Of a stretch of DNA of 64,000 nt, positions 1 to 64,000 are shown piece by piece. The notes below the pieces were generated by a model, which was given only the letters and a program-made list of their open reading frames with translations, made no database searches and was not told where the DNA came from. Source of the DNA: Alicyclobacillus tolerans (GTDB taxonomy: Bacteria > Bacillota > Bacilli > Alicyclobacillales > Alicyclobacillaceae); NCBI RefSeq assembly GCF_001447355.1, contig NZ_JXBW01000006.1, forward strand, positions 124,001-188,000. The letters run 5' to 3'. Made by a program: the position numbers and the translations under genes. The stretch's first letter is position 1. Each line of letters opens with the position of its first letter.

Positions 1-1242
1 GCACAAATCGAATGGGTCAGCTTGATTTATTTGCTCGCACTGGCAGGTTGTATCGTGACATTTGGGAGACTGTCCGATATCTTGGGTAGAAGGCCCATGT
101 ATACCTTTGGCTTTTGCGTATTCTTGGTCGGATCTGCCCTCTGCGGCGCGGCGTGGAGCTTGCCCTCCCTGCTCGCTTTTCGCGTACTTCAAGGTATAGG
201 CGCTGCCATGCTACAGGCAAACAGCGTTTCCATAATCACCGCAGCGACCGATGCAAGCCGCCGCGGCCAAGCCATCGGCTTTCAAGCGCTCGCGCAAGGA
301 CTTGGTCTGAGCTTGGGGCCATTATTGGGCGGTGTTCTGACACATATGGGATCTTGGCGTCTCATCTTCTATATGAACGTTCCCGTCGGCGTTGTCGGGA
401 TCTTGTCGGCCATTCTTTGCCTCCCGCGCGATCGCGATGGTCAATCTCACCCAGCATTCGATTGGGCGGGATCTATCACATTGGCCGGTATGCTTGTCGC
501 GACGATGTACGTATTAAAAGAGGGATTTCGCCCACATAGCTCCATTGTGGTAACCGCGTGTATCGTTCTGGGAATTGTCTTGCTCGGAGCACTTTTCGTG
601 ACTCTGGAGAGAAGGCACAGCTCGCCCCTGATTTCTCTGGCATACATCGAACGTCGACTCATATGGCTCGGCAATCTCAGCTCTATCCTGGCATTCAGCG
701 TCATGTATGCGATCACGCTGCTGGTACCGTACTGGTTCGTGCATATCGAACATCGCTCGTCAGCCACTGCAGGGCTTTTGCTGACAACCTTGCCCATCGG
801 TATGGCACTTTGTACACCGTTTGCCGGGCGTCTGGCAGACAAATGGTCACAGCAGCGTGTCGCTGCAGTCGGCATGGCTGTTGCAGGGATTGGGTGTGTG
901 TTGCTCACGTTGTATGCGTATCGCACCCCCATTTTTCTCTGCGGCCTTTTCTGCATCGGATGTGGTGTCGGAGCGTTCACGCCGGCGAACAACGCCCGCG
1001 TGATGAATGCCACGCCGAAACACGACCTCGGCGTGGCTGGCGGAATCCTGAATATGTCGCGCACTCTCGGCATGGGGGTCGGCGTCACGATAGGCGGATT
1101 GAGCGTGGAATTGCTAACAGCCGCATTGGGCCAACATGCCGTTGCAACGGCATACCGCGGCAGTTTCATTGTCGCCGCGGTTTTCGCCTTGGTGGCGCTC
1201 ATTCTCAGCCTTGTGCCAGCCCCGTCGTCGACAGATGTTTAA
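1..1242 (+). CDS. MFS drug efflux transporter, DHA2 (EmrB/QacA) type, 5'-truncated
   Basis: The frame is already open at base 1, so the true start lies outside the window. The visible part is about 413 residues and strongly hydrophobic, with roughly a dozen membrane segments. Near the start it has the MFS motif A between helices 2 and 3 (GRLSDILGRRPM), then a motif of the LQGIGAAMLQANS kind typical of drug:H+ antiporters with 14 helices. The family exports hydrophobic drugs, dyes or metabolites using the proton gradient; the substrate cannot be told from sequence. Its stop overlaps the end of the convergent trhO gene by 38 bases, leaving no room for a separate terminator. Confidence 0.85.
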   Translation, partial: AQIEWVSLIYLLALAGCIVTFGRLSDILGRRPMYTFGFCVFLVGSALCGAAWSLPSLLAFRVLQGIGAAMLQANSVSIITAATDASRRGQAIGFQALAQGLGLSLGPLLGGVLTHMGSWRLIFYMNVPVGVVGILSAILCLPRDRDGQSHPAFDWAGSITLAGMLVATMYVLKEGFRPHSSIVVTACIVLGIVLLGALFVTLERRHSSPLISLAYIERRLIWLGNLSSILAFSVMYAITLLVPYWFVHIEHRSSATAGLLLTTLPIGMALCTPFAGRLADKWSQQRVAAVGMAVAGIGCVLLTLYAYRTPIFLCGLFCIGCGVGAFTPANNARVMNATPKHDLGVAGGILNMSRTLGMGVGVTIGGLSVELLTAALGQHAVATAYRGSFIVAAVFALVALILSLVPAPSSTDV

Positions 1243-2140
1243 ATAGCGGATCGACCCTGTCTTCAGCGATGGCCTTGGCTTCGCATTCCGGCGTGCAGAA
1301 ACCATGCCGCTCCACTTCACAAGCAAAGCAACATAAGTGCTGACGATGACAATCTAAATATGCGCAATTGATATAGCGATCACACGGCTGACCACAGTGA
1401 CTGCAGCGGGAGATCACTGTATCCTCTTCCGTTTGGTTGATGCGAACAGCTATCCGATTGTCAAACACATAGCACTTTCCATCAAAGAGGTGACCCTTGA
1501 CTTCTGGGTCTTTGGCATAGGTGACAATGCCGCCATCCAGTTGATATACTTCGTCAATGCCTTCGCGCATGAGATAGCCAGACAGTTTCTCACAGCGAAT
1601 GCCGCCCGTGCAGTAGGTTAGAACCTTCTTGCCCTTCCACTCATCCTTATGCTCTGCAATCCACTCCGGGAATTCGCGAAAGGTGCGGATGTCTGGGCGT
1701 ATCGCATTGCGAAAGTGGCCAATGTCGTACTCGTAATCGTTTCGTCCGTCAATCACGACGACATCTTCCTCCTGTAACATGGCATGCCACTCTTTTGGCG
1801 ACAGCCGTTTCCCTGTCAATTCCCACGGACGAACCTGGTCTTCGACGCCAAAGTGAACGATCTCGCTTTTGTGCCGTACGGATAGCCTGGGAAACGCATG
1901 GCCCTTTGCTTCGTCGACTTTGAAGACCATATCGGCAAAGCGTTCATCGCGATGCATGAATTGTCGATATGCCGCTGTCGCCCGCTTTGGACCGGAGAGT
2001 GTGCCATTGATCCCTTCCTGTGCGACAATCACACGTCCACGCAAACCCAACATCTCACACAGTTGCAGTTGCTCTGCAACCAAAGCGTTCGGATCGTCAA
2101 TCGGAATGAACTTATAGAACAGCAGAATTTCGTATGACAT
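1205..2140 (-). CDS. trhO: tRNA uridine(34) hydroxylase TrhO (rhodanese-fold, YceA/YbfQ family)
   Basis: The product is 311 residues from the chosen ATG, which sits 6 nt after AAGGAGGG; an ORF extending 11 codons further lacks this support. An N-terminal ferredoxin-like domain is followed by a rhodanese domain with the active-site loop CTGGIRCEK (Cys177). A C-terminal Cys-rich zinc-binding tail follows (CSHCGQPC, then CAYLDC, CCFAC and CTPEC). Family members hydroxylate U34 of tRNAs to 5-hydroxyuridine using prephenate-independent oxygen chemistry. Length and motif order are normal. It overlaps the MFS gene tail to tail. Confidence 0.9.
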   Translation of the reverse strand: MSYEILLFYKFIPIDDPNALVAEQLQLCEMLGLRGRVIVAQEGINGTLSGPKRATAAYRQFMHRDERFADMVFKVDEAKGHAFPRLSVRHKSEIVHFGVEDQVRPWELTGKRLSPKEWHAMLQEEDVVVIDGRNDYEYDIGHFRNAIRPDIRTFREFPEWIAEHKDEWKGKKVLTYCTGGIRCEKLSGYLMREGIDEVYQLDGGIVTYAKDPEVKGHLFDGKCYVFDNRIAVRINQTEEDTVISRCSHCGQPCDRYINCAYLDCHRQHLCCFACEVERHGFCTPECEAKAIAEDRVDPLFKHLSTTGLAQG

Positions 2141-2171
2141 GTAAATCCCTCCTTTATATGATATACACGGC

Positions 2172-2202
2172 AAAGGCCGAGGCCCGCCAAGGAGCCCCGG
2201 CC
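2172..2202 (-). terminator. Rho-independent terminator after the 2231-2695 gene
   Basis: A 9-bp GC-rich stem (ggccgaggc / gccccggcc, one mismatch) is followed on the minus strand by a short TTT. It lies just past the stop of the membrane-anchored unknown and upstream of trhO. Confidence 0.45.
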
Positions 2203-2230
2203 AATCTCTTGATTCATGACGTCCCTGCGT

Positions 2231-2695
2231 TTACTTTGCAGAAGAAGAACCAGTTGCCGTTGCCCCACCGCCAAGCGACTGATCCACTTCATTCGGACTC
2301 ATGATCAACCAACGGCCATTGATCTTTTTCAGATACAACACGCCACCCTGTTCACTGGAAAACTGAACTTGTGCAATATCGCCTTGCTGGCCTGTGAGCG
2401 CATACGAAGTCTCCGCCGGATCGAGCGAAACATACAGATTGTACAACGACGCATGCCAACCAGGCGTGTTTTGGAACGTGGGCGTCATCAGATTGCGCGC
2501 CTGGGTAAACTCTTTTAACTCCACAAATCCGATAAAGCGCCGCACGGTATTTACCGGCGTGTTGCTGGTTTGGTTATCGATGGTCGGACGCAACAAGAAG
2601 TAGCTCCCGAAACCGAGGATCAACAGCGCCACGATCAGAGTGACAAATCCACGCGTCTGCGCCCGCTGCCGACGCCTTTGCGCCTGAGTATTCAT
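2231..2695 (-). CDS. Membrane-anchored protein of unknown function
   Basis: The product is 154 residues from an ATG preceded by a G-rich ribosome binding site (GGGGGG, 8 nt upstream). It begins with an Arg-rich cytoplasmic stretch (MNTQAQRRRQRAQTR), then a single membrane helix at about residues 16-38, then an outer domain of about 110 residues ending in a Gly/Ser/Thr-rich tail. The outer domain has the alternating helix/strand look of NTF2-like or DUF4878-type domains, but I do not recognise the family. It sits between sdhB and trhO on the same strand, separated from trhO by a hairpin. Confidence 0.65.
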   Translation of the reverse strand: MNTQAQRRRQRAQTRGFVTLIVALLILGFGSYFLLRPTIDNQTSNTPVNTVRRFIGFVELKEFTQARNLMTPTFQNTPGWHASLYNLYVSLDPAETSYALTGQQGDIAQVQFSSEQGGVLYLKKINGRWLIMSPNEVDQSLGGGATATGSSSAK

Positions 2696-2772
2696 TGGCG
2701 AACCCCCCGCTTGAAAATCAAGGCACTGCCCCAGCAAACCGCATATCGCGGAGGCCAGGGCAATGTTTCACA

Positions 2773-3546
2773 TTATTTACGCAGCCAGGCGCCAAGTGCG
2801 TGGTACGTAACCTGTCGATTCATGGCCGCGATCGACGTCGTCAGTGGAATGCCCTTCGGGCACACCTGGACACAGTTTTGCGCATTGCCGCATTCGTGAA
2901 TACCGCCCTCGCCCATCAAGGCTTCCAGCCGGTCTTCTTTGTGCATCGCACCGGTTGGGTGCATGTTGAAAAGACGGGCTTGCGAGATGGCAAACGGTCC
3001 GATGAACGGGTTCTTGTCGTTCACGTTCGGACACGCCTCAACGCATGCTCCGCACGTAAAACAGCGCGACAGTTCGTACGCGATTTGCTGATCCCGCTCC
3101 GACATGCGCGGTCCAGGGCCGAGATCATACGTGCCATCGATCGGAACCCAAGCCTTGATCTTCTTCAACGCATCGAACATGCGGCTACGATCCACCACGA
3201 GATCGCGAACGACGGGAAACGTACGCATCGGGCGGATCCGGATAGGCTGTTCGAGTTTGTCGACGAGTGCCGAGCACGCTTGCCGTGGCCTGTTGTTAAT
3301 GACCATGGTACACGCGCCGCAAATCTCTTCAAGACAATTCATTTCCCAGGTCACAGGTGCCACAGGATCGCCATTTTTGTTGCGAGGGTTGCGCTGAATC
3401 TCCATCAGGCAGGCGATCACGTTCATACCTGGACGATATGGAACGACAAATTCTTCTGTGTACGGCTCGGATTCCGGGCTGTCTTGGCGTTCAATGATCA
3501 AGTGTACCGTCCGCGTTGTTTCCACCGTTTCCGCTGCCGTGCTCAT
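2773..3546 (-). CDS. sdhB: Succinate dehydrogenase iron-sulfur subunit
   Basis: The product is 257 residues. The N-terminal plant-type ferredoxin domain carries CLEEICGACTMVINNRP for the [2Fe-2S] cluster. The C-terminal domain has CFTCGACVEACP and CVQVCPKGIPL, ligating the [4Fe-4S] and [3Fe-4S] clusters. It passes electrons from the SdhA flavin to membrane cytochrome b and menaquinone. The start ATG overlaps the sdhA stop by 4 bases with its RBS (GGAGG) inside sdhA, so the two are translationally coupled. It is the last gene of sdhC-sdhA-sdhB. Confidence 0.96.
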   Translation of the reverse strand: MSTAAETVETTRTVHLIIERQDSPESEPYTEEFVVPYRPGMNVIACLMEIQRNPRNKNGDPVAPVTWEMNCLEEICGACTMVINNRPRQACSALVDKLEQPIRIRPMRTFPVVRDLVVDRSRMFDALKKIKAWVPIDGTYDLGPGPRMSERDQQIAYELSRCFTCGACVEACPNVNDKNPFIGPFAISQARLFNMHPTGAMHKEDRLEALMGEGGIHECGNAQNCVQVCPKGIPLTTSIAAMNRQVTYHALGAWLRK

Positions 3547-5303
3547 TCTTTGGTCGCCTCCTTGCTGACCGCATAGTTGCGTAAGCGTGGCTTAATCAGG
3601 GAGACATCGACGGCTTCATACGAAAGCTTTGGACCATCAGGCGTAAATTCCGCAATGGTAGTCTTCAGGAAGTTTTCATCATCGCGATCCGGAAATTCTG
3701 GCTTGTAATGTGCACCACGACTTTCATTACGATTGAGCGCACCCAACGTAATCGCCCGCGCCATAATGAGCATATTCTTCAAATGGCGAGTAAACTGAGC
3801 TACTTGGTTCTCCCAGCGCGATCGATCCGACATGTTGATCCGTTTGAACCGCTCTTGCAGTTCCTGAATCTTTTCATCGGTCTTCTGCAGCCGTTCATTA
3901 ACGCGCACGACCGTAACGTTGTCGTTCATCCATTTACCCAGTTCGCGGTGGATCTGATATGGATTTTCGTCTCCTTCCATACGCAGAATCCCCTCAAACT
4001 CATCTTCATATTTCTTGCGATACGACTCGAACAACGACTCAGGCAAACTATCCGTAGCCTTACGTAGATTCTTCGCATAGCGAACGGCGTTGGGCCCCGC
4101 AATCATGCCACCATAGATACACGACAACAAGGAGTTTGCACCCAAACGGTTGGCACCGTGGTACTGAAAGTCCGCTTCGCCTGCCGCGAACAGCCCAGGG
4201 ATGTTTGTCATTTGATCGATATCCACCCAAAGTCCACCCATTGAGTAGTGCACCGCCGGGAAGATACGCATCGGAACTTTGCGTGGATCATCACCTACGA
4301 ACTTCTCGTAGATATCCAAAATATTGCCCAACTTGACATTCAACACATCAGCCGGAATGTGTGACAAGTCAAGGTAAACCTGATTTTGGCCGTCTACACC
4401 GAGCCCCATCTCGACACAGACTTTATGGATGGCCCGCGTTGCAATGTCGCGAGGCACCAGGTTTCCGTACTCTGGGTACATCTCTTCAAGGAAATACCAC
4501 GGCTTACCGTCTTTGTACGTCCAAATACGGCCGCCTTCACCACGAGCTGACTCTGACATCAACCGTAGTTTGTCGTCGCCTGGGATGGCCGTCGGGTGAA
4601 CCTGAATCATTTCCGGATTGGCGTACTTGACGCCCTGCTGATATAGCTCTGATGCGGCGGATCCCGTGTTGATCATCGAGTTCGTGCTCTTGCCAAAAAT
4701 GAGACCATTGCCGCCCGTACACATGACAACTGCGTCCGCCTTAAAATAATGAACTTCCATCGAACGCAGATCCTGTGCACAAATACCGCGACAAACCTGT
4801 TCATCATCGAGCACAGCTCCGAGGAAATCCCAACCCTCGTATTTTTCGACTAGGCCGGCCACCTCGTAGCGGCGAACCTGCTCGTCCAGCGCGTACAACA
4901 ACTGCTGCCCTGTCGAGGCCCCGGCAAAAGCTGTACGGTGATGCTTCGTACCACCAAAACGGCGGAAGTCCAGCAATCCTTCGGGCGTGCGATTAAACAT
5001 AACCCCCATGCGGTCCATCAGGTGAATAATGGCTGGAGCCGCCTCACACATGCCCAAAACCTGCTGTTGGTTGGCGAGAAAGTCGCCGCCATAAATCGTG
5101 TCGTCAAAGTGTTCCCACGGGGAATCGCCTTCCCCTTTGGTATTGACCGCACCATTGATACCGCCCTGTGCACACACCGAGTGCGAGCGCTTGACAGGCA
5201 CCAGGGAGAACAGTTTAACCGGCACACCGGCCTCAGCGATTTTGATGGTTGTCATCAAACCTGCCAAACCGCCGCCGACGACGATGATTGTCTGATTAGC
5301 CAC
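3543..5303 (-). CDS. sdhA: Succinate dehydrogenase flavoprotein subunit
   Basis: The product is 586 residues, the usual length for Bacillus-type SdhA. It has an N-terminal dinucleotide-binding GGGLAG, the covalent FAD attachment region RSHSVCAQGG (His41), the substrate loop with HPTAI and SESARGEGG, and the capping domain ending in a typical C-terminal helix bundle. It oxidises succinate to fumarate on the cytoplasmic face. The start is GTG with GGGAGGG upstream. It follows sdhC by 53 bases and overlaps sdhB. Confidence 0.97.
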   Translation of the reverse strand: MANQTIIVVGGGLAGLMTTIKIAEAGVPVKLFSLVPVKRSHSVCAQGGINGAVNTKGEGDSPWEHFDDTIYGGDFLANQQQVLGMCEAAPAIIHLMDRMGVMFNRTPEGLLDFRRFGGTKHHRTAFAGASTGQQLLYALDEQVRRYEVAGLVEKYEGWDFLGAVLDDEQVCRGICAQDLRSMEVHYFKADAVVMCTGGNGLIFGKSTNSMINTGSAASELYQQGVKYANPEMIQVHPTAIPGDDKLRLMSESARGEGGRIWTYKDGKPWYFLEEMYPEYGNLVPRDIATRAIHKVCVEMGLGVDGQNQVYLDLSHIPADVLNVKLGNILDIYEKFVGDDPRKVPMRIFPAVHYSMGGLWVDIDQMTNIPGLFAAGEADFQYHGANRLGANSLLSCIYGGMIAGPNAVRYAKNLRKATDSLPESLFESYRKKYEDEFEGILRMEGDENPYQIHRELGKWMNDNVTVVRVNERLQKTDEKIQELQERFKRINMSDRSRWENQVAQFTRHLKNMLIMARAITLGALNRNESRGAHYKPEFPDRDDENFLKTTIAEFTPDGPKLSYEAVDVSLIKPRLRNYAVSKEATKE

Positions 5304-5356
5304 GCAGAATCCCTCCCATGCTCCGTGGTTCCTGCACGTTTCAAATACCTACAAAC

Positions 5357-5983
5357 TCATGCGGAATGCGTGAATGCGATAATCGAAGCCACGCCCATCC
5401 CCGCGAGGACGACGAACACAATCATCGTGACCCATGCGGTGATCCGCTGTGCGCGAGCGCCCACGGTGATGCCCCAGTGGATGCAGAACGACCAAAGACC
5501 GTTGGCGAAGTGGAACGTCGCGGCGACCACGCCAATGATCATGAACCAGAAATAGGCCGGGTTGCTGACGAGATTGTGCACCATGTCATAGTTCGGTGCA
5601 TTCCCGGAAAACCGCGTCGTCCAAAGGTGGAAAATAATAAACACGAACGTGATGACGCCCGTCACCCGCTGCAACACAAACAGGATATTGCGGCCGAACG
5701 AAAACCGATTCGCGTTGTACCCCGACACAAATGCGACGTACAGACCAAATACCCCGTGGTAGGTGATTGGCAGAAAAATAAAGACAAACTCGATGAAATG
5801 CAACAGCGGCAGCGTCTGAATCGCGTCGACCGCGTCGTTGAACGCCGCCGGACCGCGCAATGCTGTCGCGTTTGTGAACAGGTGCTCCAACAGGAAAAGC
5901 CCAACCGGGATCACGCCAGACAACGTATGCAAACGCCGCCACAGGAATTCCCGATTTTTGTGCGCTGCTTGGGCCACCGCCAC
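5357..5983 (-). CDS. sdhC: Succinate dehydrogenase cytochrome b558 subunit
   Basis: The product is 208 residues with five predicted membrane helices and several His residues suited to diheme b binding (HTLSG and LLEH near the first helices, later FHLWTT and FHFANG). This is the Bacillus-type di-heme b558 anchor (no separate SdhD), which couples succinate oxidation to menaquinone reduction. The start is GTG with AAGGGAGG upstream. A promoter is visible at 6127-6155, leaving a leader of about 135 nt that contains a strong hairpin. Confidence 0.93.
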   Translation of the reverse strand: MAVAQAAHKNREFLWRRLHTLSGVIPVGLFLLEHLFTNATALRGPAAFNDAVDAIQTLPLLHFIEFVFIFLPITYHGVFGLYVAFVSGYNANRFSFGRNILFVLQRVTGVITFVFIIFHLWTTRFSGNAPNYDMVHNLVSNPAYFWFMIIGVVAATFHFANGLWSFCIHWGITVGARAQRITAWVTMIVFVVLAGMGVASIIAFTHSA

Positions 5984-6066
5984 AAAGGTTCCTCCCTTCG
6001 ACTCCTAGCCAGTTCATATGTATCGGCAGCCTTCTGGCCGCCTTGCCGGATAGGGTACAGATTTCT

Positions 6067-6109
6067 GGTTCGAGACTCCACATGACTGGGGAACATCGGT
6101 TCTCGAACC
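6067..6109 (-). promoter_or_regulatory. Hairpin in the sdhCAB 5' leader
   Basis: Perfect 9-bp inverted repeat ggttcgaga / tctcgaacc with a 25-nt loop, lying between the sdhC promoter and start codon. It is not followed by a T run, so it is more likely an mRNA stability or translation element than a terminator. Confidence 0.4.
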
Positions 6110-6126
6110 TGCTTTGCACTTTTTAA

Positions 6127-6151
6127 ATTGTAATGATTGGCCATCGTAGAA

Positions 6152-6155
<4 letters not shown>
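6127..6155 (-). promoter_or_regulatory. Sigma-A promoter of sdhCAB
   Basis: On the minus strand TTGATT (6150-6155), a 17-base spacer and TACAAT (6127-6132). It overlaps the last codon of uvrC, so sdhCAB can be transcribed independently of uvrC. Confidence 0.6.
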
Positions 6156-7981
<1,826 letters not shown>

Positions 7982-7994
7982 CCAATCACCCCCC

Positions 7995-9524
7995 TCACTG
8001 GACGGCTGCGATGACAAACTCCGGACCGCCCTTGCCCGATTGTACCCACAAGACATAGGAGCCACATGTCGAAAATTGTTGCAGAGGCGTTTGTAACTGC
8101 ATCGGCTTTGCCGTGCCGCCAGATTTGACCAACGGCGCCATGGTCAACTGCAGCCCCCTCCCAGCATTCGGTGTCGTCTCGAGCCACCATAAAGTACCGG
8201 AGGCACCTTCTGCAACGTAATGCGGTTGCCCGTCGACCGGCGGTCCCTGATAGCGCGTGACCTGCCCGCTTAGATTGATGCCATACCACGTCGATCCGCT
8301 GTTTGCAGAGGCGCGTTGAGGCTTGCCGACAATTCCTTGAAAGACTAGCCCATCCCCGACGACGCTGGGCCCTTGCATAAACCCGAAAGCTGCCGGTATC
8401 TGCCGCACCTCGGTCCAGGCTTGCGCCGGACTGCGGCCGACCAATGTATACTCGCCGATGGGCGTACCTATCCACGCACCATCTCGATACATTCCCGACT
8501 GGACAGCAATTTGCCCGTGTCCAACGGCGACGACAGCCGACGTCGATGGCTGTTGCGGGATCGACTTGACCAGTGCCGAACGTCCGTTCGCCAATAACAA
8601 AGAGTAGATCTGTTCGTCACTGATGCCGCCTGGCGCACGCCAGTTCGCCAGCAGCACAAGCCACCCCGGAATCGCCACAAGCGACCAGTTGCTCAACTGC
8701 CATGCCGATTCTTCGACGCCCGAGACGACCGGGGTCACAAACGCCAAGGCGTAACGGCGGCTTGGCGTCGCCAGTGAGCCTGGTGTTTGTAGCGGATAAC
8801 GGCGCACCGCAATGGCGTAAGATCCGTTACCATACTGCTGAATACTTCCGAGAAACAACGAACCTGCCCCCACTGTTGCATGCGTGAGATCGACTTGTTG
8901 GCCTTGCGCCAATGAGTACAAACCCTTCAGTTTAAGCGGTAGCGAGTCAAACTGGATAGCCGCAGCCGTCTTGTCCTGGACGTGCGTCGACAGTTTGGCG
9001 CCGTAAACCGATTGCCATTCGCCAAACCCACCGTACACGGCAAGCCCCACACCGACAAGCGCCAGTCCTGCCGCACCAATTCGCACAAACCCCGGCCCGC
9101 GATGGTGCCGCAGCGCTTCATCAAACGCGATATTCGCGCGCATGACTTGTACGGCGCGAACGAGCAATGGCCGCGGAACGCCAATAGCAGCTTCGGCGAC
9201 CTCGGGCAACGCGGCCGTTTCGCCCGACTCGGGCCAGTCGTCGAGATCGTGCGAATCGTCCAGAGCCTCACCGACGTCAATATGTGGTACCGTGGCCGCC
9301 TCCACTTGTTGCAAACAACGTTCGATCACGCTGTCGGGCAGCGTCTGCACCTCGGAGCGCCGGATTGTACGAATGGCGACGACAAAGACCTGTAAAAACG
9401 CGTCCTCGGCCTTCACGCGGTCGTTATATCGATTCCAGAGTACTTCCCAAACCTGTGCGGCGAAGCGCTCGAGCAAGCGCTCGACCAACTGCCTGCGTTC
9501 ACTGCCACTTAACCGCCTTTGCAC
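7995..9524 (-). CDS. Sigma-region-2-like N-terminus fused to a membrane helix and a large outer domain; unknown function
   Basis: The product is 509 residues, starting at GTG with AAGGAG 5 nt upstream. Residues 15-75 resemble region 2 of ECF sigma factors (YNDRVKAEDAFLQVFVVAIR). No recognisable region 4 follows. An acidic linker (about 85-110) and a helix (VRAVQVMRANIAFDEAL, about 122-138) lead to one membrane segment at about 148-168. The remaining 340 residues are beta-rich with repeated short strands and aromatic motifs, suggestive of a propeller-like sensor outside the cell. The domain reading is inference from composition and motifs. It is directly upstream of uvrC and probably cotranscribed. 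It could instead be an anti-sigma-like membrane protein. Confidence 0.6.
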   Translation of the reverse strand: MQRRLSGSERRQLVERLLERFAAQVWEVLWNRYNDRVKAEDAFLQVFVVAIRTIRRSEVQTLPDSVIERCLQQVEAATVPHIDVGEALDDSHDLDDWPESGETAALPEVAEAAIGVPRPLLVRAVQVMRANIAFDEALRHHRGPGFVRIGAAGLALVGVGLAVYGGFGEWQSVYGAKLSTHVQDKTAAAIQFDSLPLKLKGLYSLAQGQQVDLTHATVGAGSLFLGSIQQYGNGSYAIAVRRYPLQTPGSLATPSRRYALAFVTPVVSGVEESAWQLSNWSLVAIPGWLVLLANWRAPGGISDEQIYSLLLANGRSALVKSIPQQPSTSAVVAVGHGQIAVQSGMYRDGAWIGTPIGEYTLVGRSPAQAWTEVRQIPAAFGFMQGPSVVGDGLVFQGIVGKPQRASANSGSTWYGINLSGQVTRYQGPPVDGQPHYVAEGASGTLWWLETTPNAGRGLQLTMAPLVKSGGTAKPMQLQTPLQQFSTCGSYVLWVQSGKGGPEFVIAAVQ

Positions 9525-9635
9525 ACCGCAGCTCCTTCTTCCCGTTCCAGAATTCCTAAACCATCATACCGAACCCTCGTCGGAAAGGACAGGACCAGCA
9601 ATCGCCAAAAGTTTGCCATGGGTTTCTAGAAGCGC

Positions 9636-9665
9636 AAAAACGCGATCTCCTTAATGGAGACCGCG
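9636..9665 (-). terminator. Terminator of the tRNA operon
   Basis: On the minus strand a GC-rich stem (CGCGGTCTCC / GGAGATCGCG, loop ATTAA) is followed directly by TTTTT. It lies just past the 3' end of tRNA-Lys. Confidence 0.85.
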
Positions 9666-9672
9666 TCATCTA

Positions 9673-9748
9673 TGGTGGGTCATGAAGGACTGGACCCTTC
9701 AACCTGCCGATTAAGAGTCGGATGCTCTACCAATTGAGCTAATGACCC
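9673..9748 (-). tRNA. tRNA-Lys(CTT)
   Basis: 76 nt including an encoded CCA. The acceptor GGGTCAT pairs with ATGACCC; the D-arm TTAGCTCAATTGGTAGAG and T-arm GGTCCAGTCC are intact. The anticodon loop CTCTTAA gives anticodon CTT (reads AAG). The first anticodon-stem pair is a mismatch (T27/C43); the other four pairs form. Confidence 0.95.
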
Positions 9749-9757
9749 TCGACCTAA

Positions 9758-9830
9758 TGACCCTAAGGGGATTCGAACCCCTATTACCGCCGTGAGAGGG
9801 CGGCGTCCTGAACCATTAGACGATAGGGCC
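9758..9830 (-). tRNA. tRNA-Glu(CTC)
   Basis: 73 nt without an encoded CCA. The acceptor GGCCCTA pairs with TAGGGTC, the anticodon stem CCGCC/GGCGG encloses CTCTCAC, giving anticodon CTC (reads GAG). The T-arm GGGGTTCGAATCCCC is perfect. It lies 9 bases upstream of tRNA-Lys. Confidence 0.96.
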
Positions 9831-9831
9831 A

Positions 9832-9905
9832 TGGCTGCCGAACTAGGACTCGAACCTAGACTAACTGATCCAGAGTCAGTCGTGCTACCATTACACCATT
9901 CGGCA
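9832..9905 (-). tRNA. tRNA-Gln(CTG)
   Basis: 74 nt with encoded GCCA. The acceptor TGCCGAA pairs with TTCGGCA, the anticodon stem ACTGA/TCAGT encloses CTCTGGA, giving anticodon CTG (reads CAG). The T-arm TAGGTTCGAGTCCTA is intact. It is the first gene of the tRNA operon and only one base from tRNA-Glu. Confidence 0.96.
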
Positions 9906-9929
9906 ACAGAGCGAGCGTCAACGGTATTA

Positions 9930-9958
9930 ACTATACTCACTGACGCCCATTTTGTCAA
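9930..9958 (-). promoter_or_regulatory. Promoter of the Gln-Glu-Lys tRNA operon
   Basis: Near-consensus sigma-A promoter on the minus strand: TTGACA (9953-9958), 17-base spacer, TATAGT (9930-9935), 24 bases upstream of the mature 5' end of tRNA-Gln. Confidence 0.85.
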
Positions 9959-10043
9959 CCACTCTGCAAAACTTTTTATCGGTTACTTTTTCCCGTCTCT
10001 CCGAAAAGAGGTCCGTGCATCATCAACCCGGCATGAACCGTCT

Positions 10044-11531
10044 TTACTTTGTCGCTATCGTCCCCGACGCGATGCGCTCGGCTGCAATTTCAAGCCGCTG
10101 GCAAGCTTCCTCGCGACCAAGCATGGCGATCACGTCAAACAGTCCCGGACCCACTGTGACACCCGTCAACGCCAGACGGACAGGATGAATGAGTTGCCCC
10201 GCCTTTAAACCAAGTTCGTCGATGAGGGCGCGAAACGACGACTCGATGACCGGAGTTGTAAATGGCGCAACGCCGGCAAGTCGCTGTGCGACCGCCCGCA
10301 GCCTCTCAGGAGTGGCCGGATCGCTAAACTGTTTGCGTACACCCTTGTCGTCATATGCCGTTACGCTTTCGAAATACGGGCGCATACCGTCGATCAAATC
10401 CGCGGCGCTGCGACTGCGCGTCTGCACAAACTCCACGACAGTCCGAATCCAAGCCAATACATGCCGATCCACTTCATTCGCCGCAACATAGCCGAGCTGG
10501 ACCAATGCATCCCAGATTTGACCAACCACCACATCTGGCGATTGCGCGCGGAAATAGTGCGCATTCAACCATTCAAGCTTTTTCACATCGTAGACAGCCG
10601 CATGTTTCGCGACGCGATCCAGGCTGAACACTTCGATAGCCGTCTCTCGGTCGACAATTTCGCGATCGTCACCGGGTGAAAAACCGAGTAGCAACAGATA
10701 GTTGACCAGCGTCTCCGGCAAAATCCCCATCTCTCGGTACTCGGACACGCTTGTCGCACCGTGGCGCTTGCTTAATTTACTGCGATCCGGCGCCAGAATC
10801 ATGGGCACGTGCGCAAACGCTGGTGCCTCGGCACCGAACGCTTCAAACAGCGCCACGTGCCGCGGCGTGTTCGATAAGTGCTCTTCGGCTCGAATGACGT
10901 GCGAGATATGCATGGCGAGATCATCCACACAGGAGGCAAAGTGGTAGGTCGGCGAGTCGTCAGCCTTCCAAACGATAAAATCGTCGATCTCGCTGTTCTG
11001 AAAGACAACATCTCCGCGAATGAGATCATGAACCACCGTCTCCCCCACTGCATCAGTACGCAATCGATAGACATGTGGTTCTCCTGCCGCCAACCGGCGC
11101 TCCCGTTCCTCGGCCGGCAAGTCGCGACATCTTCCGCTGTAGCGCGGCGGCCGACCTTCGCGCGCCGCCTCCTCGCGATCCGCCTGCAACTGTTCTGCAC
11201 TGCAAAAACACGGGTATACTTTGCCTTTGGCAATCAGTCTCTGCAAATGGTTACGATAAATTTCCGTGCGCTCCGACTGCCGATACGGTCCATACGGACC
11301 ACCACAATCAGGGCCTTCATCCCAGTCGATGCCAAGCCACCGAAAACTGTCCAGAATCTGCCGATATGACTCCTCCGTTGAGCGCGCTCTGTCCGTATCG
11401 TCGATGCGAAGTACAAAGATGCCTTGCTGCTGACGCGCAAACAACCAATTAAAATAGGCCGTACGGGCACCACCGATGTGCAGTGCACCCGTCGGACTCG
11501 GCGCAAAGCGAACCCGAACCTGCTTGTCCAT
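10044..11531 (-). CDS. gltX: Glutamyl-tRNA synthetase
   Basis: The product is 495 residues of class I synthetase. It has the HIGH-type signature APSPTGALHIGGARTAYFNW near the start and the KMSKS-type loop DRSKLSKRHGA at about residue 255. An Arg-rich zinc-like insertion follows the catalytic fold and a helical anticodon-binding domain fills the C-terminal third. It charges tRNA-Glu; in most Bacillota it also mischarges tRNA-Gln for later amidation by GatCAB. ATG is preceded by AGGAGGT. It stands next to a tRNA operon containing both substrates. Confidence 0.97.
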   Translation of the reverse strand: MDKQVRVRFAPSPTGALHIGGARTAYFNWLFARQQQGIFVLRIDDTDRARSTEESYRQILDSFRWLGIDWDEGPDCGGPYGPYRQSERTEIYRNHLQRLIAKGKVYPCFCSAEQLQADREEAAREGRPPRYSGRCRDLPAEERERRLAAGEPHVYRLRTDAVGETVVHDLIRGDVVFQNSEIDDFIVWKADDSPTYHFASCVDDLAMHISHVIRAEEHLSNTPRHVALFEAFGAEAPAFAHVPMILAPDRSKLSKRHGATSVSEYREMGILPETLVNYLLLLGFSPGDDREIVDRETAIEVFSLDRVAKHAAVYDVKKLEWLNAHYFRAQSPDVVVGQIWDALVQLGYVAANEVDRHVLAWIRTVVEFVQTRSRSAADLIDGMRPYFESVTAYDDKGVRKQFSDPATPERLRAVAQRLAGVAPFTTPVIESSFRALIDELGLKAGQLIHPVRLALTGVTVGPGLFDVIAMLGREEACQRLEIAAERIASGTIATK

Positions 11532-11592
11532 AGTTACCTCCTAGCGGATAGCCAACCCGTCAAAGCACACAATACAGCTGAGGTGACAGCAC

Positions 11593-11922
11593 ATGACACG
11601 ACGAGTCGATCCAAACCTTCGGGAAGTCGACGTCAGCCCGAACTCGGGTGCCTACGACCCCGGACCACTCGACGAAGGTGTAACCGACTACCCAACAGCC
11701 GAATTATGGCAAGCGCAAGCGACGACATACGATCTCGCTGTCGAAGAATTCCCGGAAGGGCCCTACGGTGCGGCAACCAACGAGAAACGCCTTGGCAAGA
11801 CCTCTCCTTGGCTGGAAGGCCAAATGGTCAGCGGCCGCTTTCGCGACAGCAATCTGATTCGCTCGGACCGGCTCTCCGCTGCACACGAAAGCGATACCGA
11901 TGAAACCGTTGATCCCACCTAA
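11593..11922 (+). CDS. Conserved-looking small acidic protein of unknown function
   Basis: The product is 109 residues, with AGGTGA 6 nt before the ATG. There is no signal peptide or membrane helix. It is hydrophilic and acidic, rich in Pro, Asp and Glu, with a motif-like centre (EEFPEGPYGAATNEKRLGK then SPWLEGQMVSGRFRDS). I do not recognise the family. It stands alone between gltX (divergent) and hisC (convergent), followed by a hairpin at 12051-12087. Small acidic proteins of this kind are common in spore formers, but a spore role is only a guess. Confidence 0.55.
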   Translation: MTRRVDPNLREVDVSPNSGAYDPGPLDEGVTDYPTAELWQAQATTYDLAVEEFPEGPYGAATNEKRLGKTSPWLEGQMVSGRFRDSNLIRSDRLSAAHESDTDETVDPT

Positions 11923-12050
11923 AAAGCGAAGTGAATAACGCCTTCGTCCAGCCAACCATTTTGTGGTATGGAACCCACCAGCCCCCGATTGCCAGTCTGT
12001 GCTTGGTACGGGTAACATCGTATTTGAAATCAGTACTCTGATTGAAGACA

Positions 12051-12107
12051 CGGCCCCCTAATCTGGTTGGTTTACCACAGGGGGCCGCTGTGATTTTACG
12101 GCTTTTT
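12051..12107 (+). terminator. Hairpin(s) between the 109-aa gene and hisC
   Basis: A 9-bp perfect stem cggccccct / agggggccg (12051-12059, 12079-12087) is followed by a second, weaker alternative stem gccg / cggc leading into TTTTTT at 12102-12107. It probably ends transcription from the plus strand; the minus-strand hisC mRNA also crosses it. Confidence 0.5.
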
Positions 12108-12136
12108 TCTCCGCCAAACAAGCCAGATTGGCAGCC

Positions 12137-13234
12137 TTAAGCGTGTGCGACGACCTCGCGCAAGGCGGCGATACACGCCTGATTCTCAGCCTCAGTGCCA
12201 AACGACACTCTCACATAGGATTCCAACCCCACAAATCCCGTTCGCACAAGAATCGCTTGCTTGCGCAAAGCCTCGAACACACGCTTTCCATCCCCGACTT
12301 CAATGAGCGCGAAATTCGCCTCGCTCGGGACAACATGCATGCCCGACTCACGCAACGTCTCGTACTGGCGGCGACTCGCCTGAACCAGCTCCTGTGACCG
12401 TTTCACGTGCTCTACATCGGACAACGCGGCGATAGCACCGACTTGCGCAATGCGGTTGACGTTGAACGGTTCCCGAACGCGATGGACATAGGCGAATACC
12501 TCTGGATGGCCAATCGCATAGCCAACACGCAATCCGGCAAGGCCGTACAGCTTCGAGAATGTGTACAGAAGACACACGTTCGCGTGCCGTAACACCCCTG
12601 CATTAAACTGAAACCGTTCCGGGTTCGTCGCATAGTTATCATAGGCCATGTCGACAATGACCAACACATGATCCGGCAAATGCTCTATTAAGTGATCGAA
12701 CTCAGCCTGCTTAAGGACCGTTCCGGTTGGATTGTTGGGCGTGCACAGATACAACAACTTGGTTCGTTCGGTCACCGCGGCCAGCAAAGCCTCGACGTCG
12801 TATGTAAAATCCGCACGCAACGGTGCGAGCTTGACCCTGGCCTTCATGACCTGTGCCCCAAACGTGTATTGTGAGAACGTCGGAAACGGCGTCACAATCT
12901 CGTCTCCCTCATCGAGAAACGTCTCCGACAAAAGTTTGATGATATCGTCCGACCCATTCCCCACGAATACTTGTTCAGGCTGCACGTGATGGTGCTTGGC
13001 AATGGCAGCTTTGACCAAGTCACTGCCGCCGTCAGGATACAGGTGCAATCTTGGCAACTCGCGTTCCATCGCACGCAATGCCAACGGCGAAGGCCCAAGG
13101 GTGTTCTCATTGGAATTCAGCTTGACAAGCGGGCGATCACCCAATTCCTTTCGCAACTGTTCATCACTGAGACCTGGCTTATATGGCTCGATGTCCTTCA
13201 GATTTTGGCGAACCTGCACATTCGGATCAAACAT
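12137..13234 (-). CDS. hisC: Histidinol-phosphate aminotransferase
   Basis: The product is 365 residues from an ATG preceded by GGAGGT; the longer ORF start has no RBS. It is a class I/II PLP aminotransferase with NENTLGPSP at the substrate site, the N-terminal YPDGG loop, and the PLP lysine in YTFSKLYGLAGLRVGYAIG (Lys228). It converts imidazole-acetol phosphate to histidinol phosphate, and in Bacillota often also serves aromatic amino acid synthesis. No other his genes are nearby. Confidence 0.93.
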   Translation of the reverse strand: MFDPNVQVRQNLKDIEPYKPGLSDEQLRKELGDRPLVKLNSNENTLGPSPLALRAMERELPRLHLYPDGGSDLVKAAIAKHHHVQPEQVFVGNGSDDIIKLLSETFLDEGDEIVTPFPTFSQYTFGAQVMKARVKLAPLRADFTYDVEALLAAVTERTKLLYLCTPNNPTGTVLKQAEFDHLIEHLPDHVLVIVDMAYDNYATNPERFQFNAGVLRHANVCLLYTFSKLYGLAGLRVGYAIGHPEVFAYVHRVREPFNVNRIAQVGAIAALSDVEHVKRSQELVQASRRQYETLRESGMHVVPSEANFALIEVGDGKRVFEALRKQAILVRTGFVGLESYVRVSFGTEAENQACIAALREVVAHA

Positions 13235-13267
13235 GGTTGGCACCTCCGGCCTATATACGTTATGTCC

Positions 13268-13296
13268 ATTGTAGCCCAGCACACACCTGACGTCAC
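13268..13296 (-). promoter_or_regulatory. Probable hisC promoter
   Basis: Minus strand GTGACG (13291-13296), 17-base spacer, TACAAT (13268-13273), about 35 bases from the hisC start. The -10 is good and the -35 is weak. Confidence 0.5.
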
Positions 13297-13303
13297 CTGG
13301 TGG

Positions 13304-13960
13304 TTACATCGGCATCGGCGGGGATTTCGGCAAGTGGGTCGGCGCCTGTGTACTTTCAGCCCCCTCTTCACGCTTCGATGCACGCGATTGGCCTAATCCT
13401 GCAGACAAGGCGAACTTCCAGGCTTGTTCCACTGTCATACCTGCTTCGCGCACCCGGGATCGGGGAACCATGACCGTCGCTCCAGCGAACTGAAATGCAT
13501 TGGGCAGATACACCGCAACCAAATCCCCTGTTGGATCTATACTTTCGGGCAATTCTTCAGATGTGATAAAGCCAAGTACGAGTGCACGCTCGTCTGGCCA
13601 CTCAATCAAAACGGGCGTCTGAAACGCCTGGCGTCTGCGAAACAGGTTCTCGATGAGCTCCTTCGCCGTTGTATACAAGGACTTGATCACAGGGATGTGC
13701 ATGAACAAAGTGTCCGCCCAGGACAGCAGCACGCGACTGACGTAAATCCGAGACAGTAATCCCAGGATAAAAATCGCGACAATCACGATGGCAAAGCCGA
13801 GGCCAGGGATGTGCAGATAGGCCCAAGGCACATACCAACTGACCAAGCCGTCTACCTGATTGACAACAAATACGACGACCCAAACGGCGAACACAAACGG
13901 CAAAACCGTGGCAAGTCCGATACCGAAATGTTTTGCCGCTGCACGCAACAGCCCCTTCAT
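13304..13960 (-). CDS. DUF502 family membrane protein
   Basis: The product is 218 residues from an ATG with AAGGGGTGAT upstream. Two membrane helices at about residues 12-33 and 50-75 flank the family-typical region (ISRIYVSRVLLSWADTLFMHIPVIKSLYTTAKE), followed by a soluble beta-rich domain (VLGFITSEE, VAVYLPNAFQFAG). The C-terminus is Pro/Met-rich. The molecular function of DUF502 proteins is not established. It begins 13 bases after the Ca2+/H+ antiporter stop, so the two probably share a transcript. Confidence 0.88.
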   Translation of the reverse strand: MKGLLRAAAKHFGIGLATVLPFVFAVWVVVFVVNQVDGLVSWYVPWAYLHIPGLGFAIVIVAIFILGLLSRIYVSRVLLSWADTLFMHIPVIKSLYTTAKELIENLFRRRQAFQTPVLIEWPDERALVLGFITSEELPESIDPTGDLVAVYLPNAFQFAGATVMVPRSRVREAGMTVEQAWKFALSAGLGQSRASKREEGAESTQAPTHLPKSPPMPM

Positions 13961-13973
13961 CGCAATCACCCCT

Positions 13974-15035
13974 TTACGCGGCTGCCGGTAGACTGTAGAA
14001 TCCGGCAGCGAGGACGAGATAAGCGCCAACGGCCATGGCGCCCTCGAGCCAGTTCGATTCTCCGTCGAGCATTAAAACAACCACGAGTAGCACGGCGGCA
14101 ATCATGCTGACCAACTCGGGCCAGGTAAACATAAAGTTGAAAGGTACACCGATGCACACGCCGACAAAGAATAGAACGGGCGCGATGAACATCGCCACCT
14201 GTAGGGTGCTGCCGACTGCAATTTCGACAGACAGATCCATGCGATTCTTCCATGCCATCCAAACGGCCGAAGCGTGTTCGGCGGCGTTGCCAATAATGGC
14301 GACAACGACAACGCCGATGAATAGCTCGCTCCAACCGAGTTGCGTCGCGATGGATCGCACGGTACCGACAAGCCAGTCGCTTTCGACGCTGACAAGTACG
14401 GTGGTTACGGCGAGTGTCAAAATGGCTGGCCAAAGCCTTGGTTGCGAACCTTGTGCTTCCTCCTGCTCGTGCCCGATATAGGCGAACACGTCGCGATGCG
14501 TAAACAGGCTAAAGTAAAGGCCAAGAAGATAAACAATGAGCGATACACCCGCAACACCAAAGGACAACACAGACGAAACTGGATGAGCCGTGCGGGCAAA
14601 CACTGTGGGTACGACAAACGCAACCCCGACACCGAGCATCAGCATGGAAGCATTGCTACGAGCGACCCGCACGTTAAATTCTTGAATCGGGTGGCGGATG
14701 CCGCCCACAAAAAAGCTTAGCCCCAGTACAAAGAGAAGATTTCCGACAACGGAACCGGTAATCGAAGCCTTTACTAAGGATGTTAACCCTTCGTGCAACG
14801 AGAAAATCCCGATAATCAATTCAACCGCATTGCCAAACGTCGCTGACAAGAGTCCTCCCAAACGTGCACCAGCATGTGCGGCAATGGTTTCGGTCGCCTT
14901 CCCCATGAGCGCAGCTAGCGGAATAATAGCAATTGCGGCAGCAAAGAACTGCGGCATATCACCAAAGCGACCTACTTGTACGACAATGCTAACCGCCACG
15001 AGAATGGCCGTGACGATGGACAATAAACGGTTCAA
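13974..15035 (-). CDS. Calcium/proton antiporter, CaCA/CAX family
   Basis: The product has 353 residues if started at TTG 15035, which has GAGGTG 6 nt upstream; an ATG 66 bases further upstream has weaker support. About 11 membrane helices carry the two inverted alpha-repeats with the family acidic motifs GNAVELIIG (first half) and GNAAEHASAVWMAW (second half). It exchanges cytoplasmic Ca2+ (possibly other cations) for protons at the cell membrane. It leads a two-gene operon with the DUF502 protein. Confidence 0.88.
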   Translation of the reverse strand: MNRLLSIVTAILVAVSIVVQVGRFGDMPQFFAAAIAIIPLAALMGKATETIAAHAGARLGGLLSATFGNAVELIIGIFSLHEGLTSLVKASITGSVVGNLLFVLGLSFFVGGIRHPIQEFNVRVARSNASMLMLGVGVAFVVPTVFARTAHPVSSVLSFGVAGVSLIVYLLGLYFSLFTHRDVFAYIGHEQEEAQGSQPRLWPAILTLAVTTVLVSVESDWLVGTVRSIATQLGWSELFIGVVVVAIIGNAAEHASAVWMAWKNRMDLSVEIAVGSTLQVAMFIAPVLFFVGVCIGVPFNFMFTWPELVSMIAAVLLVVVLMLDGESNWLEGAMAVGAYLVLAAGFYSLPAAA

Positions 15036-15164
15036 ATCCGACACCTCACTCGAAACGACAAACGTTGTCTTCAACGTAACAGATTTTCCCCACAACTGCA
15101 CATGGTTCAGTAAGCACGTCTAGTTGCTGTGTTACAATACGATTGAAGAACGGGGGGAAGATGG

Positions 15165-15533
15165 ATGTATCAGTTTCCGAAGATCAAAATGCTACGCGGC
15201 GAACTGAAGCGCACGGAAATTCGCAATCAAGTCAAATATCAGTTGACCACCAAAGAGTTTATTCAACAACGTGGTCGAACAACCTATCGGATCGCGCTTG
15301 AGCATATTTTAGGATTCGTGGAGTGCGCCGATTCGGAATATGATCGCCATGCCAAGCCCATGTACGGCACGAAACCCGATCGATTCGGAAAGCCGTACAA
15401 AATTGTCGCGAACTTGATGTACCTGGTCACGGAAAGCGGCGTGATCGAACAGTCGCGCGTTTCCTTTTACACGCGTCTCTCGTCGCACTTTGCAAAACAA
15501 ATGGAAATGCTTCTTGGCTCGAGCGGAACGTGA
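15165..15533 (+). CDS. Small basic protein of unknown function
   Basis: The product is 122 residues, with GGGGGGAAG upstream of the ATG. It is soluble, basic and Tyr-rich, and predicted mostly helical at the N-terminus (KIKMLRGELKRTEIRNQVKY) with a short strand-rich centre. There is no signal, membrane helix or known motif. It ends 5 bases from the stop of a convergent small membrane protein gene. I do not recognise it. Confidence 0.55.
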   Translation: MYQFPKIKMLRGELKRTEIRNQVKYQLTTKEFIQQRGRTTYRIALEHILGFVECADSEYDRHAKPMYGTKPDRFGKPYKIVANLMYLVTESGVIEQSRVSFYTRLSSHFAKQMEMLLGSSGT

Positions 15534-15537
15534 GCCA

Positions 15538-15762
15538 TCAGTAGTTTCGCCAGTCGTCTTCCTCCTGCTCCGGGGGCCGTTGCTGTTGCCGGATTCGACG
15601 CACCACCCAGCGTATCGCAACGACGAGGACACAGAGTGCGACGACTCCATACCCCACCCACATGATCCAGGGTACGCCCAATCGTTGATGTAACCAAGCT
15701 GCCAATTCATACGCGGCAATCGCAATTGCTGCGAACATCCAGTCAGGAAAGCCGTAATTCAT
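15538..15762 (-). CDS. Small membrane protein, two helices, unknown function
   Basis: The product is 74 residues from the second in-frame ATG (15762), which overlaps the stop of the upstream DUF72 gene in an ATGA junction with AAGG 6 nt ahead. It has two membrane helices (about 8-25 and 31-53) with an Arg/Gln-rich cytoplasmic tail ending in EQEEDDWRNY. The overlap indicates translational coupling to the DUF72 gene. Confidence 0.6.
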   Translation of the reverse strand: MNYGFPDWMFAAIAIAAYELAAWLHQRLGVPWIMWVGYGVVALCVLVVAIRWVVRRIRQQQRPPEQEEDDWRNY

Positions 15763-16652
15763 GAACATCCTTCACCGCCGTCTACAATGTGGTCGGGTAA
15801 AAGCGACAATTGCTCCGAGTGCTGTAACATCGGGCGCGGACGCTTCGCCCCTCCGATCAAATCGAGCCAATCAAACGCGTTCCATACCGCGTCATTGTTA
15901 GAATTGTTGTTCATGAGAACATGAAACTCTTGAACCCCATTGGCAAGGGTAACGACGTCTGGCACGAACGATTCGAGTTCGGTGCGGCTGTATCGGTAGT
16001 CAAACCGCTGTTTGGAAGATGTCAGCCCTGGCTTGTCCCACATCTCCACGTTCCTCCCGTGCATCCGCAAAATTCCTAATTGCGCATGCGTCACACGCGG
16101 CACATAGGGCACCGATTTGCGACCGGCTTGGGGTTCATCGCAAATCACATGGACAGCGCCAAGCGACGAGAGCCAAGCGATGGTCTTTTCGATCCGCTCG
16201 GGATCTTGAAACCAACTGCGTTCCCGAAATTCTACAGCCGCGTTCAGAGGATGGCAGAACGCCACCAACCGCTCGACGGTTGCTTTATTCTCGCGCGTTG
16301 CTCCGAACCACGGTGGAAACTGCAACAAGATGGCTGATATCGCCCGTCGTTCGGCAGCTGGGCGCAGTGACTCGAGAAACGCTCGGCCCACTTCCCGCCG
16401 CTCCTGTCGCGTCATACCATGCGCATGCAACGTCAACGCAGCGGGTGCTTTCGCGTGAAAACGAAAATCTCCGTCAACCTGATCCAACCACCGCTCCCAT
16501 GTCCGAGCGGCTACAATGCCATAAAACGTGCTGTCGATCTCGACGACGGAAAAAAAAGAAGCATAATAGCGCAAACGGTCCACATTGGCCAAATGACGAG
16601 GATAGAACGAATCGTGATCGGCAAATGCACACGTTCCAGCGCGTATGCGCAA
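15759..16652 (-). CDS. DUF72 family protein (YecE-like)
   Basis: About 297 residues of a TIM-barrel-like DUF72 fold. It begins RAGTCAFADHDSFYP, then YYASFFSVVEIDSTFYG, AKAPAALTLHAHG and a late RMHGRN motif, all typical of the family. The biochemical role is unknown. The start is uncertain: TTG 16652 has GAGGTG 6 nt upstream, while GTG 16661 gives three more residues without a good RBS. The last bases overlap the 74-aa membrane protein start. Confidence 0.85.
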   Translation of the reverse strand: MRIRAGTCAFADHDSFYPRHLANVDRLRYYASFFSVVEIDSTFYGIVAARTWERWLDQVDGDFRFHAKAPAALTLHAHGMTRQERREVGRAFLESLRPAAERRAISAILLQFPPWFGATRENKATVERLVAFCHPLNAAVEFRERSWFQDPERIEKTIAWLSSLGAVHVICDEPQAGRKSVPYVPRVTHAQLGILRMHGRNVEMWDKPGLTSSKQRFDYRYSRTELESFVPDVVTLANGVQEFHVLMNNNSNNDAVWNAFDWLDLIGGAKRPRPMLQHSEQLSLLPDHIVDGGEGCS

Positions 16653-16682
16653 CCTCTCCACCTCATTCCAACCCTCGCAACT

Positions 16683-16712
16683 TTGACCGCTTTCCTGTCA
16701 AATCGCTATAAT
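16683..16712 (+). promoter_or_regulatory. Sigma-A promoter of the zinc-ribbon/LCP unit
   Basis: TTGACC (16683-16688), 18-base spacer, TATAAT (16707-16712), 51 bases upstream of the GTG start at 16764. Confidence 0.75.
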
Positions 16713-16763
16713 AGTCATGGTTATTTGGCACAGCTACCCCAGCACTGATAGGAGATGAGACAC

Positions 16764-16949
16764 GTGGCCAGCAACCAACACGCCATCCGCTGTCCGCATT
16801 GCGATCATACCTGGTTCCGAGAAGAACGCCAAGTGCAGCTTGACTCGAGCGTCGTCATACGACCCGACTTACCGGTACCAGGGCGCATCCTGCGCGAGCA
16901 ATACCAGTACATCTGCACAAATTGCAACCAAGTGTTGCACCACGAATAA
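16764..16949 (+). CDS. Small zinc-ribbon protein
   Basis: The product is 61 residues if started at GTG 16764, which is 5-6 nt after AGGAGATGA; an ATG at 16755 lies inside that RBS and is less likely. Two CxxC pairs (IRCPHCDHTW near residue 10 and YICTNCNQVL near 55) form a probable zinc ribbon. The protein partner and role are unknown. A good promoter stands upstream and an RBS-masking hairpin separates it from the LCP gene. Confidence 0.65.
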   Translation: MASNQHAIRCPHCDHTWFREERQVQLDSSVVIRPDLPVPGRILREQYQYICTNCNQVLHHE

Positions 16950-16980
16950 AATCCTCGTTTAACCAAAACGCATAAAACAC

Positions 16981-17021
16981 CCCATCTCCTCAAATCATAG
17001 GATAGATGTCGAGGAGATGGG
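16981..17021 (+). promoter_or_regulatory. Inverted repeat covering the LCP gene ribosome binding site
   Basis: Perfect 11-bp arms cccatctcctc (16981-16991) and gaggagatggg (17011-17021) with a 19-base loop. The right arm contains the GAGGAG RBS of the next gene. Outside the stem the flanks also nearly pair (AAAAC... / ...GGTTTT). It could be a terminator with a weak T run, a translational lock, or both. Confidence 0.65.
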
Positions 17022-17022
17022 A

Positions 17023-18078
17023 GTGGTTTTCTTGACAGAAAGACCCAAGAAGCCCTACAAAAAAAGACTTGCTAGCGCTGGACGCTACGCCGCCGTCGCG
17101 TTCGGCCTCCTCGCAGCCGCGGCGACATTCGTATATGGCAACCGCCATATCCTCGCACACAAGTTCGCGCCGGCCACAGGCTCATCAAACCATCCAATAC
17201 AGCCGCAAATCTGGCCTCATGCCCAGATGAGTCACATCGGCTCCGCGACCAGGCAGACCATTCTGTTCATCGGAAGCGATGAGCGTCCAAAACAGGGCAA
17301 TGGCAACTCCGACGTCTTGATGGTCGCAAGCCTCGACGATGAACATCGCCGAATTGAACTACTGTCCATTCCGCGCGATACCCAAGTGGCTTTTCCGGAC
17401 GGCCGCTATCACAAAATCAATGACGCTTTGGCAGAAGGAGGTCCATCGCTCACGTGCGGTCTGGTCGAACAGCTAATTGGCATGCCCATCGATCACTATG
17501 CCTTGACCGAATTTGACGGACTCGTGCGCATCGTCGACCGCATGGGCGGTATTGACATCAACGTCCCGCGAAATATGTATTATCGCACCGGGGACAAAAA
17601 GTATGGAATTATTCGCTTGCACAAAGGCACGCAGCATCTCACCGGCGAGCAAGCGTTGGGTTTCGTCCGCTATCGGCACGACGCATTAGGCGATATCGGC
17701 CGCACCGAACGACAGCAAGCATTTCTCGTTGCCGTCAAAAACCAACTGCTCCGCCCAGAGACCATTCCGCAACTGCCCGCAATCGCGTACGATCTATTAC
17801 GCAGCGTGGACACCGATCTGACAGCTGTCGATCTCGGTCGGCTCATTGCGCATGCGCACACGTATCGCACCTACAGCACCATCCACGCAACACTGCCGGG
17901 ATCGTTTCACGATCCGGACGCAACGAGACCGGGCGATTTAAGCTACTGGATCGTGAATCCAAAAGAGGCCCACTATGTTGCCAAGCGCTTCTTTATCGAT
18001 GGAGTCGTCCCCAAAAACACCATCCAGGATCCCCAATTGACCCGCACTTGGACGACACCTGCCGACTCAGATCATTGA
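17023..18078 (+). CDS. LytR-CpsA-Psr (LCP) family cell wall polymer ligase
   Basis: The product is 351 residues if started at GTG 17023, 6 nt after AGGAG; ATG 17017 is directly against the RBS. A basic N-terminus is followed by one membrane helix (about 20-40) and an outer LCP domain with the expected motifs IGSDERPKQGNGNSDVLM, SIPRDTQV, KINDALAEGG and FVRYRHDALGDIGRTERQQ. LCP enzymes transfer undecaprenyl-linked teichoic or other anionic polymers to peptidoglycan. It is followed by a bidirectional terminator. Confidence 0.92.
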   Translation: MVFLTERPKKPYKKRLASAGRYAAVAFGLLAAAATFVYGNRHILAHKFAPATGSSNHPIQPQIWPHAQMSHIGSATRQTILFIGSDERPKQGNGNSDVLMVASLDDEHRRIELLSIPRDTQVAFPDGRYHKINDALAEGGPSLTCGLVEQLIGMPIDHYALTEFDGLVRIVDRMGGIDINVPRNMYYRTGDKKYGIIRLHKGTQHLTGEQALGFVRYRHDALGDIGRTERQQAFLVAVKNQLLRPETIPQLPAIAYDLLRSVDTDLTAVDLGRLIAHAHTYRTYSTIHATLPGSFHDPDATRPGDLSYWIVNPKEAHYVAKRFFIDGVVPKNTIQDPQLTRTWTTPADSDH

Positions 18079-18092
18079 ATAGAGCAACAAAT

Positions 18093-18120
18093 GAGCGGCG
18101 CATGTTAGACGCCGCTCTTT
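18093..18120. terminator. Bidirectional terminator between LCP and GT2-GtrA genes
   Basis: Stem gagcggcg / cgccgctc with 9-nt loop, flanked by AAA on the left and TTT on the right, so it can serve both convergent genes. The stop codon of the glycosyltransferase (18105-18107) lies in the loop. Confidence 0.8.
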
Positions 18121-19259
18121 GCACGTGTGAACGTAGTTGATGCCGATTCTCGCGTGACCACGATCTCGCCGCGTTCACGATGCTCAATTTCTCGCCATGT
18201 CACCCTATTGTTCATCACGTATGACCAGACCGTTGAAACGAGAATGCCAACGGCTTGTCCAATCGGAACCATCAAGCCGATCCGTTCGCAGGCATGCATC
18301 ACAAGCGTCGTAATCAGGATGCCGACGAGCGAGATCGCAACAAAGATTGGTAGCTTCACATTCCATTTACGGCCCTCACCCTGCGAGCGCCAAGTAATTT
18401 GATCGTTCCAAATGTAATTGCTCAACATGGCGACAAGGGAAGCGAGAATGGACGCCATGGTATCCTTCATATGAAATCCATAGAGCAAGATGGACAGTAC
18501 CACCTCATTGACGATCACGCCGCTTGCCCCGATGATACAGAACAAGAAAAACCGTCTATCACTGGGGCTTTGTGAGACCAAGCGCACAAGGTGCCGGAAA
18601 TAGTTCCACTGTTCATGCATGCTCATTTTCGATTCGCCGGCATCGCGGGCCAAAAAAGAATACGCGATTTCGTGAACCGTTCGATAGTGCCCCTTGACCA
18701 ACACCTCAATCAGGATCTTCCAACCAATCGGATCGAGCTCGGCGCCTGCTACCACTTCGCGCTGCAAGCCGAAGAATCCACTCGTGCAATCCGAAATACG
18801 CCGTAGACGGTGTAATGCAATTTGCCCGATCACGCGCGCAGTCCACGATACTAACTTTCGGAATGGCCCTAATCCTCCGTCCGATCCACCTTCGACAAAG
18901 CGACTTGGGATCACGATATCGGTACCCTGTTTAAGTCGTTCATACATCGCAGGAAGCAACTCAGGAGGATGCTGCAAATCTGCATCCATCACGATGAAAT
19001 ATCGACCCTGAGCCAACTTGAATCCTTGCACAACCGCACTGGCTAAGCCGCGCTCACCATCTCGATGATGCACATGCACGCGCTCGTCCGTCCCTGCCAG
19101 CTCGGACAACACCTGCAGTGTTTCCTCAGAACTATCGTCGACGAACCAGATCTCATATAAGACATCATGCAAAGATGCCATGGCTTCGTGAATACGCCGC
19201 ACGATCGGACGAATGTTATCCTTTTCATTATAGGACGGGATAATAATACTTAAGTCCAA
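18105..19259 (-). CDS. Family 2 glycosyltransferase fused to a GtrA membrane domain
   Basis: The product is 384 residues from TTG with AAAGGGG upstream. Residues 1-230 are a DPM1-like GT-A domain (MDLSIIIPSYNEKDNI, VDDSS, and MDADLQHPPELLP carrying the catalytic DxD-like motif). Residues about 245-365 are a four-helix GtrA domain. Such fusions make polyprenyl-phosphate sugars and help move them across the membrane for glycosylation of wall polymers or lipids. It is convergent with the LCP gene, fitting a wall-polymer role, though the sugar is unknown. Confidence 0.9.
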   Translation of the reverse strand: MDLSIIIPSYNEKDNIRPIVRRIHEAMASLHDVLYEIWFVDDSSEETLQVLSELAGTDERVHVHHRDGERGLASAVVQGFKLAQGRYFIVMDADLQHPPELLPAMYERLKQGTDIVIPSRFVEGGSDGGLGPFRKLVSWTARVIGQIALHRLRRISDCTSGFFGLQREVVAGAELDPIGWKILIEVLVKGHYRTVHEIAYSFLARDAGESKMSMHEQWNYFRHLVRLVSQSPSDRRFFLFCIIGASGVIVNEVVLSILLYGFHMKDTMASILASLVAMLSNYIWNDQITWRSQGEGRKWNVKLPIFVAISLVGILITTLVMHACERIGLMVPIGQAVGILVSTVWSYVMNNRVTWREIEHRERGEIVVTRESASTTFTRAKSGV

Positions 19260-19313
19260 GTTGACAACCCCTTTGGTCTGCTCACCGTAGCGAGTTCGAC
19301 CATCTTCAAAGCA

Positions 19314-19553
19314 CTATGGCCACCAATAGCCTGTGTGCATCGCCAGCCAATCCTGTTCGATGAGCGACCCGATGGGATAATACGGTGCCAGAACAGGATA
19401 GCTGTTGACAAACCACTGAGCTTCTTCGGACGAGCCTTTACGCAACCACCAAGGAAGCAGACCCATTCCTTGCCCCAACCACAAAGGCTCTTCTAAATCC
19501 TCGTACCAATCGTACCACGTATAGGGTTCACTCGCGTCACCATTTTGCACCAT
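19314..19553 (-). CDS. Trp/Tyr-rich small protein of unknown function
   Basis: The product is 79 residues with GGGAGGG 6 nt before the ATG. It contains nine Trp and seven Tyr, including WW pairs (LLPWWLRKG and the C-terminal GYWWP). It has no signal peptide or clear membrane helix and is acidic at the start (EPYTWYDWYEDLEEPLW). I know no family with this pattern. The strong RBS and lack of overlap argue that it is real. It sits upstream of the GT2-GtrA gene on the same strand. Confidence 0.6.
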   Translation of the reverse strand: MVQNGDASEPYTWYDWYEDLEEPLWLGQGMGLLPWWLRKGSSEEAQWFVNSYPVLAPYYPIGSLIEQDWLAMHTGYWWP

Positions 19554-19586
19554 GCCGGGCCCTCCCGTATGAGAGACTCCTACAGC

Positions 19587-20468
19587 TTATGCCTGACGCT
19601 CGCCTCCGGTTTGTGCAGCCATAAAGGCGACCAGCGAAGCCATATCGAGATCGCCAAATCCTGATGCGACAGCCTCGCTCATCACGGATGCGGCGGTCGA
19701 CGCCAAGGGAAGTCGCCCATGTACCACTTCCGCCTGACGCAATGCAAGGCGCATGTCCTTCAACAGATGCTTTAACGCGAACTGAGCGGGATAGTCATCC
19801 GTAACGACAAGTTGCCGTTTTGCAGACAAAACTGGCGACCAAATAGCACTCGCTTCCAGAACATCAAATACCGTCTCACGCGCGAAGCCGCTCAGTTCGC
19901 CATAGATGACCGTTTCGGCCATCGTTTCCATGACGATACCCAGAAATGAATTCACCAACAGCTTCATCGCCGCACCTTGGCCGACACCACCCAAATAAAA
20001 CGACTTGCGTGCCATGACAGCAAGGAGGGGTTCTGCTTCCGTAAAGTCGTCGACTTGACCGCCAGCTACAACTACCAAGGCTCCATCCTGAGCGGGTTTC
20101 ACCGAACCCAGAACTGGGGCTTCAAGATACCGCAATCCAAGGCTATATATACGATCCGCCAATCGACGGCTTTCCTCGACGCCTATGGTGCTCATATTCA
20201 CCACGAGCGTACCTTGTTCCATGCTTTCAACTGCACCAGAGTCAAACAACACGGATTCGACTGCGGCAAAGTCGGACACCATCACGAATACGACATCCTG
20301 AACAGCTACCGCGTTATGCACATCGGAAACGACCGTCACATTCTCAGGCATATCTTGCGCGAACGGTTTCACGGTTCGATTATACGCCGTGATGGAATGG
20401 CCCAAGCGCGCTAGGTTTCGCACCATGGGTACCCCCATATTGCCAAGACCCAACCAGCCAAGTTTCAC
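19587..20468 (-). CDS. NAD(P)-dependent oxidoreductase, 3-hydroxyisobutyrate dehydrogenase family
   Basis: The product is 293 residues. It has a Rossmann GLGNMGVPMVRNLARLGH at the N-terminus, NMSTIGVEESRRLADR as the substrate loop, and a helical C-terminal domain with the catalytic Lys in GQGAAMKLLVNSFLG (about residue 172). The family oxidises beta-hydroxyacids or reduces tartronate or succinate semialdehydes; the substrate is not predictable. The start GTG overlaps the stop of the MarR gene as GTGA, so regulator and enzyme are translationally coupled. Confidence 0.9.
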   Translation of the reverse strand: MKLGWLGLGNMGVPMVRNLARLGHSITAYNRTVKPFAQDMPENVTVVSDVHNAVAVQDVVFVMVSDFAAVESVLFDSGAVESMEQGTLVVNMSTIGVEESRRLADRIYSLGLRYLEAPVLGSVKPAQDGALVVVAGGQVDDFTEAEPLLAVMARKSFYLGGVGQGAAMKLLVNSFLGIVMETMAETVIYGELSGFARETVFDVLEASAIWSPVLSAKRQLVVTDDYPAQFALKHLLKDMRLALRQAEVVHGRLPLASTAASVMSEAVASGFGDLDMASLVAFMAAQTGGERQA

Positions 20469-20944
20469 TCCACTTCACCCTTTCTTCCGTGACAGGGCGC
20501 ATCGCACTCGTTGTCCAAAATCTCCACCATACGTTCCAGCAAGTTTAAAAATTGCCGCGCATCATCTTCACCGAGCTTGTCCAACAAGTCCCCCAATTTT
20601 TTTGTTCGCTCGATGGACAGCAGCCTTAATTGGCGTTTTCCATCTTCCGTCAAACTCACATAGACAACACGGCGATCTTCGTTGGACCTGACCCTCTCGA
20701 CATAATGTAACCTGACCAGCTCGTCGCACACTTGTGTGATGGCACCCGGGCTCAATCCAGCAATACGGGCGATTTCAGATGACTTTGCCTGCTGAACAAA
20801 GCTCAGGTACCGCATGACAAAGAGCTGTGTGGTCGTTAAGCCGGATTTGTTCTCAGGGAAATGCGCACGCATGCCACGCACGAAGCGTTCCACAATAGTA
20901 TCCAGCTTTTGAACGATATCCAGACGCTCTGTGTTCACCGACAT
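20465..20944 (-). CDS. MarR family transcriptional regulator
   Basis: The product is 159 residues with the winged-helix core (TTTQLFVMRYLSFVQQAKSSEIARIAG, then LHYVERVRSNEDRRVVYVSLTEDG) and a C-terminal dimerisation helix. It is expected to bind DNA as a dimer and to be relieved by a small ligand. It is coupled by overlap to the dehydrogenase, which it probably controls together with itself. The C-terminus CDAPCHGRKGEVE has two Cys residues that could respond to oxidants, but this is speculation. Confidence 0.88.
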   Translation of the reverse strand: MSVNTERLDIVQKLDTIVERFVRGMRAHFPENKSGLTTTQLFVMRYLSFVQQAKSSEIARIAGLSPGAITQVCDELVRLHYVERVRSNEDRRVVYVSLTEDGKRQLRLLSIERTKKLGDLLDKLGEDDARQFLNLLERMVEILDNECDAPCHGRKGEVE

Positions 20945-21014
20945 TCACTCCAAATCAAAGATACAGGCAGCTCGCCCATAACGCATGGCTGCTGCCGTGC
21001 TCACATCCGGGAAA

Positions 21015-21698
21015 TTAGCGAGGCATACGTTGCTCTGTCTCATGAGACGATCGCGACGATTTTGATACGCGTTTGCGCAACAGCGTACCGAACCACACTA
21101 AAGCAGCGAGCGGTATGCAACCGATGATGATATAAATCCAGTTGCCGAACACTCCTGCATAGACCAGTGCCACACCAAGATAATAAGGTAGCATCGCGAC
21201 AACCGCAGTCCATGTGTACGACCACAGCGTGGTCGCCGGAATCATGCCTGCGACATAGTTGACGACAAACGCAGGCACCGGCAGCAGACGGGCAAGCAAT
21301 AAGCCCCAGCTTCCCCATTCGCGAACCCAGAGGTTAACCTGGTCAAACCGCTCGTGTGACGCAACACGCCCAAGCATGATGCGAGTAAAATGGCGGGCAA
21401 TGAAATAAATGATAATGGAACTGATGGTGGATCCAATCCAAGCATACGCAGTCCCATACAAAACGCCAAACACTCGTAAAAATATAATGAGCAGGCCCTC
21501 TGACGGGATTGGTGTGAGGCACCAAATAACCATCAAAATGATTCCGTAAATAATGCCCCAAAATCCCCACGACTGTATGAGTTCCGTCAGTCTATGATTT
21601 CTATCTAGATACAGTACCACACCGGCCATCGCAGCGCCCAAGACGACCATTGAAATGGTGCGCCAATCGGTGAGTAACTGTTTGATGAATCCCGCCAC
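21015..21698 (-). CDS. TVP38/TMEM64 family (DedA-like) membrane protein
   Basis: About 227 residues if started at GTG 21698, 8 nt after GAGCGAGGAG; upstream in-frame codons lack an RBS. It has five to six membrane helices with the family core: PSEGLLIIFLRVFGVLYGTAYAWIGS followed by AWIGSTISSIIIYFIARHF and GLLLARLLPVPAFVVNYVAGM. Family members are proposed lipid scramblases or transporters in the cell membrane; the exact job is not established here. The C-terminus is basic and cytoplasmic. Confidence 0.85.
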   Translation of the reverse strand: MAGFIKQLLTDWRTISMVVLGAAMAGVVLYLDRNHRLTELIQSWGFWGIIYGIILMVIWCLTPIPSEGLLIIFLRVFGVLYGTAYAWIGSTISSIIIYFIARHFTRIMLGRVASHERFDQVNLWVREWGSWGLLLARLLPVPAFVVNYVAGMIPATTLWSYTWTAVVAMLPYYLGVALVYAGVFGNWIYIIIGCIPLAALVWFGTLLRKRVSKSSRSSHETEQRMPR

Positions 21699-21778
21699 GC
21701 CCACGACTCCTCGCTCAACTATCCACTCTTCCTTCACAGTATCAGACCGCGGGCAAACGTTCAAACGTTTCCCTAGCC

Positions 21779-21813
21779 AAAAACGTGAACTGCCGCTCAA
21801 ACGACAGTTCACG
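21779..21813 (-). terminator. Terminator of the 64-aa gene
   Basis: On the minus strand a 9-bp perfect stem CGTGAACTG / CAGTTCACG is followed directly by TTTTT. It separates the small gene from the TVP38 gene. Confidence 0.8.
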
Positions 21814-21820
21814 CTTTGCG

Positions 21821-22015
21821 TTACACAGGATCGATGGGTGACGTGCGTTTGCTCCCGATTCGCTTGGCGTCCTCAGGCTTCGGTGCCAAGGAGTGATTAT
21901 TGAGTGTCGTGTGGATGGCATAGTGTTCTGCAATTTCGCGATCGCGCTCCATGAGTTCGTGCTGATCGAAATTCCGCATCGGCGGCCCTGGTTTGCGATG
22001 TGTCTGACCTTGCAC
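21821..22015 (-). CDS. Small hydrophilic protein of unknown function
   Basis: The product is 64 residues from GTG 22015, placed 7 nt after GAGGGAGG; ATG 22021 is too close to that RBS. It is hydrophilic and His-rich (FDQHELMERDREIAEHYAIH), with many Pro and Lys and no membrane helix. A strong RBS and its own terminator (21779-21813) suggest a genuinely expressed small gene, possibly of the sporulation-associated kind, but I do not recognise the family. Confidence 0.55.
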   Translation of the reverse strand: MQGQTHRKPGPPMRNFDQHELMERDREIAEHYAIHTTLNNHSLAPKPEDAKRIGSKRTSPIDPV

Positions 22016-22107
22016 AAACATCCCTCCCTCGTGCCTTTACCCTGCCCGCCTGTGGTCAAGCTATGTATACCGAAAGGGAGGGTGAAATCTCCATATGTGG
22101 CGCACCT

Positions 22108-22635
22108 TTATCGAAGGGATGCAGCGAGGCCTTGGTCAAGCTCCCGCTCCATGACGTAATATTCAAGCCCAGCCGTATCGACATGTGTTGCGATCCGCAC
22201 AAAGCCCGCCTTCTCGAACATCCGCCAAGATGCCCGATTTCTCGCCAGCACTTTATGTGCAACGAGCTTTGACCAACCGAGTTCTGTAGCCAAGCGAACC
22301 AACCTCTCGATGACCATCGTACCAATGCCCATCCCGCGCCATCGCGAATCCCCGATGACGATGGGCAGCATATCTTTGCACAAGGTTACATCGCCGACCA
22401 TGAACCAGTCTTTGCGGCCCATTCGCCTTTCAATGGCAAAGGAATGCCCACGGCTCGCCAGCCACGTATACATTCGAACGATGTTGCGCTCATCATAAGG
22501 GGCATCCGTTGTGCCCTCAAGCCATTCCACCAATTCGGCATCATACCACCGGATAGCAACAGGCAGGTCGCACCGCAAATTAAATGGACGGAGACGCCAA
22601 GCCCCGTCCGCCAGCCGCAAAGTATCGGACATCAT
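22108..22635 (-). CDS. GNAT family N-acetyltransferase
   Basis: The product is 175 residues with the GNAT acetyl-CoA loop in DSRWRGMGIGTMVIERL (R/Q-x-x-G-x-G/A pattern, about residues 96-106) and the late NRASWRMFEKAGFVR motif. It resembles RimJ/RimL-type enzymes acting on proteins or small amines; the substrate is unknown. The ATG overlaps the rpiA stop (ATGA), so it is coupled to rpiA. Confidence 0.85.
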   Translation of the reverse strand: MMSDTLRLADGAWRLRPFNLRCDLPVAIRWYDAELVEWLEGTTDAPYDERNIVRMYTWLASRGHSFAIERRMGRKDWFMVGDVTLCKDMLPIVIGDSRWRGMGIGTMVIERLVRLATELGWSKLVAHKVLARNRASWRMFEKAGFVRIATHVDTAGLEYYVMERELDQGLAASLR

Positions 22636-23309
22636 GGTGAATCCGCACGCGACAACGTCTCGACACCATCGGCTCGCCCCACGATGACAGCGTGGGCCAT
22701 GTTGACGAATAGTCCCGTCTCGACAACGCCCGTGATCGCCTTGAGGACGTCTTGCAACCGACCCGGATCGGCGACAGAGTCGAAAACGGTGTCCAGAATA
22801 TAATTGTGATTATCGGTGACAAAAGGCGCACCGTCCCGCTCGCGAAGCGTCCACTTACCGCCCAAATTTGCGATCCGTTGAGCCGTCGTTTCCCATGCAA
22901 AGGGAACCACTTCAATTGGAATCGAAAGGTTGGCGAAGGAATCATACAACTTTCCATCGTCGACGACGATAAGCAATTGATCAGACGCCGCCGCAACCAG
23001 CTTCTCGCGAAGCAGGGCACCGCCCCCGCCCTTGATCAATTGAAAATCAGGTGTCACCGCGTCCGCGCCGTCGATGGTGAGATCCAGCCGCGGGCATTCT
23101 TGAAATGTCGTCAACGGAATATGTAACTCTTTTGCGAGTGCCTCGGTGGCGGCAGACGTAGGAATACCGACAATGTGCAATCCTGCGGCAACACGCCGAC
23201 CCAGTTCCACAATGGTATAGTAGACGGTCGACCCGGTCCCGAGTCCCACCTTCATGCCGTCCTTCACATAATTGGCTGCTTCCACACCAGCGAGTTCCTT
23301 TTTGTTCAT
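22632..23309 (-). CDS. rpiA: Ribose-5-phosphate isomerase A
   Basis: The product is 225 residues from ATG 23309, 8 nt after GGAG. It has the family signatures GLGTGSTVYYTI (phosphate loop), TIDGADAVTPDFQLIKGGGGALLREKLVA with the catalytic Asp and Glu, and VDDGKLYD. It interconverts ribose-5-phosphate and ribulose-5-phosphate in the pentose phosphate pathway. It is followed without gap by the GNAT gene. Confidence 0.96.
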   Translation of the reverse strand: MNKKELAGVEAANYVKDGMKVGLGTGSTVYYTIVELGRRVAAGLHIVGIPTSAATEALAKELHIPLTTFQECPRLDLTIDGADAVTPDFQLIKGGGGALLREKLVAAASDQLLIVVDDGKLYDSFANLSIPIEVVPFAWETTAQRIANLGGKWTLRERDGAPFVTDNHNYILDTVFDSVADPGRLQDVLKAITGVVETGLFVNMAHAVIVGRADGVETLSRADSP

Positions 23310-23351
23310 AGCCTTCACTCCAGGTCATTTACATACATGGCGCCCGCCGCT

Positions 23352-24803
23352 TTAGAGAATCGGCGACAGCAGTCGCGCACACGATTCTGCGATACGTTCA
23401 AAGCGCGGTCGGCCATTGTACATCTTCAATGTCAATCTATCACACTTGGCCAGATCCTGCTCGAAAATGTCGGCCAACTCACCCGCCTTAGCGCGATCGT
23501 AGAGAATGGCGTTGACCTCGAAATTGAGTTTAAAACTACGGATGTCGATGTTCGCGGTCCCCACCGAGGCCACGGCGCGATCGACAACCACCGTCTTCGC
23601 ATGTAAAAATCCATCGCCATACAAGTAGCATTTCACGCCAACCTGCAGCAACTCCCCCAAATAAAAGCGCGAGGCCCAAAACACCCAAATGTGATCAGCT
23701 TTTTGCGGCAACATGACACGGACGTCAATGCCGGAGAGTGCCGCCGTTTTGAGCGCGGTCAGCAAACTGTCGTCCGGGATGAAGTATGGTGTTTGAATGT
23801 AAATGCTCTGTTTGGCAGCATAGATCATCTTGATGTATGCATTGCGAATTTGCTCCCACGCAGTGTCCGGACCACTCGCCACCACCTGCATGCCGACGCC
23901 GCCAAGGCTGGATTGCGCCCGTCTGAAATAGCGGTCCTCAAACTCGATGGGATTCCGAGATGAAGAGTTCCAATCAAGCAAAAAGATGGATTGCAGTTCA
24001 ACAATGGCGCTACCCGTTATGCGCAGATGCGTATCTCGCCAGAATCCGAAGCGCTCGACGCGCCCCAAGTACTCGTCGCCAACATTGAATCCACCCACGT
24101 AGGCATTTTTTCCGTCGATCACGACGACCTTTCGATGGTTGCGATTGTTCATTCGCAAATTGATATACGGGATGCGAGATGGAAAGAAGGCAGCCACCTG
24201 TCCCCCAGCCGCCTCGAGACGGCGGAAAAATGATTTGGGTGTCCACGCACAGCCGACAGCATCGTAGAGCAATCGAACTTCCACGCCAGCTTTGGCGCGC
24301 TCGGCAAGTGCCGCTACAAGCCGCTCGCCAAGGCCATCTGGGCGAAAAATATAGTATTCAAGATGAATATGATCCTGCGCGCGAGCTATATCCGCCAGCA
24401 GGGCTTCAAATTTATCCTTACCGTTGGTGAATACCTGCACCGAGTTGTCTTGCGTATAGATCGCGTATGCGGTCGTCAGGTTCATGGCGATTAAATCTTG
24501 GTATTGTTTTGCTGCCGGATCGTTATACTGCATGCCCCCGCCTTGGGCAAGCTGCCGTTGCTGCCGCTCAGCCAGGCGGGCGACCCACGTTGCATTGCGC
24601 AAACGAAAACGAGCTAAACGAAAGCGACTAATATGCTGACCAAACAACACATAGAGAAGAAAACCACCAATCGGTATAAACAGAAGAACCATCAGCCATG
24701 CCCAAGTGACAGCGGCGTTGTGACGTTCGACAAAAATGATGACCGCGGCCGTTCCAACATCGACCACGAAGATGACAACATACAGTAGATGTAAAACCGA
24801 CAT
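23352..24803 (-). CDS. cls: Cardiolipin synthase (phospholipase D family)
   Basis: About 483 residues from ATG 24803, which puts the conserved WAWLMVLLFIPIGGFLLYVLFG at the usual distance; the frame continues to a TTG at 24842 with no good RBS. Two N-terminal membrane helices are followed by two PLD domains with HKD motifs: NHRKVVVIDGKNAYVGGFN and LHAKTVVVDRAVASVGTAN. It condenses two phosphatidylglycerols into cardiolipin and glycerol at the membrane. A 34-codon membrane ORF ends just upstream. Confidence 0.94.
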   Translation of the reverse strand: MSVLHLLYVVIFVVDVGTAAVIIFVERHNAAVTWAWLMVLLFIPIGGFLLYVLFGQHISRFRLARFRLRNATWVARLAERQQRQLAQGGGMQYNDPAAKQYQDLIAMNLTTAYAIYTQDNSVQVFTNGKDKFEALLADIARAQDHIHLEYYIFRPDGLGERLVAALAERAKAGVEVRLLYDAVGCAWTPKSFFRRLEAAGGQVAAFFPSRIPYINLRMNNRNHRKVVVIDGKNAYVGGFNVGDEYLGRVERFGFWRDTHLRITGSAIVELQSIFLLDWNSSSRNPIEFEDRYFRRAQSSLGGVGMQVVASGPDTAWEQIRNAYIKMIYAAKQSIYIQTPYFIPDDSLLTALKTAALSGIDVRVMLPQKADHIWVFWASRFYLGELLQVGVKCYLYGDGFLHAKTVVVDRAVASVGTANIDIRSFKLNFEVNAILYDRAKAGELADIFEQDLAKCDRLTLKMYNGRPRFERIAESCARLLSPIL

Positions 24804-24884
24804 GATGGCGATAACTCCAATCCTGAGTACATCGTCTAACAATGCTAAGCTTGTCCGGCATACCAGTGCGCGACGAACATTTCG

Positions 24885-24989
24885 TCACGCACGTGCCCGC
24901 CAGTACGTGTAGACCACTGGCGCGAATGCAACACAAAAGGCGGCGACAGCCATCCATTTCAGGTAATCTTGTTGTATGCCACGCCACAT
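24885..24989 (-). CDS. Predicted 34-aa single-helix membrane protein
   Basis: ATG at 24989, TGA at 24885-24887, with GGAGG about 11 nt upstream of the ATG. The peptide has a charged/polar start (MWRGIQQDYLKWM), a hydrophobic core AVAAFCVAFAPVVYTYW long enough to span the membrane, and a basic end (RARA). It is too short for most gene finders. It lies directly upstream of cls on the same strand and may share its transcript. No homologue is known to me; the evidence is composition and RBS only. Confidence 0.4.
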   Translation of the reverse strand: MWRGIQQDYLKWMAVAAFCVAFAPVVYTYWRARA

Positions 24990-25011
24990 CGCTTGTCGAT
25001 CCTCCACGTCA

Positions 25012-25046
25012 GCCTCTTGCCATCAGCATATGCCCGGACAAGAGGC
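25012..25046 (+). promoter_or_regulatory. Hairpin in the leader of the SMR gene
   Basis: Perfect 8-bp inverted repeat gcctcttg / caagaggc with a 19-nt loop, 30 bases upstream of the SMR start codon. It lies between that gene and the divergent 34-aa ORF. It does not show the hallmark sequences of guanidine riboswitches as far as I can see. Confidence 0.4.
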
Positions 25047-25075
25047 TATGGCACACTCAGAAAGGTGTAGATGAC

Positions 25076-25402
25076 ATGCCTTACTTTTTTCTAGCCGTCG
25101 CCATTGCGAGTGAGATTTGTGCAACGTCGTTGCTCAAAGTGACAGATGGTTTCACCAAGTTATGGCCGAGTATCGGCGTCGTTCTGGGGTACGCACTGTC
25201 GTTTTATTCACTGTCCCAGGCATTAAAACACATTCCGCTCGGCCCCGCATACGCGATATGGTCGGGTATTGGTACAGCGGCCACGACCGTGATTGGTTTG
25301 TTGGTGTGGAAGCAGTCGATTTCCATTCCCGCGGCGATTGGTCTGGGACTAATCGTGGCAGGCGTCATCATCCTCAATTTGTCTCCCACTTCTCATTCAT
25401 GA
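25076..25402 (+). CDS. Small multidrug resistance (SMR) family transporter
   Basis: The product is 108 residues with AAAGGTG 8 nt before the ATG. Four membrane helices carry the SMR signatures: IASEICATSLLKVTDGFTKLWPS with the essential membrane Glu (about residue 13), then PLGPAYAIWSGIGTAATTVIG. It works as a dimer, exchanging protons for cationic drugs or guanidinium. The residue set near Glu13 does not let me separate Qac-type from Gdx-type. It overlaps the convergent CDF gene by 10 bases at the stop. Confidence 0.92.
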   Translation: MPYFFLAVAIASEICATSLLKVTDGFTKLWPSIGVVLGYALSFYSLSQALKHIPLGPAYAIWSGIGTAATTVIGLLVWKQSISIPAAIGLGLIVAGVIILNLSPTSHS

Positions 25403-26364
25403 TGGTGGTGATGCCCTTCCCCCAAGTCGCTGCCTACGCATAAGACGGCTTGGTCATGAGGATGGTTCTGATCTTCAACTTGAATCGTCACATGCCCAAT
25501 ATTTAAGTGCAGCAACCGATGTTCAATTTCCCGGATCACCGACTGACTCTCCGTGATCGTCGTGGCGCCATCGAGTGCAATGTGACATGAGAGCGCATTG
25601 CGCCCGCTTGCGATGGTCCAGACGTGCAAATCGTGCACGTTGTACACGCCGCGAACAGACCCAATCGCGTCGGCTACTGTCGTGAGATCGACGTCCAATG
25701 GCGTTCCTTCCATTAAAATGATGATGGTTTGGCGTGCAATTCGCCAAGCACCGTATGCAACCAGTAACGCGATCAACACGCTTAACAGCGGATCGATGAC
25801 ATACCAGCCCGTGATGACGATCACGATGCCGCCCACGATCACCGCAGCCGAGGCTGCGGCATCGCCGAGCATATGCAGGACCGCACTACGGACGTTCAAA
25901 TTGTCGCTACCATGCATGGTCAGCCCCATCGAGAGATTGATGACAAGGCCGATCCCCGCACTGATAAACATCCAGATTGGCTGTACGGTCTCTGGAGTCT
26001 GAAAGCGCCGATACGCCTCAACCAAAATCCATATCGCAATCAGAATCAGCGTAATCGCGTTTAAAAAAGCTGCCAATATTCCGGCGCGATGATACCCATA
26101 GGTCATCCTTTGATTGCTTGGGCGCTCGGCCTGTTTTAATGCGTACCAAGACAAGCCGATGGCAGCGATGTCTGTCAGCACATGACCCGCATCGGATAGC
26201 AGTGCGAGACTGCCCGACAATAAACCGCCGGCGATTTCAACAGCGAGTATCAGTGCGGTTAAGAAAAACGCACTGCGCATTTTGCCAGCCGGTGCGTGTG
26301 TATGAAAGACACCGTGATCGTGATGATGGTGATGCGCATGTGCGTCGTGCGTGTGGTTCATCAT
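25393..26364 (-). CDS. Cation diffusion facilitator, CzcD/ZitB-like zinc exporter
   Basis: The product is 323 residues, with GAGGAG upstream of a double ATG. The His-rich N-terminus (HAHHHHHDHG) and C-terminal EGHHHHHE are typical metal-binding tails. Six membrane helices include the HxxxD pair in SDAGHVLTDI and the second-site HMLGDAAAS. A cytoplasmic ferredoxin-like C-terminal domain follows (VHDLHVWTIASGRNALSCH). It exports Zn2+ and perhaps Co2+ or Cd2+ in exchange for protons. Confidence 0.93.
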   Translation of the reverse strand: MMNHTHDAHAHHHHHDHGVFHTHAPAGKMRSAFFLTALILAVEIAGGLLSGSLALLSDAGHVLTDIAAIGLSWYALKQAERPSNQRMTYGYHRAGILAAFLNAITLILIAIWILVEAYRRFQTPETVQPIWMFISAGIGLVINLSMGLTMHGSDNLNVRSAVLHMLGDAAASAAVIVGGIVIVITGWYVIDPLLSVLIALLVAYGAWRIARQTIIILMEGTPLDVDLTTVADAIGSVRGVYNVHDLHVWTIASGRNALSCHIALDGATTITESQSVIREIEHRLLHLNIGHVTIQVEDQNHPHDQAVLCVGSDLGEGHHHHHE

Positions 26365-26703
26365 GATGCGCTAACTCCTCGTCGTGTATCCATGCACCGA
26401 ACCCGCTTCATGGATCCGCTGACCGATGCATTTTGTCAATCTCACCATATTCTTTCGCGTGGCGTGGTGCAATACCCTTGTGAAAAACATCCCACATGTC
26501 AAAACGCATGCTTTACACGTACAGGGAAAACATGAACCTAGCTCAGACCAATGGGGGGAGTATGCTTGAAACCAATGGCGCCAATCACGTCTTCTGAACT
26601 AGGCACGCTGTGGATCACATATCAGCAAAAAACCATGTTACTGCGGATATGGATGGATGGAAGAGCCTTCGCAAATGGAGGAACGAAGCGCTTTCGTTCA
26701 TGT
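26365..26703. other. Non-genic stretch between CDF and radical SAM genes
   Basis: No convincing gene is present. A plus-strand ORF of 47 codons from ATG 26392 encodes a Cys/His-rich peptide (FCQSHHIL, YPCEKHPTCQNACF), but it has no ribosome binding site. The region should hold the CDF promoter; a TTGACA-like element is visible on the minus strand near 26432-26437 without a matching -10. Confidence 0.5.
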
Positions 26704-27606
26704 CTAATCCATATCCTGATGTGACGGTCCTTGCGCCACGTCCCTGCGAGGACTTTTCTCTCGTCCCCCGCCCGCTACCGGAAAAGCCTCTGACCTCGAG
26801 ACCCGAATCATCGATTCGGAAAAATATTTCTTGAAATGCTTGGCCACCACGATATGTAAATCTGGTCGATACCACTTGGACAACCCATGTTCATCAAAAA
26901 GTCTGGGCATTCCAAGTCGTACGGAACGCTTGCCAAAGGATCCATCCCCAATGCTTAGCGTATCGATCCAGATGCGATCCACCTTCCCACTCAATAATTT
27001 CGGAAATTCCGCAGAGAATGGCAGTACCGGAGAGATGGCGGCCTGTATTGCAATTCCAGCGTCATGCAGTTGCTGTAAAGCCTTGATCCTTGCTCGTATG
27101 CCTGGCGCAAACGGAGCAAAAATTCGCCTGATATCGTCTCGGTCGGTCTCGACGGTCATGGACACAAGCAAATCACAGCGCTTCTTGAGTTCAATTAAAA
27201 GATCGATGTCCCTTGTGATGAGCGGTCCCCGCGTTTGAATTTGAAGCACGTCGGGCGGATACTTCAACATCGTTTCAAGCAGTGCTCTTGTGATTCCAGC
27301 CTGACGTTCAATCGGCTGGTAAGGGTCGGTCGCCGAGGACATGAAGATATTGACGGGCTTCTGCTTCCTACGGAGCTTAACCATTTCCATACTGTAATTT
27401 TCAGCCGCATTGCTTTTCACGTCGACCCATTCTCCCCATGGGACAGTGTGAAATTTCTGAATCGGCATTTCTCTCACATAACAATAGGCACAAGCAAAAG
27501 CGCAACCACGATACGGGTTTAATGAGTGCGTGAAGCCAACGTCCAAATATCCCTTGGCCTCGGTTAGAATTCGTTTCGCAACAATGTGCTTGAACTCAGG
27601 CTTCAT
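26704..27606 (-). CDS. Radical SAM protein of the spore photoproduct lyase-like family
   Basis: The product is 300 residues from ATG 27606, with GAGG 7 nt upstream. The radical SAM motif is CAFACAYCYV (CxxxCxxC) near residue 31, preceded by NPYRGC, and followed by VNIFMSSATDPYQPIE and later ISPVLPF. This arrangement matches the SplB-related, Rv2578c-like group, which is distinct from true spore photoproduct lyase and of unknown substrate. The last 25 residues (GGGREKSPRRDVAQ...) are low-complexity and may be family-atypical. Confidence 0.85.
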   Translation of the reverse strand: MKPEFKHIVAKRILTEAKGYLDVGFTHSLNPYRGCAFACAYCYVREMPIQKFHTVPWGEWVDVKSNAAENYSMEMVKLRRKQKPVNIFMSSATDPYQPIERQAGITRALLETMLKYPPDVLQIQTRGPLITRDIDLLIELKKRCDLLVSMTVETDRDDIRRIFAPFAPGIRARIKALQQLHDAGIAIQAAISPVLPFSAEFPKLLSGKVDRIWIDTLSIGDGSFGKRSVRLGMPRLFDEHGLSKWYRPDLHIVVAKHFKKYFSESMIRVSRSEAFPVAGGGREKSPRRDVAQGPSHQDMD

Positions 27607-27752
27607 ACCGCCTCGCCTTTCCTCGCATGCGCGGCTGAATTGAACATCATGGACAAACAATGGACAAACAGGCGTGGGCACCAACGCTCCCCACGCCTGT
27701 TTTTACGCTCTGCCAATCTCCGTAACCGCTCAAACATGTAAGTTCCGTACGG

Positions 27753-30700
27753 TTAACACTTACTATAACCGCATGCCTCACATTCATAGCAACCACCGGT
27801 GCGAATCAAGGTGTGTTGATGACATTCAGGGCACCAGTCTTTTGCAATTGAATATGAACGCAGTTCGACCCGCTCTGGTTGCACCTGCTCTGTCGTGACC
27901 GTCTCCTGACCGCTGGCCCACTCATGATACGCAAGCTGACGCATTGGGAACGTCTCAGCATGCTCAATCAGCGCCTTCGCAATCGCGTCCGGAACCGATG
28001 TAATCCGACGATCACCAAAGCCAACGGCATTCGAACCGCCAATCCCTGAGAAATGCTTGACCAGTTCCGCCTCGCGATGAGGATTGTTCGAATCGCGGAG
28101 ATATAGTGTGATGGCACGACCTAATGCCTCATTCGCCGCATAGACATCCGATCCCGCTTTGCCAATATTGACGAACACCTCTGTTGCCACATGTGTCTCG
28201 GGATCGTCGTTAATTGTGATAAACGCCTTGCCAAGTGGCGTTTCCTTGCGGTATGTCGCACCGTACAACACATCGGGCCGCTTGCGCTTCACGTAACCAG
28301 CCATCGCTGCAAGTGCTGCCACACGCTCGGGTGTGGATGACTGCTCCCGCCCCGACTGCACATGGTTCTCCTCGGTAGCATCTTCTTCATCAGCCTTCAG
28401 CGACAAAACCTGCTCCGAACGCGAACCATCGCGATAAATGGTGATGCCTTTGCAACCGAGTTCGTAAGCGAGATCGTACAATTGCTTCGTATCCTCGACC
28501 GTGTACGAGTTAGGCGCGTTACACGTCTTGGAAATTGAACTGTCGATCCACTTCTGTAAGGCGCCCTGCACGCGAACGTGCTCTTCCGGTGTCAATTCCA
28601 TTGCCGTGACGAAGTAGGAAGGCAATTCCTTCTCACCGTGGTGCGTCTGGAAGTACTCATCGACGATGGATGCGTGCTCCTCAAACATGCCAAGGCGAGA
28701 ATTGCGGAAGTATGTCCAGGCATAATATGGTTCACATCCGGTCGAGCAACCAACCATAGTGCCTGTCGTGCCTGTCGGTGCAATGGTCATGGTCGTCACA
28801 TTGCGCACGCCAAAGCGGCGGATTGCCTCGACGACGTGCGGACGCAGAGCGGCCATCTGTTGCATAAACCCGGACTGCAAATACAGTTCGGCGTCAAACT
28901 TCGGAAATGGTCCGTTTTCTTTCGCCAGCTCTACTGACTCGAGATATGCCCATTCCGCCATCAGCCCCAGTACAGCGTCAATGAGTTTCACGGCTTCATC
29001 AGAACCGTATCGGACGCCACAGTAAAGCATCAAATCATGTAAACCCATGATACCGAGTCCGACACGACGCTCCGACATCTGATTGATCCGATTTTCTTCA
29101 AATGGATAATATGTCGCATCGATCACGGCGTCCTGAAAGCGAATGCCGCTGCGCGTGGTCTGCTCAAGTTCCTCCCAACGAATGTGATGGAGTAAAAACT
29201 CGGCTTCAGATTCCGAAAAATGCTTTCGCAGACAGGAACGAACGTAGTTTTCCCGCTCTTTATCTTGGAACTCCGTACGTACCCCACTGTCTCGGAACCC
29301 ATTGGCAAAACGGGCCAAGACGACGGCGCCCAAGTTGCAAATGCCGTTTGCCGGTAAGGGTTGCTCACCACAGGGGTTCGTGGCGACCAGCGGATTGAAA
29401 TACCAAGAGTTGCTCATCCGGTTTGCACGTCCAAGAAAGACGACGCCCGGTTCAGCTGATTTCCAGGCAGATAAACACAGTTCATCCCAGAGCTCACGCG
29501 CCGAAAGCGTCTGCGTCGCTGCAAACGGCTTTCCGTCAGCCAGCCAAGTCTCGAAGTCACCATCGAACGTCTGTGCTGTTTCTCCCGTGACAAAGCCGAT
29601 TTGCCACGGCTCGTCAGCGGCCTTTGCTTGCATGAAGCGCTCGGAAATGCCAACGCTAATGTTCGCACCAGTGATGACACCATCGACCTGTTTGGCTCGG
29701 ATAAAGCGCAAAATGTCTGCGTGGCGGTCGTTCAAAATCAACATGAGCGCGCCCCGGCGGGATCCACCCTGCAATGTCAGTTGACATCCGACACTCATAA
29801 TTTCCCCGACGCCGACAGGTCCGAAGCCGTCGCCAAACACTTGATTTCCTTTATCGTACAGCTGCCCCCACGAATACGCGCCAGAGGAACGGCCGTTTAC
29901 CCCTCGAACATAACTGTAACGCGGGCGCAGTGAGGACAAAATCACGCTGACCCGTTTACCCTCGCGCATACATTCCCACATATCACCTAGCGTCGATGCA
30001 ATGGTACTACGCTGATCTCCGGGATAGAGAACCACACCCACCACTTCTGGAAGCACCTTAACGTCGCTTTGCAAGATCTGATCATATAGTTCGCGCGCCG
30101 AGACCGTGCCAGATTCAATGACCGGGCGTCCGGCTGCAATCCAGTTTTCGATTCGACCATCCCAAAGCTCGTCGTAATTCTCAACTGAAGTGTCAGGAAA
30201 CTGGAACGTCCAGTCAGCATCCTCCTCCACAGCCCTTAGAAACGCCTGACTGATGCGTATCACTTTGGTCGAATGCGGATAGTCTGCCTCAAGGAAATCG
30301 AACACGTCACCATGCCACACATCGAGTACCAGACAAAGCTCGGATTTGCGTGACGCACTCGACACAGGCACGAGCGTACCTTGGGGTGGGATGCGCGACA
30401 AATTCATCCCGACGCCGCCACTGCGAGCCTGAATCTCGAGTGTCTGTCCAAAAGATTCGGCGTAATCGCGAAGCGTGGGTCCAACACTAGGGATGACAAA
30501 ACAGTTGTAGCTCGTCGTCTGCATGCCTGTCCCCATCGACGCATTGATGCGACCACCGGGCACATAGCGCCAACGGTTTTGCAACTGATAGAACGCTTCT
30601 TCCCAACGCGCCGGATCATTGGTCACGGCAGCAGCTCCGCGGGCGACACGGCGCCACATTTCGCGCGGCGTCGTTTCCAGCAATACATCCACCTGATGCA

Positions 30701-30956
30701 ACGGCAGCGTCTCCTGAACGCCATCTCGCAACTCCACTGTCACTTGAGCCGCTTCGCTATCAATGGCGACGACGCGGGCCAATTCGTGATACGCACGTTT
30801 CGTGTCCAAAACGGCCACCACAAGGGATCCCACAGCGAGTGAGTCTTTGCGCACATCCTTCTGCAGGTAGCGATCCGCCAAAATTTTCTCGCCGGTCGGA
30901 CCTAAATAGTCGTCTTCATTAAACTGTAGCATCGGCGTCTCCGTTGCATTCGACAT
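27753..30956 (-). CDS. nrdJ: Adenosylcobalamin-dependent (class II) ribonucleoside-diphosphate reductase
   Basis: The product is 1067 residues; start ATG has GGAGG upstream. It contains the ribonucleotide reductase barrel with SYNCFVIPS (substrate-site Cys), ARSGGVGMNLSRIPP, NPCGEQPLPANGICNLGAV (active-site Cys/Asn/Glu) and MTIAPTGTTGTMVGCSTGCEP. A C-terminal Cys-rich tail (WCPECHQHTLIRTGGCYECEACGYSKC) reduces the active site. It makes deoxynucleotides without oxygen using coenzyme B12. It follows nrdR by 26 bases in one operon. Confidence 0.95.
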   Translation of the reverse strand: MSNATETPMLQFNEDDYLGPTGEKILADRYLQKDVRKDSLAVGSLVVAVLDTKRAYHELARVVAIDSEAAQVTVELRDGVQETLPLHQVDVLLETTPREMWRRVARGAAAVTNDPARWEEAFYQLQNRWRYVPGGRINASMGTGMQTTSYNCFVIPSVGPTLRDYAESFGQTLEIQARSGGVGMNLSRIPPQGTLVPVSSASRKSELCLVLDVWHGDVFDFLEADYPHSTKVIRISQAFLRAVEEDADWTFQFPDTSVENYDELWDGRIENWIAAGRPVIESGTVSARELYDQILQSDVKVLPEVVGVVLYPGDQRSTIASTLGDMWECMREGKRVSVILSSLRPRYSYVRGVNGRSSGAYSWGQLYDKGNQVFGDGFGPVGVGEIMSVGCQLTLQGGSRRGALMLILNDRHADILRFIRAKQVDGVITGANISVGISERFMQAKAADEPWQIGFVTGETAQTFDGDFETWLADGKPFAATQTLSARELWDELCLSAWKSAEPGVVFLGRANRMSNSWYFNPLVATNPCGEQPLPANGICNLGAVVLARFANGFRDSGVRTEFQDKERENYVRSCLRKHFSESEAEFLLHHIRWEELEQTTRSGIRFQDAVIDATYYPFEENRINQMSERRVGLGIMGLHDLMLYCGVRYGSDEAVKLIDAVLGLMAEWAYLESVELAKENGPFPKFDAELYLQSGFMQQMAALRPHVVEAIRRFGVRNVTTMTIAPTGTTGTMVGCSTGCEPYYAWTYFRNSRLGMFEEHASIVDEYFQTHHGEKELPSYFVTAMELTPEEHVRVQGALQKWIDSSISKTCNAPNSYTVEDTKQLYDLAYELGCKGITIYRDGSRSEQVLSLKADEEDATEENHVQSGREQSSTPERVAALAAMAGYVKRKRPDVLYGATYRKETPLGKAFITINDDPETHVATEVFVNIGKAGSDVYAANEALGRAITLYLRDSNNPHREAELVKHFSGIGGSNAVGFGDRRITSVPDAIAKALIEHAETFPMRQLAYHEWASGQETVTTEQVQPERVELRSYSIAKDWCPECHQHTLIRTGGCYECEACGYSKC

Positions 30957-30982
30957 ATGTATCCTCCATCCCGCGCACCCCG

Positions 30983-31456
30983 TCAGCGCGCCTTTCCCGT
31001 TTCTCCCAAAAGTGAAAGTACTTCCTTAGCCAATGTTTCCACATCTCGAAATTCGCGATATACGCTAGCGAATCGTACATAGGCAACCCCGTCGAGCTTC
31101 CGCAATGCGTCCATCACCCGCTCGCCGATGGCCGACGAAGGCACTTCCCGCTCGTACTCCATGCGCAACGCCCGTTCAATATCAGCACATACCGATTCGA
31201 GCCGTTCGACCGAAATGGGGCGTTTTTCGCACGCCCGCATCAGACCGCGATATAGCTTTTCACGCGAAAATTCCTCTCGCTCCTGATCTTTCTTAACCAC
31301 CATGAGCGGCCTTTGTTCAACGCGCTCATACGTCGTGAATCGGCGACCACAACCTTCGTTGACACATTCGCGACGGCGCCGGATGGTGCTGCCGTCCTCC
31401 CCCGGACGCGATTCGACAACACGCGTGTTCTCAGCGTCACAGTACGGACACTTCAC
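30983..31456 (-). CDS. nrdR: Transcriptional repressor NrdR
   Basis: The product is 157 residues from GTG 31456, 5 nt after AAGGTGGTGA; the open frame runs further upstream but the family begins with M/V-KCPYC. It has an N-terminal zinc finger (KCPYCDAENTRVVESR ... RRRECVNEGCGRRFTTYE) and an ATP-cone domain (MVVKKDQEREEFSREKLYRGL). It senses (d)ATP and represses ribonucleotide reductase genes. It heads the operon with nrdJ; two candidate operators lie in its promoter. Confidence 0.95.
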   Translation of the reverse strand: MKCPYCDAENTRVVESRPGEDGSTIRRRRECVNEGCGRRFTTYERVEQRPLMVVKKDQEREEFSREKLYRGLMRACEKRPISVERLESVCADIERALRMEYEREVPSSAIGERVMDALRKLDGVAYVRFASVYREFRDVETLAKEVLSLLGETGKAR

Positions 31457-31485
31457 CCCAGTCACCACCTTAGCTCGTCCATCAA

Positions 31486-31504
31486 ACACCCACATATGTG
31501 GTGT
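31486..31504. promoter_or_regulatory. Candidate operator 1 upstream of nrdR
   Basis: 19-bp near-palindrome of form ACAC-N11-GTGT with a perfect CACATATGTG core. It lies between the predicted transcription start and the nrdR start codon. It is not in the register of the textbook 16-bp NrdR box. Confidence 0.5.
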
Positions 31505-31522
31505 CACTAAAGAAACAATCGC

Positions 31523-31551
31523 ATTATACACGCTAGATGTGCGTGTGACAA
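31523..31551 (-). promoter_or_regulatory. Promoter of nrdR-nrdJ
   Basis: Minus strand TTGTCA (31546-31551), 17-base spacer, TATAAT (31523-31528). The spacer coincides with the second ACAC-N11-GTGT palindrome. Confidence 0.8.
31528..31546. promoter_or_regulatory. Candidate operator 2 inside the nrdR promoter spacer
   Basis: 19-bp element ACAC-N11-GTGT with 6-bp arms ACACGC / GCGTGT, placed exactly between the -35 and -10 boxes. Its start is 42 bp from operator 1, four helical turns. Confidence 0.5.
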
Positions 31552-31605
31552 GACGTGGCGAGATCGCCGATAAACCGCATAAAATCGCGGTTTTATCACA
31601 ATCTC

Positions 31606-32469
31606 TCAAGCGTTTTGTCGAAAAAGATTTGCTACCGAATCCACGATCAAATCGGGCTGCGGATCGCCATCTTTCGGCTCTCCACTGATGCCAGAGCGGA
31701 CGAATACGCTGTAGACCCCCGTTTGATTGCCCGCTAAAATGTCCGTGTGCAAATTGTCGCCGACGATGAAGGCTCGTTCCACTGGCACGCCATATCGCGA
31801 CAAAGCATATCGCACAAACGAAGGGTCCGGTTTGCCTGTAACCACGACCTCGGCGCTTGAGGCAGCAGCGACAAATGCCCCAATCGCGCCATTGCCGGGC
31901 ATGAATCCGTCCTCGACAGGAAGTCGGACGTCTGGGTTCGTAAAGGGGAACCAACCTACTCGATAGGCAATACGAGATACGACGGCGAGATCGCCATATG
32001 TCACACCTGGATCGAGCCCAACTGCCGCCGCTTGTGCTAGCTTCACCCACGGTTCGCGAATGTCCTTCCCGTCGGCTCGACGCGCGTCGAATCCGGCTTT
32101 CCGCAGCGCCTCGCGCAACCCTTCTCCCCCCACATATGCGACGATCGCGCCCGATTTTGGTACCCGCTGCGAAACGGCGTCAGCTGCAGCCTGGGCCGAC
32201 GTGCAGACTTCGTCGACCGACGCCGTAAAGCCCATGCGCTGCAATGCAGCAACCACAGCCTCCGGCGTCCGCGAGGAATTGTTGGTAAAAAAGACTGGTC
32301 GTATGCCGGAATGTCGCAACCGCTCGACAAACTCCGGCGCCCCCTCAATCACGTCGCTGCCGCGCCACAAAGTACCGTCGAGATCGAGAAGCGCGAGCTC
32401 AAATGAACCGCCTTTGAACATGCCTTTGTGCAATGTGGACATATCGAATTGGAGTGGCTGGCCTGACAT
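31606..32469 (-). CDS. HAD superfamily (class IIA, NagD-like) phosphatase
   Basis: The product is 287 residues; ATG has GGAAGGA 9 nt upstream. Motif I is LALLDLDGTLWRGS (nucleophile Asp), motif II FFTNNSSRTPE, then the large C2 cap domain, motif III Lys in VTGKPDPSFVRYAL and motif IV VERAFIVGDNLHTDI. It resembles NagD / 4-nitrophenylphosphatase-type enzymes acting on phosphorylated metabolites; the substrate is unknown. It is the last gene in a same-strand run with the 156-aa unknown. Confidence 0.9.
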   Translation of the reverse strand: MSGQPLQFDMSTLHKGMFKGGSFELALLDLDGTLWRGSDVIEGAPEFVERLRHSGIRPVFFTNNSSRTPEAVVAALQRMGFTASVDEVCTSAQAAADAVSQRVPKSGAIVAYVGGEGLREALRKAGFDARRADGKDIREPWVKLAQAAAVGLDPGVTYGDLAVVSRIAYRVGWFPFTNPDVRLPVEDGFMPGNGAIGAFVAAASSAEVVVTGKPDPSFVRYALSRYGVPVERAFIVGDNLHTDILAGNQTGVYSVFVRSGISGEPKDGDPQPDLIVDSVANLFRQNA

Positions 32470-32529
32470 GTGTACACGTCCTTCCGTACAAGAGTCAGAA
32501 GAAGTGTACCACGCTCACCCACGCACTGC

Positions 32530-33000
32530 TCACTCCTTCTCCCGCGCGACGGCTGCTAGTGCCTTATGCAGCCAACGCCTCCGCTCGCGATGCCACAACT
32601 CTAACGAACGAAGCCACTCCGCCTCTACATTGGGTTTTCGGAGTCCGGTGAGTTCGCCTTCCGCATGGTCATCCGCTTCATTGGCACGGCGCATGGCCAT
32701 GATGAGCAACTGGCGCGTGCGTTCCTGTTCAGTTGGCGCCTCGTCCGGTATGAAGTGCAAACGTATACAGTGACCGATTGCGACAACCCGCATGCGACTC
32801 GTCTCCTGTTGGATCAGCGCCAACTTTGCCGTCATCTTCGCGCTATACTCGCAGACGTGAAGCTCATCGATAAGCGCTGATATCACCTGTTCTGCGTACA
32901 ATGAACGGCGCAAATCGCGTAAAGGTGTCCCCCAAACCGGATGTAACGGTTGTAATACTTGCCTCATCCGTACAGGCAAATCTTGCTCTGACATAGACAT
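32530..33000 (-). CDS. Helical cytoplasmic protein of unknown function
   Basis: The product is 156 residues from ATG 33000, with GAAGGGG upstream; a longer frame start lacks an RBS. It is mostly alpha-helical and charged with no membrane segment. The central part (SLYAEQVISALIDELHVCEYSAKMTAKLALIQQE) reads like a four-helix domain and the C-terminus is basic (WHRERRRWLHKALAAVAREKE). The family is not recognised. It is 60 bases upstream of the HAD gene and probably cotranscribed. Confidence 0.6.
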   Translation of the reverse strand: MSMSEQDLPVRMRQVLQPLHPVWGTPLRDLRRSLYAEQVISALIDELHVCEYSAKMTAKLALIQQETSRMRVVAIGHCIRLHFIPDEAPTEQERTRQLLIMAMRRANEADDHAEGELTGLRKPNVEAEWLRSLELWHRERRRWLHKALAAVAREKE

Positions 33001-33320
33001 TCGCCCCTTCGCCGGCCATCTCTGGCCCATCCTATGACCCCCATGCCTACGTCGTCACCGTTCTGAAAGAACTTCACGGAATATCAAATTGACCGGAATC
33101 ACGCAAACTTTTAACATGAAAGCTGGCTACCCATTGGCCCGTCACGGGTCATCTCGCCGTGCAGCGGCCATTGTCACGGTCGAAATGGGCTAAACACGGC
33201 CGCATACATACGCGTTTTTGACAGAACAACGTCTGTAACCGCTCGTTGCGCCAAATCAGTTCACTTACATCAGAGACGAGACTGCTTGCAACGAGCAAAT
33301 CTTGAGGAGGAATCTCGCAC
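33001..33320. other. Intergenic region between divergent unknown and GT genes
   Basis: No gene is visible. A TTGACA hexamer occurs near 33218-33223 on the plus strand but without a clear -10. The only firm element is the RBS GAGGAGG at 33304-33310 serving the next gene. Confidence 0.5.
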
Positions 33321-34574
33321 TTGACCCCCACACACTCTGCATCAAAGACGTGGCTCTGGAGCCTTATCTTACTTGTGCTCGCAGTGTTGTTTCATATGTA
33401 TTTCATCGTAAGTGCGTGGAAACAACCGGTGATGCTTTTTGGGGACGCGTATTATTACGATCACTCAGCCACCGTGCTCAACGCCTTGCATCTATACTCC
33501 TATTGGAGTTGGGGACCTGCGGCGCAAGTGACGCCCGGATACCCGCTCTTCCTGTCCCTTATTTACCGATTTGCTTCCTTGTTCTCGCAAAGTCACCAGG
33601 TGGCTATGCACACGGCACAGACGGTACAACACCTGCTCTCCGTGGTCACCGTCATGCTCGTGTATAGGCTGATGCGCTTTTGCCTTCCACGCTGGGCCAG
33701 CTTCATCGGAGCCCTGCTTTGGCTCGTGTATCCGCCTGTCATCTACGCGAACAATCAGCTGCTTACCGAGAACCTGTACATTCCTTGTCTCTTGGCGTTT
33801 ACCTTTGCGTTCCTCACAGCCATTCGCGATAAAACGCTTTGGCATTTTGCCGTGGCGGGTTTTTGGCTAGCCGTGACCACATTGGTTCGACCAAGCGTCA
33901 TGCCGCTTGCCGTGGCGCCGTTGCTCTTGCTGTTTGATCGCGCAGTCCGCACGCAATGGCGGCACTGGCTAAGCGAATTCGCCTCGTATGTCGGCGTTTT
34001 CGTGTTGTTCATGCTGCCTTGGTGGATCCGCAATGCCGTGGTCATGCACCAATTGATCCTGACGGATCTCGACTCGGCGAATCCACTGTTGTATGGTTCG
34101 GACCCAAATTTTGAAAAGGACGTCTCTTTAAGTAGTGGATTATCTTTAGAACAGCAAAAGGCATTGGCTATCCATCGGATCGAAGCAGGTTTTCATACTC
34201 ACCCACTGATGTATTTAAAATGGTATACTCTCGACAAGATTGGTCTGTTATTCGGCACACCCTGGTATAATTCGACATTGGCAAAACACGCGGGACTGCT
34301 TACGCGTGCCACCTTTGCCTACGCTCACCTGCATATCTTGTGGGTCGTCGTCGGGGCGATTGGCCTTCTGATGAGCGCATGGTTCCCGTATTTGCGGTGG
34401 ATTGCGGCACTTGCGCTCTTTCTCATCGTCGTGCAACTGCCGTTCATTCCCATCAATCGCTATGCCTACCCAACCATGCCGTTCTTCTTTCTCGGCGTGG
34501 GCGTCGTGCTGTATGGACTACAACAACTTTGGCTCCGCAGACGCGGTGCTACACCAACTTCGCAAGGGGACTAA
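33321..34574 (+). CDS. Membrane glycosyltransferase, ArnT/PMT-like (GT39/GT83 type)
   Basis: The product is 417 residues starting at TTG with GAGGAGG 10 nt upstream. It has about 10-11 membrane helices. The first outer loop has GDAYYYDHSA (acidic residues typical of the catalytic loop of polyprenyl-phosphate sugar transferases), then TPGYPLFLSLIYRF, and a later loop LTENLYIPC. Such enzymes move a sugar from a lipid carrier to lipid or protein outside the membrane. It leads a three-gene unit with a GT2 enzyme and a small EamA/ArnE-like protein. Confidence 0.8.
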   Translation: MTPTHSASKTWLWSLILLVLAVLFHMYFIVSAWKQPVMLFGDAYYYDHSATVLNALHLYSYWSWGPAAQVTPGYPLFLSLIYRFASLFSQSHQVAMHTAQTVQHLLSVVTVMLVYRLMRFCLPRWASFIGALLWLVYPPVIYANNQLLTENLYIPCLLAFTFAFLTAIRDKTLWHFAVAGFWLAVTTLVRPSVMPLAVAPLLLLFDRAVRTQWRHWLSEFASYVGVFVLFMLPWWIRNAVVMHQLILTDLDSANPLLYGSDPNFEKDVSLSSGLSLEQQKALAIHRIEAGFHTHPLMYLKWYTLDKIGLLFGTPWYNSTLAKHAGLLTRATFAYAHLHILWVVVGAIGLLMSAWFPYLRWIAALALFLIVVQLPFIPINRYAYPTMPFFFLGVGVVLYGLQQLWLRRRGATPTSQGD

Positions 34575-34598
34575 CGACAAACGGAGGAACAAAACTCA

Positions 34599-35516
34599 AT
34601 GCGGATTGCGGTACTCATCCCGTGTTACAACGAGGAACTGACCATCGGCAAGGTAATTGCCGACTTTCGAAGGGAATTGCCTGATGCTGATATTTACGTG
34701 TACGATAACAATTCCCGGGATCGTACAGCGGATATCGCGCGCGCGGCAGGTGCCATCGTGCGAAGAGAAGTTCGCCAAGGAAAAGGCAATGTCGTACGCT
34801 CCATGTTTCGCGATATCGACGCCGATATTTACGTGATGATCGACGGCGACGATACGTATCCCGCCGAATTTGTGCACGATTTAATCCAACCTGTGGCTGC
34901 CGGCGAGGCGGACATGAGCATTGGTGATCGCCATTCGGATGGATCGTATTCGAGTGAAAACAAACGGCCGTTTCACAATTTTGGAAACCAGTTTGTGAAG
35001 GCTTTGATCAATCGCCTCTTCCGATCCCAACTGCGCGATATCATGACTGGGTATCGGGTCTTTAATCGGCGTTTTGCCAAGACGATGCCTATTCAAAGCG
35101 AAGGCTTTGAAATTGAGACAGAGATGACGTTGCACGCATTGGACAAGCGTTTCCGGATTATCGAGATCCCGATCCGCTATCGAGATCGGCCACCTGGCAG
35201 CGAATCGAAACTGAATACCGTAAGCGACGGTATCCGCGTGCTCAAGACGGTGTTTTGGATTTTCAAAGATTATAAACCGCTCGCCTTCTTCGGCACGGTT
35301 GCCTTGCTTTTCTTCATCGCCGGCCTCGCCGTAGGCATTCCAGTCATTACCGAGTTTTTCGCGAGCGGTCGGATTGCGAAGATGCCATCGGCCATATTAG
35401 CCGTCGGTCTGATGGTACTTGCGACCAACTCGCTCACGTGTGGGTTCATTCTGGATACGATTGTCCGCAACCACCGGGACAATTACGAGCTGTTGCAAAA
35501 TGAGTTCAAAGATTGA
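34599..35516 (+). CDS. Family 2 glycosyltransferase (polyprenyl-phosphate sugar synthase type)
   Basis: The product is 305 residues; the ATG follows CGGAGGAAC. The GT-A fold has IPCYNEELTIGKVI, YDNNSRDRTADIA and MIDGDDTYPAEF (DxD), and a C-terminal pair of membrane helices at about 225-275. DPM1/ArnC-like enzymes charge undecaprenyl phosphate with a sugar on the cytoplasmic side. The neighbours fit that step: an ArnT-like transferase upstream and an ArnE-like protein downstream. Confidence 0.9.
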   Translation: MRIAVLIPCYNEELTIGKVIADFRRELPDADIYVYDNNSRDRTADIARAAGAIVRREVRQGKGNVVRSMFRDIDADIYVMIDGDDTYPAEFVHDLIQPVAAGEADMSIGDRHSDGSYSSENKRPFHNFGNQFVKALINRLFRSQLRDIMTGYRVFNRRFAKTMPIQSEGFEIETEMTLHALDKRFRIIEIPIRYRDRPPGSESKLNTVSDGIRVLKTVFWIFKDYKPLAFFGTVALLFFIAGLAVGIPVITEFFASGRIAKMPSAILAVGLMVLATNSLTCGFILDTIVRNHRDNYELLQNEFKD

Positions 35517-35553
35517 AGACCGGCAGCAGCCGACGGCGAAAGGGCGCGTTTCC

Positions 35554-35898
35554 ATGCTGTACGTCGTATTGATTCTGGCCAACGTATGTCTTTTGGTAGG
35601 AGGACAAACGCTCTGGAAGTATGGCCTTCAGCATCGCGATTTAACAGACATTCGGTCCATTGTCGTCGCGATGTTTTCGCCATGGGTCATTGCAGGCATT
35701 GTTCTTTACGTGGTCGCTACTGTCATATGGATTTTTCTGCTCAACAAGCTATCGCTTAGCCTGCTCTACCCGTTGCAAAGTTTGGCATATGTACTTGCCA
35801 TTCTCGTATCCATGTTCGTGTTTCACGAACACATTCCTGCCCTGCGCTGGGTTGGCGTTGGCGTCATCCTCGCCGGCGTGGCGCTTATCGCCGTATGA
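35554..35898 (+). CDS. Small EamA/ArnE-like four-helix membrane protein
   Basis: The product is 114 residues from ATG 35554, 7 nt after AAAGGGCG; an ATG at 35503 overlapping the GT2 gene would add 17 polar residues. It has four membrane helices in the SMR/EamA half-transporter pattern (GGQTLWKYGL at helix 1, LSLSLLYPLQSLAYVLAIL in helix 3, HIPALRWVGVGVILAGV at the end). ArnE/ArnF-type subunits flip undecaprenyl-phosphate sugars, which fits its two glycosyltransferase neighbours. Confidence 0.8.
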   Translation: MLYVVLILANVCLLVGGQTLWKYGLQHRDLTDIRSIVVAMFSPWVIAGIVLYVVATVIWIFLLNKLSLSLLYPLQSLAYVLAILVSMFVFHEHIPALRWVGVGVILAGVALIAV

Positions 35899-35920
35899 CG
35901 GTCGGTAAGCGCCACTTTTA
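35880..35920. terminator. Terminator between the ArnE-like gene and dapF
   Basis: Stem ggcgctta / taagcgcc, with inner pairing ccgt / acgg, begins inside the last codons of the ArnE-like gene and is followed by ACTTTTA. It can serve both convergent genes. Confidence 0.6.
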
Positions 35921-35925
35921 TGGAC

Positions 35926-36762
35926 TCAAACGAAGTAATCTCCTTCGCAGACCGTGACAGCCTCACCGGTCATCAAGATATGCCCATCATCCCGCAATTC
36001 GATATCGAGATCGCCGCCGAGCAGGTGCACAGTGACTTTGCTTCCGACCAATCCTTTGTGCGCCAAGGCGGCCACGCTCGCGCAAGCACCCGTTCCACAG
36101 GCATAGGTCACGCCAGACCCGCGCTCATAGACGCGAAAATCGATCTCAGATGGCGACTTGACAGCAACAAATTCCGCATTAATTCGTTCAGGAAAGTCCG
36201 GATGGGATTCAATGCGGGGCCCTATGCGCAAAACCTCTTCGTCATCGACGCGATCGACCAACGAGACAAAATGGGGATTACCCACGCTGACGAGCGTACC
36301 CCAGACCGGGACGCCATCGATATCGACCGCCACGTCATCTCCGCGATGCACCCCCGTGTAAGGCACAACAGACGAGCCAAAACCCGCCTGCCCCATATCA
36401 ATGGTCACCAGGGGCACTCGCCCATGACGATCCATATGCACCCGCGCTTCCACGACGCCCGCTTTCGTCTCGATGGAAAACACGCCTGTATCGACAAGCC
36501 CGTGCTCATACGCATATTTCGCCACGCAACGCAGGCCATTGCCACACGATTCCGCTTCCGATCCATCCGCATTCCAAATCCGCATCCCCACGTCCGCCAC
36601 GTCCGAAGGCTGGATCACAATCAATCCATCAGAACCAATGCCGCGACGCACGTCACTCACACGCCTTGCCAACTCCGCAAGATCCAAAGAAGGCAGCTGT
36701 GTCTCTGCGGTTGAAACGTAGATATAGTTGTTGCCGAGCGCATGCATCTTGGTGAACCTCAT
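35926..36762 (-). CDS. dapF: Diaminopimelate epimerase
   Basis: The product is 278 residues with both catalytic cysteines: ESCGNGLRC (Cys73) and TYACGTGACAS (Cys222). The N-terminus FTKMHALGNNYIYV and the loop NPHFV complete the family pattern. It converts LL- to meso-diaminopimelate for lysine and peptidoglycan. The gene stands alone, convergent with the glycosylation cassette. The loop reads HALGNNY where many homologues have HGLGNDY, which is a conservative difference. Confidence 0.95.
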   Translation of the reverse strand: MRFTKMHALGNNYIYVSTAETQLPSLDLAELARRVSDVRRGIGSDGLIVIQPSDVADVGMRIWNADGSEAESCGNGLRCVAKYAYEHGLVDTGVFSIETKAGVVEARVHMDRHGRVPLVTIDMGQAGFGSSVVPYTGVHRGDDVAVDIDGVPVWGTLVSVGNPHFVSLVDRVDDEEVLRIGPRIESHPDFPERINAEFVAVKSPSEIDFRVYERGSGVTYACGTGACASVAALAHKGLVGSKVTVHLLGGDLDIELRDDGHILMTGEAVTVCEGDYFV

Positions 36763-36819
36763 TGGGCAACCCCCTTGGCTTCAGACATAAAAATTTTTTC
36801 GTCCGATCGAAAATATTCG

Positions 36820-36848
36820 TTGCAATCCACCCAAATTCCTTGTATACT
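36820..36848 (+). promoter_or_regulatory. Promoter of tRNA-Leu
   Basis: TTGCAA (36820-36825), 17-base spacer, TATACT (36843-36848), ending 24 bases before the tRNA. Confidence 0.75.
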
Positions 36849-36872
36849 TTAATCGTTGCCTCGATGAGACGC

Positions 36873-36959
36873 GCGGTCGTGGCGGAATCGGCAGACGCGC
36901 TAGATTCAGGTTCTAGTGGGGGCAACCCCGTGGAGGTTCAAGTCCTCTCGACCGCACCA
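36873..36959 (+). tRNA. tRNA-Leu(CAG)
   Basis: 87 nt including CCA. The acceptor GCGGTCG pairs with CGACCGC; anticodon stem CTAGA/TCTAG encloses TTCAGGT, giving anticodon CAG (reads CUG). A long variable arm (TGGGGGCAACCCCGT) and T-arm GAGGTTCAAGTCCTC confirm a type II tRNA. Confidence 0.96.
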
Positions 36960-36962
36960 TAG

Positions 36963-36997
36963 AAAAGGGATTTCGGAATTTTTCCGAAGTCCCTTTT
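36963..36997. terminator. Terminator after tRNA-Leu
   Basis: 16-bp stem aaaagggatttcggaa / ttccgaagtccctttt with one G-T pair and a 3-nt loop; it has A and T runs on both sides, so it can also serve the convergent DoxX gene. Confidence 0.85.
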
Positions 36998-37022
36998 GTG
37001 TTTACTGCAACGTATCGTCCGA

Positions 37023-37442
37023 TCACGGCAGCGTAAACAACACATAGTTCCCCGGACCGACACACGCTAAGGCAAACGCGGTTGCCATCAACACGACGTT
37101 GTATTCGAATCCTCCGCGATCGACCCAATACCCATTGCGCCAGTGAACCGTAATGATGGCATCCAGCATAACTACGATGATAAAGACGGCCGCCACAGGC
37201 AACAACACGCCTACACACAGCATAGCGCCCGCAAGAAATTCCAACGTTCCGGCTACGACGGCCCAAATTCGGCCACCAGGACGAAATCCCAAACTCTCAA
37301 GCCACTGTCCGGTCCCGGAGATCCCGGCTCCACCGAACCAGCCAAACAACTTCTGCGTGCCGTGTCCAATGAACGTCAGACCAATCACCAAGCGAACGAC
37401 CAATAAGCCGATATCCGCAAGACCTGCGTGCGCCATGCCCAT
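37023..37442 (-). CDS. DoxX family membrane protein
   Basis: The product is 139 residues; the ATG has AAAGG upstream. It has four membrane helices with the DoxX signatures RLVIGLTFIGHGTQKLFGWFGG and LEFLAGAMLCVGVLLP. DoxX proteins are associated with quinone- or thiol-linked redox complexes in the membrane but the function of the bacterial stand-alone members is not settled. It is a single gene between tRNA-Leu and a divergent CBO0543 gene. Confidence 0.9.
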   Translation of the reverse strand: MGMAHAGLADIGLLVVRLVIGLTFIGHGTQKLFGWFGGAGISGTGQWLESLGFRPGGRIWAVVAGTLEFLAGAMLCVGVLLPVAAVFIIVVMLDAIITVHWRNGYWVDRGGFEYNVVLMATAFALACVGPGNYVLFTLP

Positions 37443-37567
37443 CCCATCCTTTGCTCATACACATAGTAGCAGTGTTTCCGGAAGCGATGGCAAATACGCA
37501 GTCGGATGGCCGCAGCAATGTCATATGTGTACCGCATGGTTGCTCGGCACACTGGATACGCTTGAAG

Positions 37568-38092
37568 ATGGGAGTTGAGGCGATTCGTGTGGTGATATTG
37601 TCCTTTTCTGCAATATTTCTCGTGATTGTTTTCGCTACAAAAACACATCCATGTCTTACTCAATATTGCAAAAGCGTGCTTTGGGTGACCGTGATCGCAC
37701 TGTTGTACAATCTCGTGTGCCGAGGCTACCCACTTTGGTATCATCCGCGCTGGTGGCTGATGACGGACAAGTTTTCTCAATTGGTTCAAATATTTGTTCT
37801 TCTCCCCTGTACCACCCTACTGTTTCTGCGGAACATGCCGCGCCGGCGGATGGCGAAAATCATCTACGGCTTGTGCTTTCTTGCGGTCTACGGAATTTAT
37901 GAGGCCTTGCTGTGTGCGACCCATGAAATTATCTATTGTCACGGTTGGTCATTTGGTTGGTCGCTATTACTGGATGCCTGCATGTTCTTCATCATGTGGC
38001 TTCACAACGAAAACTGGCGGATTTCCGTCGGCTTGTCTGGACTCATCATGTCGCTTTTCCTCGCCTGGTTTCATGTGCCATGGGACACGTAA
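37568..38092 (+). CDS. CBO0543-family membrane protein
   Basis: The product is 174 residues from ATG 37568; a GTG at 37589 behind GAGG is an alternative and the frame is open further upstream without RBS support. It has five membrane helices with aromatic-rich loops (CRGYPLWYHPRWW, HNENWRISVG) and a polar C-terminus. The pattern matches the CBO0543 family of Bacillota membrane proteins, whose role is unknown. It is convergent with the GH1 gene. Confidence 0.65.
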   Translation: MGVEAIRVVILSFSAIFLVIVFATKTHPCLTQYCKSVLWVTVIALLYNLVCRGYPLWYHPRWWLMTDKFSQLVQIFVLLPCTTLLFLRNMPRRRMAKIIYGLCFLAVYGIYEALLCATHEIIYCHGWSFGWSLLLDACMFFIMWLHNENWRISVGLSGLIMSLFLAWFHVPWDT

Positions 38093-38095
38093 ACG

Positions 38096-38126
38096 CAAAA
38101 GGCCAGGGATGACTACCCACTGGCCT
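38096..38126 (-). terminator. Terminator of the mannoside/glucoside operon
   Basis: Minus-strand stem AGGCCAG / CTGGCCT followed by TTTTG, 28 bases past the GH1 stop. Confidence 0.65.
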
Positions 38127-38153
38127 CAAGCGATTTCAATCTGGTTGTGGAGA

Positions 38154-39518
38154 TTATACCGTTCCTTGCACGGTTTCTGGCAATCCGTTTGCGGCGATCA
38201 CCTGGCGATACCACGCAAAACTGTCCTTCGGAATGCGCTCTTGCGTATCATAGTCCACGTAAATGATGCCAAAGCGCTTGGTATAACCGAAAGCCCATTC
38301 GAAGTTATCCAGCAAGGACCAAAGGTAATATCCCTTCAAGTTCCCGCCTTCCGAAATAAACTTACGAGCCGCCTCCAGGTGTTGATGCAGGTACGCGATT
38401 CTATCTGTATCATGCACATTTCCATCTTCGACCACATCGGCACTCGCTGCCCCATTCTCCGTAATGTAGATAGGGAGATCCGTGTAATCCTTTTGCAAGC
38501 GATGTAAAAGATCATACAACGCATCCGGATACACTTCCCAACCCATGTCGGTCACGGGGTTGTCCGTCTTCAGGTGCTTCACGCCAAGCAGCGGATCGTT
38601 TGGTTCATCCGCAACCAAGGAGCGCGTATAGAAGTTGATGCCCAGAAAATCCATTTTCGTTGCGATGGTCTCCATGTCCCCAGGGCGGACCACATCTAAA
38701 TCGCCACAAAAACGATCCACCCGCTCCATGAACTCGGCCGGATACTCGCCCTTGAAAAGCGGATCGAGGAACCAGCGATTGGCAAAGCAATCTTGGCGCG
38801 CCGCCGCAGCTACATCCTGTGGCGAGTCGGAGGCGGGATACGCGGGCGTCAGGTTGAGTGTGATACCGATCTCGCCCTTCAACCCGAGCGAACGATACAA
38901 TTTCACCGCCTCGCCATGCGAGAGCAAAAGGTGGTGCGCCGCACGATAGGCCCGTCGCCAATCGCGCAAACCTGGCGCGTGCTCGCCGATGCCGTAGCTC
39001 AGCAACGATGCACACCAAGGTTCGTTGTGCGTAATCCACATTGGAATTTGATCGCCAAGCTCTCGAAATGCCTTTTCTGCAAATTCAAGATAATAATCCA
39101 CGACGGCTCGGTTCGACCAACCGCCTTCATCTTCAATCCACTGTGGTAGATCCCAGTGGTAAATCGTCGCCGCCGGGGTGATGCCATGCTTGTGCAACTG
39201 CTCCAATAACCGCTTGTAAAAATCAAACCCGTTGTCTAGAACCTTTCCCTTCGCTGGGAATACGCGAGGCCAAGCCAAGGAAAAGCGATAAGAACGGATG
39301 CCCAATTCCGCCATGAGCTTGACGTCAGATTCGTAGCGATGGTAGTGGTCACAGGCAATGTCACCCGTGTGACCGTGTAATACCTTGCCCGGCGTCTTCG
39401 AAAACGTGTCCCAAATCGACGGTCCTCTGCCATCTTCTGCAGCGGCCCCTTCGATTTGATAGGACGCGGTCGCAGCGCCCCAGATAAAATCGTCCGGAAA
39501 CGAACGGTTTTGGCTCAT
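38154..39518 (-). CDS. GH1 beta-glucosidase / beta-mannosidase-type glycosidase
   Basis: The product is 454 residues, the usual GH1 length, with no signal peptide, so it acts in the cytoplasm. The acid/base is THNEPW (Glu166) and the nucleophile YITENG (Glu354); the N-terminal signature FIWGAATASYQIEG and the aglycone loop YHWDLPQW are present. GH1 enzymes cut beta-glucosides, cellobiose, or beta-mannosides. It is the last gene of an operon led by an oligosaccharide-type ABC importer and is 17 bases after the second ATPase, so it probably hydrolyses the imported sugar. Confidence 0.94.
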   Translation of the reverse strand: MSQNRSFPDDFIWGAATASYQIEGAAAEDGRGPSIWDTFSKTPGKVLHGHTGDIACDHYHRYESDVKLMAELGIRSYRFSLAWPRVFPAKGKVLDNGFDFYKRLLEQLHKHGITPAATIYHWDLPQWIEDEGGWSNRAVVDYYLEFAEKAFRELGDQIPMWITHNEPWCASLLSYGIGEHAPGLRDWRRAYRAAHHLLLSHGEAVKLYRSLGLKGEIGITLNLTPAYPASDSPQDVAAAARQDCFANRWFLDPLFKGEYPAEFMERVDRFCGDLDVVRPGDMETIATKMDFLGINFYTRSLVADEPNDPLLGVKHLKTDNPVTDMGWEVYPDALYDLLHRLQKDYTDLPIYITENGAASADVVEDGNVHDTDRIAYLHQHLEAARKFISEGGNLKGYYLWSLLDNFEWAFGYTKRFGIIYVDYDTQERIPKDSFAWYRQVIAANGLPETVQGTV

Positions 39519-39535
39519 AGATCATCATATCCCCC

Positions 39536-40513
39536 TTATGCAGGATGGTGGCAAGCAACAGCATGGCCACTCGACAACTCGCGCAACGGTGGCTCCTCGT
39601 TTCGACACACGTCGGTCACGAGAGGACAGCGATTGGCGAACGGACAGCCTTTGCGCCCCTCGAGCAGATTCGGTGCACTATTACTCGTCTCAGGCAACGG
39701 GCCGCGGTGGCGCGTGCCGGGTGTCGCGGTGAGCAACAGCCTTGTATACGGATGTGTCGGCGCTTTAATCAACTCCGCCGATGGTGCAGTTTCCATGACC
39801 TTGCCGCCGTACAAGACCATAATGCGGTTGCCAATATAGCGCGCCGAAGCCAAATCATGCGTGATATACAGGAAAGCTAGATTGAGATCATTGCGCAAAT
39901 CGTTCATCAATTTCAGAACGCCAGCACGGATCGATACGTCAAGCATGGAAATGGGTTCGTCGGCCACGATGAACTTAGGGTTGACCGCCAACGCGCGGGC
40001 GATCGCCACACGCTGCCGCTGACCTCCAGACAACTCGTGCGGAAATTTACGGCGCGTCTCAGCAACCGGTGTCAGACCAACCTTGGTCAGCAGCTCATCA
40101 ATCTGTTCACTGACGCTGACACCCTTGTTTGCCCGATACTTGCGCACAGGAAACGCCAAGTGCTGTTCAATCGATCGCGTTGGATTTAGCGAACCAAACG
40201 GATCCTGAAATACCATCTGCGCTTCCTTGCGGTATTCCTTGATCTCGCGACCACGAATGTGTGTCACGTCGCGTCCACCGACAATAATCGAACCGTCCGC
40301 AGGCTCAATCATCCGGACTAATGCCTTGCCAATCGTCGACTTTCCGCTTCCCGATTCACCGACCAAAGAAAGAACCTCACCAGGCCCAATCGAAAAACTG
40401 ACGCGATCGACAGGGCGAATAAACTGACCCTGGCCAATCGGAAAGTGAACCACCAAGTCCTTGACTTCCAGGAGCGCCGTCCCGGTAGCAGGCGTCTTTG
40501 TCGCATTAGACAT
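39536..40513 (-). CDS. Opp/Dpp-type ABC transporter ATP-binding protein (second ATPase)
   Basis: The product is 325 residues from ATG 40513, overlapping the previous stop by 8 bases. It has Walker A GESGSGKST, the signature LSGGQRQRVAIARAL, Walker B FIVADEPISMLD and the C-terminal oligopeptide-transporter domain with Cys residues (CPFANRCPLVTDVC). It is the DppF/OppF-like half of a heterodimeric ATPase. The D-loop reads SMLDVS where most such proteins have SALDVS. Given the flanking glycosidases the cargo is likely oligosaccharide, not peptide. Confidence 0.93.
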   Translation of the reverse strand: MSNATKTPATGTALLEVKDLVVHFPIGQGQFIRPVDRVSFSIGPGEVLSLVGESGSGKSTIGKALVRMIEPADGSIIVGGRDVTHIRGREIKEYRKEAQMVFQDPFGSLNPTRSIEQHLAFPVRKYRANKGVSVSEQIDELLTKVGLTPVAETRRKFPHELSGGQRQRVAIARALAVNPKFIVADEPISMLDVSIRAGVLKLMNDLRNDLNLAFLYITHDLASARYIGNRIMVLYGGKVMETAPSAELIKAPTHPYTRLLLTATPGTRHRGPLPETSNSAPNLLEGRKGCPFANRCPLVTDVCRNEEPPLRELSSGHAVACHHPA

Positions 40514-41498
40514 GGGAGACCAACTCCTTTTCACTGAATAGGTGGCACTCGATCAATTTATCGCCGACAGCCAACTTTTCCGGACGCACGCGCCGACAAA
40601 TATCCGTCGCATAGGGACAACGAGGATGAAAAGCACACCCGGATGGGAGATCCTGCAAATCAGGCGGGTAGCCACCGATGCCCTGAATCGTAACGTCCTC
40701 AGCAGTCAACTCCGGAATCGCCTTCAACAAGCCTTCTGTGTAAGGATGGTGTTTCTCTTGCAGATGCAAAAGATCGCTTGGTGTGACTTCAATAATCCGC
40801 CCCGCATACATGATGGCAACCCTGGACGCCAATTCGGCTACAAGGCTGAAGTCGTGACTGACAAACAAAATGGCAAATCCTACTTCTTGCTGAATCTTGC
40901 GGATTTCATCAAGAATTGAACGCTGGACCACCACATCGAGAGCTGTTGTCGGTTCGTCCATAATCACGAGCGCAGGGTTAAGTGCAATCGCGATGGCGAT
41001 GACGACGCGCTGACGCATGCCACCCGAGAGTTCGTGCGGATAACTCTTCAGATGTTTGGGATCAATGCGCACAAGTTCCATTAGCTCCCGGGCGCGGGCC
41101 CGTGCCTGTTCCTTCGTCATATCTTTGCGATGAGACAACAGAGCATCCAGAATTTGTGTTTCCACAGTCATCACGGGGTTCAGGGCGCTCATAGCGCTCT
41201 GAAAGACCATCGCCATTTTACTCCACCGGAATTGACGCAATTCTTTCTTCGAGAGTTGGTAAACGTCTTGGCCAAGGATCTTCACCCGACCCTTGGTTAC
41301 CACTGCATCGCCCTTGAGTAAGCGCATGATGGTGTAAGCCATCGTCGATTTGCCAGACCCCGATTCGCCAATGAGCCCTACAATCTCGTTTGGGTAGACT
41401 TGCAAGTTGACGTCGTTGACAGCGTGAACAAGTCCGCTGCCTGTGACATACGCGACAGACAGGTCCTCAATCTCCAGAACTGGTTTATTGTCCGCCAT
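40506..41498 (-). CDS. Opp/Dpp-type ABC transporter ATP-binding protein (first ATPase)
   Basis: The product is 330 residues, DppD/OppD-like: Walker A GESGSGKSTMAY, signature HELSGGMRQRVVIAIAIALNP, Walker B LVIMDEPTTALDV, and C-terminal CAFHPRCPYATDIC of the oligopeptide ABC domain. It pairs with the next gene's product. It overlaps the permease C gene by 14 bases and the second ATPase gene by 8 bases, indicating a tightly coupled operon. Confidence 0.94.
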   Translation of the reverse strand: MADNKPVLEIEDLSVAYVTGSGLVHAVNDVNLQVYPNEIVGLIGESGSGKSTMAYTIMRLLKGDAVVTKGRVKILGQDVYQLSKKELRQFRWSKMAMVFQSAMSALNPVMTVETQILDALLSHRKDMTKEQARARARELMELVRIDPKHLKSYPHELSGGMRQRVVIAIAIALNPALVIMDEPTTALDVVVQRSILDEIRKIQQEVGFAILFVSHDFSLVAELASRVAIMYAGRIIEVTPSDLLHLQEKHHPYTEGLLKAIPELTAEDVTIQGIGGYPPDLQDLPSGCAFHPRCPYATDICRRVRPEKLAVGDKLIECHLFSEKELVSHV

Positions 41499-42468
41499 CT
41501 GTCGACACCCCTTTCGTCTGGCTCTGTTGCAACTCCTTCAGCAACTTCTGCACATCCTTCTTCTTGCGCGACGTACGAAGGCGTGGGTTCGTCACCTGGT
41601 CGATACCGAAGTTCATCAACGCAAAACTTGTGCCAAGCAAAGCGATTCCGAGACCTGGCGGTACAAACCACCACCATGCGCCACTGATCATGGCACCGTT
41701 TTGGGACGACCAGTACAACATCGTGCCCCAACTGGTGGAAGCCACATTTTCAAAACCGAGATAAGCCAAGCCAGATTCCGCAAGTACAGCAGCAAGACAC
41801 GCGTACATCACGTTCGACGCGATGACCGATGTCATATTCGGAACAATTTCGAAGAGAATGATGCGAAATGTCGATGCACCCGACAGCCGAGCTGCCGCGA
41901 TATAGTCTCGACTTGCAATCGTCATCGCCATCGACCGCATCACACGGGCGCCCCACGCCCAACCGGTCAATGCAATGATCAAGCCGTTCATGTACGGCGT
42001 CGAATTATTGACGTACGATTCGATGATAATCAGCAGTGCCAAGCCAGGCATGACCAAAAAGATGTTACAGATGGCGTTAAGAATCGAATCGGTCACGCCA
42101 CCCAGATATCCCGCTGTCACGCCGATGAGCACCGCGATAATCGTACTGAGCACGCCAGCCCCAATGCCGACGATCAGCGTCGCGCGAGTGCCCCAGATAA
42201 ATTGTGAGAACACATCCTGCCCCAGACTTGTCGTGCCAAAAATATGGCTCGCTGAAGGCGGTTGCAACATGTTGAAGTTCGTCGATGAAGGATTGTATGG
42301 CGCTATCAACGGTGCAAATATCGCAATGACGACAAACAATCCAAAGAGAATAACACCGACCAGCGATCTTGGGTTTTTAAAAAACGTCTGCAGCGCGGAG
42401 TTTTTACGCTTCGCTTTTTGCTTCGGAGTATTGGCGGTTGTATTGACGGCAACGCTCTGTGTACTCAC
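41485..42468 (-). CDS. Opp/Dpp-type ABC transporter permease (DppC-like)
   Basis: The product is 327 residues with a long charged N-terminus, six membrane helices and the permease EAA loop (AARLSGASTFRIILFEIVPNM). The N-terminal LAPYNPSSTN motif region is typical of DppC/OppC. It forms the channel with the DppB-like subunit. The C-terminal tail is Lys/Gln-rich. Start overlaps the DppB-like stop in an ATGA junction. Confidence 0.93.
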   Translation of the reverse strand: MSTQSVAVNTTANTPKQKAKRKNSALQTFFKNPRSLVGVILFGLFVVIAIFAPLIAPYNPSSTNFNMLQPPSASHIFGTTSLGQDVFSQFIWGTRATLIVGIGAGVLSTIIAVLIGVTAGYLGGVTDSILNAICNIFLVMPGLALLIIIESYVNNSTPYMNGLIIALTGWAWGARVMRSMAMTIASRDYIAAARLSGASTFRIILFEIVPNMTSVIASNVMYACLAAVLAESGLAYLGFENVASTSWGTMLYWSSQNGAMISGAWWWFVPPGLGIALLGTSFALMNFGIDQVTNPRLRTSRKKKDVQKLLKELQQSQTKGVSTDGGQ

Positions 42469-43454
42469 GACGTTGCACCTCTCCTTCTTACGCGCGGATC
42501 CAAACGTCCGTACAACATATCGACGATGAAGTTAATCACCAACGCCGTCACGGCGATAATGAGAAACATGCCTTGGATGAGCGGATAATCCTCACTCGAA
42601 ACCGCATTCGTCAATCCGTAACCGATACCCGGATAGGAGAACACTTGTTCAATCAAAATCTGACCACCGATAATGGAAGATAGCGCGATCGCGATCGAAG
42701 TCAACTGCGGTAGCAGCGCATTGCGTGCAGCGTAGGAAAATATCAAGCGACGCGTTGGCACGCCCTTGGCTTCTGCAAAAACAACATAATCTTCCCCAAG
42801 CGTGGTCATCATATTGTTCCGCATGCCGATGATCCATCCGCTGATACTGCCGACGAACACGACGAATGCCGGAAGGATACTGTGATAAATCGCACTCGTA
42901 ATAAACGGCAAGTTGTATCCTTGCGTCACATCGTCACCGGAACCGTGCGCCATCGGAAACCAATGGTGTATAAACCCAAAGAAGTAAATACAGATGAGTC
43001 CCAGCCAGAAGCTTGGAATCGCCTGTCCAAACATCGTGACAATCGGAATGACGTTATCCGCCGTGCCACCGCGGCGCCAAGCGATGAGTATCCCAACCAA
43101 GGTACCGACAACAACCGCAATGATGGTGACGACGCCGAGCAAAATGATTGTCCAAGGCAAGCTGTTGGAAATAATGCTAACAACGGAAGTCGGGAAATAT
43201 TGAAACGAGCTGCCCCAGTGACCTGTCAAAAGATTGCCAAGATACTGGAAGTACTGCTGATACAACGGACCGTTCGACAATCCAAGTTCCTGCTCAATCG
43301 CTTTCAGGGCAGATGGATTGATGTTGCCGGCTTGTTTCGCAATCATCGCCTGCGCCGGATTGCCAGGCATCAACCTCGGCAAAATGAAGTTGAGCGTCAC
43401 GGCAGCCCATAGGGATAAAATTAAGAACCCTAAGCGGTTGAGGAAGTAACGCAT
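42465..43454 (-). CDS. Opp/Dpp-type ABC transporter permease (DppB-like)
   Basis: The product is 329 residues; ATG has GGGGTGTGA upstream. It begins MRYFLNRLGFLILSLW and has LPRLMPGNPAQAM typical of DppB/OppB, six membrane helices and an EAA loop (FAEAKGVPTRRLIFSYAARNALLP). A hairpin attenuator separates it from the binding-protein gene upstream. Confidence 0.94.
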   Translation of the reverse strand: MRYFLNRLGFLILSLWAAVTLNFILPRLMPGNPAQAMIAKQAGNINPSALKAIEQELGLSNGPLYQQYFQYLGNLLTGHWGSSFQYFPTSVVSIISNSLPWTIILLGVVTIIAVVVGTLVGILIAWRRGGTADNVIPIVTMFGQAIPSFWLGLICIYFFGFIHHWFPMAHGSGDDVTQGYNLPFITSAIYHSILPAFVVFVGSISGWIIGMRNNMMTTLGEDYVVFAEAKGVPTRRLIFSYAARNALLPQLTSIAIALSSIIGGQILIEQVFSYPGIGYGLTNAVSSEDYPLIQGMFLIIAVTALVINFIVDMLYGRLDPRVRRRGATS

Positions 43455-43471
43455 GGATCACACCCCTTTTC

Positions 43472-43508
43472 GAAAGGCGAGAAGACTGTTCGAAAAAGTC
43501 CTCTCGCC
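43472..43508 (-). terminator. Intra-operon hairpin between binding protein and permease genes
   Basis: On the minus strand a 12-bp stem (GGCGAGAGGACT / AGTCTTCTCGCC, one G-T pair) is followed by TTTCG. It probably lowers read-through so that the binding protein is made in excess. Confidence 0.65.
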
Positions 43509-43560
43509 CGCCTCACAAAATTAATTCTATCCTAGCCGATGCTAAAAGCGGTTACAAACC

Positions 43561-45288
43561 TTAATTTACCGGCTTTAAACGATCCATGACAATCGCTGCG
43601 GATTGATAGTTATACGGCGATGGATCGATCCACAAATTGCTCTGGGTCGAGAATCCCGTGAACTTCGCGTCGTTGTACTCGAACCAGAGTGCGCCGTCCA
43701 ACAGCGGAATGACAGGCAATTGCTCTGCCGCAACGCGTTCGACCTGATACATATACTGCTTTTGCTGGCTGAGGCTCGAGGTTGCCGCGAACTTGTTGAA
43801 TATCGCATCCAGGCTCGGATTTTTGTATCCTTCGATATTAAACGAGCCATTCGAATCCAGCATGTCATAATACGTCGTGTATGGGGTCGGCCCTGTGTTA
43901 GTCCACGAGATCGCGAGATCAAAGTGTGGTGTCTGACCGGCACCCGGATCAATGGAGTTGTAGTACGCTGTGTATTGATCTTGCTGAACATTGACGTTGA
44001 TGCCAACCTTTTGCAGTTGCTGCTTGATGAGAAGTGCATCCTCATCCCAATCGCTCCAGCCGGAAACGGTCAACAAATTGAAGGATAGCTCCTGGCCGCC
44101 CTTCGCAAAGATGCCATTCTTGTCCTTCTTAAAACCAGCTGCTTCGAGAAGTTTGACGGCCTTGGCGTCGTTGACCGTGAAGGACTTATCGGCAGCAGGC
44201 AGGTTCGGATCAAGCCAAGCCTTTTGCGGCGGCAAGACCAAGCTGGTCGGTACGGCTGGCTGTTCGTACCCCGTCTCACCCTTCTGTGACAACGCGTTCC
44301 GATCAATAGCCAAACTAATCGCTTCGCGCACGGACAATTGCGCCAACAGCGGATTGCGCAGGTTCGGATACAACTCGACAGGGTTGTTTGGCGGGAAGTA
44401 GTAGTGATTGTGCTTCGGATCCGCCGCCACAAACGTCTTCTGAATGTCCGGGATGTTGATACCGGCGTACTGAATCTGACCGCTTGCAAGGGCCAAGTCG
44501 GCGCTTGAATTACTAGAAAACGCTGGGTAATTGAGCGTTTTCACAGCGGGCGCTCCACCGTAATACTGCTCATTCGCAGTAAATTTATAGTCTTGTGACG
44601 AGAAATAGGAGATTTTAAACGGTCCGGTGCCAATCGCGTTGGCATGTGTGATTTTCGCCTTTGCCGGGTCACCCAACTTGCTCCATTGATGTTGCGGAAC
44701 GATATACGTCCCACCGAGTACATATTGTTCAGCAAACGGGATATTCGGTGCCTTAAAGTTAAATACGACGGTGTACTTGCCTTGTGCTTTAACGCTTACA
44801 AGCTGTTGCCAAATGCCGTTCGTGTCGGCGTCCGGATACTTCTTCAGCGATTCAAATGTAAAGACGACATCATTCGCCGTAAACGGAACGCCATCTGTCC
44901 ACTTTGCCTTGTTCTGCAACTGAACGGTCAATGTCTTACCACCGTTGCTAAAAGCGAAAGATTTACCGAGCAAATCGAACTGCTTGCCTGTCGTATTGTC
45001 AAAGTAGAACATGGTCTCGTAAATGTTGCCAAGCGTTCCATCAACACTGTTTGTTCCCGAAAATGGGTTGAAGTTGTCAGCGAAGCTACCTGTGACATTG
45101 GGAGCCACCGTCAAGACAGCGTTACTTGTGCTGGCCGACCCTTGTGAAGCACTCGTCGTAACACTTTGATTTCCGCTTGTCGAAGTAGAATTTGAAGCGT
45201 TCGTCGTCGCTGTACCACACCCCGCAACCCCGAGTGCGACAACGACTGCCGAGCCAACGATGCCAAAAATCCGTTTGTTTGACACCAT
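43561..45288 (-). CDS. ABC transporter substrate-binding lipoprotein (family 5), oligosaccharide importer
   Basis: The product is 575 residues from ATG 45288 (GGGGGA just upstream; a GTG one codon later is possible). The signal peptide ends in the lipobox VAGC (Cys22), then a Thr/Ser-rich linker and a family 5 extracellular domain (FADNFNPFSGTNSVDGTLGNIYETMF; KWTDGVPFTANDVVFTFESL; GTGPFKI). Members bind peptides, nickel or, as in Thermotoga, beta-gluco- or manno-oligosaccharides. The context of GH1 and GH2 enzymes favours sugars. Confidence 0.93.
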   Translation of the reverse strand: MVSNKRIFGIVGSAVVVALGVAGCGTATTNASNSTSTSGNQSVTTSASQGSASTSNAVLTVAPNVTGSFADNFNPFSGTNSVDGTLGNIYETMFYFDNTTGKQFDLLGKSFAFSNGGKTLTVQLQNKAKWTDGVPFTANDVVFTFESLKKYPDADTNGIWQQLVSVKAQGKYTVVFNFKAPNIPFAEQYVLGGTYIVPQHQWSKLGDPAKAKITHANAIGTGPFKISYFSSQDYKFTANEQYYGGAPAVKTLNYPAFSSNSSADLALASGQIQYAGINIPDIQKTFVAADPKHNHYYFPPNNPVELYPNLRNPLLAQLSVREAISLAIDRNALSQKGETGYEQPAVPTSLVLPPQKAWLDPNLPAADKSFTVNDAKAVKLLEAAGFKKDKNGIFAKGGQELSFNLLTVSGWSDWDEDALLIKQQLQKVGINVNVQQDQYTAYYNSIDPGAGQTPHFDLAISWTNTGPTPYTTYYDMLDSNGSFNIEGYKNPSLDAIFNKFAATSSLSQQKQYMYQVERVAAEQLPVIPLLDGALWFEYNDAKFTGFSTQSNLWIDPSPYNYQSAAIVMDRLKPVN

Positions 45289-45302
45289 AAGTCCCCCTTT
45301 AA

Positions 45303-45312
45303 TGTTGCAACA
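45303..45312. repeat. Palindrome TGTTGCAACA in the leader of the importer operon
   Basis: Perfect 10-bp palindrome shortly upstream of the binding-protein start codon; possible operator or chance. Confidence 0.3.
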
Positions 45313-45338
45313 ATTACTGCGCAGAAACACGACTCACC

Positions 45339-45352
45339 CGAAACCGTTTTCG
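45339..45352. promoter_or_regulatory. LacI-type operator copy 1
   Basis: CGAAACCGTTTTCG, a near-palindrome with central CG, the mirror image of copy 2. It lies in the 5' leader of the importer operon. Confidence 0.7.
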
Positions 45353-45455
45353 ACGAAGCCGAATCCGCTTTCCTTGACCTCCGGGTGCGCGTAGCTGCAC
45401 ACTCCCGCATTCGCCTTGCATAGAATCGGACAACAAGCGACAACACGGCGATTGG

Positions 45456-45469
45456 CGAAAACGGTTTCG
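45456..45469. promoter_or_regulatory. LacI-type operator copy 2
   Basis: CGAAAACGGTTTCG, the exact reverse complement of copy 1, 117 bp from it centre to centre. It lies just downstream of the predicted start of importer transcription. Confidence 0.7.
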
Positions 45470-45506
45470 ACACAAACACTAGTGCGGTTCGCCCTAGACA
45501 ATGGTT

Positions 45507-45535
45507 ATTGTGCATCATTTGTTGTTCATTTTCAA
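45507..45535 (-). promoter_or_regulatory. Probable promoter of the importer operon
   Basis: Minus strand TTGAAA (45530-45535), 17-base spacer, CACAAT (45507-45512). Operator copies 2 and 1 follow downstream. Confidence 0.5.
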
Positions 45536-45578
45536 GTGCGAAATTTGGTTGAACGAGTAGAAAAATATAGAACGAGTT

Positions 45579-45592
45579 CGAAAACGGTTCCG
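45579..45592. promoter_or_regulatory. LacI-type operator copy 3
   Basis: CGAAAACGGTTCCG, differing from copy 2 at one base, 123 bp from it. It lies between the two divergent promoters. Confidence 0.65.
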
Positions 45593-45713
45593 AAAATGGG
45601 TAGGTCGATGCCTGTTATGCTCGGAGAAGCCGCAATTGACGCCAAACTTCCGCCATGGCTGCCACGACTGCCGCAACATTCGGTTTCGTCTATCAACATA
45701 GTGCCCCGTTTTG

Positions 45714-45719
45714 TATAAT
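45714..45719 (+). promoter_or_regulatory. -10 box of the GH2 gene promoter
   Basis: TATAAT about 40 bases upstream of the GH2 start. The -35 region (CTATCA/TATCAA) is poor, so the promoter may depend on an activator or be weak. Confidence 0.55.
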
Positions 45720-45757
45720 GTCGCTTGTACGACCTATGTCAATGTTAGGAGGCTACT

Positions 45758-48304
45758 ATGACTTCCACGCTCTATCTTCACGACAACTGGCGTTTTTCGG
45801 CGGCCAACGAAATCGATTGGCATAACGCTACGGTCCCTGGGTGCATCCACACAGATCTGCAAGCAAACGGCCTCATACCTGATCCGTTCTACGGAACTCA
45901 TGAGGGCTCGATACAATGGATCGATAAACAAGATTGGCTATATGAAACCGTATTCGATGTGCCTCAGGAGGTGTTGAACGAATCACAAATCGAGATCGTC
46001 TTTGAAGGTTTGGATACCTATGCAGAAGTGTTCCTGAATGACACGCTCATTCTCTCGGCCGACAATATGTTTCGGACATGGCGCACAGAAGTCAAGCGCT
46101 TCTTAAAAACCCATGGTAACCGGTTACATATCCGCCTTCGTTCGCCGATTAAAGAAGATTTGCCAAAGCTAGAACGCTTAGGGTATGGTCTGCCTGCAAC
46201 GAATGACCAGTCAGAGCGTGGAGGTTTAGGTGATAAAAAACTGAGTGTATTCAGCCGCAAAGCCCCTTACCATTACGGCTGGGATTGGGGTCCACGCCTT
46301 GTGACAAGCGGCATTTGGCGACCTGTCAAACTTGAAGCCTGGTCACAAGCACGCATCACAGATGTCTATATTCACCAATCTAGCGTTACACTTGAGCATG
46401 CCATATTAGAAACGAATATTGACATCGATTCCGAAGTAGATGGCCCGGCCCTTCTTCAACTGCATGTGGACGGACGAGTCATCAAGAGACAAGTGTCACT
46501 TAGCCAAGGCATGCAGACGTACTCAATCCCTGTGGATATCCAAGATCCTCGGCTTTGGTGGCCACGCGGCTATGGCGAAGCCAACTTATACACATTCCGC
46601 GCAGAAGTGTTGATTGCCGGAACGGTAATTGCGAGCCGTACGATGCGTACGGGCCTACGTGATATTCAACTGGTTCAGACGAATGACGAAATGGGCACCT
46701 CGTTTTATTTTCAAGTGAACGGTGTCCCTGTGTTCGCCAAGGGAGCCAACCACATTCCAAATGATAGCTTCATCACGGAAGTCGACGAAGAACGCTATCG
46801 ACATGAAATTGTAACGGCCGCTGAGTCCAACATGAACATGTTGCGAGTATGGGGCGGCGGCGTATACGAAGACGACTGTTTTTACAACTTGTGCGACGAA
46901 TATGGAATTATGGTCTGGCAAGATTTCATGTTCGCCTGTAGCATGTATCCCGGCGACGAAGCGTTTTTGCGAAATGTGGAACAAGAAGCAGAGGACAACG
47001 TCCGGCGACTCCGAAATCATCCGTGCATTGTCCTGTGGTGTGGTAACAACGAGATCGACACCGCTTGGGCACAATACGATGAACAGGGAGGATGGGGTTG
47101 GAAACAACAGTACACCTCTACACAGCGGGCAGAAATTTGGTCCGCCTATGAAGCCATTTTCCACCGCCTCTTGCCCGATGTCGTAGCTCGCTTGGCGCCA
47201 CGAGCCGCATATTGGCCGTCCTCTCCTATGCAAGCACTCACGGGAGATATCAATCAGCATGCCAAGAACGATTCAACACGAGGCGATATTCACTACTGGG
47301 GCGTATGGCATGCTGTAGAACCGTTCTCTAACTATAACGTCTACCTTGGCCGTTTCATGAGCGAATACGGATTTCAGTCATTTCCTGAACTGCGCACAGT
47401 GCGATCTTACGCTAGCGAAGCTGACATGGAACTGGAATCGGATGTGATGAAATGGCACCAGCGCAGCGGCGATGGCAACCGACTAATTAAAGAGTATATG
47501 GACATCTATCTGCCGACACCAAAGGACTTCCCTGCATTTTTAACGATGAGTCAAGTCTTGCAGGCTGAGGCCATCCAAACAGCCATAGAAGCGCACCGCC
47601 GCAAGAAACCGTACTGTATGGGCAGTCTGTACTGGCAAATCAATGATTGCTGGCCCGTCGCTTCCTGGTCGAGCATGGATTATTTCGGACGCTGGAAAGC
47701 GCTACAGTATTATGCAAAGCGAAGCTTTCGTGACATCGCCATATCCTTAGAAGAAGATGATGAACACATTGCGGTCCAAATCATCTCGGATGGACGCGAA
47801 GATCTCGCAGCTACACTACATGTCCAGTTGTTTCAATTTGATGGCCAACAGATTCGCGAGCACACGACACAGGTACACGTCGAAGCTAATCGCGTAATGA
47901 CTGCGTTTTCGTTGAACAAAAACGACTGGACGGCAGGCTGTTCTCTGCCTGAAATTGTCCTAGTGGCTACACTCGAGAATCAAGGTCACACACTCGATCA
48001 AAAATGCCACTACTTCACTTCAGTGAAAGAGTTGCGACTACGCAAGGCAACCATCACTGTTCGACCCGTAAATCCCGACAATGGAATGACCTTCTTGGTA
48101 GAAACGAACGTCTTCGCCAAAAGCGTGATGTTAACTGCATCTGTTGAAGGCGTCTTTTCAGACAATTATTTCGATCTCGTTCCGGGGCTGACAAAGACGG
48201 TCACATTTTTGCGGCGCGAACCCGGTCAAACTGCTCTCCAGCCTGCGCAACCGGGACTCATTACCGCGTCGTCCATGTGTGATTGGACAGCCGTAGCGCA
48301 ATGA
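45758..48304 (+). CDS. GH2 beta-mannosidase
   Basis: The product is 848 residues without a signal peptide, so it is intracellular. ATG follows TTAGGAGG. The N-terminal jelly-roll sugar-binding domain (GLDTYAEVFLNDTLI, YHYGWDWGPRLVTSGIWR) is followed by an Ig-like domain and a TIM barrel with acid/base WCGNNEID (Glu432) and nucleophile MSEYGFQSFPE (Glu536). The WDWGPR and SEYGFQS signatures are those of beta-mannosidases, not beta-galactosidases. It removes mannose from beta-1,4-mannooligosaccharides. It is divergent from the importer/GH1 operon. Confidence 0.94.
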   Translation: MTSTLYLHDNWRFSAANEIDWHNATVPGCIHTDLQANGLIPDPFYGTHEGSIQWIDKQDWLYETVFDVPQEVLNESQIEIVFEGLDTYAEVFLNDTLILSADNMFRTWRTEVKRFLKTHGNRLHIRLRSPIKEDLPKLERLGYGLPATNDQSERGGLGDKKLSVFSRKAPYHYGWDWGPRLVTSGIWRPVKLEAWSQARITDVYIHQSSVTLEHAILETNIDIDSEVDGPALLQLHVDGRVIKRQVSLSQGMQTYSIPVDIQDPRLWWPRGYGEANLYTFRAEVLIAGTVIASRTMRTGLRDIQLVQTNDEMGTSFYFQVNGVPVFAKGANHIPNDSFITEVDEERYRHEIVTAAESNMNMLRVWGGGVYEDDCFYNLCDEYGIMVWQDFMFACSMYPGDEAFLRNVEQEAEDNVRRLRNHPCIVLWCGNNEIDTAWAQYDEQGGWGWKQQYTSTQRAEIWSAYEAIFHRLLPDVVARLAPRAAYWPSSPMQALTGDINQHAKNDSTRGDIHYWGVWHAVEPFSNYNVYLGRFMSEYGFQSFPELRTVRSYASEADMELESDVMKWHQRSGDGNRLIKEYMDIYLPTPKDFPAFLTMSQVLQAEAIQTAIEAHRRKKPYCMGSLYWQINDCWPVASWSSMDYFGRWKALQYYAKRSFRDIAISLEEDDEHIAVQIISDGREDLAATLHVQLFQFDGQQIREHTTQVHVEANRVMTAFSLNKNDWTAGCSLPEIVLVATLENQGHTLDQKCHYFTSVKELRLRKATITVRPVNPDNGMTFLVETNVFAKSVMLTASVEGVFSDNYFDLVPGLTKTVTFLRREPGQTALQPAQPGLITASSMCDWTAVAQ

Positions 48305-48346
48305 TGTTCATGAAAGCTCTGATGTTCCTATAGTCTCGAACATCGT

Positions 48347-48376
48347 GCAAGGGTTGCCTTGATGGGCAACCCTTGC
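48347..48376. terminator. Hairpin between GH2 and lipoprotein genes
   Basis: 12-bp stem gcaagggttgcc / ggcaacccttgc with a 6-nt loop between convergent genes; no T run follows on either strand. Confidence 0.6.
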
Positions 48377-48382
48377 GTTATC

Positions 48383-48832
48383 TTAGGCACTTGGGCGGTA
48401 TTTTTGCAAAGAGTTTTTTAATGCATCCAATGCGGTTTGCAGTTTGCTATATGCCGATGCCGGCGCACCCTCGCCATTGATAGCATCCTCTATCGTCACG
48501 ACGGCCTCGGCTTGTTCAAACAGAATGCCGTTTGGAGAATTTGGGGCACTACGGGTACCTAAATCCGTGATGGTCTCCAGTTGTGTGTCGTAACTGACAT
48601 TGCGATTTTCTGCAATCGTCTTCGAAACTCCGTGATAAATCGTTTCACACACTTGGTAAAGATGCGGATCAACGGAATGTTGATTGGCCGACGGACTGGC
48701 AGACTGATTCACTCCGTCACTTGACACCGTTTGGTTCGCTGGCATGGTGTTCGCTGAGTCGGATTGGACTGTGCCACATCCGGCGGTCAGCAGAAATATG
48801 CAGCAAAGCGGCCAAACCCATGGTTTTCGCAC
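48383..48832 (-). CDS. Small lipoprotein of unknown function
   Basis: The product is 149 residues with a signal peptide and lipobox LTAGC (Cys19), then a Ser/Asn/Gln-rich linker (about 20-55) and a helical domain of about 90 residues (YQVCETIYHGVSKTIAENRN; LFEQAEAVVTIEDAIN). The family is not recognised. The mature N-terminus would be lipid-anchored outside the cell membrane. It lies between the GH2 gene (convergent) and ferredoxin. Confidence 0.65.
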   Translation of the reverse strand: MRKPWVWPLCCIFLLTAGCGTVQSDSANTMPANQTVSSDGVNQSASPSANQHSVDPHLYQVCETIYHGVSKTIAENRNVSYDTQLETITDLGTRSAPNSPNGILFEQAEAVVTIEDAINGEGAPASAYSKLQTALDALKNSLQKYRPSA

Positions 48833-48864
48833 ACCCTATCCCTCCCTTACATGTTCTCCATGAA

Positions 48865-48901
48865 ACATAAAGCCGCCGATTCGCATCTGCGAACCGACGG
48901 C
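48865..48901 (-). terminator. Terminator of the ferredoxin gene
   Basis: Minus-strand 13-bp stem GCCGTCGGTTCGC / GCGAATCGGCGGC (two G-T pairs, 4-nt loop) followed by TTTATGTTT, directly after the stop. Confidence 0.75.
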
Positions 48902-48914
48902 ACCGTCCATCTGC

Positions 48915-49151
48915 TTACTTCTTAAAGAAGTCAGCATTCTTTTGGATGAAGTCCTTTTCATCCTCCGGAACGAAATCTTCCTGGAAAATCGCGCTAACCG
49001 GACAAACCGGCTCGCACGCAGCGCAATCGATGCACAAATCCGGATCGATATAATATTGATCTGGACCTTCATGGATTGCATCAACCGGACAGGTTTCGAC
49101 ACAATCCGCAGCCTTCTCGCCAATGCAAGGCGAGGTAATGACAAACGGCAT
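48915..49151 (-). CDS. fdxA: 7Fe (3Fe-4S/4Fe-4S) ferredoxin
   Basis: The product is 78 residues; AAAGGAGG precedes the ATG. The first cluster ligands PCIGEKAADCVETCPVD show the C-x7-C-x3-CP pattern of FdxA-type 7Fe ferredoxins, and the second CIDCAACEPVCPV gives a [4Fe-4S] site. It is a small soluble electron carrier. An inverted repeat 50 bases upstream (49201-49217) may be an operator. Confidence 0.93.
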   Translation of the reverse strand: MPFVITSPCIGEKAADCVETCPVDAIHEGPDQYYIDPDLCIDCAACEPVCPVSAIFQEDFVPEDEKDFIQKNADFFKK

Positions 49152-49530
49152 TCGTATGATCCTCCTTTGGAGTAAAGTCAGGATGATGTCCTATTAGAGA
49201 TATACATCAAATGTATAGGAAAACTCAAACGAAATCTTTGTGGCAATTTATTACGAACTGCCTATCGAGTTTTCCACGGAAATAGAAAATACACAATAAC
49301 GAAAGAATTCAGTGCTCACTTCAGCAATGCCAAAGCATGACGCCTTGCCGTATCCTGGTATTGAGTCAATACAATGGACACATAAAAATTGAGAATGTAC
49401 AAGATTTCCCACTCGATGCCTTGGCCGTGCTTGACATGTAGCCTATGTGGGCACGATGTCGCCTTTGACCGCAGCGCAACCACGCTCGCCCTTGGTAGAC
49501 CGGCCAGGCTATCATACCCGCCTCTCCACG
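49152..49530. other. Upstream region of fdxA and left edge of the mobile island
   Basis: It holds the fdxA upstream sequence with an inverted repeat, then about 250 bases with short ORFs in several frames but no recognisable gene. The far end of the IS3 remnant (its second inverted repeat) was looked for here and not found. Confidence 0.45.
49201..49217. promoter_or_regulatory. Inverted repeat upstream of fdxA
   Basis: TATACAT-CAA-ATGTATA, perfect 7-bp arms with a 3-bp spacer, 50 bases upstream of the fdxA start; possible operator. Confidence 0.4.
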
Positions 49531-50075
49531 TCAAACACTCACTTGGCAATGTGCACCGGCACCTTTCAACCGTTCCTCGAAATATTGGCGTTCGACGTCA
49601 TCGGACGTCCGATAGCCAACTGCAGGAGCGAGGAATTTTCGGCCGTTCGCGCCATGCGTAATAGCTGCTCCGAGATACACCGAGGACTTTGTACATCTTC
49701 TGAACCGGAAATTTGGAGCGGTACTTGTGGAGCCAGGCATACACTACCTTCCGTGAAGATGCACATTTTTTTTTAGAATTTCATTCTCCTCTCGCAATTG
49801 GCGATTTTCTCGCTCCAGAGCGCACATCGCTTTCGCGTCCGGTCTCAGGTTCCCGCTTCCAACGAATGGGGTCTTAAGATCTTCGCGATACTTCGCGATC
49901 CACCCTTACAAACTCGTCACGAATATCCCGAGATTGCGTGCGATCTCACTTGGCTTCTGGCCTTCCAAAGCGAGTTGAACAGCATGTAGCTTAAAGTCGT
50001 TGTGGTACTTTTCTGTCACGTGGCTCACCCCGAATGTACTTATTCTTACATTCTCAATTCGCTGTATCCACTGTT
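49531..50075 (-). pseudogene. IS3-family remnant 1, internally deleted and interrupted by IS21
   Basis: On the minus strand an OrfA N-terminus (VTEKYHNDFKLHAVQLALEG, then PSEIARNLGI) runs into a frameshift, then ALERENRQLREENEI, then the start of OrfB (MYKVLGVSRSSYYAWRERPK). This is joined directly to the OrfB C-terminus (VGYRTSDDVERQYFEERLKG ... stop), so the DDE core of OrfB has been lost. The outer end of the element, GTTTTAACCTAACA, lies at 52519-52532 beyond the IS21 insertion. It is not functional. Confidence 0.75.
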
Positions 50076-50142
50076 TGTAAATGGCCAGGTTAGAATCGAC
50101 AATAGTGGCCACTAAAAATCGTCATTGATAGGGGTGATAAAA

Positions 50143-50217
50143 AAGATCCGCACTCCTCTTGTCGAAAGTTGTAGGTGCGAACAAACAACATAGACAAGAT
50201 GAAGAGGTGCGGATCTT
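50143..50217 (+). promoter_or_regulatory. Hairpin masking the istA start
   Basis: Arms aagatccgca (50143-50152) and tgcggatctt (50208-50217), with further pairing cttgtc / gacaag inside. The right arm includes the GAGGTG RBS and touches the TTG start of istA. Confidence 0.5.
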
Positions 50218-51742
50218 GCGAGAGACTCTCAAAACTATGATACAGGTTCAGACGTTAAAAAACGAGGGGTTAACCAACAAAGCCATTGGAGAAAGATTGG
50301 GAATTCACCGACAGACCGTTGCCAAATATCTGGGTCAGATGCAGCAGGTGCGTCTTCAGGGCCGAGAGATGGATTACACGGCATCCCACCGTGTCCGTCC
50401 TAGACTGATTGATCCTTACCTGGAGTACATACGACGGCGGTTGGAGGCTTATCCGGAACTGACGGCCAAGAGATTGTTCAGGGAGATCCGGGACATGGGA
50501 TTCACTGGGTCAAAGCGGACGGTCCGTCGATACGTTGCTCCGCTTAAAGCAAGGATTCCGGCCCGTGTCTATAAGCCATACGAGACGGAACCGGGAGAAC
50601 AAGCGCAGGTCGACTGGGGTCATGAAACATGGGAATACAACGGACAGAAGACGAAGATTTACTGCTTTGTGTTCGTCCTATCTCATTCCCGAATGCGATA
50701 CGTAGAGTACGTGACGTCGTTGGACAGTGTCGTGTTTCTGAATTGCCTGTATCGGGCCTTTGAGTACATCGGCGGTGTGCCAAAGAAGATTCTGTTCGAC
50801 AACGCGAAGGTCGTGGTTAGCGAGCGCGTGGGGCGCGTGATTCGATTCCAGCCCGACCTGCTGCAGTTCGCAGCGTTAATGCAGTTTCAGCCGGAAGCAT
50901 GCTGGGTTGAGGACCCGGAAACCAAGGGGAAGGTTGAGTCCACGGTCGGGTACGTTCACCGCGACTTCTACTATGGGCGTGAATTTTCCGATCTGGACAG
51001 CGTGAATCAGCAAGTCCGTCAATGGTGCAATGAGGTGAATCGAGAAGTCCACACCACTACTCAGGCCATACCTGTAGAGCGATGGGCCCTGGAAAAGTCG
51101 AAACTGACTCCCGTTCCAAGGAAGAGACCTGTCCTGTTTCGGGTGCAGCGAGTCAAAGTGGATAAGGCCAGCCAGTTCACATTTCACCAGAACAAGTACT
51201 CCGTCCCCAAAGAGTATGCCCGTCGCTATGTACGACTTGAGATTTATGAACAAGAGTTTCGGGTCATGGCGGATGAAACGGAGATTGGGTGTTGGCCTCG
51301 AACGACAGAACGCGGCAAGCAGTTCTTGTGTCCAGAGCACTACGAAGGTCGCTTTAAGGGAGCCAAGCAGTCTGCCCTGGAGAACCAGTTCAGGAACCTG
51401 TGCAACCATGCATCTGCTTATCTGCAAGGGTTAACGGAAGCTCGTGGCCATAGCCTTCGCGAGCAGATGCAGCAGATTGTCCAGCTCGCCGACGAGTTTA
51501 CGCAGGATGAGCTCGATGCAGCGATGGAGCGATCGCTACAATTTGGCAGCTTCGGGTATGGTCCATTGCACCGTATCCTGATGAAGCTGCGTGAAGCACC
51601 GGATTCGCTGCCAAAACGGATGACCGCGTCCTCACAGACAGCCATGGTCCCACTCCCGCATGTGGGTGTAGAGACACGGGATCCCAGCTATTATGCCAAA
51701 CGATTGGGAGGTGCCTTATGGAAGACCTCCTCGATGGGCTGA
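50216..51742 (+). CDS. istA: IS21-family transposase IstA
   Basis: About 508 residues from TTG 50216, 6 nt after GAGGTG; an upstream TTG (50159) would give 527 residues. It has an N-terminal helix-turn-helix (NEGLTNKAIGERLGIHRQTVAKYL), then the DDE core with QAQVDWGHETW, KKILFDNAKVVV and ETKGKVESTVGY carrying the three acidic residues. A C-terminal domain follows. It cuts and joins the IS ends together with IstB. The frame is intact, so the element may be active. Confidence 0.93.
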   Translation: MRETLKTMIQVQTLKNEGLTNKAIGERLGIHRQTVAKYLGQMQQVRLQGREMDYTASHRVRPRLIDPYLEYIRRRLEAYPELTAKRLFREIRDMGFTGSKRTVRRYVAPLKARIPARVYKPYETEPGEQAQVDWGHETWEYNGQKTKIYCFVFVLSHSRMRYVEYVTSLDSVVFLNCLYRAFEYIGGVPKKILFDNAKVVVSERVGRVIRFQPDLLQFAALMQFQPEACWVEDPETKGKVESTVGYVHRDFYYGREFSDLDSVNQQVRQWCNEVNREVHTTTQAIPVERWALEKSKLTPVPRKRPVLFRVQRVKVDKASQFTFHQNKYSVPKEYARRYVRLEIYEQEFRVMADETEIGCWPRTTERGKQFLCPEHYEGRFKGAKQSALENQFRNLCNHASAYLQGLTEARGHSLREQMQQIVQLADEFTQDELDAAMERSLQFGSFGYGPLHRILMKLREAPDSLPKRMTASSQTAMVPLPHVGVETRDPSYYAKRLGGALWKTSSMG

Positions 51743-52452
51743 AACGCCTGAAACTTCGGTATACCAGGGATTGTGTCGATGAGTACTGTCGGATTGCTGC
51801 AGCGCGCGACATGAGTTTCTACGACTTCTTGAAAATGATTGTCACAGAAGAAGTAGCAGTTCGCGAAGAAACGCAGCGGACGAAACGGTTGCGTAACGCC
51901 AAAATCCCGGCTCACAAAACGCTGGCAGAGTTCGACTTTTCGTTCCAACCCAGCATTCCCAAGCGGGAAATCCTTGAACTGCAGACGTTACGGTTTGTAG
52001 AGAATCACGACAACGTGATCCTTTTGGGACCACCCGGCTTGGGGAAAACACACATCGCGACCGCACTTGCATACGAAGCGGCGATTCAAGGTAAGGATGT
52101 GCTGTTCACCACCGCCCAAGAGCTCGTAGACAATCTCTACGCCGCATTGGCGGATGGCACCGTAAAGAACAAACTAAGGGCACTGGCGAAGCTGGATCTC
52201 GTCGTAATCGACGAGCTTGGATATTTGCCAATGGATGACACGGCAGGAAACCACCTGTTCCAGGTTGTATCCGCGGCTTACGAGCGCCAAAGCCTCATTG
52301 TGACGAGCAACCGACCCTTTCAGGAATGGGGAGCGTTGTTCCCCAACCCATCTTTAGCAAGCGCAACGCTGGACAGGCTGTTACACCACGCATTTGTATT
52401 TACGTTTTCAGGAGACAGCTACCGAATGAAAGGAGGCACCGCGAGTCTCTAA
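51718..52452 (+). CDS. istB: IS21-family helper ATPase IstB
   Basis: The product is 244 residues with GGGAGGT upstream of the ATG and a 25-base overlap with istA. It is an AAA+ (DnaC-like) ATPase: Walker A GPPGLGKTHIATAL, Walker B LVVIDELGYLPM, sensor TSNRPFQEWG. It selects target DNA and stimulates IstA. Intact. Confidence 0.94.
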   Translation: MEDLLDGLKRLKLRYTRDCVDEYCRIAAARDMSFYDFLKMIVTEEVAVREETQRTKRLRNAKIPAHKTLAEFDFSFQPSIPKREILELQTLRFVENHDNVILLGPPGLGKTHIATALAYEAAIQGKDVLFTTAQELVDNLYAALADGTVKNKLRALAKLDLVVIDELGYLPMDDTAGNHLFQVVSAAYERQSLIVTSNRPFQEWGALFPNPSLASATLDRLLHHAFVFTFSGDSYRMKGGTASL

Positions 52453-52546
52453 TCTCCCACGCCAAGTGATGATTTTAGTTGGCCATTTTAGACGAAAACA
52501 AATTGGCCATTGACAACTGTTTTAACCTAACACCGATTGACTACAC

Positions 52547-52588
52547 AAAAGAGGCTGTTCCAAGCACTTGAGGGGGGGCAGCCTCTTT
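52547..52588 (+). terminator. Hairpin after the IS elements
   Basis: Stem aaagaggctg / cagcctcttt (10 bp) with a G-rich loop, ending in TTT. It insulates the downstream foreign gene from IS21 read-through. Confidence 0.55.
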
Positions 52589-52727
52589 CATACGTTCAAA
52601 ATCGGTTGCGGCACGAATGCAATGTACGATTGATTTGACGTTTACATAGACAGAAATTTGGTTTATGGTCATTTATATCTAACCGTGTTGATTTAACTGA
52701 CAATCTTGTTGAAAGGAGAAACCATCT

Positions 52728-53600
52728 TTGTCCAACTTCGAAAGAGAGATGCTTCATCAGGCCGTTAGAAAACAAATTGAACTTCGCGACAAGTGGGGAG
52801 ACGAAATTTTGGACAGAACTCCTCCCGTGCTCTGGTTTGGAAACACCCACTCATCCAAAAAGAAGATAGTCACAATCGGGGCGAATCCGTCTCGGGAAGA
52901 ATTTCTTGCGATGAATAAAGAAGAGGCTCTGAAAGTGTTAGCAGACACCCATGACCAGACCCAGCTCAAATACCTAGAACCACCTAGGAATCGTTTCAGA
53001 GTACTAGATAAGACAGAATCCCTGCAAGACATTCTTCAGAACCAAAGGCTTTCGACAGAAATCTTGGACAGCTACAACAAGTACTTTCAGAAAAATCCTT
53101 ACGAAGAGTGGTTTGGAAAAAAGGCCGATCCATACCGCGTGGAACGGTTAATACGGAGCCTAAACGGATCCTACTACGAGATCGCAGATGTGCAATATAC
53201 AAGCATCCATCTAGATTTGTTCCCATTCGTCACGGTGAGTGACTATAACACGGTTAAAGATTTACCACAACGAGATCTGTTTCAAAATCAATGGGCACAG
53301 AACTTTCTTAGTGCTTTGATAGAGTACGTATCACCCGAACTCATCATCGTATTCGGCAGTGGTAACTTTACCGAATTTAAAAAGCTGTTTTTCGCACATC
53401 TTCGAAAACTATCCTCCGAACTTAAGTTCGAGTATCAAAAGGAGAACGGTCAATCCGTAAGCGCGAGGTACGAAATCATGTCCTATCAAGGGAAAACCAA
53501 CTTGGTTGGGATTTCCACGAACCTGGGCAATCCGACGGGATTCACCAAGCAAGCGTTGGATGCGCTAGGTAACCAAATCCTTCGAGATTTGCACAGATGA
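52728..53600 (+). CDS. Unknown protein with uracil-DNA-glycosylase-superfamily-like motifs
   Basis: The product is 290 residues; TTG start with AAAGGAG 9 nt upstream. Residues 47-55 (IVTIGANPS) follow a strand and resemble motif 1 of MUG/SMUG-type glycosylases (GxNP). Residues 268-272 (NPTGF) near the C-terminus resemble the second motif (NPSG). Between them lie HLDLFPFVTVSDY and a strand ELIIVFGSGNFTE. These are visible motifs; the superfamily assignment is inference. The gene is visibly richer in A+T than its neighbours, uses many AAA/GAA/TTT codons, and is bounded by IS remnants, so it was probably acquired. A DNA-modification, repair or defence role is possible. Confidence 0.6.
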   Translation: MSNFEREMLHQAVRKQIELRDKWGDEILDRTPPVLWFGNTHSSKKKIVTIGANPSREEFLAMNKEEALKVLADTHDQTQLKYLEPPRNRFRVLDKTESLQDILQNQRLSTEILDSYNKYFQKNPYEEWFGKKADPYRVERLIRSLNGSYYEIADVQYTSIHLDLFPFVTVSDYNTVKDLPQRDLFQNQWAQNFLSALIEYVSPELIIVFGSGNFTEFKKLFFAHLRKLSSELKFEYQKENGQSVSARYEIMSYQGKTNLVGISTNLGNPTGFTKQALDALGNQILRDLHR

Positions 53601-54002
53601 CGATGCGTAGACCAACCGAATTGGAAAAGTTCCATTAGACCAAATAAGCAATCGATAGACCCTATGACGGCATGTTCGGCTTTGTCCCTTGCAGGCGGAA
53701 AGGCATGTTCCGTACTTTCGAAACCCGACTACCCGTTCCATCCTGGCGTACATATTTATGAAACGTAGATGACAGAGAAAATGAGTTGTAAGGTCAGCTA
53801 GATTTTTCAAAAATCAGCAGATCCAATGAGAGCATGGCAAGGATGAAGCACAAAATGGTATTTGCTGTGGTGATCTTTCATCGCTACGTTAAAGGAGTGA
53901 GGCAGAATGTGTCTGGTACGAAAAATAGGGCTCGATTGCTTCTATCCAATCACATATTTCACAAGAAGACTGATGAACAGCACCCACTTTCACTAAATGA
54001 AC
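53601..54002. other. Stretch after the UDG-like gene, no clear gene
   Basis: A plus-strand ORF of 61 codons (53834-54019) runs into IS3 remnant 2 and could be the cut start of an older gene, but it has no RBS. In another frame, ATG 53907 follows AAAGGAG by 9 nt and opens only 29 codons. Neither is convincing. A small A/T-rich palindrome (TTTTTCAAAAATC) occurs near 53802. Confidence 0.4.
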
Positions 54003-54566
54003 TTAAGGATCGGCTATGATTTTTGGACTCCCATACAATCGACGAGATCGCAGGAACAGCTCATGAAAGCGACGAATCCGTCGCTTTCTGCGCTTGGAGC
54101 AAAGACTCTTTCCGGCCGTTCGCGCCACGCGTAATAGCCGCTCCGAGATACACAGAGGACTTTGCACATTTTCTAAACCGGAAATTCGGAGCGGTGCTCG
54201 TGGATCCAGGCATACACTACTTGCGGACGTTGGTGAAGATGCGCATGCCCTTTTTGGGATTTCATTCTCCTCTCGCAATTGGCGATTCTCTCGCTCCAGA
54301 TCGCGCATCGCTTTCGCTTCCGGTCTCAGGTTCGCGCTTCCGACGAATGGGGTCTCAGGATTTTCGCGATGCTTCGCGATCCACCCATACTAACTCTTCA
54401 CGAATATCTCGAGATCGCGTGCGATCTCACTTGGCTTCTGGCCTTCCAAAGCGAGTTGAACAGCAGTAGCTTAAAGTCGTTGTCGTACTTTTGTGTCACG
54501 TGGCTCACCTCAAATCGACTTATTCTTACATTCTCGATTCGCTGTGTCCGCTGTTTTAACCTAACA
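54003..54566 (-). pseudogene. IS3-family remnant 2
   Basis: On the minus strand it starts with the terminal sequence TGTTAGGTTAAAACAGCGG (54566 downward), then OrfA (VTQKYDNDFKLLLFNSLW, frameshifted), RDLERENRQLREENEI, and the start of OrfB through FHELFLRSRRLYGSPKIIADP, where it is cut. It is closely similar to remnant 1 over several hundred bases but keeps a segment of OrfB that remnant 1 lacks. It has several frameshifts and is not functional. Confidence 0.75.
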
Positions 54567-54848
54567 CCACATTTCCTAATGCGTTCCGGCATCTCCATTG
54601 CCTTCGCCCATGCACACGGGGCTCGGCTCCCCCCTGTTCCCTCTTGCAAGGCGTTCTTGACGACACGGCAGGATTCACTTCAGGTTGCAGCCTGGTATCT
54701 TGCTCGCTCTTTCTCTGACAGGTACTTTCGTCGATCCCGCTTCCACGCACAGATTTCGCTGTACGCTGGCATCCTAGCTACTCAGATGTCTTGATACTTT
54801 CCGACGTCAGACTTTCACCGCCTAGCTAGCGCCCATGCCGGGTGCGCC
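54567..54848 (-). mobile_element. Probable 5' fragment of a group II intron
   Basis: Read on the minus strand the stretch begins GCGCACCCGGCATGGGCGC, followed by GGCGGTGAAAGTC. This resembles the 5' end and early domain I of bacterial group II introns (GUGCGCCCGGCAUGGG..). Further on it has AGAGGGAACAGGGGGGAGCC and CGTGTGCATGGGCGAAGG. No reverse transcriptase or domain V is present; it is cut where IS3 remnant 2 begins. The family call is from memory of the consensus. Confidence 0.45.
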
Positions 54849-54880
54849 AAAAAAATTGCCGTCGCAATCCGCAACGGCAA
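54849..54880 (-). terminator. Terminator of the ATP-grasp/monooxygenase operon
   Basis: Minus-strand stem TTGCCGT / ACGGCAA followed at once by TTTTTTT. The mobile island begins on the other side of the T run. Confidence 0.85.
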
Positions 54881-54984
54881 CGATTTGGGGTGATCTTGCA
54901 TGAAACGCCGGGATTGGCTCCCTGCTCAACCATACGATACAGAGTCTGTGTAAAAAAGCCGTGATTGTATTGTAAATCTATTGT

Positions 54985-56040
54985 TTACGCTGTGATATCA
55001 GCAGTCCTCCTCAATTCGGCAACCCGAGGCATGACTTGCTCCGCAAACCGTCTCATTTCTTCCAACTGTGGTGAACATTGAAGCAGTAACAGATCCAATC
55101 CAACCCGTTCATACTCGACAATGCGGTGGGCGATCATGTCTGGCGTACCAATGAGCTGTGGCCGCAAACCACGGTTGGACACCGAATAATCGTAGAGACG
55201 AATCTGTTGCTCAAGTTGCGACATTTGAACAAAGTCTTCCATGCTGGCATACGCATCACCTGGACGCAGAGTGGTGATCCTCTCCAACTCGGCTTGTGCT
55301 TCTTCGAGTGTATCTCGACAAATGACATAGGCAGCCATACCAAACGACGCAAGCGGTGGCAACCCTTTGCGCTCACGACGTTCCCGCATGTCTGAAATTT
55401 TTTGCGCAACTTCCTCAACCGTACCACCATGCATGACATAGGCGTCACATAAAGAGGCAATCATATCCTTGCCTGCTTCACTTTCGCCTCCCGCATAGAG
55501 ACGAGGATAGGGTTGTTGCAAGGGCTTCGGCTGCAAACGCGCATTTTGGATTCGATAGCGCTCACCTTCATACGTAAACGAATCCTGCGTCCACATGCCT
55601 TTCATGACCTCGAGAAATTCCCGCGTGCGGGCGTAGCGATCGTCATGTTCGGTGAAAATGCCACCGTATTGGCGAGCCTCCTCCGCCCACCACGCCGACA
55701 CGACGTTTAAAGTAAAGCGTCCCTTGCTGAGTTGATCGATATTTGCAGCCATCTTCGCAGCTACCGCAGGATTGTGATACGCGGGGCGAATCGCCGTCAT
55801 GATCTCAAGTTTCTCTGTGACGGCCGCGATCGCGCTGGCTGTCGTCCACGCCTCTAGACTTGGCTCCTGCGGGCCTTTGATGTCATTGAGATAAAGTTCC
55901 GCAATCAAGGTCACGTCATAACCCATGCGCTCAGCCTGGACTGCAACATGCTTGGCATATTCAAAGGTCGGCGGCATCGACTCGTCGTCGACATTACGTA
56001 GCCACCCCCCAAAAATCGGCAACCAAAATCCATATCTCAC
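54985..56040 (-). CDS. LLM-class flavin-dependent monooxygenase (SfnG/SsuD-like)
   Basis: The product is 351 residues, a luciferase-like TIM barrel: YGFWLPIFGGWL at the start, MTAIRPAYHNPAVAAKMAANID, GRFTLNVVSAWWAEEARQYG, and LYAGGESEAGKDM. The pattern is that of FMNH2-dependent alkanesulfonate or dimethylsulfone monooxygenases, which release sulfite from C-S compounds. No ssu transport genes are here. The start overlaps the stop of the ATP-grasp gene (ATGA), so the two are coupled; a flavin reductase gene lies 4.3 kb away at 60351. Confidence 0.88.
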   Translation of the reverse strand: MRYGFWLPIFGGWLRNVDDESMPPTFEYAKHVAVQAERMGYDVTLIAELYLNDIKGPQEPSLEAWTTASAIAAVTEKLEIMTAIRPAYHNPAVAAKMAANIDQLSKGRFTLNVVSAWWAEEARQYGGIFTEHDDRYARTREFLEVMKGMWTQDSFTYEGERYRIQNARLQPKPLQQPYPRLYAGGESEAGKDMIASLCDAYVMHGGTVEEVAQKISDMRERRERKGLPPLASFGMAAYVICRDTLEEAQAELERITTLRPGDAYASMEDFVQMSQLEQQIRLYDYSVSNRGLRPQLIGTPDMIAHRIVEYERVGLDLLLLQCSPQLEEMRRFAEQVMPRVAELRRTADITA

Positions 56041-57008
56041 CTCATTGGAACCTCCTCGTGTGGCATCGGCATGCCTTTTAAGTTGTCTAGCTCCGACTTT
56101 AAGAATGTGGCGACTTCAAGCATACCGAAGATACCTGCCCGCGCTTCTGCGTCGCTGTTGTAATTGGTATTGGTGTTAATGTCATAGGTGTAAACACGCC
56201 CATTGCGGTCGCGGATCGACTCAATGCCGGCGACAAGAATCCCGTTTTCCGCCAGCATGCGCTCGTACGATTCGATCCACTCGTGTGGATGCCCCTCAAC
56301 AATCTCAAATTTCGGGCGCGTACCGCCTTCCCCAACAGGGCAGAACATGTCCCCAATTTGACATGCGTCAGCAGGGCACAGTTCAAAGCCTTCCGATGTG
56401 TCCACGCGCACGGCATATAAAAATTTGCCACCGACAAATTCGCACCGCGTGATGGTTGCATCAGGAGATTCAATGTACTCCTGAACAATCCAAACGCCGT
56501 CGACTGGCGCGTCATACTCTCCCTTCGCGAGCATGGATGCAAGGCTTGCGGTATCGCGAAACAGTTGCACCCCTAGCCCCTTGCCGGCGCGATTGTGCTT
56601 TACAATGAACGGAATCCCAGCAAACGCCTGTGCTGCCGCCATTAATTGCTCTTCTCCCACGGCAATGCTGGTCCGAGGTGAGGGTATGCCGGCGCGCCAG
56701 AGCGCCATTGCCTGGTGGGCTTTGCTCACCTCAATTTGAAGTGCCTGACTGCCATTAATTACGCGTCGGCCATGACTCTCTAACCAAGCTAGAACACTCG
56801 ACGTATACTCAACCGCATAACGGTGATCACGCGTATGTGAAGACGCACTCATGCGACTATAGAACACGCCTTCCGGCGGAACACTCGACAAGTCCAAGTG
56901 TCCCTGTGCCAAATCCCATGTTTCATACGGAACCGATAGTTCGTCGAGGCGCCGCGTCAAATGAATGGTCCACTCTGGGTTCTCATGTAAAATATATACT
57001 TTTCTCAA
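56037..57008 (-). CDS. ATP-grasp ligase, RimK-like
   Basis: The product is 323 residues from TTG 57008, 7 nt after GGAGGTG; upstream in-frame codons lack support. It has an N-terminal pre-ATP-grasp domain, then the ATP-grasp fold with KHNRAGKGLGVQLF (ATP-binding Lys and Gly loop), WIVQEYIESPDATITRCEFV and the Mg-binding end YTYDINTNTNYN. Such ligases join a carboxylate to an amine or thiol. The substrate is unknown; it is not one of the standard primary-metabolism members. It shares a transcript and an ATGA junction with the monooxygenase gene. An extended -10 (TGCTATACT, minus, 57041-57049) is the likely promoter. Confidence 0.8.
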   Translation of the reverse strand: MRKVYILHENPEWTIHLTRRLDELSVPYETWDLAQGHLDLSSVPPEGVFYSRMSASSHTRDHRYAVEYTSSVLAWLESHGRRVINGSQALQIEVSKAHQAMALWRAGIPSPRTSIAVGEEQLMAAAQAFAGIPFIVKHNRAGKGLGVQLFRDTASLASMLAKGEYDAPVDGVWIVQEYIESPDATITRCEFVGGKFLYAVRVDTSEGFELCPADACQIGDMFCPVGEGGTRPKFEIVEGHPHEWIESYERMLAENGILVAGIESIRDRNGRVYTYDINTNTNYNSDAEARAGIFGMLEVATFLKSELDNLKGMPMPHEEVPMR

Positions 57009-57058
57009 ATAAGCGCACCTCCACAAAGACCAATGAAACTAGTATAGCAAAATCGTTT

Positions 57059-57275
57059 TTGACAAACATGCGATTTGCTTATATGAGTGGATTCGGAAGT
57101 GCCCCCCATGTCTTCCAACGACGCCCCGACATCGTCACACTTTCGACAAAAAGCGAGGCACGATGTCCGTGCCATAATGCCCGTCCATACGCTACTCTAT
57201 AGTCAACGGTATGATCTTTTCAGATATGCCCCACGCAAGAGCCACGCTGCATAAGCCGTGGCTCTTGTGTTTTTT
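57059..57275 (+). ncRNA. Candidate small RNA or leader RNA upstream of pstB
   Basis: TTGACA (57059-57064) with TATGAG 17 bases on (57082-57087) suggests a plus-strand promoter. A perfect hairpin ggcacg-atgtc-cgtgcc lies at 57157-57173 and a strong rho-independent terminator at 57237-57275. No plus-strand gene precedes the terminator, and a 39-codon ORF within has no RBS. The transcript would be about 180 nt. It matches no RNA family I recognise. Confidence 0.4.
57237..57275 (+). terminator. Strong terminator upstream of pstB
   Basis: Stem aagagccacg / cgtggctctt (10 bp, loop ctgcataagc) then GTG and TTTTTT. It works only on the plus strand, although no plus-strand gene lies upstream. Confidence 0.85.
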
Positions 57276-57314
57276 CATCCCCTTCACAAAGGCTCCTTGT
57301 TCATTTCAGCAAAA

Positions 57315-57343
57315 TTCAATGAAAACCTCACACACCTTTAACA
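57315..57343 (+). promoter_or_regulatory. Possible Pho box upstream of pstB
   Basis: TTCAAT, CTCACA and TTAACA at about 11-bp spacing (57315, 57327, 57338) resemble the TT(A/C)ACA repeats bound by PhoP in Bacillus. The match is partial. Confidence 0.3.
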
Positions 57344-57420
57344 ATCCCCATGTATCGTAGGGACGACAGATAGAACCAATATGGAAACACAATGGATTGC
57401 GCGATTGGGGAGGATTTTGC

Positions 57421-58173
57421 ATGGGAAAATCCATGTCTGTTCGCAACTTGAACGCATGGTATGGGACACAACACGCATTAAAGAACATCAATATAGAGTT
57501 GGCAGCTAAAATGGCGACGGCGATTATTGGTCCATCCGGTTGTGGCAAATCGACCTTCATCCGATGCCTAAACCGGATGCATGAAACATCTCCGTACGCT
57601 AAGGTCGAGGGAGATATCCTGCTTGGTGGAGACGACTTGTGTGATCTCGATCCTGTAGATGTCCGACGCGTGGTTGGTATGGTATTTCAAAAACCCAACC
57701 CCTTTCCGACCATGTCCATCTTCGACAACATCGCAATCGGCTTGCGCCTGGGCGGAATCCGTAAGCCAACGGAACTGCGCGAACGCGTGGAACGCTCTTT
57801 GCGTATGGCCGCGCTCTGGGATGAGGTCAAGGATCGGCTTAACAAACCGGCAACAGCTCTTTCCGGAGGTCAGCAGCAGCGCCTGTGCATTGCACGTGCG
57901 CTCGCTGTCGAACCGGATGTACTCCTTATGGACGAACCGGCATCTGCGCTCGATCCGATCTCTACCATGCGCATTGAAGAGTTGGTCGAACAACTAAAGG
58001 CCGACTATACCGTCGTGATCGTCACCCATAACATGCAACAGGCTGCGCGCATTGCCGATCGGACCGCTTTCTTTCTGAATGGCGAACTGATCGAGTTCGG
58101 CGAAACGTCGACCCTTTTTACAAAACCGCACGACAAGCGAACCGAAGATTACATCACTGGTCGTTTTGGATGA
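57421..58173 (+). CDS. pstB: Phosphate ABC transporter ATP-binding protein
   Basis: The product is 250 residues; ATG 6 nt after GGGGAGGA. It has Walker [20 protein letters not shown] (the CLNRM is diagnostic for PstB), [20 protein letters not shown], signature [15 protein letters not shown] and Walker [15 protein letters not shown]. It powers the PstSCA phosphate importer. pstS, pstC and pstA are not in the window, so this is a pstB-phoU pair separated from the rest. It is 19 bases from phoU. Confidence 0.95.
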
Positions 58174-58192
58174 TGGACAAAGGAGAATGATG

Positions 58193-58849
58193 ATGCAGCA
58201 GAGACAAGCGTTCGATATCGCGTTAAAAGAATTGAAATGGAAGCTTCTGCGCATGGGTGGCGACATCCAGGAAGCCATTCGGCGAGCGATTGCCGCCTTG
58301 GAAACACAGGATGTAGCCATGGCACAAGCGGTGGTCAATGGCGATCGCAACATCAATGCGCAGGACCACGAAATCGAGGATCTGTGTATTCGCCTGATCG
58401 CGACACAACAGCCTGTCGCGGGTGACCTCAGGCGGATTGTCGCCGGCATGCGCCTCGCGATGGATCTCGAGCGTATGGGCGATCTCGCTGTTGATATCGC
58501 CAAATCGGTACTGCGCATGGGTATCGCACCCTCTGCCCAAGCGTGGAAAGACATTGGAGCGATGGCAAAGATGGTGGATGCGATGATCGCCGAAGCCTTG
58601 AACGCCTATGTAAACAGTGACGTCGAGGCTGCCAAGCGGTTAGCTCAGATGGACGACGAGATCGACCACCACTACCGTCGTTTGGTGGAACAGCTGTTTA
58701 ACCGTCCTGATGGCGAAAGCACAACAGCTCCACAGGCTATGGCTACTGCGTTCTGTGGTCGTTATCTAGAGCGAATTGGGGATCATATAACCAACATCGG
58801 AGAGAGCGTGATTTACATCATTTCTGGGGAGCGCTCGGATTTAAACTGA
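58193..58849 (+). CDS. phoU: Phosphate signalling/transport regulator PhoU
   Basis: The product is 218 residues from the third ATG of an ATG triplet, 7 nt after AAAGGAG; 58187 or 58190 are alternatives. It has two PhoU three-helix repeats with the metal-binding motifs DLERMGDLAVDIAK and RYLERIGDHITNIGE. PhoU restrains phosphate uptake through Pst and links it to the sensor kinase. Cotranscribed with pstB. Confidence 0.94.
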   Translation: MQQRQAFDIALKELKWKLLRMGGDIQEAIRRAIAALETQDVAMAQAVVNGDRNINAQDHEIEDLCIRLIATQQPVAGDLRRIVAGMRLAMDLERMGDLAVDIAKSVLRMGIAPSAQAWKDIGAMAKMVDAMIAEALNAYVNSDVEAAKRLAQMDDEIDHHYRRLVEQLFNRPDGESTTAPQAMATAFCGRYLERIGDHITNIGESVIYIISGERSDLN

Positions 58850-59017
58850 CCTTCACGATGCAGGGTGACGCTTGTTCGACACCGAGTATGCTCGTTCGTC
58901 AGGATTCGCGAATATTGTGACATAAGCTTCACAAAACTTTTTCGAAAGCAACGGTTGAACAGTCCTGTTCGGTGTTACACTGATGCTATCGGATGCCTGA
59001 CAGGAGGAGCGTGTGCT

Positions 59018-59158
59018 GTGAAGCCAGACAAGATGAGCAAAGATCCGATTCAAACGCTGTACCGTGTGGTTCATTACGTAGAGCGGACCGCTTTAGCGCT
59101 CTCTGTTCTACTGTTGACGGGTACAGCCGGTTACTTAACCATTCACGCTTGGGCATAG
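59018..59158 (+). CDS. 46-aa single-helix membrane protein, unknown
   Basis: Starts at GTG 59018, 7 nt after AGGAGGAGC. The product has a basic, polar N-terminus (KPDKMSKDPIQTLYRVVHYV) and one membrane helix (about residues 25-42, LALSVLLLTGTAGYLTIHA). The strong RBS and the terminator at 59184-59215 support a real gene. The family is not recognised. Confidence 0.55.
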   Translation: MKPDKMSKDPIQTLYRVVHYVERTALALSVLLLTGTAGYLTIHAWA

Positions 59159-59183
59159 TCCTAAACTTCGAATCATTTTATAC

Positions 59184-59215
59184 GACAAGCCGCAGGGATT
59201 CCCCAGCGGCTTGTC
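59184..59215 (+). terminator. Hairpin after the 46-aa gene
   Basis: 10-bp stem gacaagccgc / gcggcttgtc, loop agggattcccca; only a short T-containing tail follows. Confidence 0.6.
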
Positions 59216-59267
59216 TTGTCATGGCACTCTTTCCATAACTGCCGTCATCCGTAATAGCTTCACAGTA

Positions 59268-60128
59268 TCACATCCGACGGGCTCCAATATAATGTCCACC
59301 CCAATATGGGTCTGCCAAGCTATCGATTTGAACCGCGGAACCTGCTGCATTCACGAACTGATTGTTTCCGATGTATACGCCATCGTGCGAAGCACCGCTT
59401 CCGTATGTATCGAAAAATACGACATCACCTGGTTGTAAGTTACTTTGCGTAACCGGTGTACCTGCGTCGAATTGTCCATAACTGGTCCGAGGAAGCGAGA
59501 TACCGAAGTGGGCAAATACGTACTGAACGAGCCCCGAGCAGTCAAACCCGGCTGGCGACGTACCACCCCACGCATACGGCGCACCCAGAAGCGTTTTCGC
59601 ATAGTCTGCGATGGTAAAACCGAGGGCACTTTCCGCAAGCGATAAATCTGAGCCATCCGGATTGCTCGAACGGCTGCTTAAAACGGAAATCTTAGCGGTC
59701 GATTTCGAAACCGTCAAATGCTCGCCAGGATGGATGACGCTTGTACTCCGCAGGCCATTCCATGCTTCCAGGCTTTGCACCGTAACGTGAAACTTTTGAC
59801 TGATACTCCAGAGCGAATCGCCCGATTGCACCGTATAGGTGCTAGCGGATGAAGGCTTCGCGGCAGCAACTGAATCCGCTTTCACCTCGCTACCCCTGCC
59901 AACGCTTTGAGAACTCCCAATCCATAGTACTTGACCAGGATGAATAAGGTCGGAACTCAAATGGTTTGCAGATTTCAGAGCACTGACAGTCGTGTGATAC
60001 TTCTGCGCGATACTGTAGAGGCTATCGCCATTGTGCACGGTGTATCGAGTGGTTTCGGCAAACACTGTTGTCAGGGTAATCCCCATCGTCGCAGCGGTCG
60101 AAAGACCCATCAGGAACGAAAAACGCAC
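59268..60128 (-). CDS. Secreted LysM and NlpC/P60 peptidoglycan endopeptidase
   Basis: The product is 286 residues from GTG, 8 nt after AAGGGGC. A signal peptide (about 1-24, cleaved after VFA) is followed by LysM repeats at about 27-71 (YTVHNGDSLYSIAQKY) and 97-141 (YTVQSGDSLWSISQKF), a Ser-rich linker and an NlpC/P60 domain. Its catalytic Cys197 is in PAGFDCSGLVQY and His248 in GASHDGVYIG. It resembles LytE/CwlS-type D,L-endopeptidases that cut stem peptides in growth or cell separation. Confidence 0.93.
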   Translation of the reverse strand: MRFSFLMGLSTAATMGITLTTVFAETTRYTVHNGDSLYSIAQKYHTTVSALKSANHLSSDLIHPGQVLWIGSSQSVGRGSEVKADSVAAAKPSSASTYTVQSGDSLWSISQKFHVTVQSLEAWNGLRSTSVIHPGEHLTVSKSTAKISVLSSRSSNPDGSDLSLAESALGFTIADYAKTLLGAPYAWGGTSPAGFDCSGLVQYVFAHFGISLPRTSYGQFDAGTPVTQSNLQPGDVVFFDTYGSGASHDGVYIGNNQFVNAAGSAVQIDSLADPYWGGHYIGARRM

Positions 60129-60279
60129 CAGGCAAAGCCCCTTTTCAATATTTTTTGTTGTTCACTAGCTTCATTATAAACTGGAATTCTTGTCGAGTTC
60201 AATCATAAGCTCGTAGATTTGGACTGACTGTGGCGAATTAGGCAATTTTCAAGCAAAGTTTTTCCTGTTCCCCAGCGAT

Positions 60280-60308
60280 TTTACGCAGCGAGAACCATCA
60301 TATACAAT
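60280..60308 (+). promoter_or_regulatory. Promoter of the flavin reductase gene
   Basis: TTTACG (60280-60285), 17-base spacer, TACAAT (60303-60308), about 43 bases before the start codon. Confidence 0.6.
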
Positions 60309-60350
60309 GATAGCGAGGACAGTATTGGAGCCAATGAAAGGGGCTTTGGC

Positions 60351-60836
60351 ATGACCATCGATGCTGCAGATTTTCGCAAAGCTTTAGCACGTTTCGCCAG
60401 CGGCGTCACCGTCATTACCATGGCGGTTGATGGCGAGATGTCAGGCATTACCGTTTCCGCGTTTTCGTCACTTTCTTTGCATCCCCCGCTAATCTTAGCG
60501 TGCATTGATAAAACGGCCAATGCCCTTCCCTTTGCTCGCAAAAGTAAAGCGTTTGCGGTCAATATTCTCGCAAGTGATCAGAGTCATCTTTCCAATCAAT
60601 TTGCCAGTAAAATGTCGGATAAGTTTCAAGGAGTGGACTATTTCATTGGTGAGCTCGGGCAGCCGATTCTTGAAGGGGTTCAGGCATATTTGGTATGCCA
60701 ATTGCGCGAGGAATTGGATGGGGGAGATCACGTTATTTTAATTGGTGAGGTCGAGGCTGCATCGGTTGACTCGAGCCGTCAGCCGCTGCTCTATTACAGC
60801 AGCCATTACGGCTCTTTTCATCCATTTGAATCGTGA
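60351..60836 (+). CDS. Flavin reductase domain protein (HpaC/DIM6-NTAB type)
   Basis: The product is 161 residues; ATG after AAAGGGGC. It has the split-barrel FMN-binding fold with FASGVTVITMAVDGEMSGITVSAFSSLSLHPPL, ILACIDKTANALP, FAVNILASDQSHLS and the C-terminal LLYYSSHYGSF. Such enzymes reduce FMN or FAD with NAD(P)H for two-component monooxygenases. It could supply FMNH2 to the monooxygenase at 54985, but the genes are not adjacent. Confidence 0.9.
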   Translation: MTIDAADFRKALARFASGVTVITMAVDGEMSGITVSAFSSLSLHPPLILACIDKTANALPFARKSKAFAVNILASDQSHLSNQFASKMSDKFQGVDYFIGELGQPILEGVQAYLVCQLREELDGGDHVILIGEVEAASVDSSRQPLLYYSSHYGSFHPFES

Positions 60837-60858
60837 TAAGCCCGTGCACGCCCGGCCT

Positions 60859-61965
60859 TCACTTCACTACAGTTCCGGTTTCATCTCCACAGAAAGACTT
60901 CCACGCATCAACAATGCGATATGCCGCCGTCCAGGCGGCGGCTGGTCGCCCGTTTTCCCGAGCTCGTCGGGCCAATTGAGCAATCACCTCATCGGACAGG
61001 ATGGCCAACGTTGCTTCAAGCTCTCGCAAGCTGTGCACAATCAAACCTGCCCCCATGCGAGCCACACAATTCGCATTTTCGCGCTCTTGACCAGGAAGTG
61101 GCCTGAAGAAGACCATTGGCACTCCGCATGCCAAGCATTCGGCAACGGTCACACCACCGGCCTTCGTCATGACAAAATCCGCTTGCTGCAGATAGGCAGC
61201 CAATTGTTCCGTGAAGCCAACTGGCACAATCCGCTCAGCTACACACCGGGCCTCTGCAAACGATCTGACCTGTGCAAACATCCTTTGGTTGCGGCCGCAC
61301 AAGACATAGATAGTGTGGCTCGGAAAGCGCCCTACAAGTCGATCCAAAACATCCTGAAACTGCGGGAAAACGCCACGACCGCCCGTCAATACTACGATAC
61401 TTCGCCCACTTTGCTTCATCAACGCACATGCCGAAAACTGCCGTCTGATGGGTATCCCCGCGACCACCACAGCCTTGTCCTGGGTAAAACGAGCACTTTC
61501 GTCAACTGCGCGCTCCGCGGGCAAGATATACAGATCGACACCCTTGTGAAACCAACGGCTGTGCACGGAAAAATCAGTCAGCACCACGGCAACAAAAGGT
61601 CGAATCCCTTTTGGCATGCGAGCCAACGCGTGATCGGGAAACAACTGTACGACAATATCAGGACGATGTTCTTGGAGGGCCCGCCAAGCTGCCTTTCGCG
61701 AGAAACGCGCAAGTAGCGACCACAATGGATTGGTGGTCGCCAAATTGCGCGTCCAGTCATAGCTCACACCATACAACCCAGGAAAATACCTGGTACTCCA
61801 TTCGAACACCCGTTCATTGAACCATGCCACAAAACGATTCGTTGTCCGAAACGTATCGATCATCTCGACGTCTGCTCCGAATTCTTGGGCAAGTACCTCG
61901 CTGATCGCCTTCCCAACCTGAACGTGTCCGTCTCCAAATGAGCCATACAATAATATACACTTCAT
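60859..61965 (-). CDS. GT28-type diacylglycerol glycosyltransferase-like (UgtP/MGDG synthase family)
   Basis: The product is 368 residues. The N-terminal domain has YGSFGDGHVQVGKAI (a variant of the family's SxGxGH motif) and YGVSYDW. The C-terminal nucleotide-sugar domain has VLTGGRGVFPQF, VLCGRNQRM, VMTKAGGVTVAECLACGVPMVF and PLPGQERENA. The family adds sugars from UDP- or GDP-donors to diacylglycerol on the inner membrane face. Its start overlaps the YkoP gene stop (ATGA). A related enzyme lies at the window end. Confidence 0.85.
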   Translation of the reverse strand: MKCILLYGSFGDGHVQVGKAISEVLAQEFGADVEMIDTFRTTNRFVAWFNERVFEWSTRYFPGLYGVSYDWTRNLATTNPLWSLLARFSRKAAWRALQEHRPDIVVQLFPDHALARMPKGIRPFVAVVLTDFSVHSRWFHKGVDLYILPAERAVDESARFTQDKAVVVAGIPIRRQFSACALMKQSGRSIVVLTGGRGVFPQFQDVLDRLVGRFPSHTIYVLCGRNQRMFAQVRSFAEARCVAERIVPVGFTEQLAAYLQQADFVMTKAGGVTVAECLACGVPMVFFRPLPGQERENANCVARMGAGLIVHSLRELEATLAILSDEVIAQLARRARENGRPAAAWTAAYRIVDAWKSFCGDETGTVVK

Positions 61966-62591
61966 GATTCCAGCGGTACGGCCTGCTCGTTATCCACGGA
62001 CAGTTCGGCGGTCTTGGCGTGCGACACTGCGTTCCCTTCGCCAAACATCTCGATAATCTTTGCCTTGGATGCGACGACTAATTTCGGTTGCAAGACATCG
62101 TGATGCGTTTCGATGATATGGTTTGCATCGGGATTCAACATCTTCAAGACATTCGTCAAATGCCATGTGGTCAACGACTTGGCAATGCCGTTCGGCAGCG
62201 GATAGGTGTGAAAGCCGAATCGCTCGATCCCGCGATGAATCATGGTCACCCCGTAGAGTACCTGGGCGTCGGCAAACCGCTCGCGTTGCACGGCACGGGC
62301 AAGAGCCGGCATGGAAATACGCGCCTGGCGAAGCAGTTGTACCATGGCACGAACGACATTCCCATCTTCGCGCAACGCGCGTTCTACCATGTCGTTGTTG
62401 ACATGGAGTTCTACGACGCGGTCCCCCGGATTCACGCGAATGCCATCGACTTCAAAGCCACGTCCAAGATATCGGCGTTTGGCAACGAAGAACAGATGCT
62501 CCGTTCCTGGCTCCAAATCTTCCAGGCGAAACGCACGATGAAATAGCGACTCCCACACATCAAACACCGCTCGCAGCGCCCGACTCGGCAT
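61962..62591 (-). CDS. YkoP-like protein
   Basis: The product is 209 residues, cytoplasmic and basic. It contains GTEHLFFVAKRRYLG, GDRVVELHVNNDMVERAL and GIERFGFHTYPLPN as in Bacillus YkoP, which is also encoded beside a polysaccharide deacetylase and glycosyltransferases. The function is unknown. It sits between a NodB deacetylase (12-base gap) and a GT28 enzyme (4-base overlap). Confidence 0.75.
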   Translation of the reverse strand: MPSRALRAVFDVWESLFHRAFRLEDLEPGTEHLFFVAKRRYLGRGFEVDGIRVNPGDRVVELHVNNDMVERALREDGNVVRAMVQLLRQARISMPALARAVQRERFADAQVLYGVTMIHRGIERFGFHTYPLPNGIAKSLTTWHLTNVLKMLNPDANHIIETHHDVLQPKLVVASKAKIIEMFGEGNAVSHAKTAELSVDNEQAVPLES

Positions 62592-62603
62592 AGCTCTCCC
62601 TCC

Positions 62604-63305
62604 CTACACACATTCCGAGGCCAGTGCAAAATCGCACCCGCGCTCGCGGACCGCTTGAACGATCTCGGGAATCGCCGCAATCACTTGCAACGGAGCCCCT
62701 CGCTCTGCACCGTACGACCAATCGCTGTCGTGCAGCACGATGACCGCTCGGTCCGATAACTTGTCACTCACCCTTCGCACCAACTCCCCTGGTTCTGTGC
62801 GGCGCCAATCGCCAACCATCACGGACCATAGCAACATATGCATGTCGTGGCGCGGCAAAAAGAACAATGTCGCCAAATTGCAAGCACCCCACGTCGGCCG
62901 GTAGACGTTTGCCAGTACGCCAAAACGCTGTTGCAAGATACGACTGGCGCCAATGGACTGGCGATACGTCAAAACCGGGTGCAAAAACGGAACGAACAGA
63001 TGCCGCTCGCCGTGTACCTGCACTTCGTGTCCTTCCGCCTTCATCCGTTCGACGATTTCAGGATATTTCAGCGCGTGATCGACAATCACAAAAAACGTTG
63101 CCCGCACACCACACGACTTCAATACGTCGAGCAGTTGCGGCGTGTACTCGGGATGCGGCCCATCGTCAAACGTCAAGGCCACTTTACCCGGTTTGTTCGT
63201 GTACCGCCTGCTGCTTAAATGAAACACGCGCGTCCAAAGTACAGGCACCCCACAGTACGCGACGAGGATGCAAAATACAATGAGACCAATCAGCCAGCCA
63301 ATCAC
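62604..63305 (-). CDS. Polysaccharide deacetylase (NodB/CE4)
   Basis: The product is 233 residues with an N-terminal membrane anchor (about 3-24) and a NodB domain. Motif 1 is ALTFDDGPHPEYT (Asp47/Asp48), motif 2 VHGERH provides His98 and His102 for the metal, and YRPTWG and VIVLHDSDWSYG are motifs 3 and 5. It removes acetyl groups from wall sugars or related polymers outside the membrane. Motif 2 has Gly where most have Ser/Thr after the first His. Confidence 0.9.
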   Translation of the reverse strand: MIGWLIGLIVFCILVAYCGVPVLWTRVFHLSSRRYTNKPGKVALTFDDGPHPEYTPQLLDVLKSCGVRATFFVIVDHALKYPEIVERMKAEGHEVQVHGERHLFVPFLHPVLTYRQSIGASRILQQRFGVLANVYRPTWGACNLATLFFLPRHDMHMLLWSVMVGDWRRTEPGELVRRVSDKLSDRAVIVLHDSDWSYGAERGAPLQVIAAIPEIVQAVRERGCDFALASECV

Positions 63306-63318
63306 ACGCGGTCTCCTC

Positions 63319-63999
63319 TCACGTCGGCAGCAATTCCGGCGGGTACGCTGCCCTCATGGCTGGCGACGTTTGCCGTCCCGTTGCAAACAGCATAATCTTC
63401 TCAGCGATCCGCGCGGCCGCGCCGCAGGTCGGCATGTGTTCCGACGCCATACGCATCCGTTCCAGGATTTCAGGGTGCTGCTTTACTTCCAGTAAGAATT
63501 GCTGAGCTTCACGCGCCGTGCGAACACAAACTGCAACTCCCGCCTTTTCAGCGAAGCGAGCGTTCGCCTCTTCCTGTCCCGGTATCGGCCTGAATAGCAA
63601 CATCGGCAACCGCATGGTGATGGCCTCTGTCAACGTTAAGCCACCGGGCTTTGAGACAATCAAATCGGCCGCCGCCATGAAGCGGTCGATCTCGCTCGTG
63701 AAACCGTAGACATGCACCCGATCGCTCGCCAGTGCCGAGAAGCGTTTCTCCATACGACGGTTCTGACCGCAGATAATAATGTACTGCATGCCCGATTCTG
63801 GGATAAACGATTCCCAGAGCGGCGGATCGGCCAAGATACCGCTACCGCCTCCCATTAAGAGCACAATCGGCAGGTCTTCGCGAAATCCCATTTCGCGGAC
63901 CAACTGGGATCGGTGTGACAACAGCCGCATCACGTTCTCAGCTTGAAACTTGCGACGCAACGGGATCCCCACAACGTCGATCGCGCTGTCTGGCACGCC
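63319..63999 (-). CDS. GT28-type glycosyltransferase, C-terminal part, cut by the window edge
   Basis: The frame is open to the last full codon, so the N-terminal half is outside. The visible 226 residues form the nucleotide-sugar domain of the UgtP/MGDG synthase family: VLLMGGGSGILADPP, IICGQNRRMEKRF, LIVSKPGGLTLTEAITMRLPMLLF and PIPGQEEANARF. It is paralogous to the gene at 60859. It lies 13 bases upstream of the deacetylase gene in the same operon. Confidence 0.88.
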   Translation of the reverse strand, partial: GVPDSAIDVVGIPLRRKFQAENVMRLLSHRSQLVREMGFREDLPIVLLMGGGSGILADPPLWESFIPESGMQYIIICGQNRRMEKRFSALASDRVHVYGFTSEIDRFMAAADLIVSKPGGLTLTEAITMRLPMLLFRPIPGQEEANARFAEKAGVAVCVRTAREAQQFLLEVKQHPEILERMRMASEHMPTCGAAARIAEKIMLFATGRQTSPAMRAAYPPELLPT

Positions 64000-64000
64000 A

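What the first reader, a model, noticed from the sequence alone, without database searches (positions are those of the whole stretch)
52728..53600. Foreign gene with UDG-superfamily-like motifs inside a mobile-element island
The gene is AT-rich against a GC-richer background and sits between IS21 and an IS3 remnant. It has a GxNPS motif after a strand at residue 51 and an NPTGF motif near the end, in the order seen in mismatch-type uracil-DNA glycosylases. Its overall sequence is otherwise unfamiliar. Stand-alone DNA glycosylase-like genes in such islands are candidates for anti-phage or DNA-modification-linked defence.
Basis: partly seen in the sequence, partly recalled or inferred. Interest (0 to 1): 0.62.

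Follow-up and report, generated by a model that had tools for sequence, protein, structure and literature searches.

The report
Mobile Brig3-like anti-phage DNA glycosylase candidate
A lone gene dropped into an Alicyclobacillus chromosome among transposon remnants encodes a uracil-DNA-glycosylase-fold enzyme that carries the active-site residues of Brig3, a recently described enzyme that cuts hydroxymethylcytosine out of phage DNA, so it is probably an anti-phage base-excision enzyme or a close functional relative of one.

Summary
The 290-aa ORF at 52728-53600 is real: TTG start and ribosome site are shared with A. mali, and dN/dS is 0.22-0.34. It is AT-rich (44% against 53% GC). It lies in a 5.49-kb block absent from a 96%-identical relative, between two direct copies of an IS3-family remnant, one split by IS21. 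Pfam, NCBIfam and PDB sequence searches are empty, but the AlphaFold model (pLDDT 82.5) matches only UDG-superfamily structures (best 4zby, Z 10.4). The UDG reading is therefore right, but the best analogue is not MUG/SMUG. All eleven pocket residues reported for Brig3, a 5-hydroxymethylcytosine DNA glycosylase (PMC13160076), are present at the same local spacing (F37, N53 P54 S55 R56 E58, Y125, W128 F129, H161, D163). Brig1's Gln and Glu are not. A. mali's homologue abuts a DUF499/DUF1156/PLD-helicase defence locus, and another lies beside DISARM-like genes; the window copy stands alone. Complication: in one Bacillota family the homologue is chromosomal in 34 of 38 species, so a repair role for part of the family is not excluded. 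Direct alignment with Brig3 was impossible because its sequence is not held. Verdict: new member of a known kind.

The parts
52728..53600 (+). Brig3-like UDG-superfamily DNA glycosylase gene (290 aa, TTG start)
   Evidence: pocket residues
52713..52719 (+). ribosome-binding site AAAGGAG (GAGAGGAG at the same place in A. mali)
52641..52669 (+). sigma-A-type promoter-like site TTTACA-17-TATGGT; no more such sites than shuffles give, so suggestive only
52878..52904 (+). motif 1 GANPSREEF (residues 51-59): N53 catalytic Asn of the UDG superfamily / Brig3 N50; E58 = Brig3 E55
53097..53114 (+). PYEEWF (residues 124-129): Y125, W128, F129 = Brig3 Y97, W100, F101
53208..53216 (+). HLD (residues 161-163): H161, D163 = Brig3 H125, D127 (essential base-reading acid)
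53514..53543 (+). C-terminal loop STNLGNPTGF (residues 263-272); candidate DNA-inserting loop, NPTGF not conserved in the wider family
49636..50075 (-). IS3-family remnant copy A, main part (interrupted by IS21; continues at 52516-52532)
50076..52515 (+). IS21-family element (transposase + IstB) inserted in remnant A, target duplication ACTGTT
52516..52532 (-). end of IS3 remnant copy A after the IS21 (ACTGTTTTAACCTAACA)
54109..54566 (-). IS3-family remnant copy B, direct repeat of copy A
49353..54842 (.). inserted block absent from the closest relative G003

Best explanation
[quoted passage not shown] It flips a 5-hydroxymethylated pyrimidine, most likely 5-hydroxymethylcytosine, out of phage DNA. 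E58 reads the hydroxymethyl group, an aromatic cage of F37/Y125/W128/F129/H161 holds the base, and N53 and D163 drive hydrolysis of the glycosidic bond. The abasic sites stop phage DNA replication. The gene is an accessory immunity gene carried on IS-flanked DNA. Shown here: a real gene under purifying selection, UDG fold, intact pocket residues, insertion absent from a close relative, and some relatives beside defence genes. Inferred: the substrate, the DNA target and protection from phage.
For: UDG fold: second AlphaFold model pLDDT 82.5, pTM 0.83; top VIA match 4zby Z 10.4, 3.6 A over 177 residues, the same PDB entry the Brig1 authors found closest to Brig1 (PMC11078745). Two distant family members reach Pfam UDG PF03167 directly. 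Brig3's reported residues F31, N50, P51, S52, R53, E55, Y97, W100, F101, H125, D127 (PMC13160076) correspond to F37, N53, P54, S55, R56, E58, Y125, W128, F129, H161, D163. N53, P54, S55, F129, H161 and D163 are invariant in 20 aligned relatives; E58 and W128 are nearly invariant. The fingerprint NPSxx[EQ]F..WF..HxD occurs in 0 of 200,000 shuffled proteins, and all 65 hits among 641 held ORFs are family members. Purifying selection against A. mali: dN 0.19, dS 0.88 (NG86); dN 0.21, dS 0.63 (YN00). Patchy in its genus, 2 of 15 genomes. A. mali copy lies 0.7 kb from HmaC/DUF499, HmaB/DUF1156 methylase and a PLD/SNF2 helicase; G035 copy beside DrmB, a C5 methyltransferase and a UvrD helicase.
Against: No other defence gene lies next to the window copy, and there is no BapA-like partner. 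The nearest large set of homologues in the tree (unnamed family f17) is near-universal, 34 of 38 species, in conserved chromosomal context, as for a housekeeping gene. Brig3 itself could not be aligned; R197 and N225 equivalents are unclear. No 5hmC-containing phage of Alicyclobacillus was found in the literature search.
Confidence: 0.58

Rival explanations
1. It is a base-excision repair glycosylase (for uracil, hydroxymethyluracil, hypoxanthine or oxidised methylcytosine) that happens to be on mobile DNA; defence is not its role.
For: In family f17 the homologue is in 34 of 38 species at a conserved chromosomal place, next to an RNA pseudouridine synthase in one genus. Brig1 and Brig3 keep weak uracil activity (PMC11078745, PMC13160076). 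Two members weakly match the deoxyinosine glycosylase model TIGR04274.
Against: The uracil-reading Asn is replaced by Asp; the gene is sporadic in this genus and lies in an insertion; the host already has a PF03167 UDG; an aromatic cage plus E58 fits a hydroxymethyl group.
Confidence: 0.22
2. It acts on another modified phage base, for example hydroxymethyluracil of SPO1-like phages or a glucosylated or otherwise decorated derivative.
For: Hydroxymethyluracil phages are the known modified-base phages of Bacillus (own knowledge). Brig2 acts on modified thymine (stated in PMC13160076). One clade of the family has Gln at the E58 position, as Brig1 has Q81.
Against: The window protein keeps the Brig3-type Glu at position 58 and Asp at 163.
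Confidence: 0.12
3. It belongs to a DNA hypermodification pathway rather than to defence.
For: A distant branch of the family sits in a cassette with a thymidylate-synthase-like gene and an aGPT-Pplase3/ADDT gene.
Against: No such partner lies near the window gene or its close relatives.
Confidence: 0.04
4. A decaying passenger gene with no current function.
For: It lies among degraded insertion sequences; the A. mali copy is cut by a contig end and one f17 copy (G730) has an in-frame stop.
Against: The reading frame and all pocket residues are intact; dN/dS is 0.22-0.34.
Confidence: 0.04

Closest known systems
Brig3 (5hmC DNA glycosylase from soil DNA, PMC13160076)
   Same: UDG-superfamily fold; all eleven reported pocket residues with the same local spacing (NPSRxE, YxxWF, HxD)
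Brig1 (alpha-glucosyl-5hmC DNA glycosylase, PMC11078745)
   Same: Fold; closest PDB structure is S. tokodaii family-4 UDG (4zby) in both cases; Trp in the pocket; acid at the base-reading position
   Different: Brig1 has Q81 and N145-x-E147 where the window protein has E58 and H161-x-D163
Family 4 UDG / UdgX (4zby, 1vk2, 6io9)
   Same: Fold over about 177 residues (Z 9-10)
   Different: 11-16% identity; different motif 1 (NPSR here); Asp instead of uracil-reading Asn; longer, with inserted segments
MUG / TDG / SMUG1
   Same: G-x-N-P in motif 1, fold (Z 8-8.6)
   Different: Lower structural match than family 4; NPSR instead of NPG; the NPTGF second motif is not conserved among relatives

Membership tests
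UDG superfamily | UDG alpha/beta fold over most of the chain | tested here: met
   (4zby Z 10.4, 3.6 A, 177 aligned; all 50 rows UDG superfamily)
UDG superfamily | sequence match to Pfam UDG PF03167 | tested here: inconclusive
   none for the window protein; two relatives match, best E 0.00092
MUG (mismatch-type UDG) | conserved second motif (NPSGLS-like) after the last strand | tested here: not met
   NPTGF of the window protein is not conserved in homologues
Brig3-type 5hmC glycosylase | pocket residues F31, N50-P51-S52-R53, E55, Y97, W100-F101, H125, D127 | tested here: met
   F37, N53-P54-S55-R56, E58, Y125, W128-F129, H161, D163
Brig3-type 5hmC glycosylase | intercalating N225 and backbone-binding R197 | tested here: inconclusive
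   loop Asn 265/268 present but the alignment is ambiguous; the local Arg is not conserved in A. mali
Brig3-type 5hmC glycosylase | homology to the Brig3 sequence | not testable with these tools
   GenBank PX942695 is not held; no PDB sequence match
Brig3-type 5hmC glycosylase | excision of 5hmC and defence against 5hmC phages | not testable with these tools
   needs assay
Brig3-type 5hmC glycosylase | operon with bapA (as in the one described Brig3 locus) | tested here: not met
   no gene downstream of 53600 before IS3 remnant B
Brig1-type glycosylase | Q81 and E147 in the pocket | tested here: not met
   E58 and D163
Defence-island gene | neighbouring defence genes | tested here: inconclusive
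   absent at the window; present for A. mali and G035

The most novel reading that the evidence does not exclude
The family is a widespread base-excision system of Bacillota against hydroxymethylated or further decorated phage bases. It is fixed as a core gene in one whole family, with a Glu-to-Gln switch at the specificity position marking clades with different target bases, and the window gene is a mobile member of it.
Probability: 0.3. Interest if true: 0.65.

Novelty: new member of a known kind. Interest (0 to 1): 0.5.

Why it matters
Brig-type base-excision immunity was found through soil DNA libraries. The Brig3 source island had no match in GenBank, so natural hosts are poorly known. 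Here is a defined gene in a sequenced Gram-positive genus, with relatives that are partly mobile and partly core, no Pfam or NCBIfam model, and an obvious set of residues to test. If it is a 5hmC glycosylase, phages with hydroxymethylated bases should infect these hosts.

Tried and rejected
Single-sequence searches of Pfam, NCBIfam and PDB gave nothing; PADLOC gave a weak AriAB hit and PHROGs two weak hits, taken as chance. Profile searches of PDB sequences gave only chance hits, mainly to a phycobilisome linker that shares 'YF..PY..WF'. No relative in phage records; only a Leptospira plasmid among plasmids. MUG filing rejected (see membership). IS21 as carrier rejected: it inserted later into the IS3 remnant. 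Composite-transposon carriage by the two IS3 remnants is possible but both are truncated, so not claimed. BapA identity for the 350-aa gene next to the G396 homologue could not be tested (no PADLOC or Pfam match). A first AlphaFold run (pLDDT 70) was replaced by a second with a different alignment. Other phyla could not be sampled in the genome search.

Full report
Observation. The ORF at 52728-53600 is a real gene. It starts with TTG after AAAGGAG; the A. mali homologue starts with TTG after GAGAGGAG at the same place. Against that homologue (71% identical protein), dN is 0.19-0.21 and dS 0.63-0.88. Gene GC is 44.3% against 52.7% for the window.

Surroundings. The closest relative searched, G003 (96% identical DNA here), has the left and right flanks joined, so 49353-54842 is a 5.49-kb insertion. 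Another species, G011, carries different genes at the same place, by my reading of the ORFs a sulfate/molybdate-type ABC transporter. Inside the window's block are two direct copies of a degraded IS3-family element (about 90% identical). An IS21 lies inside the first copy with target duplication ACTGTT; the second copy shows the unbroken site. IS21 is therefore a later arrival. DNA similarity to A. mali covers the gene and about 35 bases upstream only, so the gene is found in different settings in the two species.

Fold. Single-sequence searches of Pfam, NCBIfam and PDB are empty. With an alignment of permitted relatives, AlphaFold2 gives pLDDT 82.5 and pTM 0.83. All 50 top Foldseek rows and all 50 top VIA-align rows are UDG-superfamily structures, best S. 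tokodaii family-4 UDG 4zby (Z 10.4, 3.6 A, 177 residues). The Foldseek E-values alone are modest (best 0.0015). Two relatives match Pfam UDG.

Active site. The Brig3 paper (PMC13160076) lists the crystallographic pocket. Its short motifs NPSRxE, YxxWF and HxD and the Phe before motif 1 all occur in order in this protein. N53-P54-S55, H161 and D163 are invariant across 20 relatives; E58 and W128 nearly so. No shuffled protein among 200,000 and no unrelated ORF among those held shows the fingerprint. In Brig1 the corresponding residues are Q81 and E147, which the window protein lacks. The host's only PF03167 protein lacks the fingerprint.

Distribution. In the genus, 2 of 15 genomes carry the gene. 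A profile finds it in 43 of 398 class genomes, mostly one family, f17, where 34 of 38 species have it in conserved chromosomal context. The tree groups the window gene with A. mali (100/100) and then with two accessory homologues, G046a and G028 (99/98); next come the f17 and f15 genes (97/97). One f17 genus has Gln instead of Glu at the specificity position, a single well-supported clade. The A. mali homologue lies beside a DUF499/DUF1156/PLD-helicase defence locus (Hma- and DISARM-like models), and the G035 homologue beside DrmB, a C5 methyltransferase and a UvrD-like helicase. G035 is a very divergent member with a long, uncertain branch, so it counts for less.

Reading. The enzyme fold and pocket are well supported (about 0.95 for a UDG-superfamily glycosylase). 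A hydroxymethyl-pyrimidine substrate, most likely 5hmC, is inferred from residue identity (about 0.65). Defence is inferred from relatives' function and neighbours and from the mobile setting (about 0.65). The core status in f17 is the main counter-evidence and keeps a repair role open.

Noticed in passing
L010 6976-10809; L013 4861-8786; L015 5128-8788; L075 4947-7684: Conserved cassette in a Leptospira plasmid and in prophage-like contigs: thymidylate-synthase-like gene, a distant relative of this glycosylase, an aGPT-Pplase3/ADDT gene and, where the locus is long enough, an opposite-strand HTH-ImmA/IrrE gene. It could be a base-modification or defence module and deserves its own study.
   Followed up: partly
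L042, L043, L046 and other g322 loci: One f17 genus has Gln in place of the otherwise conserved Glu of NPSxxEF, the position that reads the base in Brig3 and is Gln in Brig1; it forms one clade.
   Followed up: partly
L008 367-2193 and 2215-3252: The G396 homologue is followed after 3 bases by a 350-aa gene of unknown family and preceded by a WYL-domain regulator; glycosylase then unknown gene is the same order as brig3-bapA, but BapA identity is untested.
   Followed up: partly
L001 8798 end and L070 7330 end: The A. mali homologue is split over two contigs that share 8 bases (GTTAATTT), as an insertion-sequence target duplication or an assembly gap would give.
   Followed up: no
L103 1711-6445: G011 carries different genes (sulfate/molybdate-type ABC transporter by reading of the ORFs) between the same flanks, so this chromosomal place varies in content.
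   Followed up: no
L063 7745-8188: The G730 homologue is broken: two matched pieces in adjacent frames, one with an in-frame TGA; one of the few f17 losses.
   Followed up: no
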